A stretch of 64,000 bases of DNA from Chlorobiaceae bacterium (GTDB lineage Bacteria; Bacteroidota; Chlorobiia; Chlorobiales; Chlorobiaceae). Both the position numbers and the translations under genes were made by a program. The stretch's first letter is position 1, and each line of letters opens with the position of its first letter. This document shows positions 1 to 64,000 of this stretch, in pieces. The notes beneath the pieces are model-generated. The model saw nothing but the letters and a program-made list of their open reading frames with translations, was not told where the DNA came from and made no database searches. The DNA lies in the NCBI GenBank assembly GCA_013334865.1, contig JAAXWS010000002.1, forward strand, positions 62,001-126,000, read 5' to 3'.

Positions 1-3000
1 GCCGGCTACCGTGACCTGCTGCACGCCGTCATCTCCCTGGAGCACCCCGCTGCCGCCGGCTATCGTGATCGTCCCGCTGGCCTGGTCGAAGAGCGCGGTG
101 GTGCCGGCCGTGCCGTCGCCCATCAGGAAGGTGTCCGCAGCCACCGTGCCGGAGTTGTCCACGGTTCCGGCCTGCAGGTGAAAGTCGTTGCCGCCGAGGC
201 TGCTGCCGCTGCCGAGCGTCAGCTTGCGGGTTCCGGTCTTTTCTATGGTCTCGAAGCCGCTGAAGTCGTTCGACATCCTCATGTCCACGGTTGCGGCGTT
301 GAAGGTGAGCAGGTCGCTCCCGTTGCCTCCCATGACGCTTCCCGAGATGCTTCCCGCATCGATAAGCGTCAAGGTGTCGTTGCCTGCTCCCAGCTCCACG
401 CCGGCGTTGATCGTGCCGGCGACGGTGACCTGCTGCACGCCGTCATCTCCCCGGACCACCCCGCTGCCGCCGGCTATCGTGATCGTCCCGCTGGCCTGGT
501 CGAAGAGCGCGGTGGTGGTGCCGGCCGTGCCGTCGCCCATCAGGAAGGTGTCCGCTTCAGTCAGATTGCCGGAGTTGTCCACGGTTCCCGCCTTCAGGTT
601 GAATGCGTTGCTGCCCAGGCTCCTGCCGGTGCCGAGAGTCAAGGTCTTCGAGCCCGTCTTGTCGATCGTCTCGAAGCTTGAGACGTCGTTAGAGATCGTC
701 ATGTCGACGGTTGCGGCGTCGAAGGTGAGCTGGTCGCTCCCATTGCCACCATTTACGCTGCCGGAGATGCTTGCAGCGTCGACCAGTGTCAAGCTGTCGT
801 TGCCAGCTCCCAGGTCGACGCTCCCGTTGATCGTGCCGGCGACGGTGACCTGTTGCACGCCGCCATCACCCAGGAGCACCCCGTCGCCGCCGGCGATTGA
901 GATCGTCCCTGCGGCTTCATTGATCAGGGTGGTGGTGGTGCCGGTCGTGCCGTCGCCCATCAGGAAGGTATCCGCACCCACCGTGCCGAAGTTGTCCACG
1001 GTTCCCGCCTTCAGGTTGAAGGCATTGCTGCCCAGGCTCCTGCTGGAGCCGATCGTCAGTGTCTTCGATCCGGTCTTTTCTATGGTTTCGAAATTCGTGA
1101 ATATTTTGGAGGCTGTCATGTCCAGTGTCGCTGCATGGAAGGTGAAGGTGTCGCTCCCGTCGCCCCCATCGATGCTGCCGGAGATGCTTCCCGCGTCGAC
1201 CAGCGTCATGGTGTCGTTTCCCGCCACCAACGCGATGCTCCCGGTGATCGTGCCGGCGACGGTGACCTGCTGCACGCCGCCATCACCCTGCAACACGCCG
1301 TCTCCGCCGGCGATCGTGACCGTTCCGCCAGCTTCGTCGATCAGTGCGGAGGTCGTACCCGCATTCCCGTCTCCCATCCGGAAGGTGTCCGCAGCCATAG
1401 TGCCGAAGTTGTCCACGGTTCCGGCCCTCAGGTTGAATGCATTGCTGCCCAGGCTCCTTCCTGTGCCGAGTGTCAGGGTCTTCGAACCCGTCTTGTCGAT
1501 CGTTTCGAAGCCGATGAAGTCGTTCGATACCGTCATGTTCATGTTCTCGGCATTGAAAACGAGGGTGTCGCTCCCGGTCCCTCCGTCCACGCTGCCAGAG
1601 ATGCTGGCGCCGTCGACAAGCGTCATCAGGTCGTTACCCGTACCGAACGTGACATTGCCGCCGATACTGGATGTCCCCGACATTTCCAGCGTGTCGTCGC
1701 CTCCGGGGTCGGTTACCGTGTCATAAACGGGCGCACCGCCAGAAAGGCTGAGGGTATAGGCCAAGGTGTTGTAGTCCCAGTACTGCGTCGAGGGATACGT
1801 CGTTATTGCGGTAAGGTATCGCGCCTGCTGGTATGAGTCTGCGCCGAATCTCACCGAGCCGTCTATCCTTGAGCTCCCTGACATGGTCAGCGCATTCCGT
1901 TTGCCAGAATTCGTGTTGTTGGTGCCCACCTCGACCTTGCCCCAGCCGAACGCGATGTTGCCCGTCACCCGCGTCTGGTCGCTCATGGTCAGGGTGTTGT
2001 ATCCTTCGCCTGGTTCGGGAAGTATAACCGTGCCGGGTGCCGCATCGCCAAGGTTTGCATACTGGCGCCGATACATGCCACCAAGCTCGATATTGCCGAC
2101 GACCTTGGCATTGCCGGACATCGTGACCACGTCGGAGCCGGAACCGAGGTCGATGCCTCCTGTCAGCAGGGCGTCGCCCGATATCGAGAGCCTGTCGGGG
2201 ATTTCGACCAGGTCCGACAGGGTGGTCGCCCCATCCGGTATGTAGACGAACTGCCGGGAACTCGCCTCCATGTTGGGCTCGAGGACCGGCGAATAGATTC
2301 CCGCGTCCGGTATTTGATTGACCAAACCGTTTTCCATGAATTTCAGCGATACCTCACGGGAGAGCACCGAATAGGAGTTTCCCCTGCCGCTCAGGTCATG
2401 GGCGGTTATGTCGCCGGTGATCGAGAGATTCATGGGCCCCTCGCTCGCCCCGATGGCGACTGCATAGCCATACCCCGACACATCGATCTTGCCACCTATC
2501 GGAGCTGAACCCGCCGTGCTGAAATCGAGCATTTCAGTGTAATGGTCCTTTACTTTATCCGGCCTGTTCCATGCACCAATGATGCCATTCTGCGCGTAGA
2601 TGCCGAAACTCATCCCCTCGAGAGAAGGGTCTTGAGGATTAGAGCTTCCCCTTACGGTGATGGTGCCGTTCATCCCGCCGGTGATTTTTAGCAGGTTTTG
2701 CGTCATGAGTACATAGTCAGGCTCATAATACGCAGGAAAGCTGCTCTCGCTCTGGCTCATCGGGAAACTCCAGAGGCAGATGCCTCCGGCAAGGCCGCCA
2801 TAAAGGCGCCTGTTGATATTGAGCGGATTTGGAGTTGTGGCGGTTGCTGTGATCGTTCCGCCCATCTGGCCGAGGGACAGGCTTCCCCCGAGGATGCCGA
2901 CGGGTTCCATACCGGTTGCCGTGATCGTGCCGTCGAACCGGTTGATGACGAGCTCGTTCGTGTAGGCCTGTATCACCCCCGTTGCCAGATAATCCGCAGT

Positions 3001-3720
3001 CGCGTCGATTTTCCCGTCGAGATGGTCGATAACGACCGTTGAAGAACCATACAGGATGTTTGGAAAGGAGTTGTACAAATCATAAGCGACGCTCATTCCT
3101 GATGCGAAGTAAGAACCGGCAGCAAGAATGCGGCCTGTGGAGGTGAAACTGCCGATATGCGCGGATATCGGGTCAGCAATATCGCCATAATGGTACGGCA
3201 TGTAGAGGGCGACCCCGACGTTTTTTGATGATGCTTCCAGAGTGCCGCCCAATACGCCTATTGAGGAGTTGTTGGAATATTTCCAATTGATCCCGTATGC
3301 GTATGTGGCGGAGGTACTTCTGAGCAGCCGGATGCCTTCCGGAATATCCATGCTGATGCCATCTATGGATCCGGAGGCGGGAGTGGAGATCGCCAGAACC
3401 CAGGATTCGGACTGATAGACGCCGTTTGGATTCTGGATGAGCACCTCGCCGATGGAAGGATCTACCGCAAAATCCACTGGCTTGATGAGCGAAAGCGGCG
3501 AGGTGAGTGCGAAAGTCCCTCCTGAGGAGAAGGTGACGGTGTTGGCGCTCGATGACCCGCTGGCGTTCAGCCGGCCGATCACGTACCGGAGCGTGCCACT
3601 GTCGCCGGTCCCGCTGATTCCGGGATCGTTGCTGTCGACGGTATAGTCTGCTGCCTCAGCCCTGCCGGCGCCGAGTGCTGCGAGAAGCAGAAGGATGAAG
3701 ATCGTTCGCTTTTTCATCAT
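1..3720 (-). CDS. Secreted repeat-rich adhesin/autotransporter-like protein, C-terminus off the window
   Basis: One uninterrupted reading frame of 1240 codons runs from an ATG-ATG pair at 3720 to the left window edge without a stop; in-frame positions were checked at several points. The N-terminus (MMKKRTIFILLLLAALG, then GRAEA) is a classic signal peptide. It is followed by a SGTLRYVI-like segment of the type seen at the start of passenger domains of polymorphic outer-membrane and autotransporter proteins. Residues about 1-600 are Gly/Ser/Thr-rich and unique. From about residue 650 onward the protein consists of Asp/Gly/Thr-rich beta-helix-like repeats, the last part in units of 140 residues. 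Typical phrases are NDTLTLVDAGSISGSV, FETIEKTGSKTLTLG and LMGDGTAGTT. I infer an exported surface or secreted beta-solenoid protein. Whether it ends in an autotransporter barrel or a type IX or type I signal cannot be seen. No good ribosome-binding site is visible, so the second ATG (3717) is equally possible. Confidence 0.85.
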   Translation of the reverse strand, partial: MMKKRTIFILLLLAALGAGRAEAADYTVDSNDPGISGTGDSGTLRYVIGRLNASGSSSANTVTFSSGGTFALTSPLSLIKPVDFAVDPSIGEVLIQNPNGVYQSESWVLAISTPASGSIDGISMDIPEGIRLLRSTSATYAYGINWKYSNNSSIGVLGGTLEASSKNVGVALYMPYHYGDIADPISAHIGSFTSTGRILAAGSYFASGMSVAYDLYNSFPNILYGSSTVVIDHLDGKIDATADYLATGVIQAYTNELVINRFDGTITATGMEPVGILGGSLSLGQMGGTITATATTPNPLNINRRLYGGLAGGICLWSFPMSQSESSFPAYYEPDYVLMTQNLLKITGGMNGTITVRGSSNPQDPSLEGMSFGIYAQNGIIGAWNRPDKVKDHYTEMLDFSTAGSAPIGGKIDVSGYGYAVAIGASEGPMNLSITGDITAHDLSGRGNSYSVLSREVSLKFMENGLVNQIPDAGIYSPVLEPNMEASSRQFVYIPDGATTLSDLVEIPDRLSISGDALLTGGIDLGSGSDVVTMSGNAKVVGNIELGGMYRRQYANLGDAAPGTVILPEPGEGYNTLTMSDQTRVTGNIAFGWGKVEVGTNNTNSGKRNALTMSGSSRIDGSVRFGADSYQQARYLTAITTYPSTQYWDYNTLAYTLSLSGGAPVYDTVTDPGGDDTLEMSGTSSIGGNVTFGTGNDLMTLVDGASISGSVDGGTGSDTLVFNAENMNMTVSNDFIGFETIDKTGSKTLTLGTGRSLGSNAFNLRAGTVDNFGTMAADTFRMGDGNAGTTSALIDEAGGTVTIAGGDGVLQGDGGVQQVTVAGTITGSIALVAGNDTMTLVDAGSISGSIDGGDGSDTFTFHAATLDMTASKIFTNFETIEKTGSKTLTIGSSRSLGSNAFNLKAGTVDNFGTVGADTFLMGDGTTGTTTTLINEAAGTISIAGGDGVLLGDGGVQQVTVAGTINGSVDLGAGNDSLTLVDAASISGSVNGGNGSDQLTFDAATVDMTISNDVSSFETIDKTGSKTLTLGTGRSLGSNAFNLKAGTVDNSGNLTEADTFLMGDGTAGTTTALFDQASGTITIAGGSGVVRGDDGVQQVTVAGTINAGVELGAGNDTLTLIDAGSISGSVMGGNGSDLLTFNAATVDMRMSNDFSGFETIEKTGTRKLTLGSGSSLGGNDFHLQAGTVDNSGTVAADTFLMGDGTAGTTALFDQASGTITIAGGSGVLQGDDGVQQVTVAG
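121..1740 (-). repeat. Tandem 420-bp (140-residue) coding repeats
   Basis: A block beginning with the complement of CAGGAAGGTGTCCGC recurs at about 121, 541, 961 and 1381, an exact 420-bp spacing, inside the adhesin-like frame. Units differ by scattered substitutions and by single-codon gains or losses, such as one extra Thr codon in some TAGTT stretches. The array continues past the left edge. Near 1500-1720 the repeat grades into a more divergent unit. Confidence 0.85.
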
Positions 3721-3929
3721 GGGGGTACGAAAAAGTTTCCAGGTGCCGGTTGCGAGCACGACGAGTCTTAAACAAGATACATATAAAAAGTAAAATTAGT
3801 TATAAAATGTATTTACGCGATATATGGTGCCGCAATAATCCATCACGGTAATCGGAATATTTAATATTTAACAATAGTCCTGGATGTCAAGAGGCTGGTG
3901 ACGTGATGGTGGCGAGTCGGGGGGGGGGA
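3721..3929. other. Gene-free leader with a 10-bp poly-G tract
   Basis: This 210-bp stretch lies upstream of the adhesin-like gene and is AT-rich at 3775-3880. A run of ten G residues occupies 3919-3928. No clear promoter hexamers could be assigned with confidence on the minus strand, although the AT-rich segment is the natural place for them. Confidence 0.5.
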
Positions 3930-4058
3930 TCAGTCGAGTCCGTAGATCTCACGGATCTTCAGGTCGGGGCCGAAAACGAAGCCGGCCTTGGAATTGAGGA
4001 TGGAGGCTTTGTTGTGGTGGACAGCATGGTTCTTGGCCGGTTGCGCATGTTGTGCCAT
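3930..4058 (-). CDS. Possible 42-residue small protein
   Basis: An ATG at 4058 opens a 42-codon frame ending in TGA at 3930-3932, just before the poly-G run. The peptide begins MAQHAQPAKNHAVHHNKA and ends FGPDLKIREIYGLD. The mixed hydrophobic/charged C-terminal half looks protein-like, and the frame carries on open upstream for another 17 codons. I do not recognise a family and see no convincing ribosome-binding site. It may be a remnant of a larger gene or a genuine microprotein. Confidence 0.25.
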   Translation of the reverse strand: MAQHAQPAKNHAVHHNKASILNSKAGFVFGPDLKIREIYGLD

Positions 4059-4165
4059 GCTGTCGCTTAAGGCCGGGGATGGAGCGAAGTGGCTATTGAG
4101 AAGAGCGATTCACCGCTGACAGGTTGAGAGGAGTGCTTTGCCGGGTGAGCGCACAATCCGGGCGG

Positions 4166-4855
4166 TTATGCATTTCGCCTGAGGTTCGCCAACTCGCTCT
4201 CCCGTTCGGCAAAGAGGTTCCTGAGACGCTTGAGCTGGAGCGTGGCGACCTGCTCGTTACTCTGGCGGACCGCCTCTGCGACCGTATCGAGCACACCGGT
4301 GACGCGCTGGTTTACCTCTGCCGCGGCCATGCCCTGGTCGGGGGTGAGGCACCGGGTCTCCCCGGCAAGCTTGAGCAGGCGGGTTTTCAGCTGGGGCATC
4401 CCGCAGCTGCGGCCGATGGTGTCAAGCCGGTCAGCCCAGATGGCGTGGCTGCTGCGGGCATCGCGCTTCACTCCGCTGCCGGAGTTGGTCGAAGCGGTAG
4501 CCTGGACGACGACGAATGTGGCCAGGAAACCGGCAAGCGTGACGATGTTCAGCGCCATGGCCCCTTTTCCGATGCCGGCGATTGCCATCCCCAGCCCCGA
4601 TGATGCCGCCAGGAGCACCAGTGCCGACATGATGGTTCCGATACCGATCGAGCCGATCACCCCGGAGTTTCCGCTTTTCCCGATTACCGTGACCAGGTTA
4701 TAGGCGATCGCGCCGGCCGAGAGTGAAACAAGCACCACGGAGGCCAGCATCGTCCTGTCTGCCATGATGCGCTCTGGAAAGAGCACGTACAAGACTCCGG
4801 ATACCGCCAGGACGACGGGTACCGGCAACAACATCCACCAGGTCGAATTCTTCAT
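4166..4855 (-). CDS. Membrane protein of unknown function
   Basis: This 229-residue protein has four hydrophobic segments, roughly at residues 7-27, 37-57, 64-86 and 97-118. A polar, partly coiled-coil C-terminal half (about 125-229) is rich in Gln, Glu, Arg and Leu. No catalytic motif is visible, and I do not recognise the family. The four-helix plus cytoplasmic helical tail layout could suit an assembly or sensory protein, but that is only a shape argument. It is transcribed divergently from the downstream RNA helicase with no gene between them. The start at 4855 (MKNSTWW) places a positively charged residue before the first membrane segment. Confidence 0.7.
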   Translation of the reverse strand: MKNSTWWMLLPVPVVLAVSGVLYVLFPERIMADRTMLASVVLVSLSAGAIAYNLVTVIGKSGNSGVIGSIGIGTIMSALVLLAASSGLGMAIAGIGKGAMALNIVTLAGFLATFVVVQATASTNSGSGVKRDARSSHAIWADRLDTIGRSCGMPQLKTRLLKLAGETRCLTPDQGMAAAEVNQRVTGVLDTVAEAVRQSNEQVATLQLKRLRNLFAERESELANLRRNA

Positions 4856-5100
4856 GCTTCTTGCGCTGTTATCAGCTTGTTACCGTTTTCCGTATGAGGC
4901 TGCCTGTGAGGCGGCCGCATGCGATGATGAAATGCAAAGATAACAAAATAAGCTGTTTCGTCGAGCCCGAATCTGGCCGAATGTCGGTTCGCATGGGGCA
5001 AAGAGATGCGGTGGGTCGCACGTCAGAAAATAACTGGCGGGGTTTCGGCCCCGGGATGCTACATTCATGCATCGAAATCCACATGACCCCATATCTCCAC

Positions 5101-6366
5101 ATGCAGTTTACCAACCTCGATCTTATCGACCCCATCCTCAAGTCGCTTGCCGAAGAGGGCTATGCCAACCCGACACCGGTCCAGGCCGAATCGATTCCTG
5201 TCGTGCTGGCCGGCGACGACCTGCTCGCCTGCGCGCAGACCGGCACCGGCAAGACCGCCGCGTTCGCCATTCCCGTCCTCCAGCACCTTTATGAACAGCG
5301 CGTTCATGGGGAGAAACGGCGGATCAAGGCCCTCGTCCTCACCCCGACTCGCGAACTTGCCGTCCAGATCGCCGAAAGCTTTTCCGCCTATGGACGCCAT
5401 ACCGGCATCACCAATACCGTGCTCTTCGGCGGCGTGAACCAGAACCCGCAGACGGCCAGGCTTCTTCGCGGCGTCGATATCGTCGTCGCGACCCCCGGCA
5501 GGCTGCTCGATCTCATGGGTCAGGGGCACCTGCACCTGAACGACATCGAGTATTTCGTGCTCGACGAAGCCGACCGCATGCTCGACATGGGCTTCATGCA
5601 CGACGTCAAAAAGATCCTGGCGGCTTTGCCGAAGAAACGGCAGTCGCTTTTCTTCTCGGCCACGATGCCTCCCGAGATCGTCAAGCTCGCGGCATCGATA
5701 CTGCACAACCCGAAAAAGGTGGCCGTGACGCCGGTCTCCTCGACGGTCGAGATCATCAACCAGCACATCCTCTACGTCGACAAGGAGAACAAGAACAGCC
5801 TGCTCGCCTATCTGCTCCAGGAGAAGGCTATCCGGCACGCACTGGTTTTCACCAGGACGAAGCATGGTGCCGACAAGGTGGCCAGGTTCCTCCAGCGCCA
5901 GAACATCAGCGCCGAAGCGATCCATGGCAACAAATCGCAGAACGCCAGGCAGCGGGCGCTGAACAACTTCAAGTCGAGGGAGACCAGGGTGCTCGTCGCG
6001 ACCGATATCGCCGCGCGAGGCATCGATGTGGACGAACTCGAATACGTCATCAACGTCGACCTGCCCAACGTGCCGGAAACCTATGTGCACCGTATCGGCC
6101 GCACCGGGCGTGCGGGAGCAGCGGGTACCGCATACTCCTTCTGTAACGCCGAGGAGAAACCGTTGCTCCGGGACATCGAGAAGCTCATCGCCAAATCGGT
6201 TCCGGTGCTTGACGGGCACCCCTATCCCATGACGGGCCAGGAAACGGCGTCCGGTGCGGCAACGCCGGGCGGTCGCGGCAATACCGGCCATCCTGCGCCG
6301 AAACCCCAGGTCAAAAGCGGCAGCTGGCAGCGCGGAAGGGGCCAGGGCAAGGCGAGACGGCCATAA
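5101..6366 (+). CDS. rhlE: DEAD-box ATP-dependent RNA helicase, RhlE type
   Basis: The protein carries all core motifs of a superfamily 2 DEAD-box helicase in order: Q-motif region with PTPVQAESIP, Walker A AQTGTGKTAAF, PTRELAVQ, ATPGRLLD, VLDEADRMLDMGF, SATMP, then in the second RecA domain ATDIAARGIDVDELEYVINVDLP and HRIGRTGRAG. A basic, Gly/Arg/Pro-rich tail of about 50 residues follows, as in RhlE proteins. It would remodel structured RNA during ribosome assembly or mRNA decay in the cytoplasm. The open frame extends upstream to 4861, but that part looks non-coding. The start at 5101 (MQFTNLDLI) matches the usual RhlE N-terminus, with ATG 5083 as an alternative. No strong ribosome-binding site distinguishes them. 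Confidence 0.93.
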   Translation: MQFTNLDLIDPILKSLAEEGYANPTPVQAESIPVVLAGDDLLACAQTGTGKTAAFAIPVLQHLYEQRVHGEKRRIKALVLTPTRELAVQIAESFSAYGRHTGITNTVLFGGVNQNPQTARLLRGVDIVVATPGRLLDLMGQGHLHLNDIEYFVLDEADRMLDMGFMHDVKKILAALPKKRQSLFFSATMPPEIVKLAASILHNPKKVAVTPVSSTVEIINQHILYVDKENKNSLLAYLLQEKAIRHALVFTRTKHGADKVARFLQRQNISAEAIHGNKSQNARQRALNNFKSRETRVLVATDIAARGIDVDELEYVINVDLPNVPETYVHRIGRTGRAGAAGTAYSFCNAEEKPLLRDIEKLIAKSVPVLDGHPYPMTGQETASGAATPGGRGNTGHPAPKPQVKSGSWQRGRGQGKARRP

Positions 6367-6400
6367 AAAAAGCCCGGAAGGCGTAGCATGCCGTCCGGGC
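6365..6400 (-). terminator. Rho-independent terminator for the TIR-like gene
   Basis: GCCCGGA (6372-6378) pairs with TCCGGGC (6394-6400) around a 15-nt loop. Read on the minus strand the hairpin is followed by a run of seven T residues (complement of 6365-6371). It lies 27 bp past the stop of the minus-strand gene at 6427 and may also stop transcription from the helicase side. Confidence 0.75.
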
Positions 6401-6426
6401 CTGATCCGGGCTTCCGGAGTCGCAGA

Positions 6427-7035
6427 TCACTTCCCCAGCTCGAAACGATTCTGCCGAATGCAGTTCCCGAAGGGGATATCCGGCGTGATGCATTTGAATT
6501 TCCGATGCGCGTATTCGGTGTAGTGGTTAAGCCCTGTCAGCGGCGGGTTCGACACCGTGAACTGGCGTGCAGCATCGAGAATGGCGTGTTTGTTGAAGGG
6601 AATGTGGATCGCCCTTGCCGTCCCGCTGTTGATCCGCTGCCTGAGCGGGTCCGGCCAGTATCCTGAAAGCTCTGCCGGGTCGGCGACGGCCTTGTAGTCG
6701 ATGTAGGCGATGATGAGGGGGAGGTTGAAGGTGTCGACCGCCTCCTCGATTTCGGAGCAGAGCATGCTGCCGCTTTTCCTGGTCTCCGCGCTCAGGATCA
6801 CCAGGATGTTCCCGGCAGCTTCGAGGTGCTCCCTGATTTTGGCCGCGAGCGTCGTCCTGAGGCTCGACTTCCTGACGGCGTAAAGTTTGTTCTGGCGGTC
6901 GACGTACCTGACGTCGAACGAATGTTTCTCGGCAGCCCAGCGATGGATGGTGGAACAGAACCTGAAATCGGATTGGGACGGATCCATCTGGCAGAGTTCG
7001 TCGAATGCGATATACGTACTTTTTCCAGAAACCAT
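6427..7035 (-). CDS. Orphan ThsB-like TIR-domain protein
   Basis: This 202-residue protein resembles the TIR-like family that includes Thoeris ThsB. It opens with a beta strand YIAFDE (residues 8-13), then DFRFCSTIHRWAAEKHSFDV (23-42), a KSSLRTTLAAKIREHLEAA helix (56-74), the strand NILVILSAET (76-85), and CSEIEEAVD (93-101) followed by LPLIIAYID (105-113). A Glu at 95 or 97 sits where TIR enzymes keep their catalytic Glu. Family members degrade NAD or make cyclic-ADP-ribose-like signals in phage defence. No ThsA-type effector (SIR2, SLOG or membrane partner) lies next to it; neighbours are a helicase and an FAD dehydrogenase. The assignment rests on motif pattern alone. Confidence 0.65.
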   Translation of the reverse strand: MVSGKSTYIAFDELCQMDPSQSDFRFCSTIHRWAAEKHSFDVRYVDRQNKLYAVRKSSLRTTLAAKIREHLEAAGNILVILSAETRKSGSMLCSEIEEAVDTFNLPLIIAYIDYKAVADPAELSGYWPDPLRQRINSGTARAIHIPFNKHAILDAARQFTVSNPPLTGLNHYTEYAHRKFKCITPDIPFGNCIRQNRFELGK

Positions 7036-7436
7036 GGTTCAATCCGGATTGATAGTTCGGCAAGATGTCATGAGTGGTGACGGGCTGAAGCTGCCTTGCG
7101 GCAGATAAGCTCCGGGCTAGCGGTTGAACACCGGCAGTCGGCGACCCGCCGATTTCGCTCTTTGTGATTATAGAGTATAACTACATAATCGGCAAGCGCT
7201 TCGGAAGAAATATTTCGCATAAATCATCTGTCGTCCATCCGGAAAACGTTCAGAGGCAGATCGCAGTACCATGCCAGGGGAATGTTCTCGACCGCCAGGC
7301 CGTTAAGAGGGTTAATGGCCGGAAACGAGTTATGAAGACTTTCATTATATTGAGTTACAGTGACAGGTGGCATTATCCGGATACGGCATTCGGGTCATGG
7401 CATGCCACATGAATCGAGAGTACCCAAACCACACCT
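7036..7436. other. Divergent intergenic region
   Basis: About 400 bp separate the minus-strand TIR-like gene from the plus-strand FAD dehydrogenase. The centre (7160-7240) is AT-rich and is the likely place for promoters in both directions. Short open frames occur, but none has a ribosome-binding site or recognisable sequence. No RNA gene or repeat is seen. Confidence 0.5.
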
Positions 7437-10400
7437 ATGACGACGAATACACCGATTGATACCGTACGGGCGGCTGCTGCCGCCCGGCGGGAGATCCCCT
7501 ACAACTACACCTCCGCGGACGATCGGCAGGCGATTTCGTTCATCCTGGGTGAGGAGCTCCTCCATAAAGTCGAAGAGCTGCGAGACGTTCGGGTAACGGG
7601 TCGTTCGGCCCGGCTTCTGATGCAGATACTCGGAGATATCCTCATCCACGGGCGCAATGCCTACCTTTTCCAGGAGCTGATCGACTCGCTCCCTCGCAGG
7701 ACGAGGGTATTCGAACATGCCCGCAAGGACATGGAGACGATTATCGCTACAGCCAACGGAGAACCGAGGGTCATGGCGATCGTCGAGACCCTCAGGACGA
7801 AACTGGAGAAGTTCCGGGCCGAGATCGAGCTGATACCAGAGTACCGGCGCAAGGTTCGCCGGGAGCTCGCTCCCATCGTCGGAGCCAAGAACATCCTGTT
7901 CGACCCGTTTTCCCTGGTCGCCCATGCGACCGATGCGACCGACTGGCGCCTCTATCTTCCGGTTGCGGTCGTGACGCCGGACGACGAGTCGCAGGTCGCT
8001 CCGCTGATCGGCGCCATCGCGCGACTTGGCCTCCGGGTCATACCCCGCGGTGCCGGCACCGGACTGACCGGCGGCGCGGTGCCGCTCCGCTCGGACTGCG
8101 TGATCATCAATACCGAAAAGCTGAACCGGGTCCGCGGCATCCAGCATCGGAAATTCCACCTGCGTGACGGCCAGAGCGTCTCGGCATCGGTCATCGAAGT
8201 CGAGTCGGGCGTCATCACCGAGGCGGCGATGCACCATGCCGACGAACACGGCCTGGTGTTCGCCACCGACCCGACGAGCGAGTGGGCCTGCACGATCGGC
8301 GGCAACATCTCCGAGAATGCCGGCGGCAAGATGGCCGTCAGGTGGGGAACCTGCATCGACAACCTGCTCGAGTGGAAGATCGCCATGCCGGGAGCCAGGC
8401 TTCTGACCGTGCGCCGGACCGACCACCAGCTTCGCAAAATCCTGCCCGAGGACACGGTGACCTACGAGGTGCTCGACCAGCACGGGGCACCGTTGAAGCG
8501 CATTGCGCTCCGTGGCTCGGAGATCCGCAAGCAGGGGCTATGGAAGGACATTACCAACAAGGCCTTGGGCGGCGTGCCCGGCCTGCAGAAGGAGGGCACC
8601 GACGGCGTGATCACCTCGGCCACCTTCGTGCTCTACCCGAAGTACGAGCAGAAGCGCACCCTTTGCCTGGAGTTCTTCGGACCCGACATGGATGAGGCGA
8701 GCCGCGTGATCGTGGAGCTCTCCAAAGCGTTCCCCTACCAGAATGTCGAACACGAAACCCTCCTTGCGCTCGAGCACTTCGACGACGAGTACATCCGCGC
8801 GATCGACTACAAGGTGAAGGCGACGAGGCCTCAGACTCCTAAGGCCGTGCTGCTGATCGATATCGCCGGCCACAGCACCAATGAGGTCGAAGCCGGTGTC
8901 GAACGTGTGCGGTCGTTGCTCGAAAAACACCCGAACACCCTGATGTTCGAGGCCCGCGACAAGGCCGAGGCCACCCTCTTCTGGGCCGACCGGAAGAAGC
9001 TCGGGGCGATTGCCCGGCGGACCAACGCATTCAAGCTGAACGAGGATATCGTCATCCCTATCGAGCAGCTTGCGGTGTTCGCCCGTTTCATCGACGAACT
9101 GAACATCGAGGAGGAGCGCTACGCCCAGGCGCTCTACGTGGAGCGGGTGGCCTCGATCCTGCACGCCAGCAGCAAAAAGGAGAGCCTGACCCCGTTCGAA
9201 GCCAAGATACCGGCCGGCCTCGGGCTGTGCGACCTGATCCGGAAACGGCTGGAGGCGGCCGACCCGCTGCTGCTTCGTTCGCTTACCCTGCTGCAGGAGT
9301 TCCGCACCGAGTTGAACGAGCTGTTCCGCGGCTACCCGAAGACGCTCGATACCCTCGAGAAGGCCTACCAGCATGTACGCGACCGTCGCATCGTCCTTGC
9401 GACCCACATGCATGCCGGCGACGGCAACGTGCATGTCAACGTGCCTGTCCTGTCCAACGACCGCCCCATGCTCGAACGTGCCGACCATGTGATCGACCGG
9501 GTCATGGAAAAGGTGATCTCCCTGGGGGGCGTGGTGTCGGGCGAGCATGGCATCGGGGTGACGAAACTGAAGTACATGGACCGCGAGCGCATCGAAGAGC
9601 TGTCGGCCTACCGGCGTGAAGTGGATCCCGACGGCATCATGAACCCCGGAAAGCTCGAAGACTACGACGCGCTGAACCACATTTTCACCCCGTCCTTCAA
9701 CCTTCTCGAGCTGGAGGCGCACATCCTGAAGCGGAGCAAGCTGGAGGCTCTGTCCAAAAAGGTCGACTACTGCATCCGTTGCGGCAAATGCAAGCCGGAC
9801 TGCTGCGTCTACTACCCCGCCAGGGGCATGTTCTACCATCCGCGAAACAAGAACCTGGCAATCGGTTCACTCATCGAGGCGCTGCTCTACGATGCGCAGC
9901 GTGAGCGTTCGACCGATTTCGAGCTGCTGGAGTGGCTCGAAGAGGTGTCGGACCACTGCACGATCTGCCACAAGTGCCTGAAGCCCTGCCCGGTGGACAT
10001 CGACACCGGCGAGGTATCGATACTCGAACGGGAGATCCTCGCCGCCAGGGGGTTCAAGAACTCACCGGCAATCACGAAGATGACCCTGGATTACCTCGAG
10101 AACCGCTCGCCGCTCTACAACAGGATATTCCGCACCACCGTGGTACGCATGGGAGGCGCAGCGCAACGCGCCGGGACGAGGCTCACCGCCCCGTTCCAGG
10201 CATCCGAAGAGGCCCGGGCCTTCCCGCCCCTGCGCCTGCTCCGCTCTTCGGTGCCTCCCGTGCCCGAAAAGACGCTACGCGACGTGCTGCCCGCATGCGA
10301 TGCCGACCAGGTGCTGGTTTTCGAACCTGCAGGAGGGGCAGCGACCTCGACCGTGTTCTATTTCCCCGGCTGCGGCTCGGAGCGGCTCCATTCGACCATT

Positions 10401-11099
10401 TCGATGGCCTCGATCCACATCCTGCTTGAATCCGGTACGCGGGTGATCCTTCCGCCTCCGTTCCTGTGCTGCGGGTTTCCGTCGCACGTCAACGCAAAAA
10501 TCGATCAGTACTCATCGATCGTGCTTCGAAATACGGTGATGTTCAGCCAGATCAGGGATATGTTCTCCTACCTCGATTTTGATGCCTGCGTGATCTCGTG
10601 CGGTACCTGCCGGGAAGGCCTGGAAAGCATGGAGACGGCCAAGCTCTTCGGCGACAGGATCGTCGATGTTTCGCGCTACGCTTACGAAAAAGGCATGCGG
10701 GTTGATGGTTGCGATGAGAAGAACCTCTACCATGCCCCGTGCCACGATTCGCTCTCGGGCAAGGCGTGCGACCTGCTGCGCGACATCGGCGGGTTCGGGA
10801 CGGTCGTCGAGGTGCCCCACTGCTGTTCTGAAGCCGGGACGCTGTCGCTCTCGAGGCCCGACATCACCGATTCGATGCTGCAGCGCAAGCGAGAAGCGCT
10901 GAAGGAGTCCATGCACGGGGAGGCATCGGCAACGATGCTGACCAACTGCCCGTCGTGCGTCCAGGGGCTCGGTCGCAACCGGGAGATGGGGGTGGACCCG
11001 AAACATATCGCCGTAGCGCTTGCCGAGAAGCACTCCGGTCCCGACTGGATGGAGCGTTTCATGGCGCAGGCCGCACGGGCCACCGCCATGATCTTCTGA
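7437..11099 (+). CDS. Giant FAD-linked oxidase / Fe-S oxidoreductase fusion (D-2-hydroxyacid dehydrogenase type)
   Basis: The 1220-residue protein combines three parts. Residues 1-160 are helical and resemble the N-terminal extension (DUF3683) of very large FAD oxidases. Residues about 170-740 are a GlcD/Dld-type FAD domain with PRGAGTGLTGGAVPL near 203 and ATHMHAGDGNVHVNVPV and SGEHGIGVTKLKYM further on. The rest is GlpC-like: two 4Fe-4S motifs, CIRCGKCKPDCC (about 779) and CTICHKCLKPCP (about 840), then two CCG-type cysteine-rich domains with CCGF (about 1011), CGTC and CCSEAG (about 1128). By family it should oxidise a 2-hydroxyacid such as lactate, glycolate or 2-hydroxyglutarate and pass electrons through Fe-S centres to quinone or another carrier. 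Exact substrate is not predictable. It stands alone on the plus strand. Confidence 0.88.
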   Translation: MTTNTPIDTVRAAAAARREIPYNYTSADDRQAISFILGEELLHKVEELRDVRVTGRSARLLMQILGDILIHGRNAYLFQELIDSLPRRTRVFEHARKDMETIIATANGEPRVMAIVETLRTKLEKFRAEIELIPEYRRKVRRELAPIVGAKNILFDPFSLVAHATDATDWRLYLPVAVVTPDDESQVAPLIGAIARLGLRVIPRGAGTGLTGGAVPLRSDCVIINTEKLNRVRGIQHRKFHLRDGQSVSASVIEVESGVITEAAMHHADEHGLVFATDPTSEWACTIGGNISENAGGKMAVRWGTCIDNLLEWKIAMPGARLLTVRRTDHQLRKILPEDTVTYEVLDQHGAPLKRIALRGSEIRKQGLWKDITNKALGGVPGLQKEGTDGVITSATFVLYPKYEQKRTLCLEFFGPDMDEASRVIVELSKAFPYQNVEHETLLALEHFDDEYIRAIDYKVKATRPQTPKAVLLIDIAGHSTNEVEAGVERVRSLLEKHPNTLMFEARDKAEATLFWADRKKLGAIARRTNAFKLNEDIVIPIEQLAVFARFIDELNIEEERYAQALYVERVASILHASSKKESLTPFEAKIPAGLGLCDLIRKRLEAADPLLLRSLTLLQEFRTELNELFRGYPKTLDTLEKAYQHVRDRRIVLATHMHAGDGNVHVNVPVLSNDRPMLERADHVIDRVMEKVISLGGVVSGEHGIGVTKLKYMDRERIEELSAYRREVDPDGIMNPGKLEDYDALNHIFTPSFNLLELEAHILKRSKLEALSKKVDYCIRCGKCKPDCCVYYPARGMFYHPRNKNLAIGSLIEALLYDAQRERSTDFELLEWLEEVSDHCTICHKCLKPCPVDIDTGEVSILEREILAARGFKNSPAITKMTLDYLENRSPLYNRIFRTTVVRMGGAAQRAGTRLTAPFQASEEARAFPPLRLLRSSVPPVPEKTLRDVLPACDADQVLVFEPAGGAATSTVFYFPGCGSERLHSTISMASIHILLESGTRVILPPPFLCCGFPSHVNAKIDQYSSIVLRNTVMFSQIRDMFSYLDFDACVISCGTCREGLESMETAKLFGDRIVDVSRYAYEKGMRVDGCDEKNLYHAPCHDSLSGKACDLLRDIGGFGTVVEVPHCCSEAGTLSLSRPDITDSMLQRKREALKESMHGEASATMLTNCPSCVQGLGRNREMGVDPKHIAVALAEKHSGPDWMERFMAQAARATAMIF

Positions 11100-11133
11100 G
11101 AGCTTGAAGAAAAAAACAGGTACAGGTTACAGA

Positions 11134-11237
11134 AAGGACTTCAAGGACCATAAGGACTACAGGGACAAAAAAAGAGGACTCAAAGGAGCACCGTCTTTTT
11201 CTTTTTCCTTATGGTCCTTGGTCTCCTTTGCGTCCTT
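11134..11237. repeat. Opposed arrays of a 9-bp repeat forming a long hairpin
   Basis: Four 9-mers (AAGGACTTC, AAGGACCAT, AAGGACTAC, AGGGACAAA) lie head to tail at 11134-11169. Three complementary-sense 9-mers ending in TCCTT lie at 11211-11237. AAGGACCATAAGG and its exact reverse complement at 11207-11219 would pair, so the convergent gap between the FAD dehydrogenase and bfr can fold into a long stem-loop. It could act as a bidirectional terminator, although there is no clean U-run. Confidence 0.75.
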
Positions 11238-11264
11238 TTCCCCGGCTTCTGCCCGGAGCACCTG

Positions 11265-11732
11265 TCACCCGAGTTGCTCCACCAGGTAGTTCTGGATGCC
11301 CATCTGGCCGATCTGGTCCAGTTGCGCCTCGATCCAGTCGATATGGGCCTCCTCATCCTTCAGGATGCTCTCCAGCAGCTCACGGGTTCCGTTGTCCCCC
11401 AGCTCGACGGTCAGCCTGATGCCGTCGTTGTATGATGCGATCGCATCGCTTTCGGACGCGTGGTCGTTCCTGTGCTGGGCCTCGACCGCGGCGCCGATGT
11501 TCACCTTGTTGAGCTTGCTGACGATCGGCGTTCCTTCGAGGAACAGGATGCGGGCGATCAGCTTTTCGGCATGCTGCATCTCATCGACAGCCCGTTTCTC
11601 ATCGGCCTTGTGCAGCCGCTCGTAGCCCCAGTTGTCGCACATCTCCGAATGGACCATGTACTGGTTGATCGCCGTGAGCTCGTCGGCAAGCAGGTCGTTG
11701 AGTTTGTCGATGATTTTCTGGTTCCCTTTCAT
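11265..11732 (-). CDS. bfr: Bacterioferritin
   Basis: A 155-residue ferritin-like four-helix protein that stores iron after oxidising Fe(II) at a di-iron centre. All expected ligands fall at the numbering of the E. coli protein: E18, E51, H54, E94, E127 and H130. M52, the axial haem ligand between subunits, is present too. A shell of 24 subunits in the cytoplasm is expected. The start at 11732 is chosen over the ATG three bases upstream because GGAG then lies six bases before it and the N-terminus reads MKGN as in other bacterioferritins. In an anaerobic phototroph it probably protects against iron and peroxide stress. Its 3' end faces the FAD dehydrogenase across the 9-bp repeat hairpin. Confidence 0.93.
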   Translation of the reverse strand: MKGNQKIIDKLNDLLADELTAINQYMVHSEMCDNWGYERLHKADEKRAVDEMQHAEKLIARILFLEGTPIVSKLNKVNIGAAVEAQHRNDHASESDAIASYNDGIRLTVELGDNGTRELLESILKDEEAHIDWIEAQLDQIGQMGIQNYLVEQLG

Positions 11733-11819
11733 CATGTTCTCCGGATATGGATTTCTGTAGTGTGCTTCAACGCGGGTAAAGAGTACTTCATCAACCCGAT
11801 GAGCGGGAATTCTGTTCCC

Positions 11820-12695
11820 CTACCCTGTCCGGCGCCCGTCATCGTCGAAAAAGCGCCCACGGCCATACCCGAAGAACGAGGCCAGCGCCATGGCGATCAT
11901 CAGGAGCATCGGACGGAACCTGATCGTGCCCCCGGCTCCCCTTTCGGACCTGATCCGCGGGACGAGCACGGCGGCCACGGTCTCCGGAGTCTCGGCGAGG
12001 GCATTGAACAGCCGGCGATCCCGGATGCCCGAATCCTTGAGAAGCAGGTCGGTCAGGACCAGTCCCGGGCTGAGCTCATGGATGCCGATGGAGCCGCTCC
12101 CGGCCCGCTTCAGCTCCCTGCGGACGTAGCCGGTCGTCAGGGCTACGGCGAGTTTCGACGCCCGGTGCGGCACGGCCGTCGGCGACGAACGGGCGCCGGA
12201 GGCGGAAAACCCCATATTGAAGATGTGGAAAACCGGGCCGGATGCCGGTGCGGGCTGGCGGCGCATGATCCTTGCCGCCTCGGCGCAGAGCATCAGGCTC
12301 CCCGAGAGGTTTGTCCTGCAGGTCTCGTCGATATCGGCAGGATCGAGCTCCCAGACCGGGCGCTTGAGTCGGCCGGCCGTCCCGGCATTGTTGATCCACC
12401 GGTCCACGATGCCGAGCTTCGAGACGGCGAACGTTCCCAGGGCCGCAACATCAGCGGGGTTCGATACGTCGCAGGGTATCCCGTACAGCGCGCATCCCGG
12501 GACCTGCGCCTTAAGCCGGCTCACGGCGGCCTCAAGCCGGGTCCTGTCACGACCGCAAATCACCACACGATCACCTGCCATCAGGAACTCCAACGCCATC
12601 GCCAATCCAAGGCCGGAAGTGCCGCCGGTAACCACGACACCAAGGGAGTTGCCTCCTTTTCCGAAGCCGGATCCCGCTCCTGCTGCTCTCTTCAT
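11820..12695 (-). CDS. Short-chain dehydrogenase resembling chlorophyll b reductase NYC1/NOL, active-site Tyr replaced
   Basis: The 291-residue protein has the SDR cofactor motif TGGTSGLG (23-30), the NNAG motif (102-105) and the overall phrase pattern of the NYC1/NOL group: DRWINNAGT, HIFNM, ELSPGLVLTDLLL and the late PETVAAVLVPRIR. The normal YxxxK catalytic pair reads H177-R-A-S-K181. The codon is CAC, one transition away from the Tyr codon TAC. A hydrophobic C-terminal segment (about 263-277) could anchor it to the membrane. Known relatives reduce the 7-formyl group of chlorophyll b. In a green sulfur bacterium the substrate could be a bacteriochlorophyll or another compound, or the enzyme may be impaired. 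It stands alone, divergent from the antiporter gene. Confidence 0.72.
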   Translation of the reverse strand: MKRAAGAGSGFGKGGNSLGVVVTGGTSGLGLAMALEFLMAGDRVVICGRDRTRLEAAVSRLKAQVPGCALYGIPCDVSNPADVAALGTFAVSKLGIVDRWINNAGTAGRLKRPVWELDPADIDETCRTNLSGSLMLCAEAARIMRRQPAPASGPVFHIFNMGFSASGARSSPTAVPHRASKLAVALTTGYVRRELKRAGSGSIGIHELSPGLVLTDLLLKDSGIRDRRLFNALAETPETVAAVLVPRIRSERGAGGTIRFRPMLLMIAMALASFFGYGRGRFFDDDGRRTG

Positions 12696-13005
12696 GAGAA
12701 AATCGACGTTTGAACGTGTTCGCCGGCAAGCCGGCGGTCATTGCCAAGCCATGCCTGATGATACCTGATGATATTGAATAAGCGTCGGTTACGCAAGCAT
12801 TGCCGTGTTCCGCGGCATGGCGGTTGAGGAACGGCCAACTCATGTGGCACTGCTTGCTGAAACCCCGACTGCGGCCATGTCATGCATGAGAAGCTTTCGG
12901 CGCTTTGCCAAAATGTGTACATTGATTCAGGTTCATCATCGGTAGCGCCCCCATCGCCTGCCGGACCCCGGGCGATGCTCATCAGCAGCTTCATTGAAAA
13001 CGTGT
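12696..13005. other. Divergent intergenic region, no gene seen
   Basis: About 310 bp lie between the minus-strand SDR and the plus-strand antiporter. A short direct repeat, TGATGATACC then TGATGATATT, occurs near 12750-12775. No ORF with coding character, RNA gene or terminator is visible. Promoters for both flanking genes should be here. Confidence 0.45.
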
Positions 13006-15210
13006 ATGGGACCATATTACGAGCAGCTACTCCGGGAATTCCACCTGCCGCTGACCAATCCTGTACTGGTCTTCTCGCTCGTCCTGTTCATCATCCTGCT
13101 CTCCCCCATCCTTCTCAAGCGCATCAACATTCCCGGTACTGTAGGACTCATCATTTCGGGAGTGATCATCGGGCCACACAGCCTGAACCTTCTTGAGAAA
13201 AGTTCGGCGGTCGATCTTTTCTCGACCATCGGGCTCCTGTACATCATGTTCATCGCCGGGCTCGAACTCGACGTGAACGAGTTCAGGAAACACCGGCACA
13301 AAAGCATCCTGTTCGGCCTGCTCACCTTCACCCTGCCGATAGGTATAGGCTTCCCGGTCTGCCGGTACCTGCTGAACTACGACGTCAGCGCAAGCTTCCT
13401 TACGGCCAGCATGTTTGCGACCCATACGCTGGTCGCCTATCCGATCGTCAGCCGCATGGGGGTGTCGAAAAACCAGGCCGTCGCCGTCACGGTCGGAGGG
13501 ACCATCCTGACCGACACGGCCGTGCTGGTCATCCTGGCGATCATCCTGGGCTACAGCCAGGGGAACGTCAGCCAGGACTTCCTGATCCAGCTCTCCATCT
13601 CCCTCGCGGTCTTCGTCGCCATCGTTTTCCTGATGATTCCTGCTGTGGCCCGATGGTTCTTCAGCAACCTCGAGAACGAAAAGTACTCGCATTACATCTT
13701 CGTGCTGGCAGTTGTCTTCTTCTCCGCGTTCCTCGCGAAGCTGGCAGGAATCGAGCCGATCGTCGGTGCCTTCGCCGCCGGGCTTGCCCTCAATCCCCTG
13801 ATCCCGAACTCGTCAGCGTTGATGAACCGGATCGAGTTTATCGGCAATGCCCTGTTCATCCCGTTCTTCCTGATCAGCGTCGGCATGCTGGTCGACGTCA
13901 GGGTGCTGTTCAACGGACCCATGGCCATGATGATCGCCGCCACGCTGACCATCGTCGCCTTGCTCGGCAAGTGGGTCGCGGCACTCGTCACCCAGCAGCT
14001 CTTCAGGTACTCGGCGGACCAGCGGCAGCTGATTTTCGGCTTGAGCAGTTCGCACGCAGCGGCTACCATCGCGGTCATCCTGGTCGGCTACCAGGCCCGT
14101 ATCCTCGACCTGAACATCCTGAACGGCACCATCGTGCTGATCCTGGTCACCTGCGTCGTAGCCTCGTTCGTCACCGAGCGGGCCGCCAAGCGCATCGTGC
14201 TGGAGAGCTCCCCGGACCTGCCGGCCGACCTTGCCGAACACGAACTTTCGAATGAGCGGATCCTCCTGCCCATCATCGATACGCAATCTTCGGAAAAGCT
14301 CCTCGAGCTCGCGATCATGATCAAGGAGAAGGAGTCGCCGAACCCGCTGACCGTGCTGACGGTCGTGCCTGACGACGAGCAGGCCGAACTGAACGTGCAG
14401 CGGGCACGCATAGAACTGGAGCCGATGGTGAGGCATGCAGCATCGTTCGACGCGACCCTGAACGTGATCGCGACGATCGACTACAACATCTGCAGCGGTG
14501 TCGGCAGGAGTGCCAAGGAGCTCATGTCGGACATCATCATCTTCGGCTGGCCCCACCGGCGCGGCTTCATCGGGCGGATGATCAACGACACGACCGAGAG
14601 CTTCATCGGCTGCACGAGCAAGACCACGCTCGTCTGCCACTTCAGCAGGCCTCTCGCCATGCACCGGAGGATCGTCGTGGTGTGTCCTCCTTTCGCAGAG
14701 AAGGAGAAAGGATTCGGGCAATGGGTCGGCAAGGTCTCCCGCATAGCCCTGGAGCTGAGTATCCCGGTCGTCTGCCATTGCGACAGGAAGAGCCGGTCGG
14801 CAGTCATCTCCGTGCTCAGGGAGATCCGGTCAGGTGTGTCCATCGACTTCGAATCCTTCAGGAATTTCAGGGAGTGGGAAGCGCTCACGGCAAAGAGCGC
14901 CCATGTCAGGGAGGACGATCTTTTCATTTTCGTCGCGTCGCGTCCCGAATCGGTCTCATACAGGGGCTTTTTCGAACATATCCCGGACCGGCTCGAGGCG
15001 CAGTTCAACAACGTCAGCAAGATCATGCTCTATCCGGCCCGGTTCGAATCACGGGAACAGGCTGAAGGCTATGTCGACATCGTGGCGATACCATTCTCCT
15101 TCAGCAGGTCCGCTGTTCAGAAGATCGGAAGGGAACTTGGCGGATTCCTCAAAACAAGTTCACTTCCTATCAAGCGGAGGACTAAAAAAAATAGGCGCTC
15201 CGGCCCCTGA
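13006..15210 (+). CDS. Monovalent cation/proton antiporter (CPA2/Kef type) with C-terminal stress-protein-like domain
   Basis: Residues 1-400 are about a dozen hydrophobic segments with the CPA2 hallmarks: GLIISGVIIGP, FIAGLELDV, and the ion-binding region THTLVAYPIV followed by GTILTDTAVLVIL. IEPIVGAFAAGLALN and GLSSSHAAATIAVILVG follow. The soluble C-terminal half (about 405-734) looks like two universal-stress-protein-like alpha/beta repeats (ERILLPIIDTQSS and RIVVVCPPF), an arrangement known in cation/H+ antiporters with regulatory USP tails. It would exchange Na+ or K+ for protons across the inner membrane, with the tail probably binding a nucleotide. A TTG at 12994 would add four residues; the ATG at 13006 is preferred. 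Neither start has a clear ribosome-binding site. Confidence 0.88.
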   Translation: MGPYYEQLLREFHLPLTNPVLVFSLVLFIILLSPILLKRINIPGTVGLIISGVIIGPHSLNLLEKSSAVDLFSTIGLLYIMFIAGLELDVNEFRKHRHKSILFGLLTFTLPIGIGFPVCRYLLNYDVSASFLTASMFATHTLVAYPIVSRMGVSKNQAVAVTVGGTILTDTAVLVILAIILGYSQGNVSQDFLIQLSISLAVFVAIVFLMIPAVARWFFSNLENEKYSHYIFVLAVVFFSAFLAKLAGIEPIVGAFAAGLALNPLIPNSSALMNRIEFIGNALFIPFFLISVGMLVDVRVLFNGPMAMMIAATLTIVALLGKWVAALVTQQLFRYSADQRQLIFGLSSSHAAATIAVILVGYQARILDLNILNGTIVLILVTCVVASFVTERAAKRIVLESSPDLPADLAEHELSNERILLPIIDTQSSEKLLELAIMIKEKESPNPLTVLTVVPDDEQAELNVQRARIELEPMVRHAASFDATLNVIATIDYNICSGVGRSAKELMSDIIIFGWPHRRGFIGRMINDTTESFIGCTSKTTLVCHFSRPLAMHRRIVVVCPPFAEKEKGFGQWVGKVSRIALELSIPVVCHCDRKSRSAVISVLREIRSGVSIDFESFRNFREWEALTAKSAHVREDDLFIFVASRPESVSYRGFFEHIPDRLEAQFNNVSKIMLYPARFESREQAEGYVDIVAIPFSFSRSAVQKIGRELGGFLKTSSLPIKRRTKKNRRSGP

Positions 15211-15319
15211 GTTTGGAATTACGGATAAAGAGTCTTTACTTGAGTTTTATAGTAAATCCACCCCGATGCGTATCCGTCGGGTGCAATGCTGCACTGAAGC
15301 AGACAAACAGAATTTGCCT

Positions 15320-15925
15320 ATGCGTCGACAGCACCATCCCCGAGCTGCAATCCGTTTTCTTAAGCCGTTCCTTCTTTTCGGCGCACTCTCTTCATCACTT
15401 GTCTTTACATCCGGATCCGCTTTTGCCTACGAGGCGCAGTCAGATTACGCAGATACGGAGATCGTCAGCAGCCACCAGCTAGAAACGCCTCCAGGCAGGC
15501 TAGGGACATTCTTTTCGGACGTCAGGCAGTATTTCGGCATCCACTATCGTTTCGGTGGCACGACGCCGGCAGGATTCGACTGCTCCGGCTTCGTCCAGTT
15601 CATGTTCAGCAAGGTGTTCAACATGCAGCTTCCCCGTTCTTCGAGGGAGATGGCATCCATCGGCATGAAAGTGGCAAGGAACGAGCTCAGGCCCGGTGAC
15701 CTGGTATTCTTCCAGAACGGGAAGAACCGCATCAACCATGTCGGGATCTTCGTAGGCAACAACACCTTCATCCACTCCTCCCTTTCCAGGGGCATCACCC
15801 GCACCAACCTGAGCGAGAGCTACTATGACACGCGTTTCGCCACCGGCGTCAGGGTGCTCAATCTCATGGACGACAAGGTCGGGCAGATGCTTGAAAACTT
15901 CGGCGAGAACGGCAATCCTTCCTGA
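15320..15925 (+). CDS. NlpC/P60 family cell-wall endopeptidase
   Basis: This 201-residue exported protein has a basic start, a hydrophobic signal segment (about 13-36, ending SGSAFA) and an NlpC/P60 domain from about residue 60. The catalytic Cys88 lies in FDCSGFVQFMF, His140 in INHVGIFVG, and a third polar residue, His152, in FIHSS. Such enzymes cleave D-gamma-glutamyl-diaminopimelate bonds in peptidoglycan stems in the periplasm. The frame is open further upstream, overlapping the antiporter, but only the ATG at 15320 gives a signal peptide. It sits 109 bp after the antiporter and ahead of a strong terminator. Confidence 0.9.
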   Translation: MRRQHHPRAAIRFLKPFLLFGALSSSLVFTSGSAFAYEAQSDYADTEIVSSHQLETPPGRLGTFFSDVRQYFGIHYRFGGTTPAGFDCSGFVQFMFSKVFNMQLPRSSREMASIGMKVARNELRPGDLVFFQNGKNRINHVGIFVGNNTFIHSSLSRGITRTNLSESYYDTRFATGVRVLNLMDDKVGQMLENFGENGNPS

Positions 15926-15969
15926 TCTTCCGTACTTCGTACGCACGCATCATGCCGTGTCACAACGAG

Positions 15970-16007
15970 AAAAGCCGGTCGCGAAAGCAGACCGGCTTTT
16001 TCATTTC
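15970..16007 (+). terminator. Rho-independent terminator after the NlpC/P60 gene
   Basis: AAAAGCCGGTC (15970-15980) pairs perfectly with GACCGGCTTTT (15990-16000) around a 9-nt loop and runs into a T-rich tail. The A-run on the left side makes it usable from the minus strand too, where the NADH dehydrogenase gene ends at 16049. Confidence 0.85.
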
Positions 16008-16048
16008 AATATCACCGACGGGAAGTTTCGGCGCCGCCTGTCGGCCGC

Positions 16049-17365
16049 TCACGGCTCATCAGGGCTTTCCGGGTAGAAACGCCACTCCCTGTTGATGATC
16101 CTCGCGGCATGGCCGAAGGTGAAGTACGACCAGCCCCACTGGAGCAGCACGAAGAAACGGTGCTTGAACCCGCTCAGGAAATAGATGTGCACCAGAAGCC
16201 AGACGAGCCATGCCGAAAAACCGGACAGCCGCAACCGCCCTTTTTCGACAATGGCCATGTTCTTGCCGATGGTCGCCATCTGGCCCTTGTCGAAATAGGC
16301 GAACGGCTGCAACGGCTTGCCCTCGATGTCGCGAAGGATGTTGCGCCCGATAGCCCTGCCCTGCTGCAGCGCCACCGATGCGAGGCCGGGCAGCACTTCC
16401 CCGTCCCTGAGCTCGAAATGAGCCTGGTCTCCGCCGCAGAATATTTCGGGATGCCCCTTCACCGAAAGCGTCTCGGTGACTGCTATGCGGTTGCTCGGAT
16501 CGGTTTCGAAACCCATCGTCCGGCCGATGCTGGTGGCTCGCACGCCGGCTGCCCAGAGCACCGTCTTGGCCTCGATATGTTCGGACCCGATACGGACGCC
16601 GTTCCCGTCGATCCCGGATACCCTGCTTGAGGTCCAGATTTGCACGCCGAGCCGTTCGAGGGCACGTGCGGCCCTGCTCGAAAGTTCCGGAGAGAAGGTG
16701 TTGAGGATGCGCTTGCCGGAATGGACGATGAAAATCCTGGTCTGCCGGGGATCGATGTTCTTGTAATATTTCGACAGGTAGTACCGGCTCATCTCCCCGA
16801 TCGATCCCGCCAGCTCGACCCCTGTCGGCCCGCCACCGACGATTACGAAGGAGAGGAGTTTCTTCTGCTCCACAGGATCCTGGGTGCGTTCGGCCTGCTC
16901 ATAGGCCTCCATGACGCGCCGCCTGATCTCGGAGGCCTGGCCGATGGTCTTCAGGCCGGGGGCGTAGGTTTCCCACTCGTTGTGGTCGAAATAGTGGTGC
17001 TTTGCGCCGCACGCGAGCACAAGGTAGTCGTAGGAGATCTCTCCGAAATCGGTCAGCACCTTCCGGTTCACGACATCGACGTTCTCGACCGCACCCTTGT
17101 ATATGGTGATATTGCGGTACATCGACAGCATCTTGCGCAGGGGGTAGGAGATCTCTCCCCCGTTCAGCGCAGCCATTGCCACCTGGTAAAGGAGGGGCTG
17201 GAACAGGTGGTAGTTGTTCCGGTCGATCAGGGTAACCCGTACCCCTTTCCTGTTGCCAAGCGACTTGGCGACGTTGATTCCTGCGAACCCACCCCCGACG
17301 ATCACCACATGCTTCGTGTCAGGGGAATCCGCTGGTCGATGCCTGTTTTCTGCCTTTCGGCCCAT
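16049..17365 (-). CDS. ndh: Type II NADH dehydrogenase (NDH-2)
   Basis: A 438-residue single-subunit flavoprotein that would oxidise NADH and reduce quinone at the membrane without pumping protons. The FAD-binding GGGFAGINVAKSL is near the N-terminus, the NADH-binding GGGPTGVELAGSIGE in the middle, and CGGDQAHFE closes the FAD site. The C-terminal 60 residues contain the hydrophobic, aromatic stretch WLVWLLVHIYFLSGF, typical of the membrane-anchoring end of NDH-2. The frame is open to 17494, but the extra 43 residues have no coding character, so the ATG at 17365 (MGRKAENRH) is chosen. In a phototroph it could also balance the NAD pool. It lies alone, convergent with the NlpC/P60 gene. Confidence 0.9.
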   Translation of the reverse strand: MGRKAENRHRPADSPDTKHVVIVGGGFAGINVAKSLGNRKGVRVTLIDRNNYHLFQPLLYQVAMAALNGGEISYPLRKMLSMYRNITIYKGAVENVDVVNRKVLTDFGEISYDYLVLACGAKHHYFDHNEWETYAPGLKTIGQASEIRRRVMEAYEQAERTQDPVEQKKLLSFVIVGGGPTGVELAGSIGEMSRYYLSKYYKNIDPRQTRIFIVHSGKRILNTFSPELSSRAARALERLGVQIWTSSRVSGIDGNGVRIGSEHIEAKTVLWAAGVRATSIGRTMGFETDPSNRIAVTETLSVKGHPEIFCGGDQAHFELRDGEVLPGLASVALQQGRAIGRNILRDIEGKPLQPFAYFDKGQMATIGKNMAIVEKGRLRLSGFSAWLVWLLVHIYFLSGFKHRFFVLLQWGWSYFTFGHAARIINREWRFYPESPDEP

Positions 17366-17715
17366 AAGTTCAATTGAAGACTTTCGCCACGCTTTTTCAA
17401 TATATACAGGTTTTTTACCACAACTAATTCCGGAAAATGCATCCTCAGCTTGATTTATGCAATATGAGCCTTCAAACGAAGCGGGATTTGCCACTATTGA
17501 TCCCGCGATTCGCTACCCTGGCCCCGAACATTGAATGAAAATACCCCTTCACGGAGGGGTATTCCCATGATTGACGCCGATTTGGGTTGGATAATTACCG
17601 GAGAGTGTGCATCATATCCAGTGGTTGCCTTTACGCTACGGCGCTTTGGCGACTCGACCGGCCGTCATCCCCTGATAACCTGAATACCCGGGACCGAAAT
17701 CCGCATCGCAGTGCA

Positions 17716-18306
17716 ATGAAAGCCCTATTCAAACTTCTCCTGTTGTTCGTCGTCATCGCGACATCGCTCTGCGCGGCCCTGTACCTCGCCTTGGGAGGCA
17801 TGGTCTCTACCCATGCATCCGAACCCCGGAAATCCGATGTTATCGTGATCCTTGGCGGCGATGATGGCCTGCGTGTAAGGAAAGGCGGGGAGCTGTTCAG
17901 GGCCGGATATGCGGACCACATCATCCTGACGGGTATCGACAGCCGGTACTACCGGGCAAGCCATCCGAACTGGCGGGAAAGGAAGTTGATGGAGCTGGGC
18001 ATACCACGTGATGCGATCAGCGTAGACACCTGGTCCGAGACAACGTGGGAAGAGGCTGAGAACGCTGCCGAGGCCATGGACCGGAACGGCTGGAAGAGCG
18101 CCATCGTCGTCAGCGACCCTCCGCACCTGCTCCGCCTTCACAAATGCTGGTCGAAATCCTTCGAAGGCAGCTCGAAAAGCTTCATTCTCGTGCCGACAAA
18201 CCCCGCCTGGTGGAACTCTCTGCTCTGGTGGCAGAACAGGAAAAGCTACCAGTTCGTCATCAGCGAAGTCAAGAAGAACCTCTTCTATTCGGTCATGTAC
18301 TACTGA
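17716..18306 (+). CDS. DUF218 (SanA/YdcF-like) membrane-anchored protein
   Basis: The 196-residue protein has one N-terminal transmembrane segment or uncleaved signal (about 5-27) and a DUF218 domain. DVIVILGGDDGLRVRKG, a GADHIILTG-like strand, DTWSETTWEEAENA and AIVVSDPPHLLRL are the conserved blocks. Family members have been linked to envelope permeability and vancomycin resistance in enterobacteria, but their chemistry is not settled. The ATG at 17716 is chosen because it starts directly before the membrane segment; the frame is open upstream without coding character. An A/T-flanked hairpin (17540-17563) lies upstream. Confidence 0.85.
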   Translation: MKALFKLLLLFVVIATSLCAALYLALGGMVSTHASEPRKSDVIVILGGDDGLRVRKGGELFRAGYADHIILTGIDSRYYRASHPNWRERKLMELGIPRDAISVDTWSETTWEEAENAAEAMDRNGWKSAIVVSDPPHLLRLHKCWSKSFEGSSKSFILVPTNPAWWNSLLWWQNRKSYQFVISEVKKNLFYSVMYY

Positions 18307-18379
18307 CCGGTGCCGAACCACCGGAGTGCCGGACGTGACTCGCCGGGGCTGCACAAGAACCGCGAAAAACACAAGGATC

Positions 18380-21300
18380 TCATCGCCTGGCGACACCGGG
18401 ACCGGACAGGGCGCTTCGGCCGCCTGTTAGCGGCGTGACGCGGATGCGCGTAGAGATTCGCTCCTTGAGCGCGGATACGTGGGAGATGATGCCGATGAGC
18501 TTGCCGGACTGCTGGAGGCCGGCAAGGGTCTCGAGGGCGGTTTCGAGTGCCTCTTCGTCCAGCGTCCCGAACCCTTCGTCGAGGAAGAGCGAATCTACCC
18601 GGACGTTGCGGCTCGACATCTGCGAAAGGCCGAGGGCGAGCGCAAGGCTGACGATGAAGCTTTCGCCTCCTGAAAGGTTGCGGGTCGACCGTACCTCTCC
18701 CGCCTGCCAGGTGTCGACGACGTTGAGCTCAAGAGGCAAGGAGGCGTCGCGGACCAGGAGGTAGCGATCGGTCATCGAGGAGAGTTGCCGGTTGGCATGG
18801 GCCACCATGATCTCGAAGGTCAGTCCCTGGGCAAAGTTCCTGAACTTCTTGCCATCTGCCGATCCGATCAGCTCGTGCATCCGGTCCCATCGGAGGCACT
18901 CCGAGGCCTGGGTGTCGACAGCTGCAGCAACCTGCCGAAGCTCACGCGAAATACGCTCGTTTTCGGCGAGCTGCTGCCGGATGGCGCCGATCTCTTCGCG
19001 AAGAGTCCTCACGGTGTCCTGAAGCTGTCCGGCGGCAATCGCCAGCTGTTGAGGAGCTCGGGAACCGGCGACGGCTTCATGCAACTCCTTGAGTCGCGAA
19101 GCGCGGTCTTCGCGGCGGGTCATCAGCTCCTGCTCCCGGCGCTGGTAGCCTTCCGAGAGGGCTTCGAGCCGACGAAGCTCGGCTTCCGGCAGCCGGGCAT
19201 CAATGAACGCCTGCTCGTCGGCAAACCCTTTCGCGCGGATCTCTTCGAGGAATGCCGACTCGAGTGCCGCGATCGCTTCGCGTCGTCTGCCGACACTCTT
19301 GCCGAGTCCGTCGACAGCGGTTTCAAGTATTCCGAGCTCCTGCCGTGATCGGGCCAGGGCATCACGCAGGGTGTCGACTGCTTCCCGTGCCTTCATGACC
19401 GTCTCCGCAAGCCGCCCGGCTTCCGCGGCAGGATCCTGGTCCCCGAACAGCTCGCGTCGCTTCGCCGTAAGCTTTTCGAGTTCCGTCGCGACGCTCTGCA
19501 TACCGTGCCGTCTGGCCTCCAGATCCTGACGCATCGACTCCAGCCGGAGGTCGAATCCTGAGATGGCGGCATCGGATGCGTTGAGTTCGGATTCGAGGAG
19601 CCGCTTTCGTTTTTCATCGGCAAGCCGGCGCTCGCTTCTCGACATTAGCGTTGCGATGAGGGGGGCCGGATCCGAACCGGAGTCGAGAGGGAGCGCGAAG
19701 GGCTGGAGGAGCTGCTTGAGGGCGAGCTCCCTCGAGGCCAGCTCACGCTCCGCAGCTTCGAACGCCTCGCCCTGCCGCAGGTGATCCGCCTCGGCTGCCC
19801 CGAGCCGCTCGACGGCCTGGGCCTGGCGAAGCTCTGCAGCCGCGAGGGCTTCCAGCAAGAGCTGCCGCTGTGATTCGGAATCGCGGATCCGTTCTTCCAG
19901 AGCTTCGGCCGTTTCGACCAGCTGCTCGAGGCTTCCGGTAGCCCTCGCCGCATCCGATTGCGCACCGAGCACCTCCGGCAAGGCGTCGCGGGGCGCTTCG
20001 CGGATGCCCGCATCCCGGAGCAGGGTGATGCATTTGCGCCCGTGGCTTTCTCGATCGCGATCAAGCTCGGAGCGCCAGAGCGTCCGCTGTTCGATCCCCG
20101 CCGCGATTTCGGCGACGGCGATTTCAAGTTGCCGGACCGCTTCCGCGTGTTGCCGTACCGATTCCCGTGCCTCACGGAGCCGAAGCTCCTCAGCCGATGG
20201 CACCGCCGAGCCACCAGAAACGTACGGGTGGGCGGTCGAGCCGCAAAGGGGGCATGGCTTCCCTTCTGCAAGGCGGATGCGCTCATCTTCGAAGCTCTTC
20301 ACCAGTGCGGCGAGACGCTGGTTCTCCTTGAGCAGGTCGGCTTCGGTTTCAGCCCGGACAAGGAGTTCATGCGCATGGGCAAGGCGCTCCACGGTGCAGG
20401 ATCGACGCTGTTCGAGCTCGCCGATCTCCCCCGTTACCCGCCCGATCCTGAGGGCGAGCTCCGTTCCGGACGCGTAGAGGCCGGCGACTTCATCGAGCAG
20501 TTTCCGACGCTGCCTTGCCAGCTCGAGCTCCTGGCGGACATGCTTGAGCGAGTTCCCGTCGAGCAGAAAGGAGAGTTCCTTCCTGAGCGAATGAAGGCTC
20601 TCTCCGGCATCGGCAAGCGCCTCGTTCGCGCCGATGGCGGCATGGTCGCGTTCGGATTTCGTCGCCCGGCAGGAGTCGAGCGCCGCTTTGGCGACCTCGA
20701 ACGCAGTGCTGGCGGCATGACGGCGTTCCCGGGCAGCCTTCAGTTCGTCGAAGGCGTTGCGTATGCCCGACAGCTCGGATGCAAGCGCCGCATCGGCTGC
20801 GCTCGCCACGAGGCGAGCGTCGAGCGCAGCCTGTTCACCGCGACGATCTTCCTGCACGAACGCAAGCGCGGAGCGCTCGGCATCGAGTCGCTCGACCGCC
20901 GCTGTCGCCGCCAGTAACTCCTGTTCGCAGCGCCCGTTTTCGCGTTGCATGTCGGCAATGCTCCTGTCGAGCGAGATGACCTGTTCGTGCAGCGGCTGTT
21001 GACGCGCTTCGGCATCGACGGCTTTCTGGAGGGTGGCCGAACCCTCCTCATACCGCTGTGCGTCACGCCGGGCCGAATTGGCAAGGGCGGGGTGGCGAAG
21101 CTGCCTGTCCTCGAGATCCGAGGCCTCGCGCAGCAACTCTTCACGCTGGTGATCAAGGGCGGCATGGCCGTTCTCGAGGCATCCGGCGATCCTGGACAGC
21201 CGGAGGCGCCCGGCATCCGGCTCGAACTCCCCGAGCTCCCGTTTCAGCTCGTCGAGCTGCCCGTAGATCGAGGTCAGCTCCCCGGCCAGCAGGTCGATCT

Positions 21301-22051
21301 CGCCGAACCGCCGGAGGGATGCGGATACCTCGTCAAGCTGCGAGGCCGTTGCCGACTCCTCCCCGACAAGCGATGCGAGCCGCGCATCGCGCATGGCGAC
21401 CTCTTCGTCCGAAAGCAACCGGAGGCTGCCGGTTTCAGCGCGAAGCAGCTCAAGCTTCGCCCGTTCGTCCCGTTGCCGTTCGTGCACCCGCATCGATATG
21501 CGTGAATAGACCTCTGTCCCGGTGATCTGTTCAAGTACCGGGGCCCTCCGGTCGGCATCTGCCTGGAGGAAAGCGGCAAAACCGCCCTGCGCGAGCAGCA
21601 TCGAACGGGTGAACCGTTCGAAATCCATGCCGGTGATCTCCTCAACGGCCGCGAGGGTCTCCTGGAGCCTGGTCTGCAGCAGCTGGCCGGTGACGGCATC
21701 GGACAGTTCGTGCTTCTGGGCCTGGAGTTCACCGCCCGCCCTCCTCCTGGCGCGGTGCTGGCTCCAGTTGCAGCGGAAGGTCCCCTTGACGGTCGAGAAG
21801 GTCGCTTCGGCGAAACAGTCGCCGGCATGTCGCGACATGATTTCGTTGCCGCCTTTGGTGATCTTGCCGAGCCGGGGAGTCTGCCCGTAGAGGGCGAGGC
21901 AGAGGGCGTCGAGGATGGTACTCTTGCCGGAACCGGTAGGGCCGGTGATCGCGAAGATGCCGTCCGACCGGTACTCCGGACGGGTGAAGTCGATCTCCCA
22001 CCTCCCCTCGAGCGAGTTGAGGTTGGCGAAGCTGAGGGCCAGGATCTTCAT
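18380..22051 (-). CDS. sbcC: Exonuclease subunit SbcC (Rad50-like ATPase)
   Basis: A 1223-residue SMC-like ATPase that works with SbcD to cut hairpins and protein-blocked DNA ends. Walker A GPTGSGKSTILDALCLALYG lies near residue 35. Long coiled-coil arms rich in Glu, Arg, Leu and Ala flank a zinc hook CPLC at about 599. The ABC signature LSGGESF and Walker B SLFLDEGFGTLD are near the C-terminus. The length and layout match the family (about 1050-1200). The ATG at 22051 overlaps the TGA of sbcD as TTATGA, so the two are translationally coupled. The upstream 22 in-frame codons lie inside sbcD and are not part of it. Confidence 0.95.
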   Translation of the reverse strand: MKILALSFANLNSLEGRWEIDFTRPEYRSDGIFAITGPTGSGKSTILDALCLALYGQTPRLGKITKGGNEIMSRHAGDCFAEATFSTVKGTFRCNWSQHRARRRAGGELQAQKHELSDAVTGQLLQTRLQETLAAVEEITGMDFERFTRSMLLAQGGFAAFLQADADRRAPVLEQITGTEVYSRISMRVHERQRDERAKLELLRAETGSLRLLSDEEVAMRDARLASLVGEESATASQLDEVSASLRRFGEIDLLAGELTSIYGQLDELKRELGEFEPDAGRLRLSRIAGCLENGHAALDHQREELLREASDLEDRQLRHPALANSARRDAQRYEEGSATLQKAVDAEARQQPLHEQVISLDRSIADMQRENGRCEQELLAATAAVERLDAERSALAFVQEDRRGEQAALDARLVASAADAALASELSGIRNAFDELKAARERRHAASTAFEVAKAALDSCRATKSERDHAAIGANEALADAGESLHSLRKELSFLLDGNSLKHVRQELELARQRRKLLDEVAGLYASGTELALRIGRVTGEIGELEQRRSCTVERLAHAHELLVRAETEADLLKENQRLAALVKSFEDERIRLAEGKPCPLCGSTAHPYVSGGSAVPSAEELRLREARESVRQHAEAVRQLEIAVAEIAAGIEQRTLWRSELDRDRESHGRKCITLLRDAGIREAPRDALPEVLGAQSDAARATGSLEQLVETAEALEERIRDSESQRQLLLEALAAAELRQAQAVERLGAAEADHLRQGEAFEAAERELASRELALKQLLQPFALPLDSGSDPAPLIATLMSRSERRLADEKRKRLLESELNASDAAISGFDLRLESMRQDLEARRHGMQSVATELEKLTAKRRELFGDQDPAAEAGRLAETVMKAREAVDTLRDALARSRQELGILETAVDGLGKSVGRRREAIAALESAFLEEIRAKGFADEQAFIDARLPEAELRRLEALSEGYQRREQELMTRREDRASRLKELHEAVAGSRAPQQLAIAAGQLQDTVRTLREEIGAIRQQLAENERISRELRQVAAAVDTQASECLRWDRMHELIGSADGKKFRNFAQGLTFEIMVAHANRQLSSMTDRYLLVRDASLPLELNVVDTWQAGEVRSTRNLSGGESFIVSLALALGLSQMSSRNVRVDSLFLDEGFGTLDEEALETALETLAGLQQSGKLIGIISHVSALKERISTRIRVTPLTGGRSALSGPGVARR

Positions 22052-23292
22052 AAAGCACCTCCCCCCTCGCCCATCGAATCCTCCTCGTCGATCGACCGCA
22101 GCACCTCCTGGTAGCATTCGATCAGCGCCGGCCGTGAATCAGGCTCGATGTCGCGTGCTTCCAGGCAGCGTTCGAACACCGTCTGGCGGTCGAGCGCCTC
22201 AAGCGTTTCACCATCGTCGGCCATCTCGAGGGCACGCTCGGAAATCCGCCGGCTCCGGATGCGCAGGATTTCAAGCAGGCTGCCCGAAACCGCCGCTTCG
22301 AGCGCCTCCTGCACGATCGAAGCGGGTTCGTCACCGAGATACTCGACTTCGAGCCATGCGGCGGTGCCCGAAGCACGCAGTTCGAGGATCCTTGATGAGA
22401 GATCGCCGAGCGTGCCGGCAAGCCGCTCGAGCCGCTGGAAGCAAGGCACGGGAAGCTCGGTGACCGTCGGGTGGCGCCCTTCGAATTCCACCAGCAGCAC
22501 CAGCTTGCGCTGCGAGCTCTCGCCGAACCCCATGGGGATGGGTGAACCGCTGTAGCGAAGGTGCCCGGCACCGCCGATCTGCTGCGCGACGTGCAGGTGC
22601 CCGAGCGCGAGGTAGTCGATGCTGTCGGGAAAGGCCGACATGCCGACACGGGCCAGGGAGCCCACATAGATCTCCCGTACGCCGTCGCCGTCGATGGTCG
22701 CCCCGCCGGCCGTGAACAGGTGTCCGGTCGCGATGAGCGGGATCTGGGGTGACAGCGCGTTGCGTCTCGCGTCCCCGAGGCCGCAAACCTCGGCGTAGTG
22801 GCGTCCAATGCCTTCGATGAGCTTGCGGTTCTTGTCTTCGGCGCCCTCCCCCGGCTCTACCGTGCGGATGTCGCGGTCGCGAAGGTACGGAACCGCACAC
22901 ACGACCGCTTGCGGTGTGCTGTTGGCATCATGCAGCACCAGAAGCTCGTCTTCGTGATCACCGGTCACGGCGCCGAGCACATGGACGTCGAACTCTCGCA
23001 AAAGGGCTTTCGGGGCGTCGAGGAGGGTCGGCGAGTCGTGGTTGCCCCCGGTGACGACCACGTGGCGGCATGAGGTCCGCGATACCCGGTGGAGGAAACG
23101 GTAGTAGAGCTCCTGCGTACGGTTGCCCGGTGTCGTCGTGTCGAAGATATCCCCGGCGACCAGGAGCACGTCGACCGACTCCTGCTCCACAAGGCCGGCC
23201 AGCCAGTCGAGGAAAGCCTCGAACTCCAGGGTTCTGTGCCGTCCGTAGAGCGGCCGTCCGAGATGCCAGTCTGAGGTGTGGAGGAGTTTCAC
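22048..23292 (-). CDS. sbcD: Exonuclease subunit SbcD (Mre11-like nuclease)
   Basis: A 414-residue calcineurin-like phosphoesterase. The metal-binding motifs are visible in order: HTSDWHLGR (5-13), AGDIFDT, GNHDSP and a later GHLH. This is the standard two-metal Mre11 site for 3'-5' exonuclease and hairpin endonuclease activity. The C-terminal 130 residues form the capping and SbcC-binding part. It is the first gene of the sbcDC pair. Upstream lie the 9-bp repeat array and rmuC, which may share the minus-strand transcript. Confidence 0.95.
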   Translation of the reverse strand: MKLLHTSDWHLGRPLYGRHRTLEFEAFLDWLAGLVEQESVDVLLVAGDIFDTTTPGNRTQELYYRFLHRVSRTSCRHVVVTGGNHDSPTLLDAPKALLREFDVHVLGAVTGDHEDELLVLHDANSTPQAVVCAVPYLRDRDIRTVEPGEGAEDKNRKLIEGIGRHYAEVCGLGDARRNALSPQIPLIATGHLFTAGGATIDGDGVREIYVGSLARVGMSAFPDSIDYLALGHLHVAQQIGGAGHLRYSGSPIPMGFGESSQRKLVLLVEFEGRHPTVTELPVPCFQRLERLAGTLGDLSSRILELRASGTAAWLEVEYLGDEPASIVQEALEAAVSGSLLEILRIRSRRISERALEMADDGETLEALDRQTVFERCLEARDIEPDSRPALIECYQEVLRSIDEEDSMGEGGGAL

Positions 23293-23355
23293 GGCAACGG
23301 TGCTTCAGTGCTTGGGGTTATTACTGAATATAGGGCTTATGGGTCTTATAGTTAA

Positions 23356-23400
23356 AAGGACAGCAAGGACATCAGGGACGGCAAGGACGAAAAGGAACGC
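23356..23400 (+). repeat. Five-unit array of the 9-bp repeat
   Basis: Five exact-spaced 9-mers (AAGGACAGC, AAGGACATC, AGGGACGGC, AAGGACGAA, AAGGAACGC) fill the gap between rmuC and sbcD. The shared part is the first six bases, ARGGAC. Confidence 0.8.
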
Positions 23401-23418
23401 CATGCACTCTCCCGGCAT

Positions 23419-23439
23419 GCGTCACGCGTCACGTGTCAT
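23419..23439 (-). repeat. 7-bp repeat array containing the rmuC stop codon
   Basis: Three 7-mers (GCGTCAC, GCGTCAC, GTGTCAT) sit here, which on the minus strand read ATGACACGTGACGCGTGACGC. The final residues MTRDA and the TGA stop of RmuC are encoded by the array itself. Confidence 0.8.
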
Positions 23440-24630
23440 GGATTCCTCCTCCCCCGTCACCTCATCCGGCAGCTGCCGGGAGACCTTCGCGCCGAGCTTC
23501 CGGATCTCCTCGGCTCGGCCGGCGAGGTTGCCCCTGCCTTCGGAGAGGCGCTTCATGGCGAGCTCGAAGGCATCCGAAACCCCGGAGAGCTTCCGGCGGG
23601 CGTCGAGCATGGCCTCGGCCACGAGTGTCACCTGGTCGTAGATCTTCCCCGCCCTGTCGGCGATCAGCTCGGCGTTGCGGTTCTCGTTCTCCCGGCGCCA
23701 GATCTGGGCGATGAGCCTGAGCGTGATCATGAGCGTCGCCGGCCCCGTCACCACGACGTTGCGCCCTGCCAGGCGGTAGAAGAGCTCCGGATCGGCCTGC
23801 ATGGCCGCCTGGTAGGCCGGCTCGAGCGGGATGCACATGATGACGAAATCGAGCGTGCGGTTGCCCCGGAGGGAGGCATAGTCCTTCGCCTCGAGTTCGG
23901 CGACATGCCGGGATACGGAGCGGAGGTGCTCCTGCAGGGCTTCGGCCTTGCGGGCTGGCTCCTCTTCGGTGCAGTATCGTTCGTAGGCCGTGAGCGACAC
24001 CTTCGCGTCCACGACGACCGCCTTCTCTCCGGGCAGGTGCACCATGAAGTCAGGGCGGACAAGCCGTCCGTCGTCGGTCCGCGAGCTCTCCTGGACGGTG
24101 TACTCCCTGCCCTTTTCCAGGCCAGAGGCCTCGAGCATGCGCTCGACGATCAGCTCGCCCCAGTCCCCCTGCTTCTTGCTCTCCCCCTTGATTGCCCTGG
24201 CGAGATTGTTGGCTTCGTCGCTCACCCGGCTGTTCAGCTCCTGGAGCTGCCGGACCTGTTCAAGCAGGCGGGCCGAGAGCTCCGTGTCGCTTCGATGAAC
24301 GTCGTCCACACGCTGGCGGAATGCATCGAGCTGTCGTCGGAATGGCTCGAGCAGGGCGTCGAGTCGCTCACGGTGCTGCTCGGAAAGCGCCAAGCCCCGC
24401 TCTTCGACGATCCGTCCGGCGAGGTTCTCGAAGGCCGTCTGCAGGCGCGACTCGACTGTCAGGGCCTCCTCGGCCCTTGCCTTTGCGGCACTACGCTCGT
24501 GTTCGAGTTCGGCCAGGAGTCGGGTGTTGTCGATCGTAAGCTGCCTGTTTTCGTTCAGGGCACGGTAGAGCAGGAGGCCGAGCGCGGCGGCAATGCCGGC
24601 CAGGATGAGCATGGAGAGGGATGCGGGCAT
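23422..24630 (-). CDS. rmuC: DNA recombination protein RmuC
   Basis: A 402-residue protein with an N-terminal transmembrane helix (SMLILAGIAAALGLLLY), a coiled-coil middle (about 30-150), and the RmuC nuclease-like domain. The conserved blocks are KKQGDWGELIVERMLE, RPDFMVHLPG with KAVVVDAKVSL, FVIMCIPLEPAY and GPATLMITLRLIAQIWRREN. RmuC limits rearrangements at inverted repeats in E. coli; a nuclease fold of the PD-(D/E)XK type is accepted for the domain. The frame is open to 24888 over the end of umuC, but the ATG at 24630 gives the normal N-terminus. Its last five residues come from the 7-bp repeat. Confidence 0.92.
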   Translation of the reverse strand: MPASLSMLILAGIAAALGLLLYRALNENRQLTIDNTRLLAELEHERSAAKARAEEALTVESRLQTAFENLAGRIVEERGLALSEQHRERLDALLEPFRRQLDAFRQRVDDVHRSDTELSARLLEQVRQLQELNSRVSDEANNLARAIKGESKKQGDWGELIVERMLEASGLEKGREYTVQESSRTDDGRLVRPDFMVHLPGEKAVVVDAKVSLTAYERYCTEEEPARKAEALQEHLRSVSRHVAELEAKDYASLRGNRTLDFVIMCIPLEPAYQAAMQADPELFYRLAGRNVVVTGPATLMITLRLIAQIWRRENENRNAELIADRAGKIYDQVTLVAEAMLDARRKLSGVSDAFELAMKRLSEGRGNLAGRAEEIRKLGAKVSRQLPDEVTGEEESMTRDA

Positions 24631-24709
24631 GACGGATGCGGTTTGAGTTCTTTCCTGAAGGTACTCCGCAAGATGCTGAGGCACAAGGGGTTGGCTGACG
24701 CCAGATCCA

Positions 24710-25981
24710 TCAGGGCCGGATGTCGATGATGTCGTTCCAGTCGGTGGTGTAATGGGGCGACAGGCGCTCCTGGTGCTGCTTCCAGGAGGATGCGGTATCT
24801 GATGCGACCCGGAGCGCGCCCGGCCCGTAGCGCGAGTTGACCGCGTCGAGAGCCTGCATGAGCCGTACCGAAGCCGTCGGGGATGCATCCTCCTGCACGA
24901 AAAGCGGCAGCGGCTGCGAGGCCCCCGCCGCCGGGGCTATCTCCGCGAGGATCACCCCGGCTTTCCTGTAGCGGAAACCCGGCCGGAAAATATCCTCCAG
25001 CACGGCCCGGGCCGTCCTGACGATGGCGAGCGTATCCTGCGTCGGCAAGGAGAGCGCCACCGTGCGGGTTCCCCAGTAACGCGCCGCAGGCTCTTCGAAA
25101 GGGCTGGTGCAGGCGAAGACCGTGACGAGCCCGGCCACCCCGTTCTCGCCCCTGAGCTTCAGGGCGCATTTCGTGGCGAAGTGCGCAACGGCCTCCCCCA
25201 GGGCGTCGAGCCCGGTAACTGGCGAGCCGAAAGAGCGGGAGGTGCAGATGCTCTGCTTCCTGGGCCGCACCAGTTCGAGGGGCAGGCACGAGCGTCCGTT
25301 CAGCTCGGCCTGCACGCGGGCACCGGTGATGTGCAGGTGCTTCCGCACCCACGCCTCAGGGGCATCGGCAAGATCGAGTGCCGTGCCGATGCCGTGCCGG
25401 CCCAGGAACGCCGTGTGGCGGCTGCCGATGCCCCAGACCTGTCCGACGGCCATGGCGCCCATGGCATCTCGTGCCGACGGGGCATCCACGAGGAGGCAGA
25501 CCCCGTCGTGCGCCGGGTCTTTCTTGGCCATGCGGTTGGCCAGTTTGGCCAGCGTCTTGGTCGGGGCGATGCCGATGCTTACCGGGATGCCCGTGCCGCG
25601 GCTGACCGTACGGCGGACCATCCGGCAATGATCGACCAGCCCGATCCGCCCGAAACCCGACAGGTCGAGGAACGCCTCGTCGATCGAATAGGGCTCGATG
25701 CCCGGCGACAGGTCACCGATGGTGTTCATGACGCGACCGGACATGTCGCCGTACAACGGGAAGTTCGCCGAGTAGATGGCCACGCGGTGTTTGCGCAGGA
25801 GGTCGCGATACTTGAAGGCGGGGCCACCCATCGGCAGACCGAGGGCCTTGGCTTCGTTCGACCGGGCGATGAAGCAGCCGTCGTTGTTCGACAGCACCAC
25901 TACCGGGCGTCCGTTCAGCGAAGGGTCGAACACCCGCTCGCACGATACGTAGAAGTTGTTGCAGTCGACCAGCGCGAACAT
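24710..25981 (-). CDS. umuC: Translesion DNA polymerase V catalytic subunit (UmuC-like)
   Basis: A 423-residue Y-family polymerase. The catalytic acidic blocks are [16 protein letters not shown] (3-18) and [12 protein letters not shown], with the usual [19 protein letters not shown] and the helix-hairpin-helix [15 protein letters not shown]. The UmuC C-terminal region with the conserved [11 protein letters not shown] is complete. It would copy past damaged bases in the SOS response. The gene that normally precedes it, umuD, is absent from this strand and from the window. The ATG at 25981 gives the standard [11 protein letters not shown] start. It is divergent from the chlorosome gene and 79 bp upstream of rmuC. 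Confidence 0.93.
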
Positions 25982-26102
25982 CGGCGGCTCCTCGGGAAAT
26001 TCCGCCGGCACGGCGGATAATGAATTGACAACATGCCCCGTCACCTAATCCGGTGACAGACGTTCCGGATGCCTCGGGCATGTTCCTTCGATCAAAATGT
26101 AG

Positions 26103-26108
26103 TATATT
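26103..26108 (+). promoter_or_regulatory. csmB: Possible -10 box upstream of the csmB-like gene
   Basis: TATATT lies 38 bp before the ATG in an otherwise GC-rich intergenic region. No convincing -35 hexamer is found at the expected distance, so this is tentative. Confidence 0.3.
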
Positions 26109-26145
26109 TCACCAACGATTCATCAACCGCTAAACAGCAACGACC

Positions 26146-26370
26146 ATGGCAAACAACAACGGAGTTTTTTCGGATCTCTTCAACGCTGTCGGCGCGCCTA
26201 TCCAGAATGTCGCCGACTTCGCCGGCAACACCTTCGGCGCGCTCTTTTCCGTCGCCGAATCCTGCACCAACCTGTGCGCGACCGTTCTTACCAACACGGT
26301 GAATACGACAACACAGCTCGTACAGGGCGTTGCCGATGCCGTTACCAAGGCCATCGCCCCGAAGCAGTAA
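26146..26370 (+). CDS. csmB: Chlorosome envelope protein, CsmB/CsmF-like
   Basis: A 74-residue small, hydrophobic, Ala/Thr/Val/Asn-rich protein with almost no charge until the C-terminal KAIAPKQ. The size (about 7.5 kDa), the start MANNNGV and repeated NTV/TQLVQG segments fit the CsmB/CsmF family. These proteins sit in the lipid monolayer around chlorosomes. The match is by composition and remembered pattern and has not been checked by alignment; CsmF-type is an alternative. The gene is monocistronic, with its own strong terminator, consistent with a highly expressed structural protein. It is divergent from umuC. Confidence 0.72.
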   Translation: MANNNGVFSDLFNAVGAPIQNVADFAGNTFGALFSVAESCTNLCATVLTNTVNTTTQLVQGVADAVTKAIAPKQ

Positions 26371-26391
26371 GCCTGCTCCATACCAGAAATG

Positions 26392-26430
26392 AAAAACCAC
26401 CTTGGCCTGTAGGCAAGGTGGTTTTTCATT
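26392..26430 (+). terminator. Strong Rho-independent terminator after csmB-like gene
   Basis: AAAAACCACCTTG (26392-26404) pairs over 13 bp with CAAGGTGGTTTTT (26414-26426), with a 9-nt loop and a T-tail. The flanking A-run lets it work in the other direction as well. Confidence 0.9.
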
Positions 26431-26493
26431 TCAAGTCGTTTCTCCTGGAATCCCGGCCTTCCTGAAGCCATACCGGCACCGCCCGCTTCCTGC

Positions 26494-26901
26494 TTATTTC
26501 TGCGTGGGACGCGGATGCTTGAACGGAGCCTTCGTCCGGCGGAGGCAAGGTCCCGGAACGGATGCCGTTCCGGGGATGTTTGCCGGCAAACCACCCGGCG
26601 AGGCGAGCCTGTCGGCAGGAACTTCAAGCAGGCCGATACCGAGAGCGGATTCGAGTCTCGAAATGGTCTCTAGCGTGAGGTTCACGTTACCCTTCAGGAT
26701 CCGGCTCACCTGCTGCGGTTTTATGCCCAGCATTTCGGCAAGCTCTTTCTGCATCAGGTTCCGGGCCTGCAGAGCCATGGTCACCCTACGGGCGATCGCC
26801 GAGGATCGATCGCGCCATGCACCCAAAGATGCGGAGGCATCGCAAGCGGTTCCCGTCTTTCGGGGCGACGCCAGGAGCTGCTTTTCAGTTTGCAGTTTCA
26901 T
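26494..26901 (-). CDS. XRE-family helix-turn-helix regulator
   Basis: A 135-residue protein with a Cro/CI-type HTH, about residues 38-92: MQKELAEMLGIKPQQVSRIL is the core, then GNVNLTLETISRLESALG. This shape is common in HigA-type antitoxins and in small stand-alone repressors. The Pro/Arg/Lys-rich C-terminus has no recognised domain. A start at 26901 (MKLQTEK) is preferred because GAAGGA lies about ten bases upstream; 26922 is an alternative. No toxin gene could be recognised in the 840 bp upstream, so whether it belongs to a broken toxin-antitoxin pair is open. Confidence 0.72.
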   Translation of the reverse strand: MKLQTEKQLLASPRKTGTACDASASLGAWRDRSSAIARRVTMALQARNLMQKELAEMLGIKPQQVSRILKGNVNLTLETISRLESALGIGLLEVPADRLASPGGLPANIPGTASVPGPCLRRTKAPFKHPRPTQK

Positions 26902-27764
26902 GAAACAGGTATCCTTCATCAAGTGGGGGCGTTATGATCGTCTCCGCTCCATGTTGCTTCGCCGGCAATTCCGCATTTATCCGCACGGCACTGCGGCCGG
27001 GCTCTACGCGAACGGGCATATTGCCATGGAAAGCATTGACATGAGTGGGCGTAAACGGCTGTCGTGGAAAATACGATGAACAGAGGCCGGCATGGCTGGC
27101 CTGCCGTGCAAAAACAATATCCGCCGGACCTCGCCAGGCCAAGGTGCATGTGCCTGCTGCACGATGAGCATAGTTGCCGATGTTGAGCATGAGTAACTAT
27201 TGTGGGGGAATAGTACGCATTGTCTTATATGAAAAACATAATCACAATATAGCTAAAATAAAAATTATTACTGTATCTCCTGTGTTTCGCTGCCCCGCTT
27301 AAAACTTATCACATCATTGACTTTGTTTGATGACAATGCAGGCCCGATCCACCGTTTCAGGTCAATCTGCCGTTCATGTCGTGATCGAGCTCTCCTGTCA
27401 GCGGACTCTGTGCCGCTGACACAGAAATAAACAGCCCTGTCCTCCTGGTAAAATAATCAGTCGGCATTATTGTGATGCTTGTTAATTGTGTGGTGATGAA
27501 TTTCTGGCGGCGGGTATTGTATGCCGACAGAGCAAGTGAAATAGGTATGATTAATTGGTGGTTATGCATGTATACTATTCATGTGAGATGATGATAATGG
27601 TTATTCGATTAAGGGATATGGTTGAGAGGTGTTTTGTTTTGGGTGGTTAGTAAGATTGTTTGATAACGGCATATAAATAATTATAAAAAAATAAAATAAT
27701 AGTTGTTGTTGTTCCTGCCTGGGTAGCTGCCGGGATTTATATGACAATAAATTAACAGGTATTC
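26902..27764. other. Gene-poor, low-GC stretch
   Basis: About 860 bp without a supportable gene. From 27200 to 27750 the GC content falls well below the flanks, with several A/T-only runs near 27230-27265 and 27670-27710. A short palindrome CAGCGG-8-CCGCTG is at about 27400-27420. Several frames of 60-100 codons are open but have no ribosome-binding site or recognisable sequence; one could be a decayed toxin partner of the XRE gene. Confidence 0.5.
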
Positions 27765-28709
27765 ATGATGGCGTTGCAATACGATATAATAGTGTCGGAC
27801 AATCCATTTGATCTGCATTCGACAATTTTTAGCGGGCAGTCTTTCAGGTGGTCGGAATTGCGGTCAGGATTCGGATTATATGCCGGAATGATCGATGCAA
27901 ATCCCGTATTGCTAAGGCAGATATCAGCACGGGAGATCGGGCTGGAATGTTTGGCTGACACTGTCAACGGCCTGGCTCCGAGAGAGTTTTTTCGGAACTA
28001 TTTCACGTTCGATATCGATCGGGATGCGATTTTTCCCGATCATTTCAGAAGACGCTATCCCGAGTTATGGCGTCAGATTCAACCGTACATGAGCCTTCGG
28101 GTCATTCGGCAGGATCCATTTGAAATCATGGTGACGTTCATGTGCGCCCAGGGAATCGGGATGGGATTGATACGGCGACAGGTGTCGATGATCGCCGAGC
28201 GGTTCGGAAGTGAGCTTGTCGTCGATACCTCTGCCGGCATGTTGAGGTTCCATGCATTCCCTACCCCGGTTGCGCTGGCATCTGCCGACCTGGACGAACT
28301 TGCCTGCTGCACGAACAATAACCGGATAAGGGCCGCGAACATCATCGCCATGGCCAGTGCTTTCGAGTCAGGAGCCATGGCGATTGCCTGTGACCGATCC
28401 GGGGATTGTCCGCTCGATGAGCTGAGGGATACCTTGTGCCTGCAGCGCGGAATCGGCATGAAGATCGCCGATTGCATCGCCCTGTTCGGCCTTGGCCGTT
28501 TCGATGCGTTTCCGATCGACACCCACGTCAAACAGTACCTCTGGGAGTGGTTCGGCATCGACCGGGCCCGCAAAAGCCTGACGGAACGGAATTATCTGTA
28601 TCTTCAGGATGAAGCCCGAAACATTCTCGGCGAGCGGTACACCGGTTATGCAGGGCACATCCTGTTCCATTGCTGGCGCAGGGAGGTCAGGAAGATGACG
28701 AGCTGCTGA
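27765..28709 (+). CDS. OGG1-type 8-oxoguanine DNA glycosylase/AP lyase
   Basis: A 314-residue member of the helix-hairpin-helix glycosylase superfamily, closest to OGG1. GQSFRW (24-29) is the OGG1 N-terminal signature. The HhH-GPD segment reads LQRGIGMKIADCIALFGLGR with the nucleophile Lys233 and catalytic Asp252 in FPIDTH. The block that is NNN in eukaryotic OGG1 reads AQGIGM (128-133), so strand-separation contacts must differ. It should remove oxidised guanine opposite C and nick the abasic site. Start ATG at 27765, with 27768 as an alternative; ACAGGT lies just upstream. The first half uses more AT-rich codons than the neighbours, which suggests acquisition. Confidence 0.87.
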   Translation: MMALQYDIIVSDNPFDLHSTIFSGQSFRWSELRSGFGLYAGMIDANPVLLRQISAREIGLECLADTVNGLAPREFFRNYFTFDIDRDAIFPDHFRRRYPELWRQIQPYMSLRVIRQDPFEIMVTFMCAQGIGMGLIRRQVSMIAERFGSELVVDTSAGMLRFHAFPTPVALASADLDELACCTNNNRIRAANIIAMASAFESGAMAIACDRSGDCPLDELRDTLCLQRGIGMKIADCIALFGLGRFDAFPIDTHVKQYLWEWFGIDRARKSLTERNYLYLQDEARNILGERYTGYAGHILFHCWRREVRKMTSC

Positions 28710-28781
28710 ACCGGGAACCTCATCCATCCGCAAGACGTTGCTGGAATAGGGTTTCATGGAAACCATCCCGGGGGGGACATT

Positions 28782-29675
28782 GTGAAAACCGTGCTTGTTG
28801 CCGGCGCAGCCGGCTACCTTGGAAGGTATGTGGCCGTCGAGTTCATGAATCGCGGCTATAGCGTGCGTGCCTTCGTTCGTGATGCGGAAAAGCTGAAAGC
28901 TCCCGGAAAGGGTCTCTCACCCGCTATCCGTGACGTCGTGCACGAAGTGGCAGTCGGAGACGCCACACGGCCCGAAACGCTTCGTGGACTGTGCGACGGC
29001 ATCGACATCGTTTTCTCCTCGATGGGGCTTGGCCGTCCTGACCGCAACTTCACCTGGGAGGATGTGGACCACCTCGGCAACAGGAACATCCTCGACCTGG
29101 CCATTAAAGCGAACGTCAGGAAGTTCGTGTACGTCTCGGTCTTCAGGCCCGGGGAGATGACGGGAAGCCATGTGGTCAGGGCTCATGAACGTTTCGTGGA
29201 CGATCTTCAGGCCTCTGGGATCGATTATGCCGTGATCCGGCCGAACGCCTACTTCTCGGACATGGCTCAATTCCTGAATCTTGCCCGCCGTGGCCACATG
29301 TTCTGGCTCGGTGACGGCAGCGGCAGGATCAATCCGATCCACGGAGAGGACCTGGCGAAGGTCTGTGTGAATGCCGCGGAGGGCGCCGCAAGGGAGATCG
29401 AAGTGGGCGGACCGGAGATGTTCACCTACAGGTCGCTGTTTGAACTGGCATTCGAAACCGTGGGAAGGGAACCAAAAATCACCTTCATTCCGCTATGGGT
29501 CGGCGATGCAGCCCTTGCCGTCCTGAGAATCTTCAGCCCCAGGCTCGCCGGTGCGGCGGCGTTTTTCGTGCAGGTCAACAAGATGGACAATGACGCGCCT
29601 CCGCACGGCAGCCGGAGGTTGAAAGACTATTTCAGGCGACTGGCAGAACCAGATTCCGGCAAACTCAAACCATAA
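28782..29675 (+). CDS. Atypical SDR / NmrA-like NAD(P)-binding protein (copy 1)
   Basis: A 297-residue Rossmann protein beginning with a GTG codon at 28782, chosen because GGGGGGA precedes it by a few bases and the next residues are KTVLVAGAAGYLGRYVA, the cofactor motif (GxxGxxG). Further blocks are [33 protein letters not shown] and NPIHGEDLAKV, as in atypical NAD(P)H-binding SDRs. There is no YxxxK pair of the classical kind. Substrate unknown; relatives include redox sensors and isoflavone-reductase-like enzymes. It is followed after 6 bp by a paralogue. Confidence 0.82.
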   Translation: MKTVLVAGAAGYLGRYVAVEFMNRGYSVRAFVRDAEKLKAPGKGLSPAIRDVVHEVAVGDATRPETLRGLCDGIDIVFSSMGLGRPDRNFTWEDVDHLGNRNILDLAIKANVRKFVYVSVFRPGEMTGSHVVRAHERFVDDLQASGIDYAVIRPNAYFSDMAQFLNLARRGHMFWLGDGSGRINPIHGEDLAKVCVNAAEGAAREIEVGGPEMFTYRSLFELAFETVGREPKITFIPLWVGDAALAVLRIFSPRLAGAAAFFVQVNKMDNDAPPHGSRRLKDYFRRLAEPDSGKLKP

Positions 29676-29681
29676 CCACCC

Positions 29682-30566
29682 ATGCATAATAAAGTGCTTG
29701 TCGCCGGCTCGACCGGCTATATCGGACGTTATGTCGTCCAGGAGCTTAAGTTCCGGGGCTACTGGCTCAGGGCCCTTGTCCGCAATACAGCCAAGATCAA
29801 GCAGGACGGGCCACACCTCGAACCGGCCATCGCTCCCCTGGTCGACGAGATCTTCGTCGGCGAAGCGACAAAGCCGTCGACCATTGCCGGGGCCTGCGAC
29901 GGCATCGACATCGTATTCTCCTCGATGGGCATGACCCGCCCGGATTTCGTCCACTCTCCGTTCGACGTGGACTACAAGGCGAACCTGAACCTGCTGCGCC
30001 TCGCCATGAAAGCCGGGGTGAAGAAGTTCGTGTACGTGTCGGTGTTCAACGCCCACAGGATGATGGAGATCCAGAACATCCAGGCTCACGAGAAATTCGT
30101 GGACGAACTGAGGGCTTCGGGCATCGACTACGCCGTGGTGCGGCCAACGGGGTACTACTCCGATATGGCTCAGTTCCTGAACATGGCACGCAACGGCATC
30201 ATGATGACGCTCGGGGAGGGCGACAAGCGCTCCAATCCGATCCACGGTGCCGACCTTGCCAGGGTTTGCGTCGACGCCATCGAGGGCGACGACAAGGTGG
30301 TCGAAGCCGGCGGTCCCGAGACCTTCACTTACCGCGAAGTGGCCGACATGGCTGCCGAGGTGGTCGGCAAACAGCCTTTCACGGCCTCCCTTCCGCTCTG
30401 GCTGGCCGATGGAGTGGCTGCCGTGACCGGGTTCATCAACCGGGACATCCAGGACATCGCCATGTTCGCTTCGGCGGTCAGCAAGATGGATTCGGTGGCC
30501 CCTGCGCACGGCACCCACAAGCTCAGGGAGTTCTTTGTCGAAATGAACCGACTCCAGGCACATTGA
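29682..30566 (+). CDS. Atypical SDR / NmrA-like NAD(P)-binding protein (copy 2)
   Basis: A 294-residue paralogue of the preceding gene, six bases downstream and so co-transcribed. It shares [67 protein letters not shown] and [18 protein letters not shown]. The C-terminal third is also alike ([11 protein letters not shown] then [10 protein letters not shown]). The two are clearly a tandem duplication that has since diverged. No partner gene hints at a substrate. Confidence 0.82.
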
Positions 30567-30765
30567 TGCGCACTCTTGCCGGGAGTGCGGCGGGAAAGCC
30601 TCGTATTTTTTCAGACATTCAGCTTTTTCCGGCGTTGTAAATATCATACCTTATGGATCACCCGGGGATAGGTCCGGATCGTCATGTCGACATCGCGGAA
30701 CTATCTGTGAAAATGTGCCTTACGGCCCTCTTTCACGTTATGAACCATCGAGTATACACGCATCA

Positions 30766-33700
30766 ATGCTGAAAATTTTCGAAAAGATTTTTGGATCCAA
30801 GCACGAGAAGGATATCAAGAAAATCCAGCCGCTGGTCGACCGCATCAACGAGCTTTACGGACCGTTGCCGTCGCTGTCTGAAGAGGCGTTCCGGCAGAAG
30901 GGTGCCGAACTCAGGGAGCGGGTCCGGAGCCGCCTGACGCCGTTTGAGGCGCAGATCGCCGAACTCGTCGGCAAACTGGACCGGCCCGACATCGGTTTCG
31001 AGGAGACCGAACAGCTGAACGGCCGGCTCGACCAGGTCCGCAAGGAGTACGAAACCGAGACGGCAGCGGTGCTCGACGAGGTGCTTCCCGAGGCATTCGC
31101 GCTCGTCAAGGAGACCAGCCGCCGCCTGAAGGGTCACAAATACGTCGTGATGGGCCGCGAAATGGTCTGGGACATGGTGCCCTACGACGTCCAGCTGATC
31201 GGCGGCATCGTGCTGCACCAGGGCAAGATCTCCGAGATGGCCACCGGCGAAGGCAAGACGCTCGTCTCGACCCTGCCGGTCTTCCTGAACGCCCTGACCG
31301 GCCGCGGCGTGCACGTCGTGACCGTGAACGACTACCTCGCCCAGCGCGACAAGGAGTGGATGACTCCCGTCTTCGAATACCACGGCCTCACGGTCGGCGT
31401 GATCCTCACCGGCCTCCAGCCCGAGGAGCGCCGCCAGCAGTACCTGTGTGACATCACCTGGGGCACGAACAACGAACTCGGCTTCGACTACCTGCGCGAC
31501 AATATGGCCGGCACACCGGCCGAGATGGTGCACCGCGACTTCTATTTCGCGATCGTCGACGAGGTCGACAGCGTGCTGATCGACGAGGCCAGGACCCCGC
31601 TGATCATCTCCGGGCCGGTGCCGAACGCCGACAACAGCAAGTTCCAGGAGATCAAGCCCTGGATCGAGCAGCTCGTCCGGGCCCAGCAGAACCTGGTTGC
31701 CTCGTACCTGACCGGAGCAGAGAAGAGCCTGAAGGACAAGCCGAACGATTTCGACGCCGGCCTCGCCCTGCTCCGGGTCAAGCGCGGCCAGCCGAAGAAC
31801 AACCGCCTCTCCAAGATGATGTCGCAGGGCGGCGTCGGCAAGCTCATCCAGCAGGTCGAGAACGAGTACCTGAAGGACAACTCCAGCCGCATGCACGAGG
31901 TGGACGACGAGCTCTTCTACGCGGTGGATGAGAAGGCCAACACGATCGACCTGACCGAAAAGGGGCGCGAGTTCCTGAGCCGCCTGAGCCATCGCGACCG
32001 GGACCTTTTCCTGCTTCCTGACGTCGGCACCGAAGTTGCCGCCATCGAATCGGACCAGTCGTTTTCGACTGCCGAAAAGATCCAGAGGAAGGACGAGGTC
32101 TACCGCCTCTATGCAGACCGCTCCGAGGCCCTGCACAACATCAGCCAGCTCCTGAAAGCCTACTCCCTGTTCTCCAAGGACGACGAGTATGTGGTGCAGG
32201 AGGGCCAGGTCATGATCGTCGACGAGTTCACCGGCCGCGTGCTGCCCGGACGCCGCTACAGCGACGGCCTGCACCAGGCGATCGAGGCCAAGGAGAACGT
32301 CAAGATCGAGGGTGAGACCCAGACGATGGCCACCATCACCATCCAGAACTTCTTCCGCCTGTACAAGAAGCTGGCCGGCATGACCGGCACGGCCGAAACC
32401 GAGGCTTCCGAATTCTACGACATCTACAAGCTCGACGTCGTGGTCATCCCGACCAACCGCCCGATCGCCCGCCGCGACATGGACGACCTGGTCTTCAAGA
32501 CCCGCCGCGAGAAGTACAACGCCATAGCCGACAAGGTGGTGGAACTGAAGGAGAAGGGGCAGCCGGTGCTCGTCGGCACGGCCAGCGTCGAGGTCTCCGA
32601 GACCCTTTCGAGGATGCTGCGCGCCAGGCGCATCGAACACAATGTGCTGAATGCCAAGCAGCACGAGCGCGAGGCGGACATCGTGGCCATGGCGGGTCAG
32701 AAAGGGGCCATCACGATCGCCACGAACATGGCGGGCCGAGGCACCGACATCAAGCTCGGGCCCGGGATCCGCGAGATTGGCGGCCTGTTCATCCTCGGTT
32801 CCGAACGCCATGAGTCGCGCCGCATCGACCGACAGCTCAGGGGCCGCGCCGGCCGCCAGGGCGATCCGGGCGAATCGATCTTCTACGTCTCGCTCGAGGA
32901 CGAGCTGATGCGCCTGTTCGGTTCGGAACGCGTCATCGCCGTCATGGACAAGCTTGGGCACGAAGAGGGCGACGTCATCGAGCACTCGATGATCACCAAG
33001 TCCATCGAACGCGCCCAGAAGAAGGTAGAAGAGCAGAACTTCGCCATCCGCAAGCGCCTGCTCGAATACGACGACGTCATGAACCAGCAGCGCGAGGTGA
33101 TCTACACTCGCCGCCGCAAGGCCCTCGAGATGGACCGCCTCACCGGGGATATCATGGACCTCCTGCACGACTACTGCCAGAACATGGTCAGGAAGTTCCA
33201 TGCCGACAACGACCCTGCCGGGCTCGAGGAGCAGATCCTGCGGGAGCTCTCCGTCGAGTTCAGGCCCGACGCGAAGCAGTTCGAGCAGGATCCCGAGGAG
33301 AAGACCACAGAGGCGCTCTATAGCTCCGCCAGCGACTTCTACCGCCGCAAGGAGGCCGCGATTCCCGCGGATATCATGCGCCAGATCGAAAAATATGCCG
33401 TGCTTTCGGTTATCGACCAGAAATGGCGGGAGCACCTTCGCGAGATCGATTCGCTGCGCGAGGGCATCAACCTCCGTGCCTACGGCCAGAAGGATCCGCT
33501 GCTCGAGTACAAGCAGGAGGCATTCAAGCTCTTCATCGAGCTGCTTCGCGAAATCGAAATGGAAACACTCTCGCTGGCGTTCAAACTTTTCCCTGTCACC
33601 GAGGAGGAGTCGAGGGAGATCGAAGAGCGCCAGCGCCAGGCGGCTGTGAAGCAGGAGCGGCTGGTGGCACAGCATGCCGAGATCGAAAGCGCTTACGACA

Positions 33701-33852
33701 TTATCGGGTCGGAAGCTGAAGGCGGCCTGCCCGGCGTCGACGATATCCAGACGCAGCAGCCTGTTCGGGTCGAGGAGAAGCCCGGCCGGAACGACCTCTG
33801 CCCCTGCGGCAGTGGCAAGAAGTACAAGAACTGCCACGGAGCGAATGAGTGA
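30766..33852 (+). CDS. secA: Preprotein translocase ATPase SecA
   Basis: A 1028-residue motor that drives unfolded proteins through SecYEG. Walker [15 protein letters not shown] is near residue 157, the [19 protein letters not shown] region near 262, and [14 protein letters not shown] with [14 protein letters not shown] in the second nucleotide-binding fold. A long acidic/basic C-terminal tail ends in the zinc and SecB-binding motif [14 protein letters not shown]. Extra sequence in the preprotein-binding part (about 300-400) makes it longer than the 901-residue E. coli protein, as in Bacteroidetes/Chlorobi. The ATG at 30766 ([12 protein letters not shown]) is chosen; the longer frame from 30715 has no coding character. 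Confidence 0.96.
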
Positions 33853-33855
33853 AAA

Positions 33856-33890
33856 CGTGACACGTAACGCGTGACAAGTGACAAGTGATG
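33856..33890 (+). repeat. Five-unit 7-bp repeat array just after the secA stop
   Basis: CGTGACA, CGTAACG, CGTGACA, AGTGACA and AGTGATG follow each other with exact 7-bp spacing, starting four bases after the secA stop codon. Confidence 0.8.
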
Positions 33891-33927
33891 AATGGAGAAC
33901 GGTAAACGATGATGTCTCAACCTCTTC

Positions 33928-33963
33928 GTCCCTGCTGTCCCTGCAGTCCTTGCAGTCCTTTTC
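33928..33963 (-). repeat. Four-unit 9-bp repeat array upstream of purL
   Basis: GTCCCTGCT, GTCCCTGCA, GTCCTTGCA and GTCCTTTTC, i.e. the 9-bp repeat in the reverse sense (GGACnnnAR type), between the 7-bp array and the purL start. Confidence 0.75.
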
Positions 33964-33990
33964 TTTAAGTTGAATTACCAAACCAGTACC

Positions 33991-36270
33991 ATGCATACCG
34001 AACCCGAAGTGAACCTGAAGCTGGCCCAGGAACACGGCCTGAACGCAGAGGAGTACGACAGGATCGTCTCCGTGCTCGGCCGCACCCCGACCTTCACCGA
34101 ACTCGGCATCTACTCCGTCATGTGGTCGGAGCACTGCAGCTACAAGAACTCGATCGCCGTCCTCAAGACCCTGCCGCGCGATGGCGAGGCCCTGCTGACG
34201 CAGGCCGGTGAGGAGAACGCCGGACTGGTGGACATCGGGGACGGTCTTGCCGTGGCCTTCAAGATCGAGTCGCACAACCATCCGTCGGCTGTCGAGCCCT
34301 ACCAGGGCGCAGCCACCGGCGTCGGCGGCATCCACCGCGACATCTTCACCATGGGGGCACGCCCCGTGGCCTCGCTGAATTCCCTGCGATTCGGTTCGCC
34401 ACGCGACCCGAGGGTGCGCTACCTCGTCGACGGCGTGGTGCGCGGTATCGGCGATTACGGCAACTCCTTCGGTGTCCCGACCGTCGGCGGCGAGATCTAC
34501 TTTGAAGAGTGCTACACGGGCAACCCGCTGGTCAACGCCATGTCGGTCGGCCTCGTCGAGCACAAAATGACCGTCAGCGCCACGGCCAAGGGCAAGGGCA
34601 ATCCCGTGCTGATCGTCGGTTCTTCGACCGGCCGCGATGGCATCCACGGCGCCACCTTCGCCTCCGAGGACCTGAGCGAGGCCTCCGAAGACAAGCGTCC
34701 GAGCGTGCAGGTAGGCGATCCTTTCGCCGAAAAGCTGCTGCTCGAGGCCACCCTCGAAGCGATCGCCACCGGTGCCGTTTCAGGCCTTCAGGACATGGGC
34801 GCAGCCGGCCTGACCAGCTCGACCTCGGAAATGAGCGCCCGCGGCATCGAAAAGACCGGCAGCGGTGGCATCGATATCGACCTCGACCTGGTGCCCGCAC
34901 GCGAGAAGGGCATGACCGCCTACGAGCTCATGCTCTCAGAGTCGCAGGAGCGCATGCTCATCGTGGCCGAGCATGGGCGCGAACAGGAGATCATCGACGT
35001 GTACAGGAAGTGGGACGTCAGCGCCGTGGTGATCGGCCGGGTGACCGACGACAACCTGCTGCGCGTCAGCCAGCACGGCAAGGTGGTGGCCGAAATCCCG
35101 GCAATGTCGCTGGTGCTCGGCGGCGGAGCCCCGGTCTATATCCGCGAAGCCGTGGAGAAGAAGCCCGAAACCGACGCCGCCGCACTCGTAGCGGACAGTA
35201 CGCTCGATTTCAGCGGGCTCACCCTCCAGCTCCTTTCACGCCCGAACATCTCGAGCAAGCAGTGGGTCTATCGCCAGTACGACTCGATGGTGCAGACCAA
35301 CACCGTGACCCCGACCGGCAACACCGATTCTGCGGTGATCCGTATCAAGGGCACCCGCAAGGGCCTCTCCATGAAGACCGACTGCAACTCCCGCTACGTC
35401 TACCTGAACCCGTTGGCCGGCGGTGCGATCGCCGTGGCCGAGTGCGCCCGCAACATCGCCTGCTCCGGCGCCAGGCCGCTGGCCGTGACCAACTGCCTGA
35501 ACTTCGGCAACCCTTACAAGCCCGAGGTCTACTTCCAGTTCAAATCGGCCGTGCAGGGCATGGGCGACGCCTGCCGCATGTTCGGCACCCCGGTCACCGG
35601 CGGCAACGTGAGCTTCTACAACGAATCCACCTTCGGCGGCGGGCGCAAGGCCATCTACCCCACCCCGACCATCGGTATGATCGGACTTCTGGACGACATC
35701 GAAAACCTCGTGCTCTCGACCTTCCGCAGCGCAGGCGACGCCATCCTTCTCCTTGGCGCCCCTGAATTGACCCTCGACGGCTCGGAGTACCTGGTGATGC
35801 AGTACGGCACCCCTGGCACTGATGCCCCGGCAATCGACCTGCAGCACGAGAAGAACCTCCAGGAGCTCCTGGTTTCGCTCGCATCAGCCAGGCTCATCAA
35901 CTCGGCGCACGACATCTCCGACGGCGGCTTTGCCGTCGCCATCGCCGAAAAGGCGATCATGGACCGCGACCATATGCTCGGCTTCGACGTCGAACTTGAA
36001 GACGACGGCCGTGGAGAGTCACACATCCAGCAGCAGCTCTTCTCCGAGGCGCAGGGCCGCGTGATCGTTTCCGTCGACCCGTCGAAGGTGGAAGCCGTCA
36101 TCATGGCGGCAGGCCAACTGAACGTACCGGTCAGGGTGATCGGCAAGGTCGTTGGACAGGGTGGCCGCATCGCCGTGAACGGACGCACGGTCGCCGAATT
36201 CGCCACCGGCGAACTCCTGCAGGCCTACGAGCATGCACTCGAGCACGCCCTGCACCTGGACGAGATGTAA
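33991..36270 (+). CDS. purL: Phosphoribosylformylglycinamidine synthase subunit PurL
   Basis: A 759-residue enzyme of purine synthesis that makes FGAM from FGAR, ATP and glutamine-derived ammonia. It is the small-type PurL, which needs separate PurQ and PurS. The conserved [35 protein letters not shown] and the second-half GGNVSFYNE blocks are present, with HDISDGG near the end. The ATG at 33991 (MHTEPEVN) is chosen over the TTG at 33970. No purQ or purS is nearby, so the pathway genes are scattered, as is usual in this phylum. Confidence 0.95.
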
Positions 36271-36277
36271 TACGGAC

Positions 36278-36313
36278 AAGGATTAAAGGGACGGCAGGGA
36301 CAACAAGGTCAAA
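36278..36313 (+). repeat. 9-bp repeat array after purL
   Basis: AAGGATTAA, AGGGACGGC, AGGGACAAC and AAGGTCAAA at exact 9-bp spacing begin eight bases after the purL stop. The first and last units are degenerate. Confidence 0.65.
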
Positions 36314-36370
36314 ACACCAGATCTCCTGCACATTGTCCGGTACACGGGTGAACGAATATATCTGTTGCTT

Positions 36371-37954
36371 ATGAAACCGGTCCTTACTGCACGTGAAATG
36401 GCCATGGCCGACCGCTCGGCCATCGAAGAGCTTCGCACCGGACAGACCCGGCTGATGGAGCTGGCCGGCCGGGAGACCGCCCGCATCGTCGCCGGTCAGT
36501 TCAACGCCGACGGCAACCTTGACGGACTCTCCTTCCTGGTGGTCTGCGGCAAGGGAAGCAACGGGGGCGATGGCTTCGTTGCCGCCAGGCACCTCCTGAA
36601 CCTTGGCGCCGAGGTGGACGTGGTTCCAGTCTGGCCTGAATCGGAGCTGTCGGGCGTCAACCTCGAAGGGTTGAACATCCTGAAGGCCTACCGACTCTAC
36701 CACGAAGGGCTGAGGATATTCTCCGGACTTGACGAGGCCCTGCCCCTCGTTCACGAACGCTGCTACGACGCCGTGCTCGACGCCCTGTTCGGCACCGGGT
36801 TCCGCTCGATTCCAGACAATAACGGCATCGAAGAGCTGGCCCGCGGCGCCATCGAACTGATCAACAGCCTGAACGACACGACGGGCGCCGTGACGATAGC
36901 CATCGACCTCCCTTCCGGCCTCGACGCCACCAGCGGCATCGCTGCCGTTCCCTGCGTGAAAGCCGACCAGACGATCACCATGGCTTTCCTGAAGACCGGG
37001 TTCTTCCAGAACGACGGACCGGCCATGTGTGGCGACGTACAGGTGGCGGAGATCTCCATCCCGCAGTTCCTGGTCGAACCCTTCTCCTGCATGATCGTCG
37101 ACGAAACCTTCGCCGCGGAAAGCTACCTGCTGCGCGATCCGTCCAGCGCCAAGCACCTGAACGGAAAGGTGCTCGTTGTCGCCGGGTCGGCGGAAGGCGG
37201 TTCCTCGATGCTCGGCGCCGCCATGCTTTGCTCCGCCGCCGCCGTCAAGGCCGGTGCCGGCTACGTCTGCGCCTCGCTTCCCCCGGGCCATGCCGCCGCC
37301 ATGCACGGGTTTGCGCCGGAGGTTGTGGTCATCGGGCGCGACAGGGAGGAGCTGCTTGAAAAAGCCCGCTGGGCAGACGCGATCGTCATCGGTTGCGGAC
37401 TCGGGAGGAGCGCGGCTTCGCAAGACATTGTCGAAGAGCTGCTCCGGCATCCCGAAGTCACCGCCAAAAAGCTGGTGCTCGACGCCGACGCCCTTTTCGC
37501 CATCGCGGAACGGGGTATCTTCGACGAGCCCCACGGCCTCGATGACGCCGTCGTCACCCCGCACGCCGGAGAGTGCAGCCGGCTCTCCGGCCTCACCCCC
37601 GAAGAGGTCATGGCATCCCCTCTCGACCTCTCCAGGACCCTCGCCTCGAACTTGAACGTGAACCTGCTGCTGAAAGGGCGCCCGACCTTCGTGGCGTCGC
37701 CTGCGGGTACGGTGCTCATCTCGGACAGCGGCACCGAATCGCTTGCCACGGCCGGATCGGGCGACGTGCTCGCCGGAATGATCGGAGCGCTCGCAGCCAA
37801 AGGCCTCGACACCTTCGACGCTGCCGCGGCCGGCGCCTGGCTGCACGGCCGTGCCGGTGACCTCGCCTGCGACGTCTCCAGCCTGGTCTCGGCAACTGAT
37901 GTGATTGCGGCGATACCCCGTGCGGTGATGGAACTGTTTGAAGAAGAATCGTGA
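36371..37954 (+). CDS. nnrD: Bifunctional NAD(P)H-hydrate epimerase / ADP-dependent dehydratase
   Basis: A 527-residue metabolite-repair fusion. The N-terminal YjeF domain (about 1-215) epimerises damaged NAD(P)H hydrate: GKGSNGGDGFVAARHL and DALFGTGF are the signature, followed by AIDLPSGLDA. The C-terminal ribokinase-like domain (about 240-527) dehydrates the S-epimer using ADP: VTPHAGECSRL and the GSGDVLAGMIGAL anion-hole motif are intact. The ATG at 36371 is preferred to the TTG at 36365. It may be co-transcribed with purL, 100 bp upstream. Its stop codon lies inside a 7-bp repeat array. Confidence 0.94.
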   Translation: MKPVLTAREMAMADRSAIEELRTGQTRLMELAGRETARIVAGQFNADGNLDGLSFLVVCGKGSNGGDGFVAARHLLNLGAEVDVVPVWPESELSGVNLEGLNILKAYRLYHEGLRIFSGLDEALPLVHERCYDAVLDALFGTGFRSIPDNNGIEELARGAIELINSLNDTTGAVTIAIDLPSGLDATSGIAAVPCVKADQTITMAFLKTGFFQNDGPAMCGDVQVAEISIPQFLVEPFSCMIVDETFAAESYLLRDPSSAKHLNGKVLVVAGSAEGGSSMLGAAMLCSAAAVKAGAGYVCASLPPGHAAAMHGFAPEVVVIGRDREELLEKARWADAIVIGCGLGRSAASQDIVEELLRHPEVTAKKLVLDADALFAIAERGIFDEPHGLDDAVVTPHAGECSRLSGLTPEEVMASPLDLSRTLASNLNVNLLLKGRPTFVASPAGTVLISDSGTESLATAGSGDVLAGMIGALAAKGLDTFDAAAAGAWLHGRAGDLACDVSSLVSATDVIAAIPRAVMELFEEES

Positions 37955-37970
37955 CGCGTGACACGTCAGG
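37950..37970 (+). repeat. 7-bp repeat array containing the nnrD stop codon
   Basis: CGTGACG, CGTGACA and CGTCAGG at exact 7-bp spacing. The TGA stop of the epimerase/dehydratase gene is at 37952-37954, inside the first unit. The gap to the convergent aminotransferase gene is only 44 bp. Confidence 0.75.
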
Positions 37971-37998
37971 ACAAAAAGATGAAGTCCCCGGTATTGTT

Positions 37999-39219
37999 TT
38001 ACTCTCCTCCCGCCCCGTTCGCTTTCAGGAACTTCCTGATGTTCCTTGCCGCCTGGCGGATGCGCTCCTCGTTCTCGATCATGGCCACGCGCACGTAGTC
38101 GTCGCCGTAGGCGCCGAACCCGATGCCGGGGCTCACGGCCACCTTGCCTTCCACGAGCAGCTTCTTGCTGAATTCGAGGCTGCCCATCTCGCGCATCGGC
38201 TCGGGAATCTTCGCCCAGACGAACATCGACGCCCGCGGGACCACAATGCCCCATCCGGCATTGGCGAAGCTTGAAATGAGCACATCCCGGCGTTTGCGGT
38301 ACACTTCGCTGATCTCGCGAACGCAGCTCTGGTCCTCGGTCAGCGCGATGGTCGAAGCGACCTGGATCGGAGTGAAGGTGCCGTAGTCGAGCCAGCTTTT
38401 GATCTTCTCCAAAGCGCCGATCAGCTTTGCGTTGCCGACCATGAACCCCACGCGCCACCCTGCCATGTTGTAGGTCTTCGAGAGGGTGTAGCTCTCGACC
38501 GCCACGTCCTTGGCGCCCGGCACTTGCAGGATCGACGGGGTCACGTAACCGTCGAAGGTGATCTCGGCGTAGGCGATGTCGCTGATGATGTAGAACCGCT
38601 CCCTGCGCGCAAGTTCCACCAGCCGCTCGTAGAATGGCAGCTCGACCGTTGCCGTGGTCGGGTTGTTCGGGAAGTTCACCACGAGGTACTTCGGCTTCGG
38701 CGAAGACTCGCGCAGCGCTGTCTCGATGTTGTTGAAGAACGCGTCCTCATCGAGGGTGTGGTCGTCGTTCATCTCGAGCTTCATGCGGTGCACGTTTCCA
38801 CCGGCGAGGATGAACGCCTGCGAGTGGATCGGGTAGCACGGGTCGGGCACGATGGCCAGATCGCCCGGATTGGTGATCGCCTGCACGAGGTGCGCGTACC
38901 CCTCCTTCGAACCCATGGTGACCACCACCTCGCGATCGAGGTCGAGGTCGACGTTGTACTTGTTCCTGTACCAGTGCCCGACTGCCCCGCGAAGCTTGTA
39001 GATCCCCTTCGAGACCGAGTAGCCGTGCGTCTTCGGCTTGTTGACGCTCTCCACGAGCTTGTCGATGATATGCTGCGGGGTCGGCCCGTCGGGATTGCCC
39101 ATCGAAAAGTCGATGACATCCTCGCCCGCCCTGCGTTCAGCCATCTTCAACTCGTTGACGGCGGCGAATACGTATTTTGGAAGCCTTTTGATCTTGTCGA
39201 ACTGTATTTCGTCGAACAT
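37999..39219 (-). CDS. alaC: Class I/II aminotransferase, AlaC type
   Basis: A 406-residue PLP enzyme of fold type I. The Schiff-base Lys248 sits in YTLSKTYNMAGWRVGF. VIDFSMGNPDG, THGYSVSKGI, GSKEGYAHL, PDPCYPIH, NFPNNPTTATVEL and ISDIAYAEI match the AlaC group closely. AlaC makes alanine from pyruvate and glutamate. I cannot exclude a broader 2-oxoacid role. The start at 39219 (MFDEIQFDKIKRLP) fits the family. Confidence 0.9.
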   Translation of the reverse strand: MFDEIQFDKIKRLPKYVFAAVNELKMAERRAGEDVIDFSMGNPDGPTPQHIIDKLVESVNKPKTHGYSVSKGIYKLRGAVGHWYRNKYNVDLDLDREVVVTMGSKEGYAHLVQAITNPGDLAIVPDPCYPIHSQAFILAGGNVHRMKLEMNDDHTLDEDAFFNNIETALRESSPKPKYLVVNFPNNPTTATVELPFYERLVELARRERFYIISDIAYAEITFDGYVTPSILQVPGAKDVAVESYTLSKTYNMAGWRVGFMVGNAKLIGALEKIKSWLDYGTFTPIQVASTIALTEDQSCVREISEVYRKRRDVLISSFANAGWGIVVPRASMFVWAKIPEPMREMGSLEFSKKLLVEGKVAVSPGIGFGAYGDDYVRVAMIENEERIRQAARNIRKFLKANGAGGE

Positions 39220-39363
39220 GGCAGTATAATCGGGGAGTGCTGGTTAAGAAGTGGTATCTCAATGTACCATGAGAGTAAACTTGTAAGAATATCATAAACA
39301 AAAACAGCCGCATCTCCATGTCATGGAGCATTTTTTTGTACGGGGACTTGAACTACGCCACGC

Positions 39364-39816
39364 TCAGAGCTGCGACGTGCAGGCCGGACACCTCACGGCG
39401 CCCTTCGGCACCATGGTGCAGCAGAAGGGGCATGCCTTGAGGGGTGTCGGCGCAGGCACCGCCGATTCGGGCTTCATGCTGCGCAGGCGGTTCACGGCCT
39501 TGACCATCAGGTAGACCGAAAAGCTCACGATCAGGAAGCCGATGAGCGCATTGGCGAACACCCCGTAGTTGAGCGTTACGGCTCCGGCCGCCCTGGCTTC
39601 GGCAAGCGTCGCGTACGGCGCACCCTTCGCCCCTTCCCTCAGCACGAGGAACAGGTTCGAGAAATCGACCCCGTGCAGCAGCAGGCCGATCGGAGGCATG
39701 AGCATGTCAGCAACCAGCGCATTCACCACAGAACCGAATGCACCGCCGATGATGATGCCGACCGCCATGTCGACCACATTCCCCCTGAGGGCGAACTCCC
39801 TGAACTCTTTCATCAT
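39364..39816 (-). CDS. mscL: Large-conductance mechanosensitive channel MscL with zinc-ribbon tail
   Basis: A 150-residue inner-membrane channel that opens under osmotic downshock. The N-terminal amphipathic helix and first pore helix (EFREFALRGNVVDMAVG and IIIGGAFGSVVNALVAD) and the second helix (LIGFLIVSFSVYLMVKAVN) are typical. Instead of the usual cytoplasmic helix bundle, the C-terminus ends in a zinc-ribbon-like CPFC-10-CPAC pattern (Cys129, 132, 143, 146). The start is the first of two ATGs (39816) with AGGAACAA upstream. It is separated from alaC by 144 bp; whether they share a transcript is not clear. Confidence 0.92.
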   Translation of the reverse strand: MMKEFREFALRGNVVDMAVGIIIGGAFGSVVNALVADMLMPPIGLLLHGVDFSNLFLVLREGAKGAPYATLAEARAAGAVTLNYGVFANALIGFLIVSFSVYLMVKAVNRLRSMKPESAVPAPTPLKACPFCCTMVPKGAVRCPACTSQL

Positions 39817-40022
39817 AAGACTTGTTCCTGTTTAGTATTGTATACTATATAAATCAGGGAAGAGGTGAAGCTCAATGAACGCAGGGGGATGGATCCGGGC
39901 ATCTGACAAAAATAAAGGCCCTTAATTGCACTTTACGGTATTTTTTAGTAAAATAAAACCTCTACCCATGCTTATCGCCCGCTCGACTTCATCCAGAATA
40001 TAACCCGGCAAACATCTTCAAG

Positions 40023-41525
40023 ATGGAGCAATACATACGTCCAAATTCGTTGAAAAAGCAGCTTGAGAAGGCTACGGGCAATAACTACGCCTGCTGTTAC
40101 CAGTGCGGGAAATGCACGGCCGGGTGCCCTGCCGGCGGCTTCATGGACAATCCCCCCGCCAGGATCATGAGACTCGTACAGGCCGGTCATGTCGAGGAGG
40201 CCATGAAAAGCGATTCGCTCTGGTACTGCGTCGGATGCATGACCTGTACCTCGAGGTGCCCCCAGAACCTCGAGATCTCGGGCACCATGGACTCCCTTCG
40301 CGAGCTGGCGCTGAAAACCGGCAAAGCGTCTGAGGACCGGTCGAAAAAAATGGTCACGGCCTTCCATCTGGCTTTCCTCAAGACGGTGCGCAAGAGCGGC
40401 CGCCTCCAGGAGCTCGCCCTCGTCAACAGCTACAAGCTCAAGACCCGGAGCTTCCTCCAGGATGCAGGAGCCGGTGTGCAGATGATCAAGCAGGGCAAGA
40501 TCAACCCCATCTCAGTCATCACCTCGAAGGACGGCGTCCATGCAAAAGATCAGATCGAGAAGATCTTCCAGATCGCCGAACAGGAGAGCCACTTCCACGC
40601 CGAGCGGCGCCGGCCGGTGAAGCGGACGTTTCGCCCGGACCCGCCCGTGAAGATCGAACCGGGCATGACCATCGGCTACTACCCCGGCTGCTCACTTTCG
40701 GGCACCGCAAAGGACTACGACATCTCCGTGAAGCGGATGTGCGAGCGGCTCGGCATCAGGCTCAGGGAGATCGAGGACTGGAACTGCTGCGGCGCCAGCT
40801 CCGCCCACGCCACGAACCATAAGCTCTGGATGCTCCTGCCCGGCAGGAACCAGGCGCTTGCCGACCTGCAGGGGCTCGATTACGTGCTCGCCCCTTGCGC
40901 GGCATGCCTGAACCGGCAGGTGACCGCCAGAAAGGCCCTCATGGAATCTGAGGAGCTCCGGGCGGAACTCGAAACCGTGATGGGAAAAGAGGCCTCCTGC
41001 CGGGCGCAGTTCATCGGCGTTATGCAGCTGCTTGAGGGAATAGGCCCGGAACTGCTATCCAGGAAAGCGGTCAAGCCCCTGAATGATCTTTCGCTCGCCT
41101 GTTACTACGGATGCCTGCTGGTCCGGCCGTTCGAAACCATGGGGTATGACGATCCCGAGAATCCGACCAAGATGGAGGCGATTCTCGAAGCCCTTGGCGC
41201 AAAGCCGGTCGACTGGTCTTACAAGGTCGAGTGCTGTGGCGCCGGCCTGACTCTCGCGCAGCAGGAGCTGATCGAAGACCTGACGCACAAGATCTCGAGG
41301 AACGCCGCCGCCAACGGGGCGAAGGCCTTCGTGGTCGCCTGCCCGCTCTGCCACACCAACCTCGACATGCGTCAGGAAGGGATGCGCAAGCGGTTCGGCA
41401 TAAACAGTTCGATGCCGGTCTACTATATTTCGGACCTGGTCGCCATAGCCTGCGGCGCAAGCCCGGATGAGGTCGCACTCGACAAGCACTTTGTTCCGGC
41501 CATCGATATGGTCAGGAACCTGTAA
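40023..41525 (+). CDS. hdrCB: Heterodisulfide-reductase HdrC-HdrB fusion protein
   Basis: A 500-residue fusion. The HdrC part has two 4Fe-4S motifs: C25-x2-C28-x2-C31-x3-C35-P, then CVGCMTCTSRCP. The HdrB part, from about residue 215, has two complete CCG domains: GCSLSGT, NCCGAS and CAAC in the first, and GCLLVRP, ECCGAG and CPLC in the second. In HdrB these bind two non-cubane 4Fe-4S clusters that reduce a disulfide. The likely substrate here is a small thiol or a DsrC-type disulfide. It is the first gene of the hdr-flx operon, 134 bp before hdrA. The 200-bp region upstream is AT-rich and must hold the operon promoter. Confidence 0.9.
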   Translation: MEQYIRPNSLKKQLEKATGNNYACCYQCGKCTAGCPAGGFMDNPPARIMRLVQAGHVEEAMKSDSLWYCVGCMTCTSRCPQNLEISGTMDSLRELALKTGKASEDRSKKMVTAFHLAFLKTVRKSGRLQELALVNSYKLKTRSFLQDAGAGVQMIKQGKINPISVITSKDGVHAKDQIEKIFQIAEQESHFHAERRRPVKRTFRPDPPVKIEPGMTIGYYPGCSLSGTAKDYDISVKRMCERLGIRLREIEDWNCCGASSAHATNHKLWMLLPGRNQALADLQGLDYVLAPCAACLNRQVTARKALMESEELRAELETVMGKEASCRAQFIGVMQLLEGIGPELLSRKAVKPLNDLSLACYYGCLLVRPFETMGYDDPENPTKMEAILEALGAKPVDWSYKVECCGAGLTLAQQELIEDLTHKISRNAAANGAKAFVVACPLCHTNLDMRQEGMRKRFGINSSMPVYYISDLVAIACGASPDEVALDKHFVPAIDMVRNL

Positions 41526-41536
41526 ACCGTTTCCAG

Positions 41537-41582
41537 GCCTGCTTGCAGGCGGCATCGCGACACAGTGTGGTGTGTCGATGCC
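41537..41582 (+). other. Two adjacent hairpins between hdrCB and hdrA
   Basis: GCCTGC-TT-GCAGGC (41537-41550) is a perfect short hairpin. Directly after it, GGCATCGCGACACA (41551-41564) pairs with TGTGTCGATGCC (41571-41582) with a two-base bulge. There is no U-run, so it is unlikely to be a terminator. An mRNA processing or stability element that sets the ratio of HdrCB to the rest is possible. Confidence 0.5.
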
Positions 41583-41659
41583 CGCGTTGTCCCGTATTCC
41601 ACCGGTATCCGCTCCAATGGGCCGGGTATCGCAAACACCTTAAACTGGAAGGCATCAGG

Positions 41660-43630
41660 ATGGCAAAAATAGGAGTATTCGTCTGCCACTGCGGCGAGAA
41701 CATCGCCTCGATGGTGGACACTGCGAAGCTGACGGCCACCATTGCCGATCATCCGGGCGTCACCGTATCGTCTGAATACAAGTACTTCTGCTCCGATCCC
41801 GGTCAGGAGACCGTCAAGAAGGCCATACGCGAGAACGGCCTCACGGGTGTGGTGGTCGCGGCCTGCTCCCCGAGGATGCACGAGCAGACCTTCCGGAAGG
41901 CGTGCGCGGAAGCCGGCCTCAATCCCTACATGCTCGAGCTCGCCAACATCAGGGAGCAGTGCTCCTGGGTCCATACCGACAGGGACGAGGCAACGGAAAA
42001 GGCCATCGAGATCACCCGCTCGCTGGTCGAGAAGGTAAAGCGGAACAACGACCTCAAGCCGATTTCGGTGCCGGTCACCCGTCGCGCCATGGTCATCGGC
42101 GGTGGCGTCGCGGGTATCCAGGCGGCCATCGACATCGCATCGGCCGGACGCGAAGTGGTGCTGGTTGAGCGGGAACCCTCAATCGGCGGCCATATGGCGC
42201 AGCTTTCCGAGACCTTCCCTACCCTCGACTGCTCCCAGTGCATCCTGACGCCCCGCATGGTCGAGGCGCTCCAGCATCCGAATATCACCATGATGACCTA
42301 CTCGGAGGTGGAGGAGGTCGACGGCTACATCGGCAACTTCACGGTCAAGGTCCGCCGGAAGGCCAGGTATGTCAGGATGGAGACCTGTACCGGCTGCGGC
42401 GACTGCATCCAGAAGTGCCCGGTCAAGAAGATCCCCAGCGACTTCGAGTGCGGGCTCGGCAACCGGACGGCGATCTACACCCCGTTCGCCCAGGCCGTGC
42501 CGAACGTGCCGGTGATCGACCGCACCCGCTGCACCTACTTCAAGAACGGCAAGTGCAAGATCTGCCAGAAGACCTGCCAGATCGACAGCATCGATTTCGA
42601 CCAGCAGGACAGGATCGAGACCGTCGAGGTCGGCGCCATCGTGGTGGCAACCGGTTTCCAGGTCCAGAACACCGCCATTTACGGCGAGTACGGCTACGGC
42701 CGGTACAAGGACGTCGTCACCGGCCTGCACTTCGAGCGCCTCGCCTCGGCCAGCGGACCGACCGCCGGCAAGATCCTCCGCCCTTCGGACGGCAAGGAGC
42801 CCGAGACGGTGGTGTTCATCCAGTGTGCAGGGTCGCGCGATGCCGCCAAGGGGGTGAAGTACTGCTCCAAGATCTGCTGCATGTACACGGCCAAGCACGC
42901 CATGCTTTATGCGCACAAGGTCCACCACGGCAACTCGCAGATCTTCTACATGGATATCCGTGCTGCCGGCAAGGGTTATGACGAGTTCACCCGACGTGCC
43001 ATCGAAGAGGACGAGGCCGGCTATATCCGCGGCCGGGTCAGCAGGGTCTTCGAAGAGAACGGCAAGCTGATCGTCCGCGGTGCCGACACCCTGCTCGGCA
43101 GGCCGGTCGAGGTCGTGGCCGACATGGTGGTGCTGGCCACGGCCATGGTGCCGCAGCCTGACGCGAAGGATTTCGCCAAGCGCATCGGCATCGGTTACGA
43201 CGAATACGGCTTCTTCAACGAAGCCCACCTCAAGCTCCGCCCGGTGGAAACCGCCACGGCCGGCATCTACCTCTGCGGCGCCTGCCAGTCCCCGAAGGAC
43301 ATCCCCGATTCGGTTGCCCAGGCCTCCGCTGCCGCAGCCAAGGTGCTCGGCCTGTTCAGCAAGGAGCAGCTCGAGAGGGAGCCGGTCATCGCCTCGGTCA
43401 CCGACGCCACCTGCGCCGGTTGCTGGGGCTGCGTGATCGCCTGCCCGTACAACGCTATCGACCGGAAGGACATTACCGACAGGAACGGGAATGTCGTCAA
43501 GCGGGTGGCAAGCGTCAACCCGGGCCTCTGCCAGGGTTGCGGAACCTGCGTCACCTTCTGCCGGTCAAACAGCATCGACCTTGCAGGGTTCACCGAAAAG
43601 CAGATCTTTGCCGAAGTGATGGCGCTCTGA
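41660..43630 (+). CDS. hdrA: Heterodisulfide reductase subunit A (flavin-based electron bifurcation)
   Basis: A 656-residue FAD/Fe-S protein and the hub of the complex. The N-terminal region (FVCHCGENIAS) is the Fe-S-binding extension of HdrA. A thioredoxin-reductase-like FAD domain starts at about residue 145 (IGGGVAGIQAAIDIASAG, then GGHMAQLSETFPTLDC). A 4Fe-4S motif CTGCGDCIQKCP is at about 241, and CTYFKNGKCKICQKTC lies further on. Two C-terminal ferredoxin motifs, CAGCWGCVIACP (about 584) and CQGCGTCVTFC (about 624), complete it. In homologues the FAD splits an electron pair between ferredoxin and HdrB. The start at 41660 has AAGGCATCAGG upstream; the longer frame from 41543 overlaps the hairpins and is rejected. 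Confidence 0.93.
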   Translation: MAKIGVFVCHCGENIASMVDTAKLTATIADHPGVTVSSEYKYFCSDPGQETVKKAIRENGLTGVVVAACSPRMHEQTFRKACAEAGLNPYMLELANIREQCSWVHTDRDEATEKAIEITRSLVEKVKRNNDLKPISVPVTRRAMVIGGGVAGIQAAIDIASAGREVVLVEREPSIGGHMAQLSETFPTLDCSQCILTPRMVEALQHPNITMMTYSEVEEVDGYIGNFTVKVRRKARYVRMETCTGCGDCIQKCPVKKIPSDFECGLGNRTAIYTPFAQAVPNVPVIDRTRCTYFKNGKCKICQKTCQIDSIDFDQQDRIETVEVGAIVVATGFQVQNTAIYGEYGYGRYKDVVTGLHFERLASASGPTAGKILRPSDGKEPETVVFIQCAGSRDAAKGVKYCSKICCMYTAKHAMLYAHKVHHGNSQIFYMDIRAAGKGYDEFTRRAIEEDEAGYIRGRVSRVFEENGKLIVRGADTLLGRPVEVVADMVVLATAMVPQPDAKDFAKRIGIGYDEYGFFNEAHLKLRPVETATAGIYLCGACQSPKDIPDSVAQASAAAAKVLGLFSKEQLEREPVIASVTDATCAGCWGCVIACPYNAIDRKDITDRNGNVVKRVASVNPGLCQGCGTCVTFCRSNSIDLAGFTEKQIFAEVMAL

Positions 43631-43686
43631 GCAACTCATTCTGTAAAGACACCAGTAATTAAAAACCAGCGAACGAGCACCAGCCG

Positions 43687-44136
43687 ATGAGTGAACCATT
43701 CGAACCGAAGATCGTAGCCTTCGTCTGCACCTACTGTACGTATGCGGGTGCCGACCTTGCCGGCACGAGCCGCATGAAATACGCATCCAACGTCAGGATC
43801 GTCCGGCTTCCCTGTACCGGCCGCATCAGCCCGATGTTCATCCTCAAGGCCCTCCAGAAGGGTGCTGACGGCGTGCTCGTCAGCGGATGCCACCCCGGCG
43901 ACTGCCATTTCGCGCAGGGCAACTACCATGCCCGCCGCCGCTGGACGGTGTTCCGTGCCCTCCTCGCCTTCACGGGCATCCCTGAGGAGCGCATCAAGTT
44001 CTCGTGGATCAGCGCCGCGGAAGGCGCGAAATTCACCGAACTGATCAACGGCATCACCGGGCAGATCCGTACCCTCGGTCCGTTCGAGCAGTACCAGGAG
44101 CTGCAGAAAGTCATAGAAACCCAGTCTACGTATTAA
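43687..44136 (+). CDS. flxD: FlxD / MvhD-type [2Fe-2S] electron-transfer subunit
   Basis: A 149-residue protein of the MvhD/FlxD family that passes electrons to HdrA. Cysteines lie in FVCTYCTYAGAD, in LPCTGR, and in CHPGDC, the usual ligand pattern for a 2Fe-2S cluster. SGCHPGDCHFAQGNYH is the signature block. It is 56 bp after hdrA and 10 bp before flxC. Confidence 0.92.
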   Translation: MSEPFEPKIVAFVCTYCTYAGADLAGTSRMKYASNVRIVRLPCTGRISPMFILKALQKGADGVLVSGCHPGDCHFAQGNYHARRRWTVFRALLAFTGIPEERIKFSWISAAEGAKFTELINGITGQIRTLGPFEQYQELQKVIETQSTY

Positions 44137-44146
44137 GGAAGCATTC

Positions 44147-44977
44147 ATGGGAATACAGGAACAATACCGAAAAGAGGCCGCGGAACTGCTCTCGTCCGGA
44201 GAGGTGAAACTGGTTATCGGCTACGGGGAGGGCTCGACAGCCGAGCGCAGAAGACCCGTGTTCGTCCGTTCGGCGGAATATGTCAGCCGCCTCGTGCTCG
44301 ACGGAAGCTGCGTCGCCAACCTCTCCTCATACCTCGTTCCGGAAGGCCTCCTGAGCGACGGGAAAAAGGTCGCCGTCTTCCTGAAGCCCGACGGCATCAG
44401 GAGCATCAACATCCTCGCCGCCGAATCTCAGCTCGACCCGGAGCAGGTGGTGATCCTCGGTTTTGACATCGAAGGAGGACAGGCGGCTCCCCTGCCAGGC
44501 CGCAAGGCTTCAGATTTCACGGCCCTGATCGGCTCGCTCAAATCCGCAGGTCTTTCGCCCGAACTGCAGAAGGATGCCGACCGGCTAGAACAGATGAGCG
44601 CCTCGGAGCGCTTCGGGTACTGGAAGGAGCAGTTCTCCAAATGCATCAAGTGCTACGCCTGCCGCCAGGTCTGCCCCATGTGCTACTGCCGCCGCTGCAT
44701 CGTCGACGTCAACCAGCCGCAGTGGATCAACACCTCGTCGCACACCCTGGGCAACTTCGAATGGAACATCATCAGGGCGTTCCACCTCGCCGGCCGCTGC
44801 GTCTCCTGCGGAGGCTGCGACCGCTCCTGCCCGGTGAACATTCCTCTCAGGCTCATCAACCACCGCATGGCCAAGGAGGCGCTCGACACCTTCGGGCATT
44901 ACGCCGGTGAAAGCGCCGAACAGCAACCCGTGCTTGCCACCTTCAGGCAGGAAGACCCCGAGACTTTCATCTTATAA
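44147..44977 (+). CDS. flxC: FlxC-type 4Fe-4S protein
   Basis: A 276-residue iron-sulfur protein of the Flx module. The C-terminal third has ferredoxin-type motifs CIKCYACRQVCPMCYCRRC and CVSCGGCDRSCP. The N-terminal 150 residues have an alpha/beta fold without cysteines to ligate clusters. It probably relays electrons between FlxA/B and FlxD. AAGGA lies eight bases before the ATG, and the gene ends 13 bp before flxB. Confidence 0.85.
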   Translation: MGIQEQYRKEAAELLSSGEVKLVIGYGEGSTAERRRPVFVRSAEYVSRLVLDGSCVANLSSYLVPEGLLSDGKKVAVFLKPDGIRSINILAAESQLDPEQVVILGFDIEGGQAAPLPGRKASDFTALIGSLKSAGLSPELQKDADRLEQMSASERFGYWKEQFSKCIKCYACRQVCPMCYCRRCIVDVNQPQWINTSSHTLGNFEWNIIRAFHLAGRCVSCGGCDRSCPVNIPLRLINHRMAKEALDTFGHYAGESAEQQPVLATFRQEDPETFIL

Positions 44978-44990
44978 GATTATTTCCCGT

Positions 44991-46004
44991 ATGACCAGAA
45001 TACTCCTCAACAGCAGGCTCGACGACTGCCTGGGCGCCTGGCGCTCCGCAGGTTTTACGGTGCTTGCGCCCGTGAAGCGCAGCGACCTGACCCGCTTCGA
45101 CGAGGTGCAGGGCGCATCGGAGATGTCGCTCGACATCGTGATGCCGGAACGCACCATCAAGGAACACTTCTTCCTGCAGACCGAGCCCCTGATCCGCTAC
45201 GAGATAAAGAAGCAGCAGATCGAGACGGAGGAGATGGTGCCCCCGGAACGCAAACGGATTTTCTTCGGTGTGCGACCCTGCGACGCAGCAGGCCTCGACA
45301 TCGATGACCCGCTCTTCGGCTGGGACTACAAGGACGACTACTGGTTCCGGCGCAGGGAAAAATCGGTGATCGTCACCATTGCCTGCACGTCGGCTGACGA
45401 CTTCTGCATGTGCACCTCCGTGGGGCTCGCCCCCGACAGCCCGAAAGGCTCAGACGTTATGCTGCATCCCCTTCTGGACGGACGAGGATGGCTGGTCGTG
45501 CCCCATACGGACCGCGGCAAGGCACTGCTCGAACCGGTGTCATCGATACTGCTGGAGGAGGCCGCCGAACCCGCTCCAGTGCCAGCCGTGCCGGTGAAGT
45601 TCGACGTGAACAACGTGATGGCCTGGCTAGCCGAACCGGCGAACTTCGAAAGTCAACTCTGGAAGGAGGTGTCGCAACGCTGCATCGGCTGCGGAAGCTG
45701 CACCTACCTCTGCCCCACCTGCCACTGCTTCGACATCCAGGACGAGGGGGACACCTACAGCGGCATCCGGCGCAAGAACTGGGACAGCTGCTCCTTCGCC
45801 ATGTTCACGATGCACACCTCGGGCCACAACCCGCGCAACACGCAGTCGACGAGGTGGCGCCAGCGCATCATGCACAAGTTCAACTACTATCGCGGCAAGT
45901 TCGGCGTCAACAGCTGCAGCGGCTGCGGCCGGTGCACCCGCCAGTGCCCGGTGGACATGGGCATTACCGAAACATTACACGAGATCTCAAATCTACCCAG
46001 GTGA
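44991..46004 (+). CDS. flxB: FlxB-type 4Fe-4S protein
   Basis: A 337-residue iron-sulfur subunit related to the beta subunit of sulfhydrogenase and to anaerobic sulfite reductase subunit A. Two ferredoxin motifs are visible: CIGCGSCTYLCPTCHC (about 229) and CSGCGRCTRQCP (about 308). FGVRPCDAAGLDIDD is the typical N-terminal block. The ATG at 44991 is chosen because it begins 13 bp after flxC stops and gives the family N-terminus; the longer frame overlaps flxC. Confidence 0.86.
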   Translation: MTRILLNSRLDDCLGAWRSAGFTVLAPVKRSDLTRFDEVQGASEMSLDIVMPERTIKEHFFLQTEPLIRYEIKKQQIETEEMVPPERKRIFFGVRPCDAAGLDIDDPLFGWDYKDDYWFRRREKSVIVTIACTSADDFCMCTSVGLAPDSPKGSDVMLHPLLDGRGWLVVPHTDRGKALLEPVSSILLEEAAEPAPVPAVPVKFDVNNVMAWLAEPANFESQLWKEVSQRCIGCGSCTYLCPTCHCFDIQDEGDTYSGIRRKNWDSCSFAMFTMHTSGHNPRNTQSTRWRQRIMHKFNYYRGKFGVNSCSGCGRCTRQCPVDMGITETLHEISNLPR

Positions 46005-46033
46005 CACAAGACCGATACAACAGCAGCAGCGCC

Positions 46034-46870
46034 ATGATCTACAACCCCTTCCCGATGCGGGTCGTCTCCAAGCGCGAAGAAGCCCCGGGCGTCAGGACGC
46101 TCAAGATCGAGTTCATCAATCAGGAGGACCACGAGTTCTTCAAGGCCAACTACCGAACCGGCATGTTCGGCCTGTACGGCATCTATGGCGAAGGTGAAAG
46201 CACTTTCTGCGTGGCCAGCCCCGAAACCAGGACGGACTACATCGAGTGCACCTTCCGCCAGTCGGGACGCGTCACCACCACCCTCGCCAATGTCGACGCC
46301 GGCGACATCGTGACCTTCCGCGGCCCCTACGGGAACCGATTTCCCATCGAGGAGTTCGAAGGCAGGAACCTGCTCTTCATCGCCGGAGGCATCGCCCTGC
46401 CCCCGACCAGGAGCGTCATCTGGTCCTGCCTCGACCGGCGCGACAGGTACCGCGACGTCACCATCGTCTATGGCGCCAGGACCGTTGCCGACCTCGTCTA
46501 CAAGCACGAGCTGGAGGAGTGGAAGCAGCGTGACGACGTGAACCTGGTGCTCACGGTCGATCCCGGAGGCGAAACCCCCGACTGGCAGGACCACGTCGGC
46601 TTCGTGCCCTCGGTGCTCGAAAAGGTGGCACCGTCTCCCGACAACACCATCGCGGTGCTCTGCGGCCCGCCGATCATGATCAAGTTCACCCTGGCGGCAC
46701 TCGAAAAGCTCGGTTTCAGCGCAGACAACGTTTACACCACGCTCGAGAACCGCATGAAGTGCGGTGTCGGCAAATGCGGCCGCTGCAACGTCGGCTCCAC
46801 CTACATCTGCAAAGAGGGCCCTGTGTTCACGGCTACCGAGGTGCAGGCCATGCCCCAGCACGATCTGTGA
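46034..46870 (+). CDS. flxA: FlxA-type NAD(P)H/FAD oxidoreductase subunit
   Basis: A 278-residue ferredoxin-reductase-like flavoprotein, gamma-subunit type. The FAD domain has YRTGMFGLYGIYGEGESTF, and the NAD(P)-binding part has FIAGGIALPPTRSVIW and a VLCGPPIMIKF end block. The C-terminal CGVGKCGRCNVGSTYIC supplies ligands for a 2Fe-2S cluster. It should take electrons from NAD(P)H or return them. The ATG at 46034 is chosen from a longer open frame. It is the last gene of the operon, before a 7-bp array and a terminator. Confidence 0.92.
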   Translation: MIYNPFPMRVVSKREEAPGVRTLKIEFINQEDHEFFKANYRTGMFGLYGIYGEGESTFCVASPETRTDYIECTFRQSGRVTTTLANVDAGDIVTFRGPYGNRFPIEEFEGRNLLFIAGGIALPPTRSVIWSCLDRRDRYRDVTIVYGARTVADLVYKHELEEWKQRDDVNLVLTVDPGGETPDWQDHVGFVPSVLEKVAPSPDNTIAVLCGPPIMIKFTLAALEKLGFSADNVYTTLENRMKCGVGKCGRCNVGSTYICKEGPVFTATEVQAMPQHDL

Positions 46871-46875
46871 AAGAG

Positions 46876-46903
46876 CGTGACGCGTGACGCGAAACACGTG
46901 ACC
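46876..46903 (+). repeat. Four-unit 7-bp repeat after flxA
   Basis: CGTGACG, CGTGACG, CGAAACA and CGTGACC at exact 7-bp spacing start five bases after the flxA stop codon and precede the terminator. Confidence 0.75.
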
Positions 46904-46906
46904 AGA

Positions 46907-46937
46907 AAAAAAGGCAGGCCAGCGAGCTGCCTTTTTT
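46907..46937. terminator. Bidirectional Rho-independent terminator between flxA and the murB-like gene
   Basis: AAAAAAGGCAG (46907-46917) pairs with CTGCCTTTTTT (46927-46937) around a 9-nt loop. The A-run and T-run make it effective from both sides, as expected between convergent operons. Confidence 0.88.
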
Positions 46938-46960
46938 CATTTCTCCCCTACTCTTTTTTC

Positions 46961-46988
46961 ACGCGTAACGTGTTACGAGTTACGTGAT
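46961..46988 (-). repeat. 7-bp repeat array containing the murB-like stop codon
   Basis: ACGCGTA, ACGTGTT, ACGAGTT and ACGTGAT are four 7-mers. The TAA stop of the minus-strand gene is at 46980-46982, inside the third unit, so the last codons belong to the array. Confidence 0.75.
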
Positions 46989-48563
46989 AATCACCGGGCA
47001 GAACCTTGACGGTTGATGGAAATCGGGCCTCCCGTCGTCATCCCACCATGGGAACAGACCGTATCGGCCCTCACCGATGCTTGCGCAGCATTGCATGCGT
47101 AGTTCCCCGTCGCGGATGAACGGCTCCAATAGCGAGTAGGACAGCTCCATGCCGAACGCATCCACCTTGACGAACGGCTTCACCAGGCCCTTCCATGGAC
47201 CCTCCGACGGCGCTTCCTGTCCGTCAGCCCTGCGTCGAGGCGCCAAGAACCTTATGGCTACCCAGTGGCCTTCGGGAGTCATTTCGAACTCCAGGTAGCC
47301 AGCATCTCCCCCGATGAACAGCTCGGAGACGCTGTGCTCCCAGAGGCGGTCCACGAATGTACCGCAAGGCGCTTCGGGCAGCAACGGGAACGCCTTTCCT
47401 GATGCATCGAAGGTACTCCAGCTAATGAAAGCACGAGCCGGTTCAAGGCGAGCTTCAGCGATTGGGACGAGCTGGTCGACCCTGACCCTCACCCCATCCG
47501 GGAATCCGAAGTCAGCGCATGAATAATCAAGCAGGTGTCCCTGTATCAGAGCGTGCGGGAACGCTGCCTGCGCCCCTGCCGGAAAACGCAGCAGCCCGGC
47601 CCACGCCCGGCCTGGCCTCGTTACGTCCGCCACAGAAGGGACGCCGCAGGCCTCGAGCAGGGTGGCATCGAACGATCCGGCGCACTGCACTTCGAGCTCC
47701 AGGTCGGCGCCGGCCTGCTCCCTGGCGGCGGTCCGCATGGCCGCGGCGAGTCGCAGCACCTCTTCAGCCCTGGCGTTGCCCGTGTTGAAGATGAAGTTTG
47801 CATGGTGCTCGCTGACCATCGCCCCGCCCTCGCGCCGCCCCTTGAAGCCGAGGGACTCGAAGATCCTGCCGCTCGGCCTTCCGGCGGCATAGCTGTTCTT
47901 GAAGGTGGAGCCGCAGCTCGGGAAATCGAACTGGTGCTTCGCTTCACGGTCCAGCTCGTATTCGTCCATCGAGGCCTTGATCTCTTCGGGGTTCTTCCGA
48001 CAGGGAAAGCGGAGAAGAACGCCGGCGACGATCTGTCCGCCATTCATGAGGCTGGTCTGCTTGTATCCCTGGAACACCTCCTCGTTCGTGCGCCAGCGGA
48101 CCGTACCGTCGAGGCCGACCGTCGCCACGCCGGCCGTCACCTCCGAGGCCTCGAGCCCGTAACACCGGCCGTTCATGCGCACCGTCGCCCCGATCATGCC
48201 CGGCAGCCGGTAAAGCCACTCGCCGCCGGCCATCCCGGCTTCCATCAGCCGGAGGGCCACCTCGCTGTTTTCCGCCCCGGCTTCGCAGAAAATTTCATCC
48301 TCTGAAACCCTGGCGATCCGGTTCATGGCCGACATCGTGATTACCACTCCCGGAAAGCTGTCGTCTGAAAAGAGCATATTGCTGCCCTTTCCGGTGACGA
48401 TCACGGGAAGGGTGCGCATCCTGCACCAGGCGAGCAGACCGGCCAGTTCACCGACGTTTCGCGGACGGGCGAGCCACCGTGCTGTGCCCCCGATAGCGTA
48501 ATACCCCACCGTCGAGAGCTGGACGTTCTGTTCGCATGGGCAAGGAGGTAACCTGTCTGGCAT
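46980..48563 (-). CDS. MurB-like FAD protein fused to a DOMON-like domain
   Basis: A 527-residue protein. Residues 1-300 resemble UDP-N-acetylenolpyruvoylglucosamine reductase: GKGSNMLFSDD (58-68), GGEWLYRLPGMIGATVRMN (113-131), GSTFKN (218-223, catalytic Ser219), GGAMVSEHHANFIFN (246-260) and a late LELE with E291. The YRxS motif of standard MurB reads GYKQTS, with Lys168 replacing Arg. Residues about 345-527 look like a DOMON-like carbohydrate or haem-binding domain (LWEHSVSELFIGGDAGYLEFEM and FPWWDDDGRPDFHQPSRF). No MurB of this form is familiar to me. It may be a paralogue with altered activity. It follows the P-type ATPase gene by 93 bp on the same strand. Confidence 0.72.
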   Translation of the reverse strand: MPDRLPPCPCEQNVQLSTVGYYAIGGTARWLARPRNVGELAGLLAWCRMRTLPVIVTGKGSNMLFSDDSFPGVVITMSAMNRIARVSEDEIFCEAGAENSEVALRLMEAGMAGGEWLYRLPGMIGATVRMNGRCYGLEASEVTAGVATVGLDGTVRWRTNEEVFQGYKQTSLMNGGQIVAGVLLRFPCRKNPEEIKASMDEYELDREAKHQFDFPSCGSTFKNSYAAGRPSGRIFESLGFKGRREGGAMVSEHHANFIFNTGNARAEEVLRLAAAMRTAAREQAGADLELEVQCAGSFDATLLEACGVPSVADVTRPGRAWAGLLRFPAGAQAAFPHALIQGHLLDYSCADFGFPDGVRVRVDQLVPIAEARLEPARAFISWSTFDASGKAFPLLPEAPCGTFVDRLWEHSVSELFIGGDAGYLEFEMTPEGHWVAIRFLAPRRRADGQEAPSEGPWKGLVKPFVKVDAFGMELSYSLLEPFIRDGELRMQCCASIGEGRYGLFPWWDDDGRPDFHQPSRFCPVIIT

Positions 48564-48656
48564 GGCGTATCAAGTTGATCGGTAGCGGTAATCTCGCCGG
48601 CAACGGCTGCCGGCGCTCAAATATAGGTTTTTCAACGTAAGCCCCGAAACCGTTCC

Positions 48657-51221
48657 TCAACGGGGCCCTGAGGCGATCCTGAACAGTCGCGACTTGACGA
48701 AATCGGGTATGAAGAAACAGGCGAGGCACAGGAAGATGGCCGGCGGCAACTGATGCCAGTCGGGGTTGTCGAACCTGAAAAGACCCCGCATGAACGGTAC
48801 GGAGGTCACCAGGATGAAGAACAGCATGGCGCCGGCGGCCACCCACCACAGGGCGCTGTTCGGCACCTTGAGCGACCGGAGCATGGACCGCTCCCAGGAG
48901 CGGTTGGCGAAGATGAGGCCGATGTTGCCGGCGACAATGCCTCCGAAAGCGACCATGCGGGCCTCGCCGGCACTGTAGCCGTTCGCCAGCATGAGGGCGT
49001 ACACGCTGAAGACTGCAAGGAAGATGGCAAACCCCTGGAACAGGGCCCGCAGGAGTACCTGGCGGTCCATGAGGGGCTCCTCGATGTCTCGGGGCGGGCG
49101 GCGCATGATGTCAGCTTCTTCATGCTCCATTTCGAACACGATGCTGCATGATGGATCGATGAGCAGTTCGAGGAACAGGATGTGTGCCGGAAAGAGGGCG
49201 AGCGGCCAGTTCAGCAGTACAGGCAGCAGCGACATCCCGGCGATGGGCAGGTGCACCGAGAGAATGAACACCATCGCCTTCCTGAGGTTGTCATAGATCC
49301 TTCGGCCCATCCTTACGGCCCGAACGATCGACTCGAAGTGGTCGTCGACAAGAACGATCGACGCCGCCTCGCGAGCCACGTCGGTTCCCCTTGCCCCCAT
49401 GGCGATGCCGATGTGTGCGGCCTTCAGCGCAGGCGCGTCGTTCACCCCGTCGCCGGTCATTGCCACGACCTCGTGCCGCGCCTTGAGCGCCTCCACGATC
49501 GCGAGTTTCTGGCCGGGCTGCATACGGGCGAAAATGGCGGTCCGGCCGATCGCCTCATGCTGCTCTTCATGGCTCAAAAGCTCCAGCTGCCGTCCGGTGA
49601 GAAGGTGCTCCCGCCCCTGCATGCCGATCAGCTCCCCTATCCGGCTTGCCGTGGCCGGATAGTCACCGGTCATCATGACCATGCGGATGCCGGCATCCCG
49701 GCACTCCCTGATGGCCTCGGGGACCCCCTGCCGGACCGGATCTTCGAGGCCGAGGAGCCCGATGAAGGTGAATGCGTAGTCGTGGCGCTCCTCCGGGAGG
49801 GGCCCCGGATCGAACGAAGCCTTCGCCACCCCGATCACCCGCATTCCGTCGGAGGCGATCGAATCGATGGCCGTCTCGAGCATCCCGAGGCGCTCTTCGT
49901 CGAAATGGCAGAGGTCGGCGATGGCTTCGGGCGCACCCTTCGCGGCGATCACGTACCCCTCCCCTACGGTCGAACGCCAGGCATGGGCAATGGCGAGCAT
50001 GCCGTCCGAAAGTGGATACTCCTTTTCAAGAACCCAATCGTGATGCAGGTGCTCCGTGTCGGAGAGCGCCTTCTCACCAAGCTCGCGCATCGCCTTCTCC
50101 ATGGGATCGAACGGATCGGGCGGACTTGCGAGGATGCTGTATTCGACGGCTTCGTGGACCAGTTCGGGAAGGCTTCCGAACGACCCGTCAAGCTCGTGCA
50201 CGAATCCCTCCACGACGATCCGCCTCACGGTCATGCGGTTCTCGGTCAGCGTGCCCGTCTTGTCGACGCAGAGCACCGATGCTGCTCCGAGCATCTCAAC
50301 CGCATGCATTCGGCGCGTCAGCACATGATACCGGGAGATACGCCATGCGCCGAGAGCGAGAAAGACGACGAGCACCATGGGAAACTCCTCGGGAAGGGTC
50401 GCCATGGCAAGGGTAAGACCGGCAAGCAGGCCATTGAGCCAGTCGTGGCGCGTAACGGCGAACGCCACCGTGACGACAAGGCAGAGCACGACACTATAGA
50501 GGCTCACGATACGGACTAGCCTTCCCATCTGCCTTTGCAGGAGGCTCTCTTCGGGCTTGATGGTTCCGAGCTCCCTGCCGATCTTTCCGATTTCGGTATT
50601 GAGCCCGGTACCAAGCACCCGTGCGACACCGCGCCCCCCTACCACGAGCGAACCGGAATAGATGAACGGCAGGCCGTCACCTCCCGGGGCCGAAGGAATC
50701 TGCGTCCCTGACCGCGAGGCTTTTCGTACCGGAAAAGATTCGCCGGTCAGGAGGGATTCGTCCGTGGTGAGCCCGCTGCACGAAAGAAGCTCCGCGTCGG
50801 CCGGCACACGGTCACCCTCGGCAATCAGGATGATGTCGTCGCGGACCACCTCCCGGCCTGGGATGCGCTGCTGTCGCCCGTCTCTGACCACGAGTGCCCT
50901 CGGGCTCGAAAGGTCGCGAAGGGTTTCGAGCGCCCGCTCGGTGCGTCCCTCCTGCACCAGGGTGATGCCGATGATCACCACCACGAACCCCAGAAGCATC
51001 AGGGCGTCCTCGATGCTGCCCAGCATAAGGTAGATGAGGCCGCACGCTATCAGCATCAGGAACATGGGCTCGCGCACGACGCCCAGCAGGAGCGAGATGA
51101 GCGAGCGCCGTCGTGCGGCCGGAAGTTCGTTATAGCCCTCACTGCGCAGCCGCTCAAGGGCTTCGGTCGAGGTCAGGCCGGGTGGAAGCTGGTCCATGGG
51201 TTGTATGCTGCTGCTGACCAT
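48657..51221 (-). CDS. P-type cation-transporting ATPase (P2 type), PEEFP variant
   Basis: An 854-residue ion pump with the family layout: N-terminal cation-ATPase domain, two membrane helices, an actuator domain with LTGESFPV, the M4 helix with PEEFP, the phosphorylation site CVDKTGTLT (about 321), MTGDGVNDAPALKAAHIGIAMG, and six C-terminal helices. Overall it resembles P2-type Ca2+/H+ or Na+ pumps, but PEEFP in place of PEGLP and its acidic residues make the ion uncertain. The start at 51221 or 51197 (MDQLPPGL) cannot be settled because neither has a clear ribosome-binding site. Confidence 0.85.
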   Translation of the reverse strand: MVSSSIQPMDQLPPGLTSTEALERLRSEGYNELPAARRRSLISLLLGVVREPMFLMLIACGLIYLMLGSIEDALMLLGFVVVIIGITLVQEGRTERALETLRDLSSPRALVVRDGRQQRIPGREVVRDDIILIAEGDRVPADAELLSCSGLTTDESLLTGESFPVRKASRSGTQIPSAPGGDGLPFIYSGSLVVGGRGVARVLGTGLNTEIGKIGRELGTIKPEESLLQRQMGRLVRIVSLYSVVLCLVVTVAFAVTRHDWLNGLLAGLTLAMATLPEEFPMVLVVFLALGAWRISRYHVLTRRMHAVEMLGAASVLCVDKTGTLTENRMTVRRIVVEGFVHELDGSFGSLPELVHEAVEYSILASPPDPFDPMEKAMRELGEKALSDTEHLHHDWVLEKEYPLSDGMLAIAHAWRSTVGEGYVIAAKGAPEAIADLCHFDEERLGMLETAIDSIASDGMRVIGVAKASFDPGPLPEERHDYAFTFIGLLGLEDPVRQGVPEAIRECRDAGIRMVMMTGDYPATASRIGELIGMQGREHLLTGRQLELLSHEEQHEAIGRTAIFARMQPGQKLAIVEALKARHEVVAMTGDGVNDAPALKAAHIGIAMGARGTDVAREAASIVLVDDHFESIVRAVRMGRRIYDNLRKAMVFILSVHLPIAGMSLLPVLLNWPLALFPAHILFLELLIDPSCSIVFEMEHEEADIMRRPPRDIEEPLMDRQVLLRALFQGFAIFLAVFSVYALMLANGYSAGEARMVAFGGIVAGNIGLIFANRSWERSMLRSLKVPNSALWWVAAGAMLFFILVTSVPFMRGLFRFDNPDWHQLPPAIFLCLACFFIPDFVKSRLFRIASGPR

Positions 51222-51395
51222 GGGTGCGAAATCGGAAGTTGTGGGGCTAACAGCAAGAAAGCAAATCCGCAGTGATTACGGAAATCCGGTGCCGGCCGCA
51301 GGTAGGGTTTGAGTGTTTGGCGTTTCCGGGAGGGATTGGATTCGGGCTGATTTGAGATGGTCGTCAAGGAAGCGAAATATTCGAATGTCGTTCTT

Positions 51396-51653
51396 CAATT
51401 GCCCCCGGCTTCAGCTCCCCTATTCAGGAGGGATTCATCCCGACGGACATTCAACTTCTTATATATCTTCACAATTGCCCCCGGCTTCAGCTCCTCTATT
51501 CAGGAGGGATTCATCCCGACGGACATTTAACTTCTTACATATCTTCACAATTGCCCCCGGCTTCAGCTCCCCTATTCAGGAGGGATTCATCCCGACGGAC
51601 ATTCAACTTCTTATATATCTTCACAATTGCCCCCGGCTTCAGCCGGGGGAAGC
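51396..51653 (+). repeat. Tandem 76-bp repeat array, 3.4 copies
   Basis: Units start at 51396, 51472 and 51548 with exact 76-bp spacing and a fourth truncated unit at 51624. Each begins CAATTGCCCCCGGCTTCAGC and has a palindromic part around CCTATTCAGGAGGG, then GACATTCAACTTCTTATATA. Units differ by a few C/T changes. The last unit ends early in GGGGGAAGC, giving a perfect CCCCCGGCTTCAGCCGGGGG palindrome. Confidence 0.88.
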
Positions 51654-51777
51654 AAGATTCCCAATAATAATCCCGGGCTTCAGCCCAATATTCCCTGTTT
51701 TGGGCTGCAAGCGGATGTGAAGATTATTGGGCTGAAGGAAAGCGCCGATGGTTTTTTAAGTACTCTCTGCCCTCCCC

Positions 51778-51970
51778 GGGTTAAAACCCGGGGCAATTGA
51801 ATGTAAGAGAAATCTGGATGTCCGGGAGGCTGAAGCCTCCCTGAGCACCAGAGGGTTAAAACCCGGGGCAATTGAATGTAAGAGAAATCTGAATGTCCGG
51901 GAGGCTGAAGCCTCCCTGAGCACCAGAGGGTTAAAACCCGGGGCAATTGAAGAAAATGTAAGATTGAATG
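51778..51970 (-). repeat. Tandem 75-bp repeat array, inverted relative to the first
   Basis: Units start at 51778, 51853 and 51928 (75-bp spacing), the last truncated. On the minus strand each unit reads CAATTGCCCCGGGTTTTAAC and contains GGGAGGCTTCAGCCTCCCGGAC, so it is a relative of the 76-bp unit in opposite orientation. The region between the arrays (51660-51770) holds GGGCTTCAGCCCAAT and its complement-like ATTGGGCTGAAGG. Confidence 0.85.
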
Positions 51971-52099
51971 TCCGTCGTCCCGACTTGTCGGGACGGCTTC
52001 TCTCAATATCACAAGGTTCGCGTCGAAACCTGACCTTTAGCCTACCCTCCTCACCAAGCTAACGGCTTACCCTGCTGCGGGGCAGGCTTCTGTCCCCAA

Positions 52100-52136
52100 A
52101 AAGCAAAACCCCTGCGATTACGGAAATGCAGGGGTT
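52100..52136 (-). terminator. Rho-independent terminator for the 77-residue protein gene
   Basis: AACCCCTGC (52107-52115) pairs with GCAGGGGTT (52128-52136) around a 12-nt loop. Read on the minus strand it is followed by TTGCTTTTTGGGGAC, a T-rich tail. Confidence 0.7.
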
Positions 52137-52203
52137 CATATGCTTCAATGGAGATAACGGGACGGAGGTCGGGAGTGCCTGTCCCCGATCGCGCCAGCAG
52201 GAT

Positions 52204-52437
52204 TCAGTTGGATTCGGGCTCGTTCCTGGTAAGGATGCCGTCTTCGACCATTTTGTTGATCATCTTCGTGAGCTGATCATGGGTACGCAGAAGGCCAGGC
52301 AGCGACATGGCGATGGTGCCGACAGGATTGACGTTGGTCTTGTCCTGTTCGACCTGCGTGATGTTGACGAGATCGATGCGGATGACGCCGTCGATCAGGC
52401 TCATGTTGGCGATTCCGTCCGCGTAAATGGTCTGCAT
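52204..52437 (-). CDS. Small protein of unknown function
   Basis: A 77-residue protein without cysteines or a membrane segment, beginning MQTIYADGIANMSLIDG. Its alternating hydrophobic pattern (VIRIDLVNI, VGTIAMSLPGLLR) suggests two or three beta strands followed by a helix (TKMINKMVEDGIL). I do not recognise a named family. The gene is real on translation signals: GGAGGAAAA sits eight bases before the ATG, and a hairpin terminator follows. Neighbours are an amino-acid permease and a P-type ATPase, both on the same strand. Confidence 0.78.
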   Translation of the reverse strand: MQTIYADGIANMSLIDGVIRIDLVNITQVEQDKTNVNPVGTIAMSLPGLLRTHDQLTKMINKMVEDGILTRNEPESN

Positions 52438-52544
52438 ATGCTTTTCCTCCGTTGGGGTTGCTCGTTGTACTGCACAGAATTGATTAACTGCTAAACTTCA
52501 ATATACGCTTTACCGGCAAAGTGTCCGGCATAAAAAGATCACCC

Positions 52545-54032
52545 TCATCCTTCATGTTTCCTGAGGATGCTGTGGTGGCGTCCGTAGAAGAAGTAGATGC
52601 AGAAGCCGATGGCAAGCCAGACGACCAGCCGGATCCAGTTTTCCGCGGGAAGCGAAAACATGAGCATCAGGCAGGTGACGATACCGGCAATAGGGACAAA
52701 GGGCACGAGCGGGGCCCTGAACGGACGTTCGGCCTCAGGGTTGGTGCGCCGCATGATGAGTACGGCAGCACAGACGATGACGAAGGCGAACAGTGTGCCG
52801 ATGTTGACCAGTTCGGCCAGCAGGCGCAACGGGAGGAGCGCCCCCAGCACTGCCACGAACAGGCCCGTCAGGATGGTCGATTTCCAGGGGGTCCTGAACT
52901 TCTCGTGGATGGCGCCGAAGAAACTCTTCGGAAGCAGGCCGTCACGTGCCATGGCGAGGAACACCCGGGGCTGGCTGAGCATCATGACGAGCAGCACCGA
53001 GGTGATGCCGGTTATGGCTCCGAGGGAGATGATGAACTGGGCCCATCCGAGGCCGACCTGCCGGAAGGCGTCGGAAACCGGAGCGTCGATGTTGATGTTC
53101 CCGTAAGGTACCATTCCGGTGATGACCGCTGCTACGGCGATGTAGAGCACCGTGCAGATGACGAGCGAGACCATCAGGCCGATGGGTACGTCACGTTGCG
53201 GGTTGCGGGCCTCCTCGGCGTGGGTCGACACCGAATCGAATCCGATGTAGGCAAAGAAGATCATGGCCGCGCCCGCCAGGACGCCGACGGGTGCTCCTGC
53301 CGGGCCGGTCTGGCCGAACACGGTCTTGCCGAAGATGCTGAAGCCGGAGTAGCCGAACGGGGCGAACGGCTGCCAGTTCTCGGGCTTGACGTACATGGCG
53401 CCGAGCACGATGACCAGGAGCACGATGGCCACCTTGACGATCACCATGCCGGTGTTGAAGCCGGCACTCTCACGGATGCCCTTGACGAGGATCACGGTCA
53501 CGATGCAGGTGATCACCACGGCGGGCAGGTCGAACATCGACCCTGTCGAAGAGAGCAGGCCGGTCGCCGGGTCGAAGTCGAGGGGGGCCTTCGCCAGCAG
53601 TGCCGGCATATGGTACCCGAAGATGCCGATGAAATCCTGGAAATAGTGCGACCATCCATGGGCGACCGTCGCAGAAGCCACGGCGTACTCGAGGATCAGG
53701 TCCCAGCCGATGATCCAGGCGAACAGCTCGCCGAGGGTAGCGTAAGCATAAGTGTAGGCGGATCCTGCCACCGGCGCCATGGATGCAAACTCGGCGTAGC
53801 AGAGGGCGGCGAAGACGCATGCAAGGCCGGCGAGCGCGAACGAGAGGGTGACGGCGGGGCCTGCCTTGTCGTGGGCGGCCACGCCGATGAGCACGAAAAT
53901 GCCGGTACCGATGATGGCCCCGACACCAAGGCTGGTTAGGGCTACCGGGCCGAGCACCCGGTGCAGGCGGTGCTCCCCTTTCATCTCTTCGAGCAGGAGG
54001 GCCAGCGGTTTTTTCCTGAAGCTGTTTTTCAC
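52545..54032 (-). CDS. APC-family amino-acid permease, cationic-amino-acid transporter (CAT) type
   Basis: A 495-residue inner-membrane transporter with about 12-14 hydrophobic helices. The first-helix signature SLGVGAIIGTGIFVLIGVAA and YAEFASMAPVAGSAYTYAY with WIIGWDLILEYAVA match the CAT branch of the APC superfamily. AMIFFAYIGFDSVSTHAEE is the typical helix 6. It likely takes up basic or neutral amino acids with protons or sodium; specificity cannot be read from sequence. The start at 54032 is a good N-terminus (MKNSFRKKP). It lies 60 bp after the ATPase gene upstream, so the two may share a transcript. Confidence 0.9.
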   Translation of the reverse strand: MKNSFRKKPLALLLEEMKGEHRLHRVLGPVALTSLGVGAIIGTGIFVLIGVAAHDKAGPAVTLSFALAGLACVFAALCYAEFASMAPVAGSAYTYAYATLGELFAWIIGWDLILEYAVASATVAHGWSHYFQDFIGIFGYHMPALLAKAPLDFDPATGLLSSTGSMFDLPAVVITCIVTVILVKGIRESAGFNTGMVIVKVAIVLLVIVLGAMYVKPENWQPFAPFGYSGFSIFGKTVFGQTGPAGAPVGVLAGAAMIFFAYIGFDSVSTHAEEARNPQRDVPIGLMVSLVICTVLYIAVAAVITGMVPYGNINIDAPVSDAFRQVGLGWAQFIISLGAITGITSVLLVMMLSQPRVFLAMARDGLLPKSFFGAIHEKFRTPWKSTILTGLFVAVLGALLPLRLLAELVNIGTLFAFVIVCAAVLIMRRTNPEAERPFRAPLVPFVPIAGIVTCLMLMFSLPAENWIRLVVWLAIGFCIYFFYGRHHSILRKHEG

Positions 54033-54091
54033 TGGGCGGAAAAGATTGGACGGTTATGGAAAATCGCAAACTCAGGAAGTTACGATATTTT

Positions 54092-56761
54092 TTATGCTTT
54101 GAGACCGAACATCCCCTTGCGGATGAACCACTTGACCGACTCGATGACCGGGACGACCGTAAGGGCGGAGAACAGCACGATCAGCCAGTCATGGAGAGGC
54201 AGCCTGAATGTGGCGAAAGGTTTGGCAAGAAAAGGCACATAGATGATCGCCGCAAGCATGGCAAGCTCCCAGGCGACCGCAAGGTTCAGCCAGCGGTTAT
54301 CGAACGGCTTGTCGAAGAGCGGCAAGGTCTCCGAGCGAAAATTGTAGGCCTTGAAGAACTGTATCAGAACAAGGGCGACGAAGGTCATGGTCATGGCTTC
54401 ATGCTGCGAACGACCCGAATGACGGGCCCATTCGAACAGCGCAAGGTTCACGACGGCCGAACAGATGCCACCGGCAAGCATGAGTGCGATCACCGGACGG
54501 GTGAAAACCCCCTGCTTCGGGTCGTTCGGCGGCCTCTTCATGATATCCTTGTCCGCAGAGTCCACAGCGAGCGCTAGCGCAGGAAGGCCGTCGGTGGCCA
54601 GGTTGACGTACAGGATCTGCACGGCGCTCAGCGGCAGCGGGAGGCCGAGCAGGGTTGCTCCGGCCATCAGGCCGAGTTCCCCTATGTTGGACGAGAGCAG
54701 ATAGGTCAGGTACTTCCTGATATTGTCGAATATGCCCCTGCCCTCTTCGATGGCGGCGACTATGGTCGAGAAGTTGTCGTCCGTGAGGGTCATCGCCGAC
54801 GCCTCCCTCGCTACGTCGGTGCCGTTGATGCCCATCGAGATGCCGATATCGGCCCGCTTCAGGGCCGGGGCGTCGTTGACGCCGTCCCCCGTCATGGCGA
54901 CAATCTGGCCTTCAGCCTGCAACGCCTCGACTATACGGAGCTTGTGCTCAGGCGCAACCCTGGCGAAAACGTCGATGCCCCCCGTCATCTTCCTCAACGC
55001 CATGGCATCGAGCTCCTGCAGCTCGCGTCCCGTGGCCACCCTGCCGCAGCGGAGGATCCCGAGCTCGGCGGCAATGGCCCTGGCGGTCACCGGGTGGTCG
55101 CCCGTGATCATGACCGGCCGGATGCCGGCATCGATGCAACGCGCGACAGCCTCCCGTGCCTCGGCTCTCGGCGGGTCGATCATGCCGGCAAGGCCGAGGA
55201 ACAGAAGGCCATCAGACGAGCCGGTATCGTTCGTCCCTTCCCTGACGGCAATCGCAAGAACACGCAGGGCCTCCCTCCCCATAGATTCGGCGGCCGCAAT
55301 GACCCTCTCGATCCCGCCTTCATCGATTGCGACCGGCCCCGAGGCCTCAAGCATGCCGGAGCAGGCGGGCAGGATCACCTCGGGGGCCCCTTTGACGATG
55401 GAGACGAGCGAGTCGCCGTCGCGGTGCACCGTGGCCATGCGCCTGGACTCGGAAGAGAAGGGCTCCTCCCCGATTCGGGGATATCTGGACTTCAGGTCGT
55501 CGGGGTTGATGCCGGCCTTCCTGGCAGCCACGATGAGCGCCGCTTCGGTAGGATCCCCGGCGATGCTCCAATCGCCATCGGCCGATGAGTCGAGTCGGGC
55601 ATCGTTGCACAACGCCCCCGACTCGAGGAGCCGGAGGAACACCGGGCCGAGCCGGGTACTGCCGTCAGCCAGCGTCAGCCGCCCCTCCGGGCGGTATCCG
55701 GATCCTGACACGTTCACAAACATGCCGTCGGCGTAGAGGGCGCGTACCGTCATTTCATCCCTCGTGAGCGTGCCGGTCTTGTCGGAGCAGATCACCGTGG
55801 TGCTGCCGAGCGTCTCGACAGCGGGAAGGCGCCGCATGAGCGCGTTTCGCTTTGCCATCCGCTGTACGCCGAGGGCGAGGGAGATGGTCACCACGGCGGG
55901 AAGGGCCTCGGGAACCACCGCGACCGCGAGGGCGATGCCGAACAGGAGTATATCTACGAAAGGCTGGCCGCGGAGCAGGCCGAGCCCGACGATGGCCAGC
56001 ACGATGACGAGGGCTACCCTCGACAGGGAGCTGCCGACCTGATCGAGGTTTTTCTGGAGCGGAGTCTTCGCGGTATCGAGAGCCTGAAGCATCCCTGCGA
56101 TACGGCCAAACTCGGTCGCCATGCCGGTTGAGGTCACGATCGCCCTGCCGCGTCCGTATCCGGCAGATGTTCCCGCAAACACCATGTTCCGGCGATCTCC
56201 GATATCCGTATCCTCGGGAAGGATGAGCATGGCATCTTTCTGGACGGGAAGCGATTCACCGGTCAGGGAGGCCTCCTCGACCCGCAGGTGCAATGACTCG
56301 ACCAGCCGGGCGTCAGCCGGGATGCGGTCTCCCGTCACGAGCAGGATGATGTCACCCGGCACGATAGCGGATGCAGGAACGACCTGCTCGACGCCATCCC
56401 GGACCACACGGGCACCCGGTGCGGCCATTCGCTTCAACGCGTCGATGGCTTTCCCGGCCCGAAATTCCTGAACGAAACCAAGCAGCACGGCCAGGAGCAC
56501 GATCATCGTGATAGCTACGGCCTCAACCGCGTGGCTGAGAAAAGCCGAAAGCAGGGCAGCAAACAGGAGGGCGAGGATGAGCACGCTCCTGAACTGCGTG
56601 ATCAGGATTTTCCATGGGCCAGGACCCGCCTCAGCCTTGACGAGGTTGGGCCCGTGCTCCTTTATGCGGCGCGCGGCCTCTTCTGAAGACAGCCCTGAAA
56701 AAGCTGAATCGAGGATGGAGAAGATTTGATCTGAGGAAATCGAATGCCATGGTCGATCCAT
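54092..56761 (-). CDS. P-type Ca2+/cation ATPase (P2 type)
   Basis: An 889-residue pump of the classical SERCA/PMR1-like layout. LTGESLPVQKDAM is the actuator motif, PEALPAVVTISLALG lies in M4 as in calcium and secretory-pathway pumps, CSDKTGTLTRDEM is the phosphorylation site (about 326), and MTGDGVNDAPALKRADIGISMG ends the catalytic core. Five or six C-terminal helices follow with YVNLATDGLPALALAVDSAD. Ca2+ or Mn2+ export is the likely role. It is the second P2-type ATPase within 8 kb, and sequence blocks differ enough that it is not a recent duplicate. Confidence 0.9.
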   Translation of the reverse strand: MDRPWHSISSDQIFSILDSAFSGLSSEEAARRIKEHGPNLVKAEAGPGPWKILITQFRSVLILALLFAALLSAFLSHAVEAVAITMIVLLAVLLGFVQEFRAGKAIDALKRMAAPGARVVRDGVEQVVPASAIVPGDIILLVTGDRIPADARLVESLHLRVEEASLTGESLPVQKDAMLILPEDTDIGDRRNMVFAGTSAGYGRGRAIVTSTGMATEFGRIAGMLQALDTAKTPLQKNLDQVGSSLSRVALVIVLAIVGLGLLRGQPFVDILLFGIALAVAVVPEALPAVVTISLALGVQRMAKRNALMRRLPAVETLGSTTVICSDKTGTLTRDEMTVRALYADGMFVNVSGSGYRPEGRLTLADGSTRLGPVFLRLLESGALCNDARLDSSADGDWSIAGDPTEAALIVAARKAGINPDDLKSRYPRIGEEPFSSESRRMATVHRDGDSLVSIVKGAPEVILPACSGMLEASGPVAIDEGGIERVIAAAESMGREALRVLAIAVREGTNDTGSSDGLLFLGLAGMIDPPRAEAREAVARCIDAGIRPVMITGDHPVTARAIAAELGILRCGRVATGRELQELDAMALRKMTGGIDVFARVAPEHKLRIVEALQAEGQIVAMTGDGVNDAPALKRADIGISMGINGTDVAREASAMTLTDDNFSTIVAAIEEGRGIFDNIRKYLTYLLSSNIGELGLMAGATLLGLPLPLSAVQILYVNLATDGLPALALAVDSADKDIMKRPPNDPKQGVFTRPVIALMLAGGICSAVVNLALFEWARHSGRSQHEAMTMTFVALVLIQFFKAYNFRSETLPLFDKPFDNRWLNLAVAWELAMLAAIIYVPFLAKPFATFRLPLHDWLIVLFSALTVVPVIESVKWFIRKGMFGLKA

Positions 56762-56874
56762 GATGGGCGCCGGTTACGGGTTGCCATGGGGCTCAGGTTT
56801 TCTATCGGAGCGCCCATTCATGACAACCCGGATTGCCCCGGACAGGTTCCGGGGGCAACCGGGTCAGCGGAGAA

Positions 56875-57138
56875 TCAGTGCCACAGGCCGCTGCTGCAGC
56901 AGTGGCCGCTCTTCGAGGGCTGGTCGTCGTCGGTGAAGCAGAACCACGCGGCCTTGTGGCCGAAGGCGCCGGGGGGCAGATCGGCCTTGGCCTTGTCGAG
57001 CTCCTCTTCGCTGAACTCGTATCCGGCCTCCCTGATGAGCTCCATTCTCTTTTTGGAGAGTTCGCCGACAAGGTGTTTCCGGAACCCCTCCTCATCGATG
57101 ATCTTGGCGAGGAACGCCCTGGCTGAAGTGTGTGACAT
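56875..57138 (-). CDS. Nif11-like small protein with Cys-containing tail
   Basis: An 87-residue protein whose first 60 residues fit the Nif11 leader-peptide family: SARAFLAKIIDEEGFRKHL then ELIREAGYEFSEEELDKA. In this family N-terminal regions act as leaders of ribosomally made, modified peptides, but many members are stand-alone proteins of unknown role. The tail (61-87) has Cys67, Cys80 and Cys81, acidic and Gly/Ser residues, and ends GLWH. A double-glycine cleavage site is not evident. No modifying enzyme or peptide exporter is recognisable in the window. No ribosome-binding site is visible. Confidence 0.7.
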   Translation of the reverse strand: MSHTSARAFLAKIIDEEGFRKHLVGELSKKRMELIREAGYEFSEEELDKAKADLPPGAFGHKAAWFCFTDDDQPSKSGHCCSSGLWH

Positions 57139-57239
57139 GGCTGCAAACGGTTTTGAGATTAACGATCCTGAAGAGCTCTGTTAAAGTTATCTCTTTTCTG
57201 TGATTGTACCATCATGTGCCCGAAATGGAGCTTACGTAC

Positions 57240-57350
57240 CTCAGCCTCCCTGACATCCGGACATCTCTTACATTTCAATTGCCCCCGGCTTCAGCCGGGG
57301 GATAAAAGATCCCCCCTGAATTCCTCCCGGGCTTCAGCCCAATCCTCTTC
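57240..57350. repeat. Single copy of the dispersed CAATTGCCCC/GGCTTCAGCC element
   Basis: GACATCCGGACATCTCTTACA, then CAATTGCCCCCGGCTTCAGC followed by CGGGGG, then CCCGGGCTTCAGCCCAAT. This has the building blocks of both arrays at 51.4-52.0 kb and lies between the Nif11-like gene and the SDR gene. Confidence 0.75.
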
Positions 57351-57370
57351 AGCTGCTGCTGTGTCGGCAC

Positions 57371-58129
57371 TCACAGCCTGGCGCCGCCGGAAATTTCGAG
57401 GAGCTGGCCGGTGATGAACGAGGCTTCGTCGGAGGCGAGGAAAAGCGCCGCCGAGGCGACGTCATCCGGGGTGCCGATCCTGCCCAGCGGGTATCTGGCT
57501 GCGGTCGCCTCGGCCATTACTTTCCACCGTTCCGGGCCAAGCGCCCGGGGGAACGCGTCGACCCCGATAATGGCCGGAGCCAGGGCATTTGCCGTGATGT
57601 TGGAGGCGCCGAGGGCTATGGCGATCGATCGGGTGAAGGAGAAGATGCCCCCTTTTGATGCGGAGTAGCTGAACTGGGCCGGACTGCCACGGTAGACCAG
57701 GGAGCTCATGTTCACGATGCGCCCGTAGGCCTGCGGCTTCATGAGCTTCGTGGCCTCTCGGCAGCAAAGGATGCAGGACTTGAGGTTCATGTCGAGGTTC
57801 CTCGACATGCGCTCGGCATCGATCTCCTCGACGGAGGCCGCCGGTTCGATGTCACCGCCGGCGATGTTGACAAGGATGTCGAGCCGTCCGTACTGCCCGC
57901 GTATTGCGGTAAAAAGGGCCACGACCTGCGCTTCGTCGGAAAGGTCGGCGCCGTGTGCCGTACCGGCGCCACCATCGGCGATGATGCCGTCGAGTACCCG
58001 GGAACACCCGTCGCTGTCGATGTCCGCGAGTATGACCGTTGCCCCTTCGCGCGCGAACCGTCTGGCCGTGGAGCTTCCGATGCCTCCGGCCGCGCCGGTG
58101 ACAAGTGCTATTTTATTGCTGAGCCTCAT
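57371..58129 (-). CDS. Short-chain dehydrogenase/reductase
   Basis: A 252-residue classical SDR of the FabG/sugar-dehydrogenase type. GAAGGIGSSTARRFA is the cofactor motif, NIAGG the next block, and the active site has Ser at IVNMSSLV and YSASKGG (Tyr and Lys both present). The likely cofactor is NAD(H), given ADIDSD after the second strand. Its stop is at 57371; it begins 3 bp after the glycosyltransferase stop, so the two are translated from one mRNA. A role in envelope-sugar or lipid chemistry is possible from this pairing only. Confidence 0.9.
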   Translation of the reverse strand: MRLSNKIALVTGAAGGIGSSTARRFAREGATVILADIDSDGCSRVLDGIIADGGAGTAHGADLSDEAQVVALFTAIRGQYGRLDILVNIAGGDIEPAASVEEIDAERMSRNLDMNLKSCILCCREATKLMKPQAYGRIVNMSSLVYRGSPAQFSYSASKGGIFSFTRSIAIALGASNITANALAPAIIGVDAFPRALGPERWKVMAEATAARYPLGRIGTPDDVASAALFLASDEASFITGQLLEISGGARL

Positions 58130-58132
58130 AAG

Positions 58133-59014
58133 TTATGCCTCGGATTGTTTACGAAAGAGAGTGATTGCCGGAGCGTCGTTCTCGCCGGCGAAGAGCTTGA
58201 ATCCCATAAGGCTGGTCATCGACTGTACCGCCGAATTGAACCTCCCGATGAAAAGGTCGAGGTCGCTGACCTTGAACTCCCCTGTCTGAGACACCTCATG
58301 CATAAAGGCGAGGAACTGCTGATGGCGCATCTCGCCTATCCTCGAAGACCAGGATGCGCCGGATATCCTGAAGGCGCAGAGCGGCTCGTCGATCATCCAG
58401 AGGTCCCCTAACCGGAGCAGCTGCACCCAGAAGTCGAGATCCACCGTGTAGGGAATGCGCGCCCGGTATCCCCTGGTCTTGCCGATCAGCGCAGACGGGA
58501 AGAGCCCGCACGCCGGTTCCCCGATGATGTTGGTTCCCATGCGCACGATCTTCCGGACCAGCTCGGAGGGGTCCTTGCGTCCGCCGTCGACGAAACTGAC
58601 CTTCCGGATCAGGCTCTTTCCCTCAGGGTCGATGATGGTCCGCTGGCACGACACCAGGCTGATGCCCGCCGACTGGGGACTTTCGAAGATTGCGGCCTGC
58701 CGTTCCAGGCACTCAGGAAAGAGGAGGTCATCCGCACAAAGCAGCTTAACCAATCGGCCCCGGACCTGGCTGAGGGCGCGGTTCCAGTTGCCTTCAGGGC
58801 CAAGGTTACGATCAGACGGCACGACGCTGATGCGGCGGTCCGTATAGGAGCGGGCGATTTCGAGGGAGCGGTCGGTCGAGTGGTCGTCGTAGACAAGGAG
58901 CTCGAAATCGGGCATGCTCTGCAAGAGGACCGATTCGATGGTCTGGGCGATGAAACGTTCATTGTTGTACAGCGGGATCGTAACGGTCACCAGCGGTCTC
59001 GAAGCGTTTCCCAT
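58133..59014 (-). CDS. Family 2 glycosyltransferase
   Basis: A 293-residue GT-A fold enzyme. [20 protein letters not shown] is the donor-binding start and [18 protein letters not shown] the next strand. [12 protein letters not shown] follows, with CADDLLF carrying the DxD-type metal-binding acid pair. No membrane helix is seen, so it works at the cytoplasmic face. The sugar and acceptor cannot be told. It is the first gene of the GT-SDR pair, 34 bp after the upstream membrane protein gene. Confidence 0.9.
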
Positions 59015-59047
59015 GGGTTCACCCTCCTGGAGTGCTGTTTATTCCGG

Positions 59048-60358
59048 TCACCGGCAATCTTTCGTTCTCCTTTTCACGCGCATCCCGAGCGCAGGGTCGC
59101 GCATCAGGTTTCGCCTGAGGAGGAGTACCGAACAGCCATAGGTGATCCCGCCGATGCCCAGCGCTGCCTCCTCGCCGGTATACAGGCTCAGGATGATGAC
59201 GGATGCCGATAACAGCATCGCCGTCAGCTGCACGAAGGCTTTCGACATGGTGGAGCGGTCGAGCTGCTGCTCGAGCGGGTCCCCCGATTGCAGCAGTTCG
59301 AGGGTGCCCGTTCTCTGGATCGCGGGAAACACGATGTAGATCATGCCGGTGAAGGAGAGGGTAATCCAGCCGAGCAGGGCGGCATGGGTGTGGGAGTGGT
59401 AGATCCACATCTTGTCAGGCCTGATGGGCGGGTAGGTTCCGAAGAGGATCCCCTTTCCGTAGTAGATGTTCATGATGCCGTATCCGCTGGTGGCCAGCAG
59501 AAAGGCGAGGCCGCCGAGCAGGAATGCCAGTGCGGGGTGGGCGAAGTGGCAGCGGAAATAGTTGTTCATGAAGACGGCGAAGGTGGCGAGCAGGGCGATG
59601 ACGCCAAACATCAGCAGATGGCTGATGAGCATCATGCTCACGTACTGGCCGATGAGGATCACCACCAGAAAGAAGAGTACGCCGCCCACGAAGACGAAGA
59701 ACCAGATGCCGAACAGCTTGCGGGCCAGCTCCATCTTCGGCGTGTTGCGCCAGGCGTAGGTATAGAGGAAGCCCATGACGCTGATGCTGAGCGGGAAGGA
59801 GGAACCGAGGAAATAGGAGGATTGGGTGACGAAGAACGGGATGATACCGTTCGACGGCCAGGCCTCATTCAGCCCCAGGGTGAACAGGCCGAGATTCGCC
59901 ACGAACAGGAAGATGACGTCGAAGAAGTAGTAGCGGCCGGAGACGTTCTCCCAGATGCTCTTCACGGAGAGGACGGAAAGGACTTCGAAGAGGATCTGGA
60001 CGACCAGGGCCAGCAGCAGGAGTCCGGCCGCGGCTTTGAGCAGCGGCAGGGCGAACAGCACCGAGGCGACCACCAGGGCCAGGGCAGTCGAGATGGCGTA
60101 GAGGTATCGACGCTGCCGTTCGGGGCGGATGGTGAGTTCAGGATAGATAGCCGCAGTCAGGTAGCGGTTGAGCAGGAGGATGGCCGTATTGCCGAATCCG
60201 GTGAAGAAGATGTAGGGATGGATCTTCTGCAGGAAGGCGTTCTTCGAGAGGACACCGAAAGCGCCGGCCAGTGCCGCCGTGGTGATCACGATTACCGAGA
60301 AGGTGAGGAAGAGCCTTGAGATGTCCCGCAGCGTATATCCTGTATCTTTCCTGTTCAT
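59048..60358 (-). CDS. Multi-helix membrane protein resembling haem-copper oxidase subunit I
   Basis: A 436-residue inner-membrane protein with about 12 hydrophobic helices. Conserved-looking His occur in KIHPYIFFTGFG, MLISHLLMFG, RCHFAHP and WIYHSHTHAALLGWITL. The HSHTHAALLGW block and the way it pairs with TYPPIRPDKMW recall NorB/cbb3-like subunits, but the full six-His set and a copper ligand have not been confirmed. It could be a nitric-oxide-responsive or haem-binding relative rather than an oxidase. The ATG at 60358 (MNRKDTGYTL) has CGGAAAG eight bases upstream. It starts 25 bp after the DoxX-like gene. Confidence 0.65.
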   Translation of the reverse strand: MNRKDTGYTLRDISRLFLTFSVIVITTAALAGAFGVLSKNAFLQKIHPYIFFTGFGNTAILLLNRYLTAAIYPELTIRPERQRRYLYAISTALALVVASVLFALPLLKAAAGLLLLALVVQILFEVLSVLSVKSIWENVSGRYYFFDVIFLFVANLGLFTLGLNEAWPSNGIIPFFVTQSSYFLGSSFPLSISVMGFLYTYAWRNTPKMELARKLFGIWFFVFVGGVLFFLVVILIGQYVSMMLISHLLMFGVIALLATFAVFMNNYFRCHFAHPALAFLLGGLAFLLATSGYGIMNIYYGKGILFGTYPPIRPDKMWIYHSHTHAALLGWITLSFTGMIYIVFPAIQRTGTLELLQSGDPLEQQLDRSTMSKAFVQLTAMLLSASVIILSLYTGEEAALGIGGITYGCSVLLLRRNLMRDPALGMRVKRRTKDCR

Positions 60359-60383
60359 GGTTCTTTCCGGTAATGGCAACCTT

Positions 60384-60779
60384 TCATCCGATCTGTTCTT
60401 TCCGCCGCAGTTCGTGCATTGCGATCAGCGACAGGCCGATAAGCGAGACGTTCAGCGTCAAAGGGTTGAACGGCAACGTGAACATGGAGGGATCTACAAC
60501 GGCAACCCAGCCGAGCAGCAGCAGCAGTACGGCAATGTTGAAGCCGAACAGCCATCGTCCAGCCAGCAGCAGCAGGAGGCCGAAGAGCACCTCCCCGTAT
60601 CCCATCCAGGTGATCAGCTCGCAGGCGATCCGGTAGACCGGTGCGACCGGGGCGATCAGGCCGACCTCGCCGGGGCTCTTGCAGACGACTTTCGGTACGA
60701 TCCCCTGGTAGATCCAGGAGAAAGCAAGCGCGACACGGCACACCATCAGGACCGGCGACTGCCGGAGGTACTGCTTCAT
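60384..60779 (-). CDS. DoxX-like small membrane protein
   Basis: A 131-residue protein with four transmembrane helices, of the DoxX/DoxD-like type. RVALAFSWIYQGIVPKV and ITWMGYGEVLFGLLLLLAGRW are typical of the family. Members occur with terminal oxidases and thiosulfate:quinone oxidoreductase in archaea and bacteria. Next to the oxidase-like protein, a role in sulfur or quinone redox is possible but unproven. It is the first gene of the pair. Confidence 0.75.
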   Translation of the reverse strand: MKQYLRQSPVLMVCRVALAFSWIYQGIVPKVVCKSPGEVGLIAPVAPVYRIACELITWMGYGEVLFGLLLLLAGRWLFGFNIAVLLLLLGWVAVVDPSMFTLPFNPLTLNVSLIGLSLIAMHELRRKEQIG

Positions 60780-60917
60780 AAAGGTAACTGACTTGAGGGC
60801 TCGTTCGAGGGCTGTTTACACAAGATAAGCGTTAACGGTCATTAACACCTAATAATGCATTGGCGTGGCCACCGGGTTGGAGAGCGGCTCTCACGGAAAT
60901 TCAGGAGCTACCGTGAT

Positions 60918-63900
60918 TCAGGCCTTGGCAAACCGCAGACGAAGCCGTCCGTAAACAGCCGTCAGGCGGACCTGGATGCCGTCGAACCAGACATAGACCA
61001 CCGGGATGACCAGCAGGGTCAGGAACATCGAGCTCGACAGTCCGCCGACGAGAGCGACGGCAAGGCCCGATTTCCATTCGGATCCCGAACTGGTGGAAAG
61101 CGCGATCGGCAGGAGACCGAAGATCAGCGTCAGTGTCGTCATGAGGATCGGCCGGAGCCGCTCCTTCCCTGCCTCGGTGATCGCCGGCACGATCGCCATG
61201 CCCTCAGCCCTGAACTTGTTGATGAAATCGACCAGCAGGATGGCGTTCTTGCCTACCAGACCGACCAGCATGATGATGCCGAGGATGGTGAAGATGCTGA
61301 GCGACTTGCCGAGCAGCGCAAGCCCGTACAATGCGCCGATGATGGCCAGCGGGATGGAGAACATCACCACCGCCGGCCACAGCCACGAGTCGTAGAGCGC
61401 GACCATGATGAGGTAGACGAAGATGATCGCCACCATGAATGAGGAGAGCAGGCTTACGTTGGACTCACCCTGCCGCTTCAGGTCGGCCTCGTAGACCCTG
61501 TTCACGGTTTTCGGCAGGAGCCCCTTTTTCTCCATGTTGTTCAGGGCACGCTCCACTTCCGAGCCGACTTCGCCCACGGCCCGGCCGACCACCTGGGACT
61601 TCACCCAGACGGCGCTGTTCCTGTTCCGGCGCTGCAGCAGCGAATAGCCCCGGGACTGCTCCAGCCTGGAGAACTGCCCGAGCCGGACAACCTCTCCTGC
61701 CGGCGTGCGCAGCGAAAGGTCGCCGATGCCGGCGGTGTTCTTGCGGAAGCGTTCGTCGAGGATCAGCCGGATATCGTACTCATTGCCCCCCTCGCGGTAT
61801 TTGCTGACGTCGTCGCCGGCGTAGGCGACACGCATGGCCGAGCCGACCTCCGCCATGGAGAGCCCGAAGGCGGACATCTGTTCACGGTCGACCTCGACGC
61901 GCATCTCCGGTGTGCCGGCCTGCGAGCTCAGTCGGACGTCGGCCGTGCCGCGGATTACCCTGAGGCTGTCGCGAAGCATCCCGGCGACAAGGTCGACCTG
62001 AGCCCTGTCCGGGCCGCTCAGGACGACGGTCACCGGCGTCTCGTTGGCCGTGCCGAAGATGCCGATCGGGTTGATGCTCGCCTTGAGGCCGGGCACCCCG
62101 ACGAACTCCTTCCTGACCAGCCGCATGACCTGGTCAGTCGAGCGAGTGCGAGCCTCCTTCGGGGTCAGTCGCACGTTGATTTCTGCGACGTTGTCGGAAG
62201 CCTGGTTGATCATGCCCTCGTTCGAAGCCCCGACGGTCACGAGTATCTTTTCCACCTCGGGGTAGGACTCGAGTCGCCGTTCGACCCGGCGGACGAAGCT
62301 GTTGGTCTGCTCGAGGCTCGTTCCCGGTTCAAGTTCGAGGATGATCGAGAAGTCGCCCCGGTCCGACACTTCGATGAACTCGCCGCCTATCCGCCCGAGT
62401 ATCACCAGCGAGAACGAAGAGAAGAGCAGCATGGTGGCCGCCAGGATAACCTTGCGGGGGTTGCGGAGGCTCCAGTCGAGCAGACGAAGGTACCCGTCTC
62501 GAGTCTGCGTATACCGGCGTTCGAAACCGATGGCGATCCTTCCGGCAAGTCTTTTGGAAGAAGGATGCTCGATCCGGGAAAACCTCGAGGCGAGCAGCGG
62601 GGTGACCGTGAAGGAGACGAAGAGGCTGACCAGGGTCGAGATCACCATCACGATCGAGAACTCGCGCATGATGTCGCCGACCAGGCCGCTGATGAGCGAA
62701 AGCGGCAGGAAGACCACCACATCGACCAGGGTGATCGACACTGCGGTGAAACCGATCTCGTTCCTGCCTGCAAGTGCCGCGTCACGGGGGTCCTCGCCAC
62801 GCTCGAGGTGGCGGTAGATGTTCTCGAGGACCACGATCGAGTCGTCGACGAGCACGCCGATCACCAGCGACAGAGCCAGGAGGGTCATCAGGTTGAGCGT
62901 GTAGCCGAAGACGTACATCCCGATGAAGGTGGTCACCAGCGACGTCGGGATCGAGACCATCACGATGACCGAATTCCGCAGGCTGTGCAGGAACAGCAGC
63001 ATCACCAGCGCAACCAGCAGGATCGCCAGGAACAGGTCGTGCTGCACGGCCGTGACGGCATCGAGGGTGAAGATGGAGCCATCCTGGGCGATGTCGAACT
63101 TCAGCCCGCGGTCGCGATAGGTCGATTCGAGCTGGGCGAGTTTCTGGCGGACCAGTCTGCTGACCTCGACCGTATTGGCGTCGTTCTGCTTCATCACCAC
63201 GATGCCGACCGCATTACGCCCGTTGATCCTGGAGATGGTCGTGATCTTCCTGAATGTGTCCTGCACCTCGGCAACGTCCCTGAGGTAGACGGCACCACCA
63301 CGGCCCGTAGGCCTGACAACCAGCTCCTTCAGCTCCTCGAGGCTGGTGAACTTGCCCGCCAGCCTGACTACGAACTGTCGGTCGGGCGCATCAACCGATC
63401 CGGTCGGGGCTTCGATGTTTGCCCTCCGCACCGCATCGAGCACATCCAGAACGGTAAGGCCGAGGCTTTCGAGGCGTTCAAGGTCGAGGTTGACCCTGAC
63501 TTCGCGCTCCCTGCCGCCCAGGATGACCACCTGTCCAACGCCGCTGATGTTCGACAGGGCCGGTTTTACCTCGTCCTTGAGCAGCTGGTAGAAGCCGGTG
63601 TCCGAGAGGTTTGCCGTCGCTCCGAGACGCAGCACAGGAAGCTCGTCGAGGGCAAAACGTGATACGACCGGCTCCTTGATGTCGTCCGGAAGGGAGCCCC
63701 TGGTCTCGTTGACCTTGCGCTGTACATCCTGAAGCGCCTTGTCGATATCGGCCGAGCTGGAGAACTCGATCGAGACGACCGACAGCCCCTCCCTGGAGGT
63801 GGAACTGATGGCAGAGATCTTCTCGATGGCCGATACTGCCTCTTCTACCTGTTTGGTCACCGAGGATTCGATTTCGGAGGGGGACGCCCCTGGATAAGCC

Positions 63901-64000
63901 GTAGAGACGGTCACGAACGGGGTGCTCATCCTCGGAAGGAGTTCGTACTTCAGCTGCAGGTAGCTGAAGAAGCCAAGGATGCCGAGGACCGAGAAGAGCA
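60918..64000 (-). CDS. RND efflux transporter, HAE1/AcrB type, N-terminus off the window
   Basis: At least 1027 residues of an inner-membrane resistance-nodulation-division pump. The frame continues through the right edge, with LFSVLGILGFFSYLQLKYELLP before the first in-window ATG (63929). The rest has the periplasmic porter domain, YPGASPSEIESSVTKQ, the pair of essential Asp in VIGVLVDDSIVVLENIYRH, and the C-terminal TM block FTILGIIMLVGLVGKNAILLVDFIN. It would export drugs, lipophilic compounds or metals with proton drive, together with a periplasmic adaptor and an outer-membrane channel. The adaptor gene is probably just beyond the edge. Confidence 0.93.
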   Translation of the reverse strand, partial: LFSVLGILGFFSYLQLKYELLPRMSTPFVTVSTAYPGASPSEIESSVTKQVEEAVSAIEKISAISSTSREGLSVVSIEFSSSADIDKALQDVQRKVNETRGSLPDDIKEPVVSRFALDELPVLRLGATANLSDTGFYQLLKDEVKPALSNISGVGQVVILGGREREVRVNLDLERLESLGLTVLDVLDAVRRANIEAPTGSVDAPDRQFVVRLAGKFTSLEELKELVVRPTGRGGAVYLRDVAEVQDTFRKITTISRINGRNAVGIVVMKQNDANTVEVSRLVRQKLAQLESTYRDRGLKFDIAQDGSIFTLDAVTAVQHDLFLAILLVALVMLLFLHSLRNSVIVMVSIPTSLVTTFIGMYVFGYTLNLMTLLALSLVIGVLVDDSIVVLENIYRHLERGEDPRDAALAGRNEIGFTAVSITLVDVVVFLPLSLISGLVGDIMREFSIVMVISTLVSLFVSFTVTPLLASRFSRIEHPSSKRLAGRIAIGFERRYTQTRDGYLRLLDWSLRNPRKVILAATMLLFSSFSLVILGRIGGEFIEVSDRGDFSIILELEPGTSLEQTNSFVRRVERRLESYPEVEKILVTVGASNEGMINQASDNVAEINVRLTPKEARTRSTDQVMRLVRKEFVGVPGLKASINPIGIFGTANETPVTVVLSGPDRAQVDLVAGMLRDSLRVIRGTADVRLSSQAGTPEMRVEVDREQMSAFGLSMAEVGSAMRVAYAGDDVSKYREGGNEYDIRLILDERFRKNTAGIGDLSLRTPAGEVVRLGQFSRLEQSRGYSLLQRRNRNSAVWVKSQVVGRAVGEVGSEVERALNNMEKKGLLPKTVNRVYEADLKRQGESNVSLLSSFMVAIIFVYLIMVALYDSWLWPAVVMFSIPLAIIGALYGLALLGKSLSIFTILGIIMLVGLVGKNAILLVDFINKFRAEGMAIVPAITEAGKERLRPILMTTLTLIFGLLPIALSTSSGSEWKSGLAVALVGGLSSSMFLTLLVIPVVYVWFDGIQVRLTAVYGRLRLRFAKA

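Follow-up and report, generated by a model that had tools for sequence, protein, structure and literature searches.

What could place two arrays of related short repeats, pointing in opposite directions, in a single intergenic spacer of a Chlorobiaceae genome? The window (the whole stretch of DNA that was analysed, 64,000 nucleotides) carries 3.3 copies of a 76-bp unit on the + strand at 51396-51643 and 2.3 copies of a 75-bp unit on the - strand at 51778-51951, each with 96-98% matches according to Tandem Repeats Finder. The arrays lie head to head, and their innermost complete hairpins are 124 bp apart (51649 to 51774). As a first-pass annotation of the window had proposed, they share the blocks CAATTGCCCC, GGCTTCAGC and GGACAT in opposite orientation, and the outer end is indeed a perfect palindrome with a stem of 8 (GTCCCGACTTGTCGGGAC, 51977-51994). 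Within the window CAATTGCCCC occurs eight times (0.10 expected) and GGCTGAAGCC six times (0.23 expected), while 13 hairpins with stems of at least 7 fall within 51380-51999, compared with 0.17 in shuffled sequences. Each array unit is a pair of hairpins in the order B-linker-A. A separate long tandem repeat, with a 417-bp unit, opens the window (1-1625).

Searches of the genome (2.42 Mb in 44 contigs) revealed that the hairpin pair is dispersed. There are 50 blastn matches to the array region, the window itself counted, and a covariance model finds 55 copies, which disposes of the possibility that the array is a unique duplication lacking other genomic copies. Among these 55 matches, copies occur both singly and in tandem, between genes, and the two palindromes of a pair differ in sequence; several copies sit downstream of genes. 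In aligned copies, a 5′ flank resembling TCCCATATTCAGG is followed by hairpin B, whose core varies; GGACATT and a linker rich in pyrimidines then lead to a foot tag and to hairpin A, which reads CCCCGGG-TTTCAA-CCCGGGG or a variant of it. The foot tags of 23 A hairpins of the genus are ATTG (10), GTTG (5), GTAG (3), GTGG (2), ATAG (2) and GATG (1). When 23 complete copies were aligned, 8 of 17 base pairs had changes on both sides, with 39 double-change cells compared with 12.4 after shuffling (0/500). The hairpins of the element are thus conserved by structural covariation.

Units are 97-100% alike within an array, and their sequences differ between arrays. In the arrays of this genome, the last copy is complete, and in internal copies hairpin A stops a few bases past its loop, leaving the 5′ half. 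That the break recurs at this point suggests either that slippage or template switching took place at hairpin A or that the copies go back to a single ancestral dimer, and both fit. Contigs C39, C30 and C19 end inside or at arrays (L072 1-361, L007 5-177 and L016 1501-1586, respectively), so the array copy numbers in the assembly are probably too low; the reading set out below would also explain such contig ends.

A consensus search of other Chlorobi, as proposed in the first-pass annotation, extended these findings. With the covariance model, the element is present in at least 10 copies in each of the 21 genomes of the genus, which includes Chlorobaculum thiosulfatiphilum, and in none of 65 genomes of the sister genus.

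No transposase gene is visible in the window as far as it was inspected, in agreement with the original description, but the genome does contain one. Of eight genome matches to the IS200-like Y1 family, one, on contig C31, lies inside a cluster of element repeats and is bracketed by element hairpins in inverted orientation. Its product is a Y1_Tnp protein (Pfam) that scores 68.2 bits against the NCBIfam model for IS200/IS605 transposases (NF033573, cut-off 55) and 25.6 bits against that for REP-associated tyrosine transposases (NF047646), far below the cut-off of 80. In place of the TnpA_REP gene that had been suggested as a search target, the partner is a Y1 gene of IS200/IS605 type. The HxH motif, the tyrosine and the glutamine are intact, and homologues of this protein are solved IS200/IS605-type transposases, with which its sequence places it. 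The signature Y---Q--HH is present in 16 of 17 aligned proteins, the exception (L089) having RH. This signature marks TnpA Y1 subclass 1.2 (Quentin et al. 2018, PMC6006769), for which the tables of that study enter REPs as ‘no’; its automated search, as described there, required GTAG or GTGG tags. A second Y---Q--HH gene (L021/L103, contig C35) was rejected as a partner, having no hairpins of the element kind around it.

Genes of the C31 type are found in 11 of the 21 genomes of the genus at 51-100% identity, one copy each; multiple near-identical copies per genome, a trait of IS200/IS605 insertion sequences, were found in none of the 11. A type-A hairpin is located close upstream of the gene at 10 of 11 loci and close downstream at 9 of 11, counting one hairpin that has a mismatch and one that lies in direct orientation. 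The L089 gene has no such hairpin close by, and L088 has none downstream. Most loci also carry a half-palindrome, c (GGGCTTCAGCCCAAT or a near match), between hairpin A and the gene, and a mirror copy, c′, after the gene, often followed by a T run. Some gene loci have common neighbours and others do not, and the common ones suggest vertical descent. In the sister genus, a related gene sits beside a different palindrome (CATAGGGTGCAGCCCTATG; L094 1057-1386, L092 1308-1326), which in L094 repeats about every 104 bp.

Genomes with the gene contain more copies of the element (23-121, median 38, 11 genomes) than those without (10-66, median 15, 10 genomes), where all counts are lower bounds (Mann-Whitney p=0.010, for related species and with kinship not corrected for). 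This association points to the encoded protein as the likely mover of the elements. Two of the ten gene-less genomes depart from the trend, G005 with at least 66 copies and G017 with at least 39 and neither with a detected gene, implying that elements outlive the gene or that another enzyme moves them.

The order of parts around these genes can be laid over the window as follows.

51394-51649, + strand: left arm, three tandem 76-bp units (B-linker-A), the last ending in a complete hairpin A; R1 matches at 51410-51492 and 51566-51649
51630-51649, + strand: complete hairpin A, CCCCCGGCTTCAGCCGGGGG, with foot tag ATTG
51661-51693, + strand: inner remnant of the upstream flank, with half-palindrome c in it (GGGCTTCAGCCCAAT, 51675-51689), matching DNA just 5′ of the transposase gene in this and related genomes
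51694-51717, no strand assigned: putative remnant at the expected position of the transposase gene
51718-51737, - strand: inner remnant of the downstream flank, with half-palindrome c′ in it (ATTGGGCTGAAG, 51726-51737), matching DNA just 3′ of the gene in relatives
51752-51757, + strand: T run, probably corresponding to the T-rich end that the terminator-like hairpin of the gene has at this place in relatives
51774-51793, - strand: complete hairpin A′ (CCCCGGGTTTTAACCCGGGG on the - strand)
51774-51994, - strand: right arm, two 75-bp units followed by a diverged one at the outer end, which closes with hairpin B GTCCCGACAAGTCGGGAC (51977-51994)
57227-57343, + strand: half of a second such locus (B-linker-A-c); G016 has a transposase gene in the orthologous spacer

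The centre of the window locus holds c and then c′ in the right order. The repeat copies reported earlier from this centre are partly borne out, in that one full GGGCTTCAGCCC is present (51675-51686) and the second is a reversed partial copy only (51726-51737). In local alignments, the centre matches the upstream inner flank of the gene above all 200 shuffles at 8 of 11 loci, with best scores of 48 (L079), 41 (L080) and 40 (L088) and shuffle maxima of 26 for L079 and 22 for L080; the upstream flanks of L081, L087 and L089 do not exceed the 200 shuffles. Downstream flanks match at c′ above shuffles in five loci (L081, L082, L083, L085 and L086), for example with scores of 28, 27 and 28 for L082, L083 and L085 against shuffle maxima of 25, 23 and 22. 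The L084 flank ties its shuffle maximum, and the remaining loci miss or match elsewhere in the centre. Since the centre keeps both flanks that abut the gene, the mirrored arrays appear to be the two ends of such a locus, and this sequence evidence favours reading the window locus as a transposase locus that lacks its gene. The tandem amplification about a centre that was first described is real as regards the arrays, which are better read as the two flanks of this gene-less locus. No gene sequence was seen between c and the c′ remnant, so the locus may instead never have had a gene and be a minimal derivative that moved as such.

Gene-less c-c′ pairs with hairpins are present in at least three relatives (G014, G005 and G011; L267, L268 and L273), and G010 has such a pair without hairpins. 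At the G011 locus, whole gene-less head-to-head elements are arranged in tandem about 500 bp apart. An outward-facing composite (c′-A′-B′ ... B-A-c, about 200 bp) recurs in four genomes (L268, L269, L270 and L271). The related single copy noted near 57240-57350 is also real and spans 57227-57343. In G016 the orthologous spacer contains a transposase gene in the same orientation (L130 122-624), and the small gene downstream is one that we take to be nif11-like. This pairing fits an old locus that decayed differently, and separate insertions could also explain it.

The spacer that carries the arrays is 985 bp long. In the relatives where the same two genes are neighbours, 12 in all, it measures 159-221 bp, and the covariance model finds no element at this spacer in 22 loci from 20 relatives. 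The insertion at this site is therefore specific to this lineage. A 28-bp terminator-like stretch occurs on both sides of the insertion as an imperfect direct repeat (86%; 51258-51285 and 52100-52127); relatives have a single such stretch in the spacer.

The window locus probably derives from a small IS200-like mobile unit whose gene it lacks. When intact, this unit would run from hairpin B through the linker to hairpin A and c, then the transposase gene, and on through c′, A′ and a linker to B′; the scattered intergenic hairpin pairs (B-linker-A) would be its non-autonomous elements. The Y1 HUH transposase is predicted to recognize a hairpin with its 5′-foot tag (ATTG-like) in single-stranded DNA, and by cutting and joining ends would move hairpin pairs. 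Such guide-tag recognition is modelled on IS608 and on TnpA_REP of E. coli. In the window, the gene between c and c′ would have been lost and the hairpin-pair units on both sides multiplied in tandem. Since hairpin A of the internal units is reduced to its 5′ half, slippage or template switching at that hairpin is the probable mechanism of this multiplication.

Amplification of terminator-like hairpins by plain slippage, without any transposase, is unlikely to be the whole explanation. The homogeneity of units within arrays and their divergence between arrays agree with it, as does the location of several elements downstream of genes, and slippage may well account for the tandem step alone. 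However, it does not account for dispersed copies whose linker is conserved, for the way inverted copies bracket one gene across many species, for the gene-less copies of the whole locus or for the absence of the element from the 65 sister-genus genomes.

Very unlikely, in our judgement, is a classical REP/BIME cluster of a GTAG-type RAYT system. The REP/BIME likeness seen at the outset holds for the anatomy, comprising intergenic hairpin pairs that are dispersed and in tandem and a flanked Y1 locus; hairpin pairs, intergenic spread and tandem clusters are described for Pseudomonas (PMC3116915), and 5 of the 23 hairpin A tags are GTAG or GTGG. It fails for protein type and foot tag. The protein lies far below the REP_Tyr_transpos cut-off and above that for IS200/IS605, tags are mostly ATTG or GTTG, and class 2 proteins have a motif of the Y-x-x-x-NP type (PMC6006769) rather than Y---Q--HH. 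Most improbable is a functional RNA, bidirectional terminator or mRNA-stability element selected at this spacer, for which the strongly covarying hairpins and the resemblance of the relatives' c′ hairpin and T run to an intrinsic terminator could be cited, given that no Rfam family matches and that all relatives lack the element at this spacer, most keeping their own terminator-like stretch there.

The preferred reading, a gene-less IS200-like unit, bears on subclass 1.2 at large. Profile A2 gives matches in 165 of 394 genomes from the phylum. Outside the family 54 loci were taken, of which 49 were scored after excluding two without an open frame (L202 and L210) and three without full flanks. 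GC-rich hairpins occur within 350 bp of the gene at 30 of these 49 loci (103 hairpins), compared with 8 hairpins at 5 of 49 in distal control windows; 19 loci have no such hairpin near the gene. With named loci added (65 of 73 scored), hairpin density in non-coding DNA is 3.99 per kb near the gene versus 1.31 per kb farther off, where hairpins are also present in 18 of 65 loci. Subclass 2.1-type Y1 genes, the negative control, have 2 hairpins in 2 of 12 loci (Fisher p = 0.009 versus 30/49) and were rejected as hairpin partners. The palindrome adjacent to the gene in one genus has 11 and 10 copies in two genomes and none in four others, and a second copy-number test found few copies, mostly clustered by the gene.

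Foot tags were surveyed at 73 loci, with a frame found in 65. Hairpins were oriented by the loop alone, TT(T/C)A, which placed 59 of 67 (seven with a symmetric TTAA loop and one with GGAC were dropped), leaving 51 unique hairpins from 23 loci. The 5′ foot reads NT(A/T/G)(G/A) in 40 of the 51 and the other foot in 2, the commonest tags being ATTG (14), ATAG (8) and CTAA (7). GTAG or GTGG is found in none of the 51, compared with 5 of 23 for hairpin A of the element. The tag points away from the gene in 38 hairpins and the opposite way in 13. The description of subclass 1.2 as having no associated REPs thus does not hold for most members examined, which have hairpins around them.

On balance, we lean towards the view that in Bacteroidota, with Chlorobi among them, the IS200-like Y1 transposases of subclass 1.2 run a third, unlisted REP superfamily, made up of perfect hairpins with a TT(T/C)A loop and an ATTG/ATAG/CTAA-like 5′-foot tag in the order tag-hairpin-gene-hairpin-tag. 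If true, a REPtron lifestyle would have arisen on the IS200 side of the family tree, either independent of or ancestral to the GTAG/RAYT one, and many intergenic palindromes of Bacteroidota would gain a proposed mover. The open-licence literature, judged mostly from titles and the starts of abstracts, yielded no paper that connects REPs with Chlorobi or with subclass 1.2. The relation between classical insertion sequences and domesticated REP systems is described as an open question in the field (PMC8266576), and a class of IS200-like proteins having REP-like hairpins of its own would either link the two or represent a second, independent origin.

The element resembles known systems in different ways. 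It shares the Y1 HUH family (NF033573) and hairpins near the ends with IS200/IS605 elements, but has one divergent gene per genome and many gene-less hairpin copies. Subclass 1.2 as presented in PMC6006769 agrees in Y---Q--HH, short protein, low copy number and occurrence in Bacteroidota, but no REPs are tabulated there, whereas most members here are surrounded by hairpins. Like the CGTC-tagged REPs of PMC3733652, the elements are hetero-dimers, and some B hairpins, when read on the reverse strand, give CGTC-GGG. The same source states that CGTC REP stems almost always start with A-T pairs and that these families lack a transposase; stems here start with G-C, not two A-T pairs, and we rejected membership. 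By the marks of RAYT/TnpA_REP (class 2), the locus has the inverted flanking copies but neither the NF047646 match nor the GTAG/GTGG foot. Compared with the REPIN-RAYT systems, or REPtrons, of Pseudomonas and E. coli, the transposase is class 1 (IS200-like) rather than class 2, the tag is mostly ATTG/ATAG/CTAA-like rather than GT(A/G)G, and the two hairpins differ in sequence. Nevertheless, both have dispersed intergenic hairpin pairs, tandem clusters, a 5′-foot tag and a single Y1 gene with inverted copies on its flanks.
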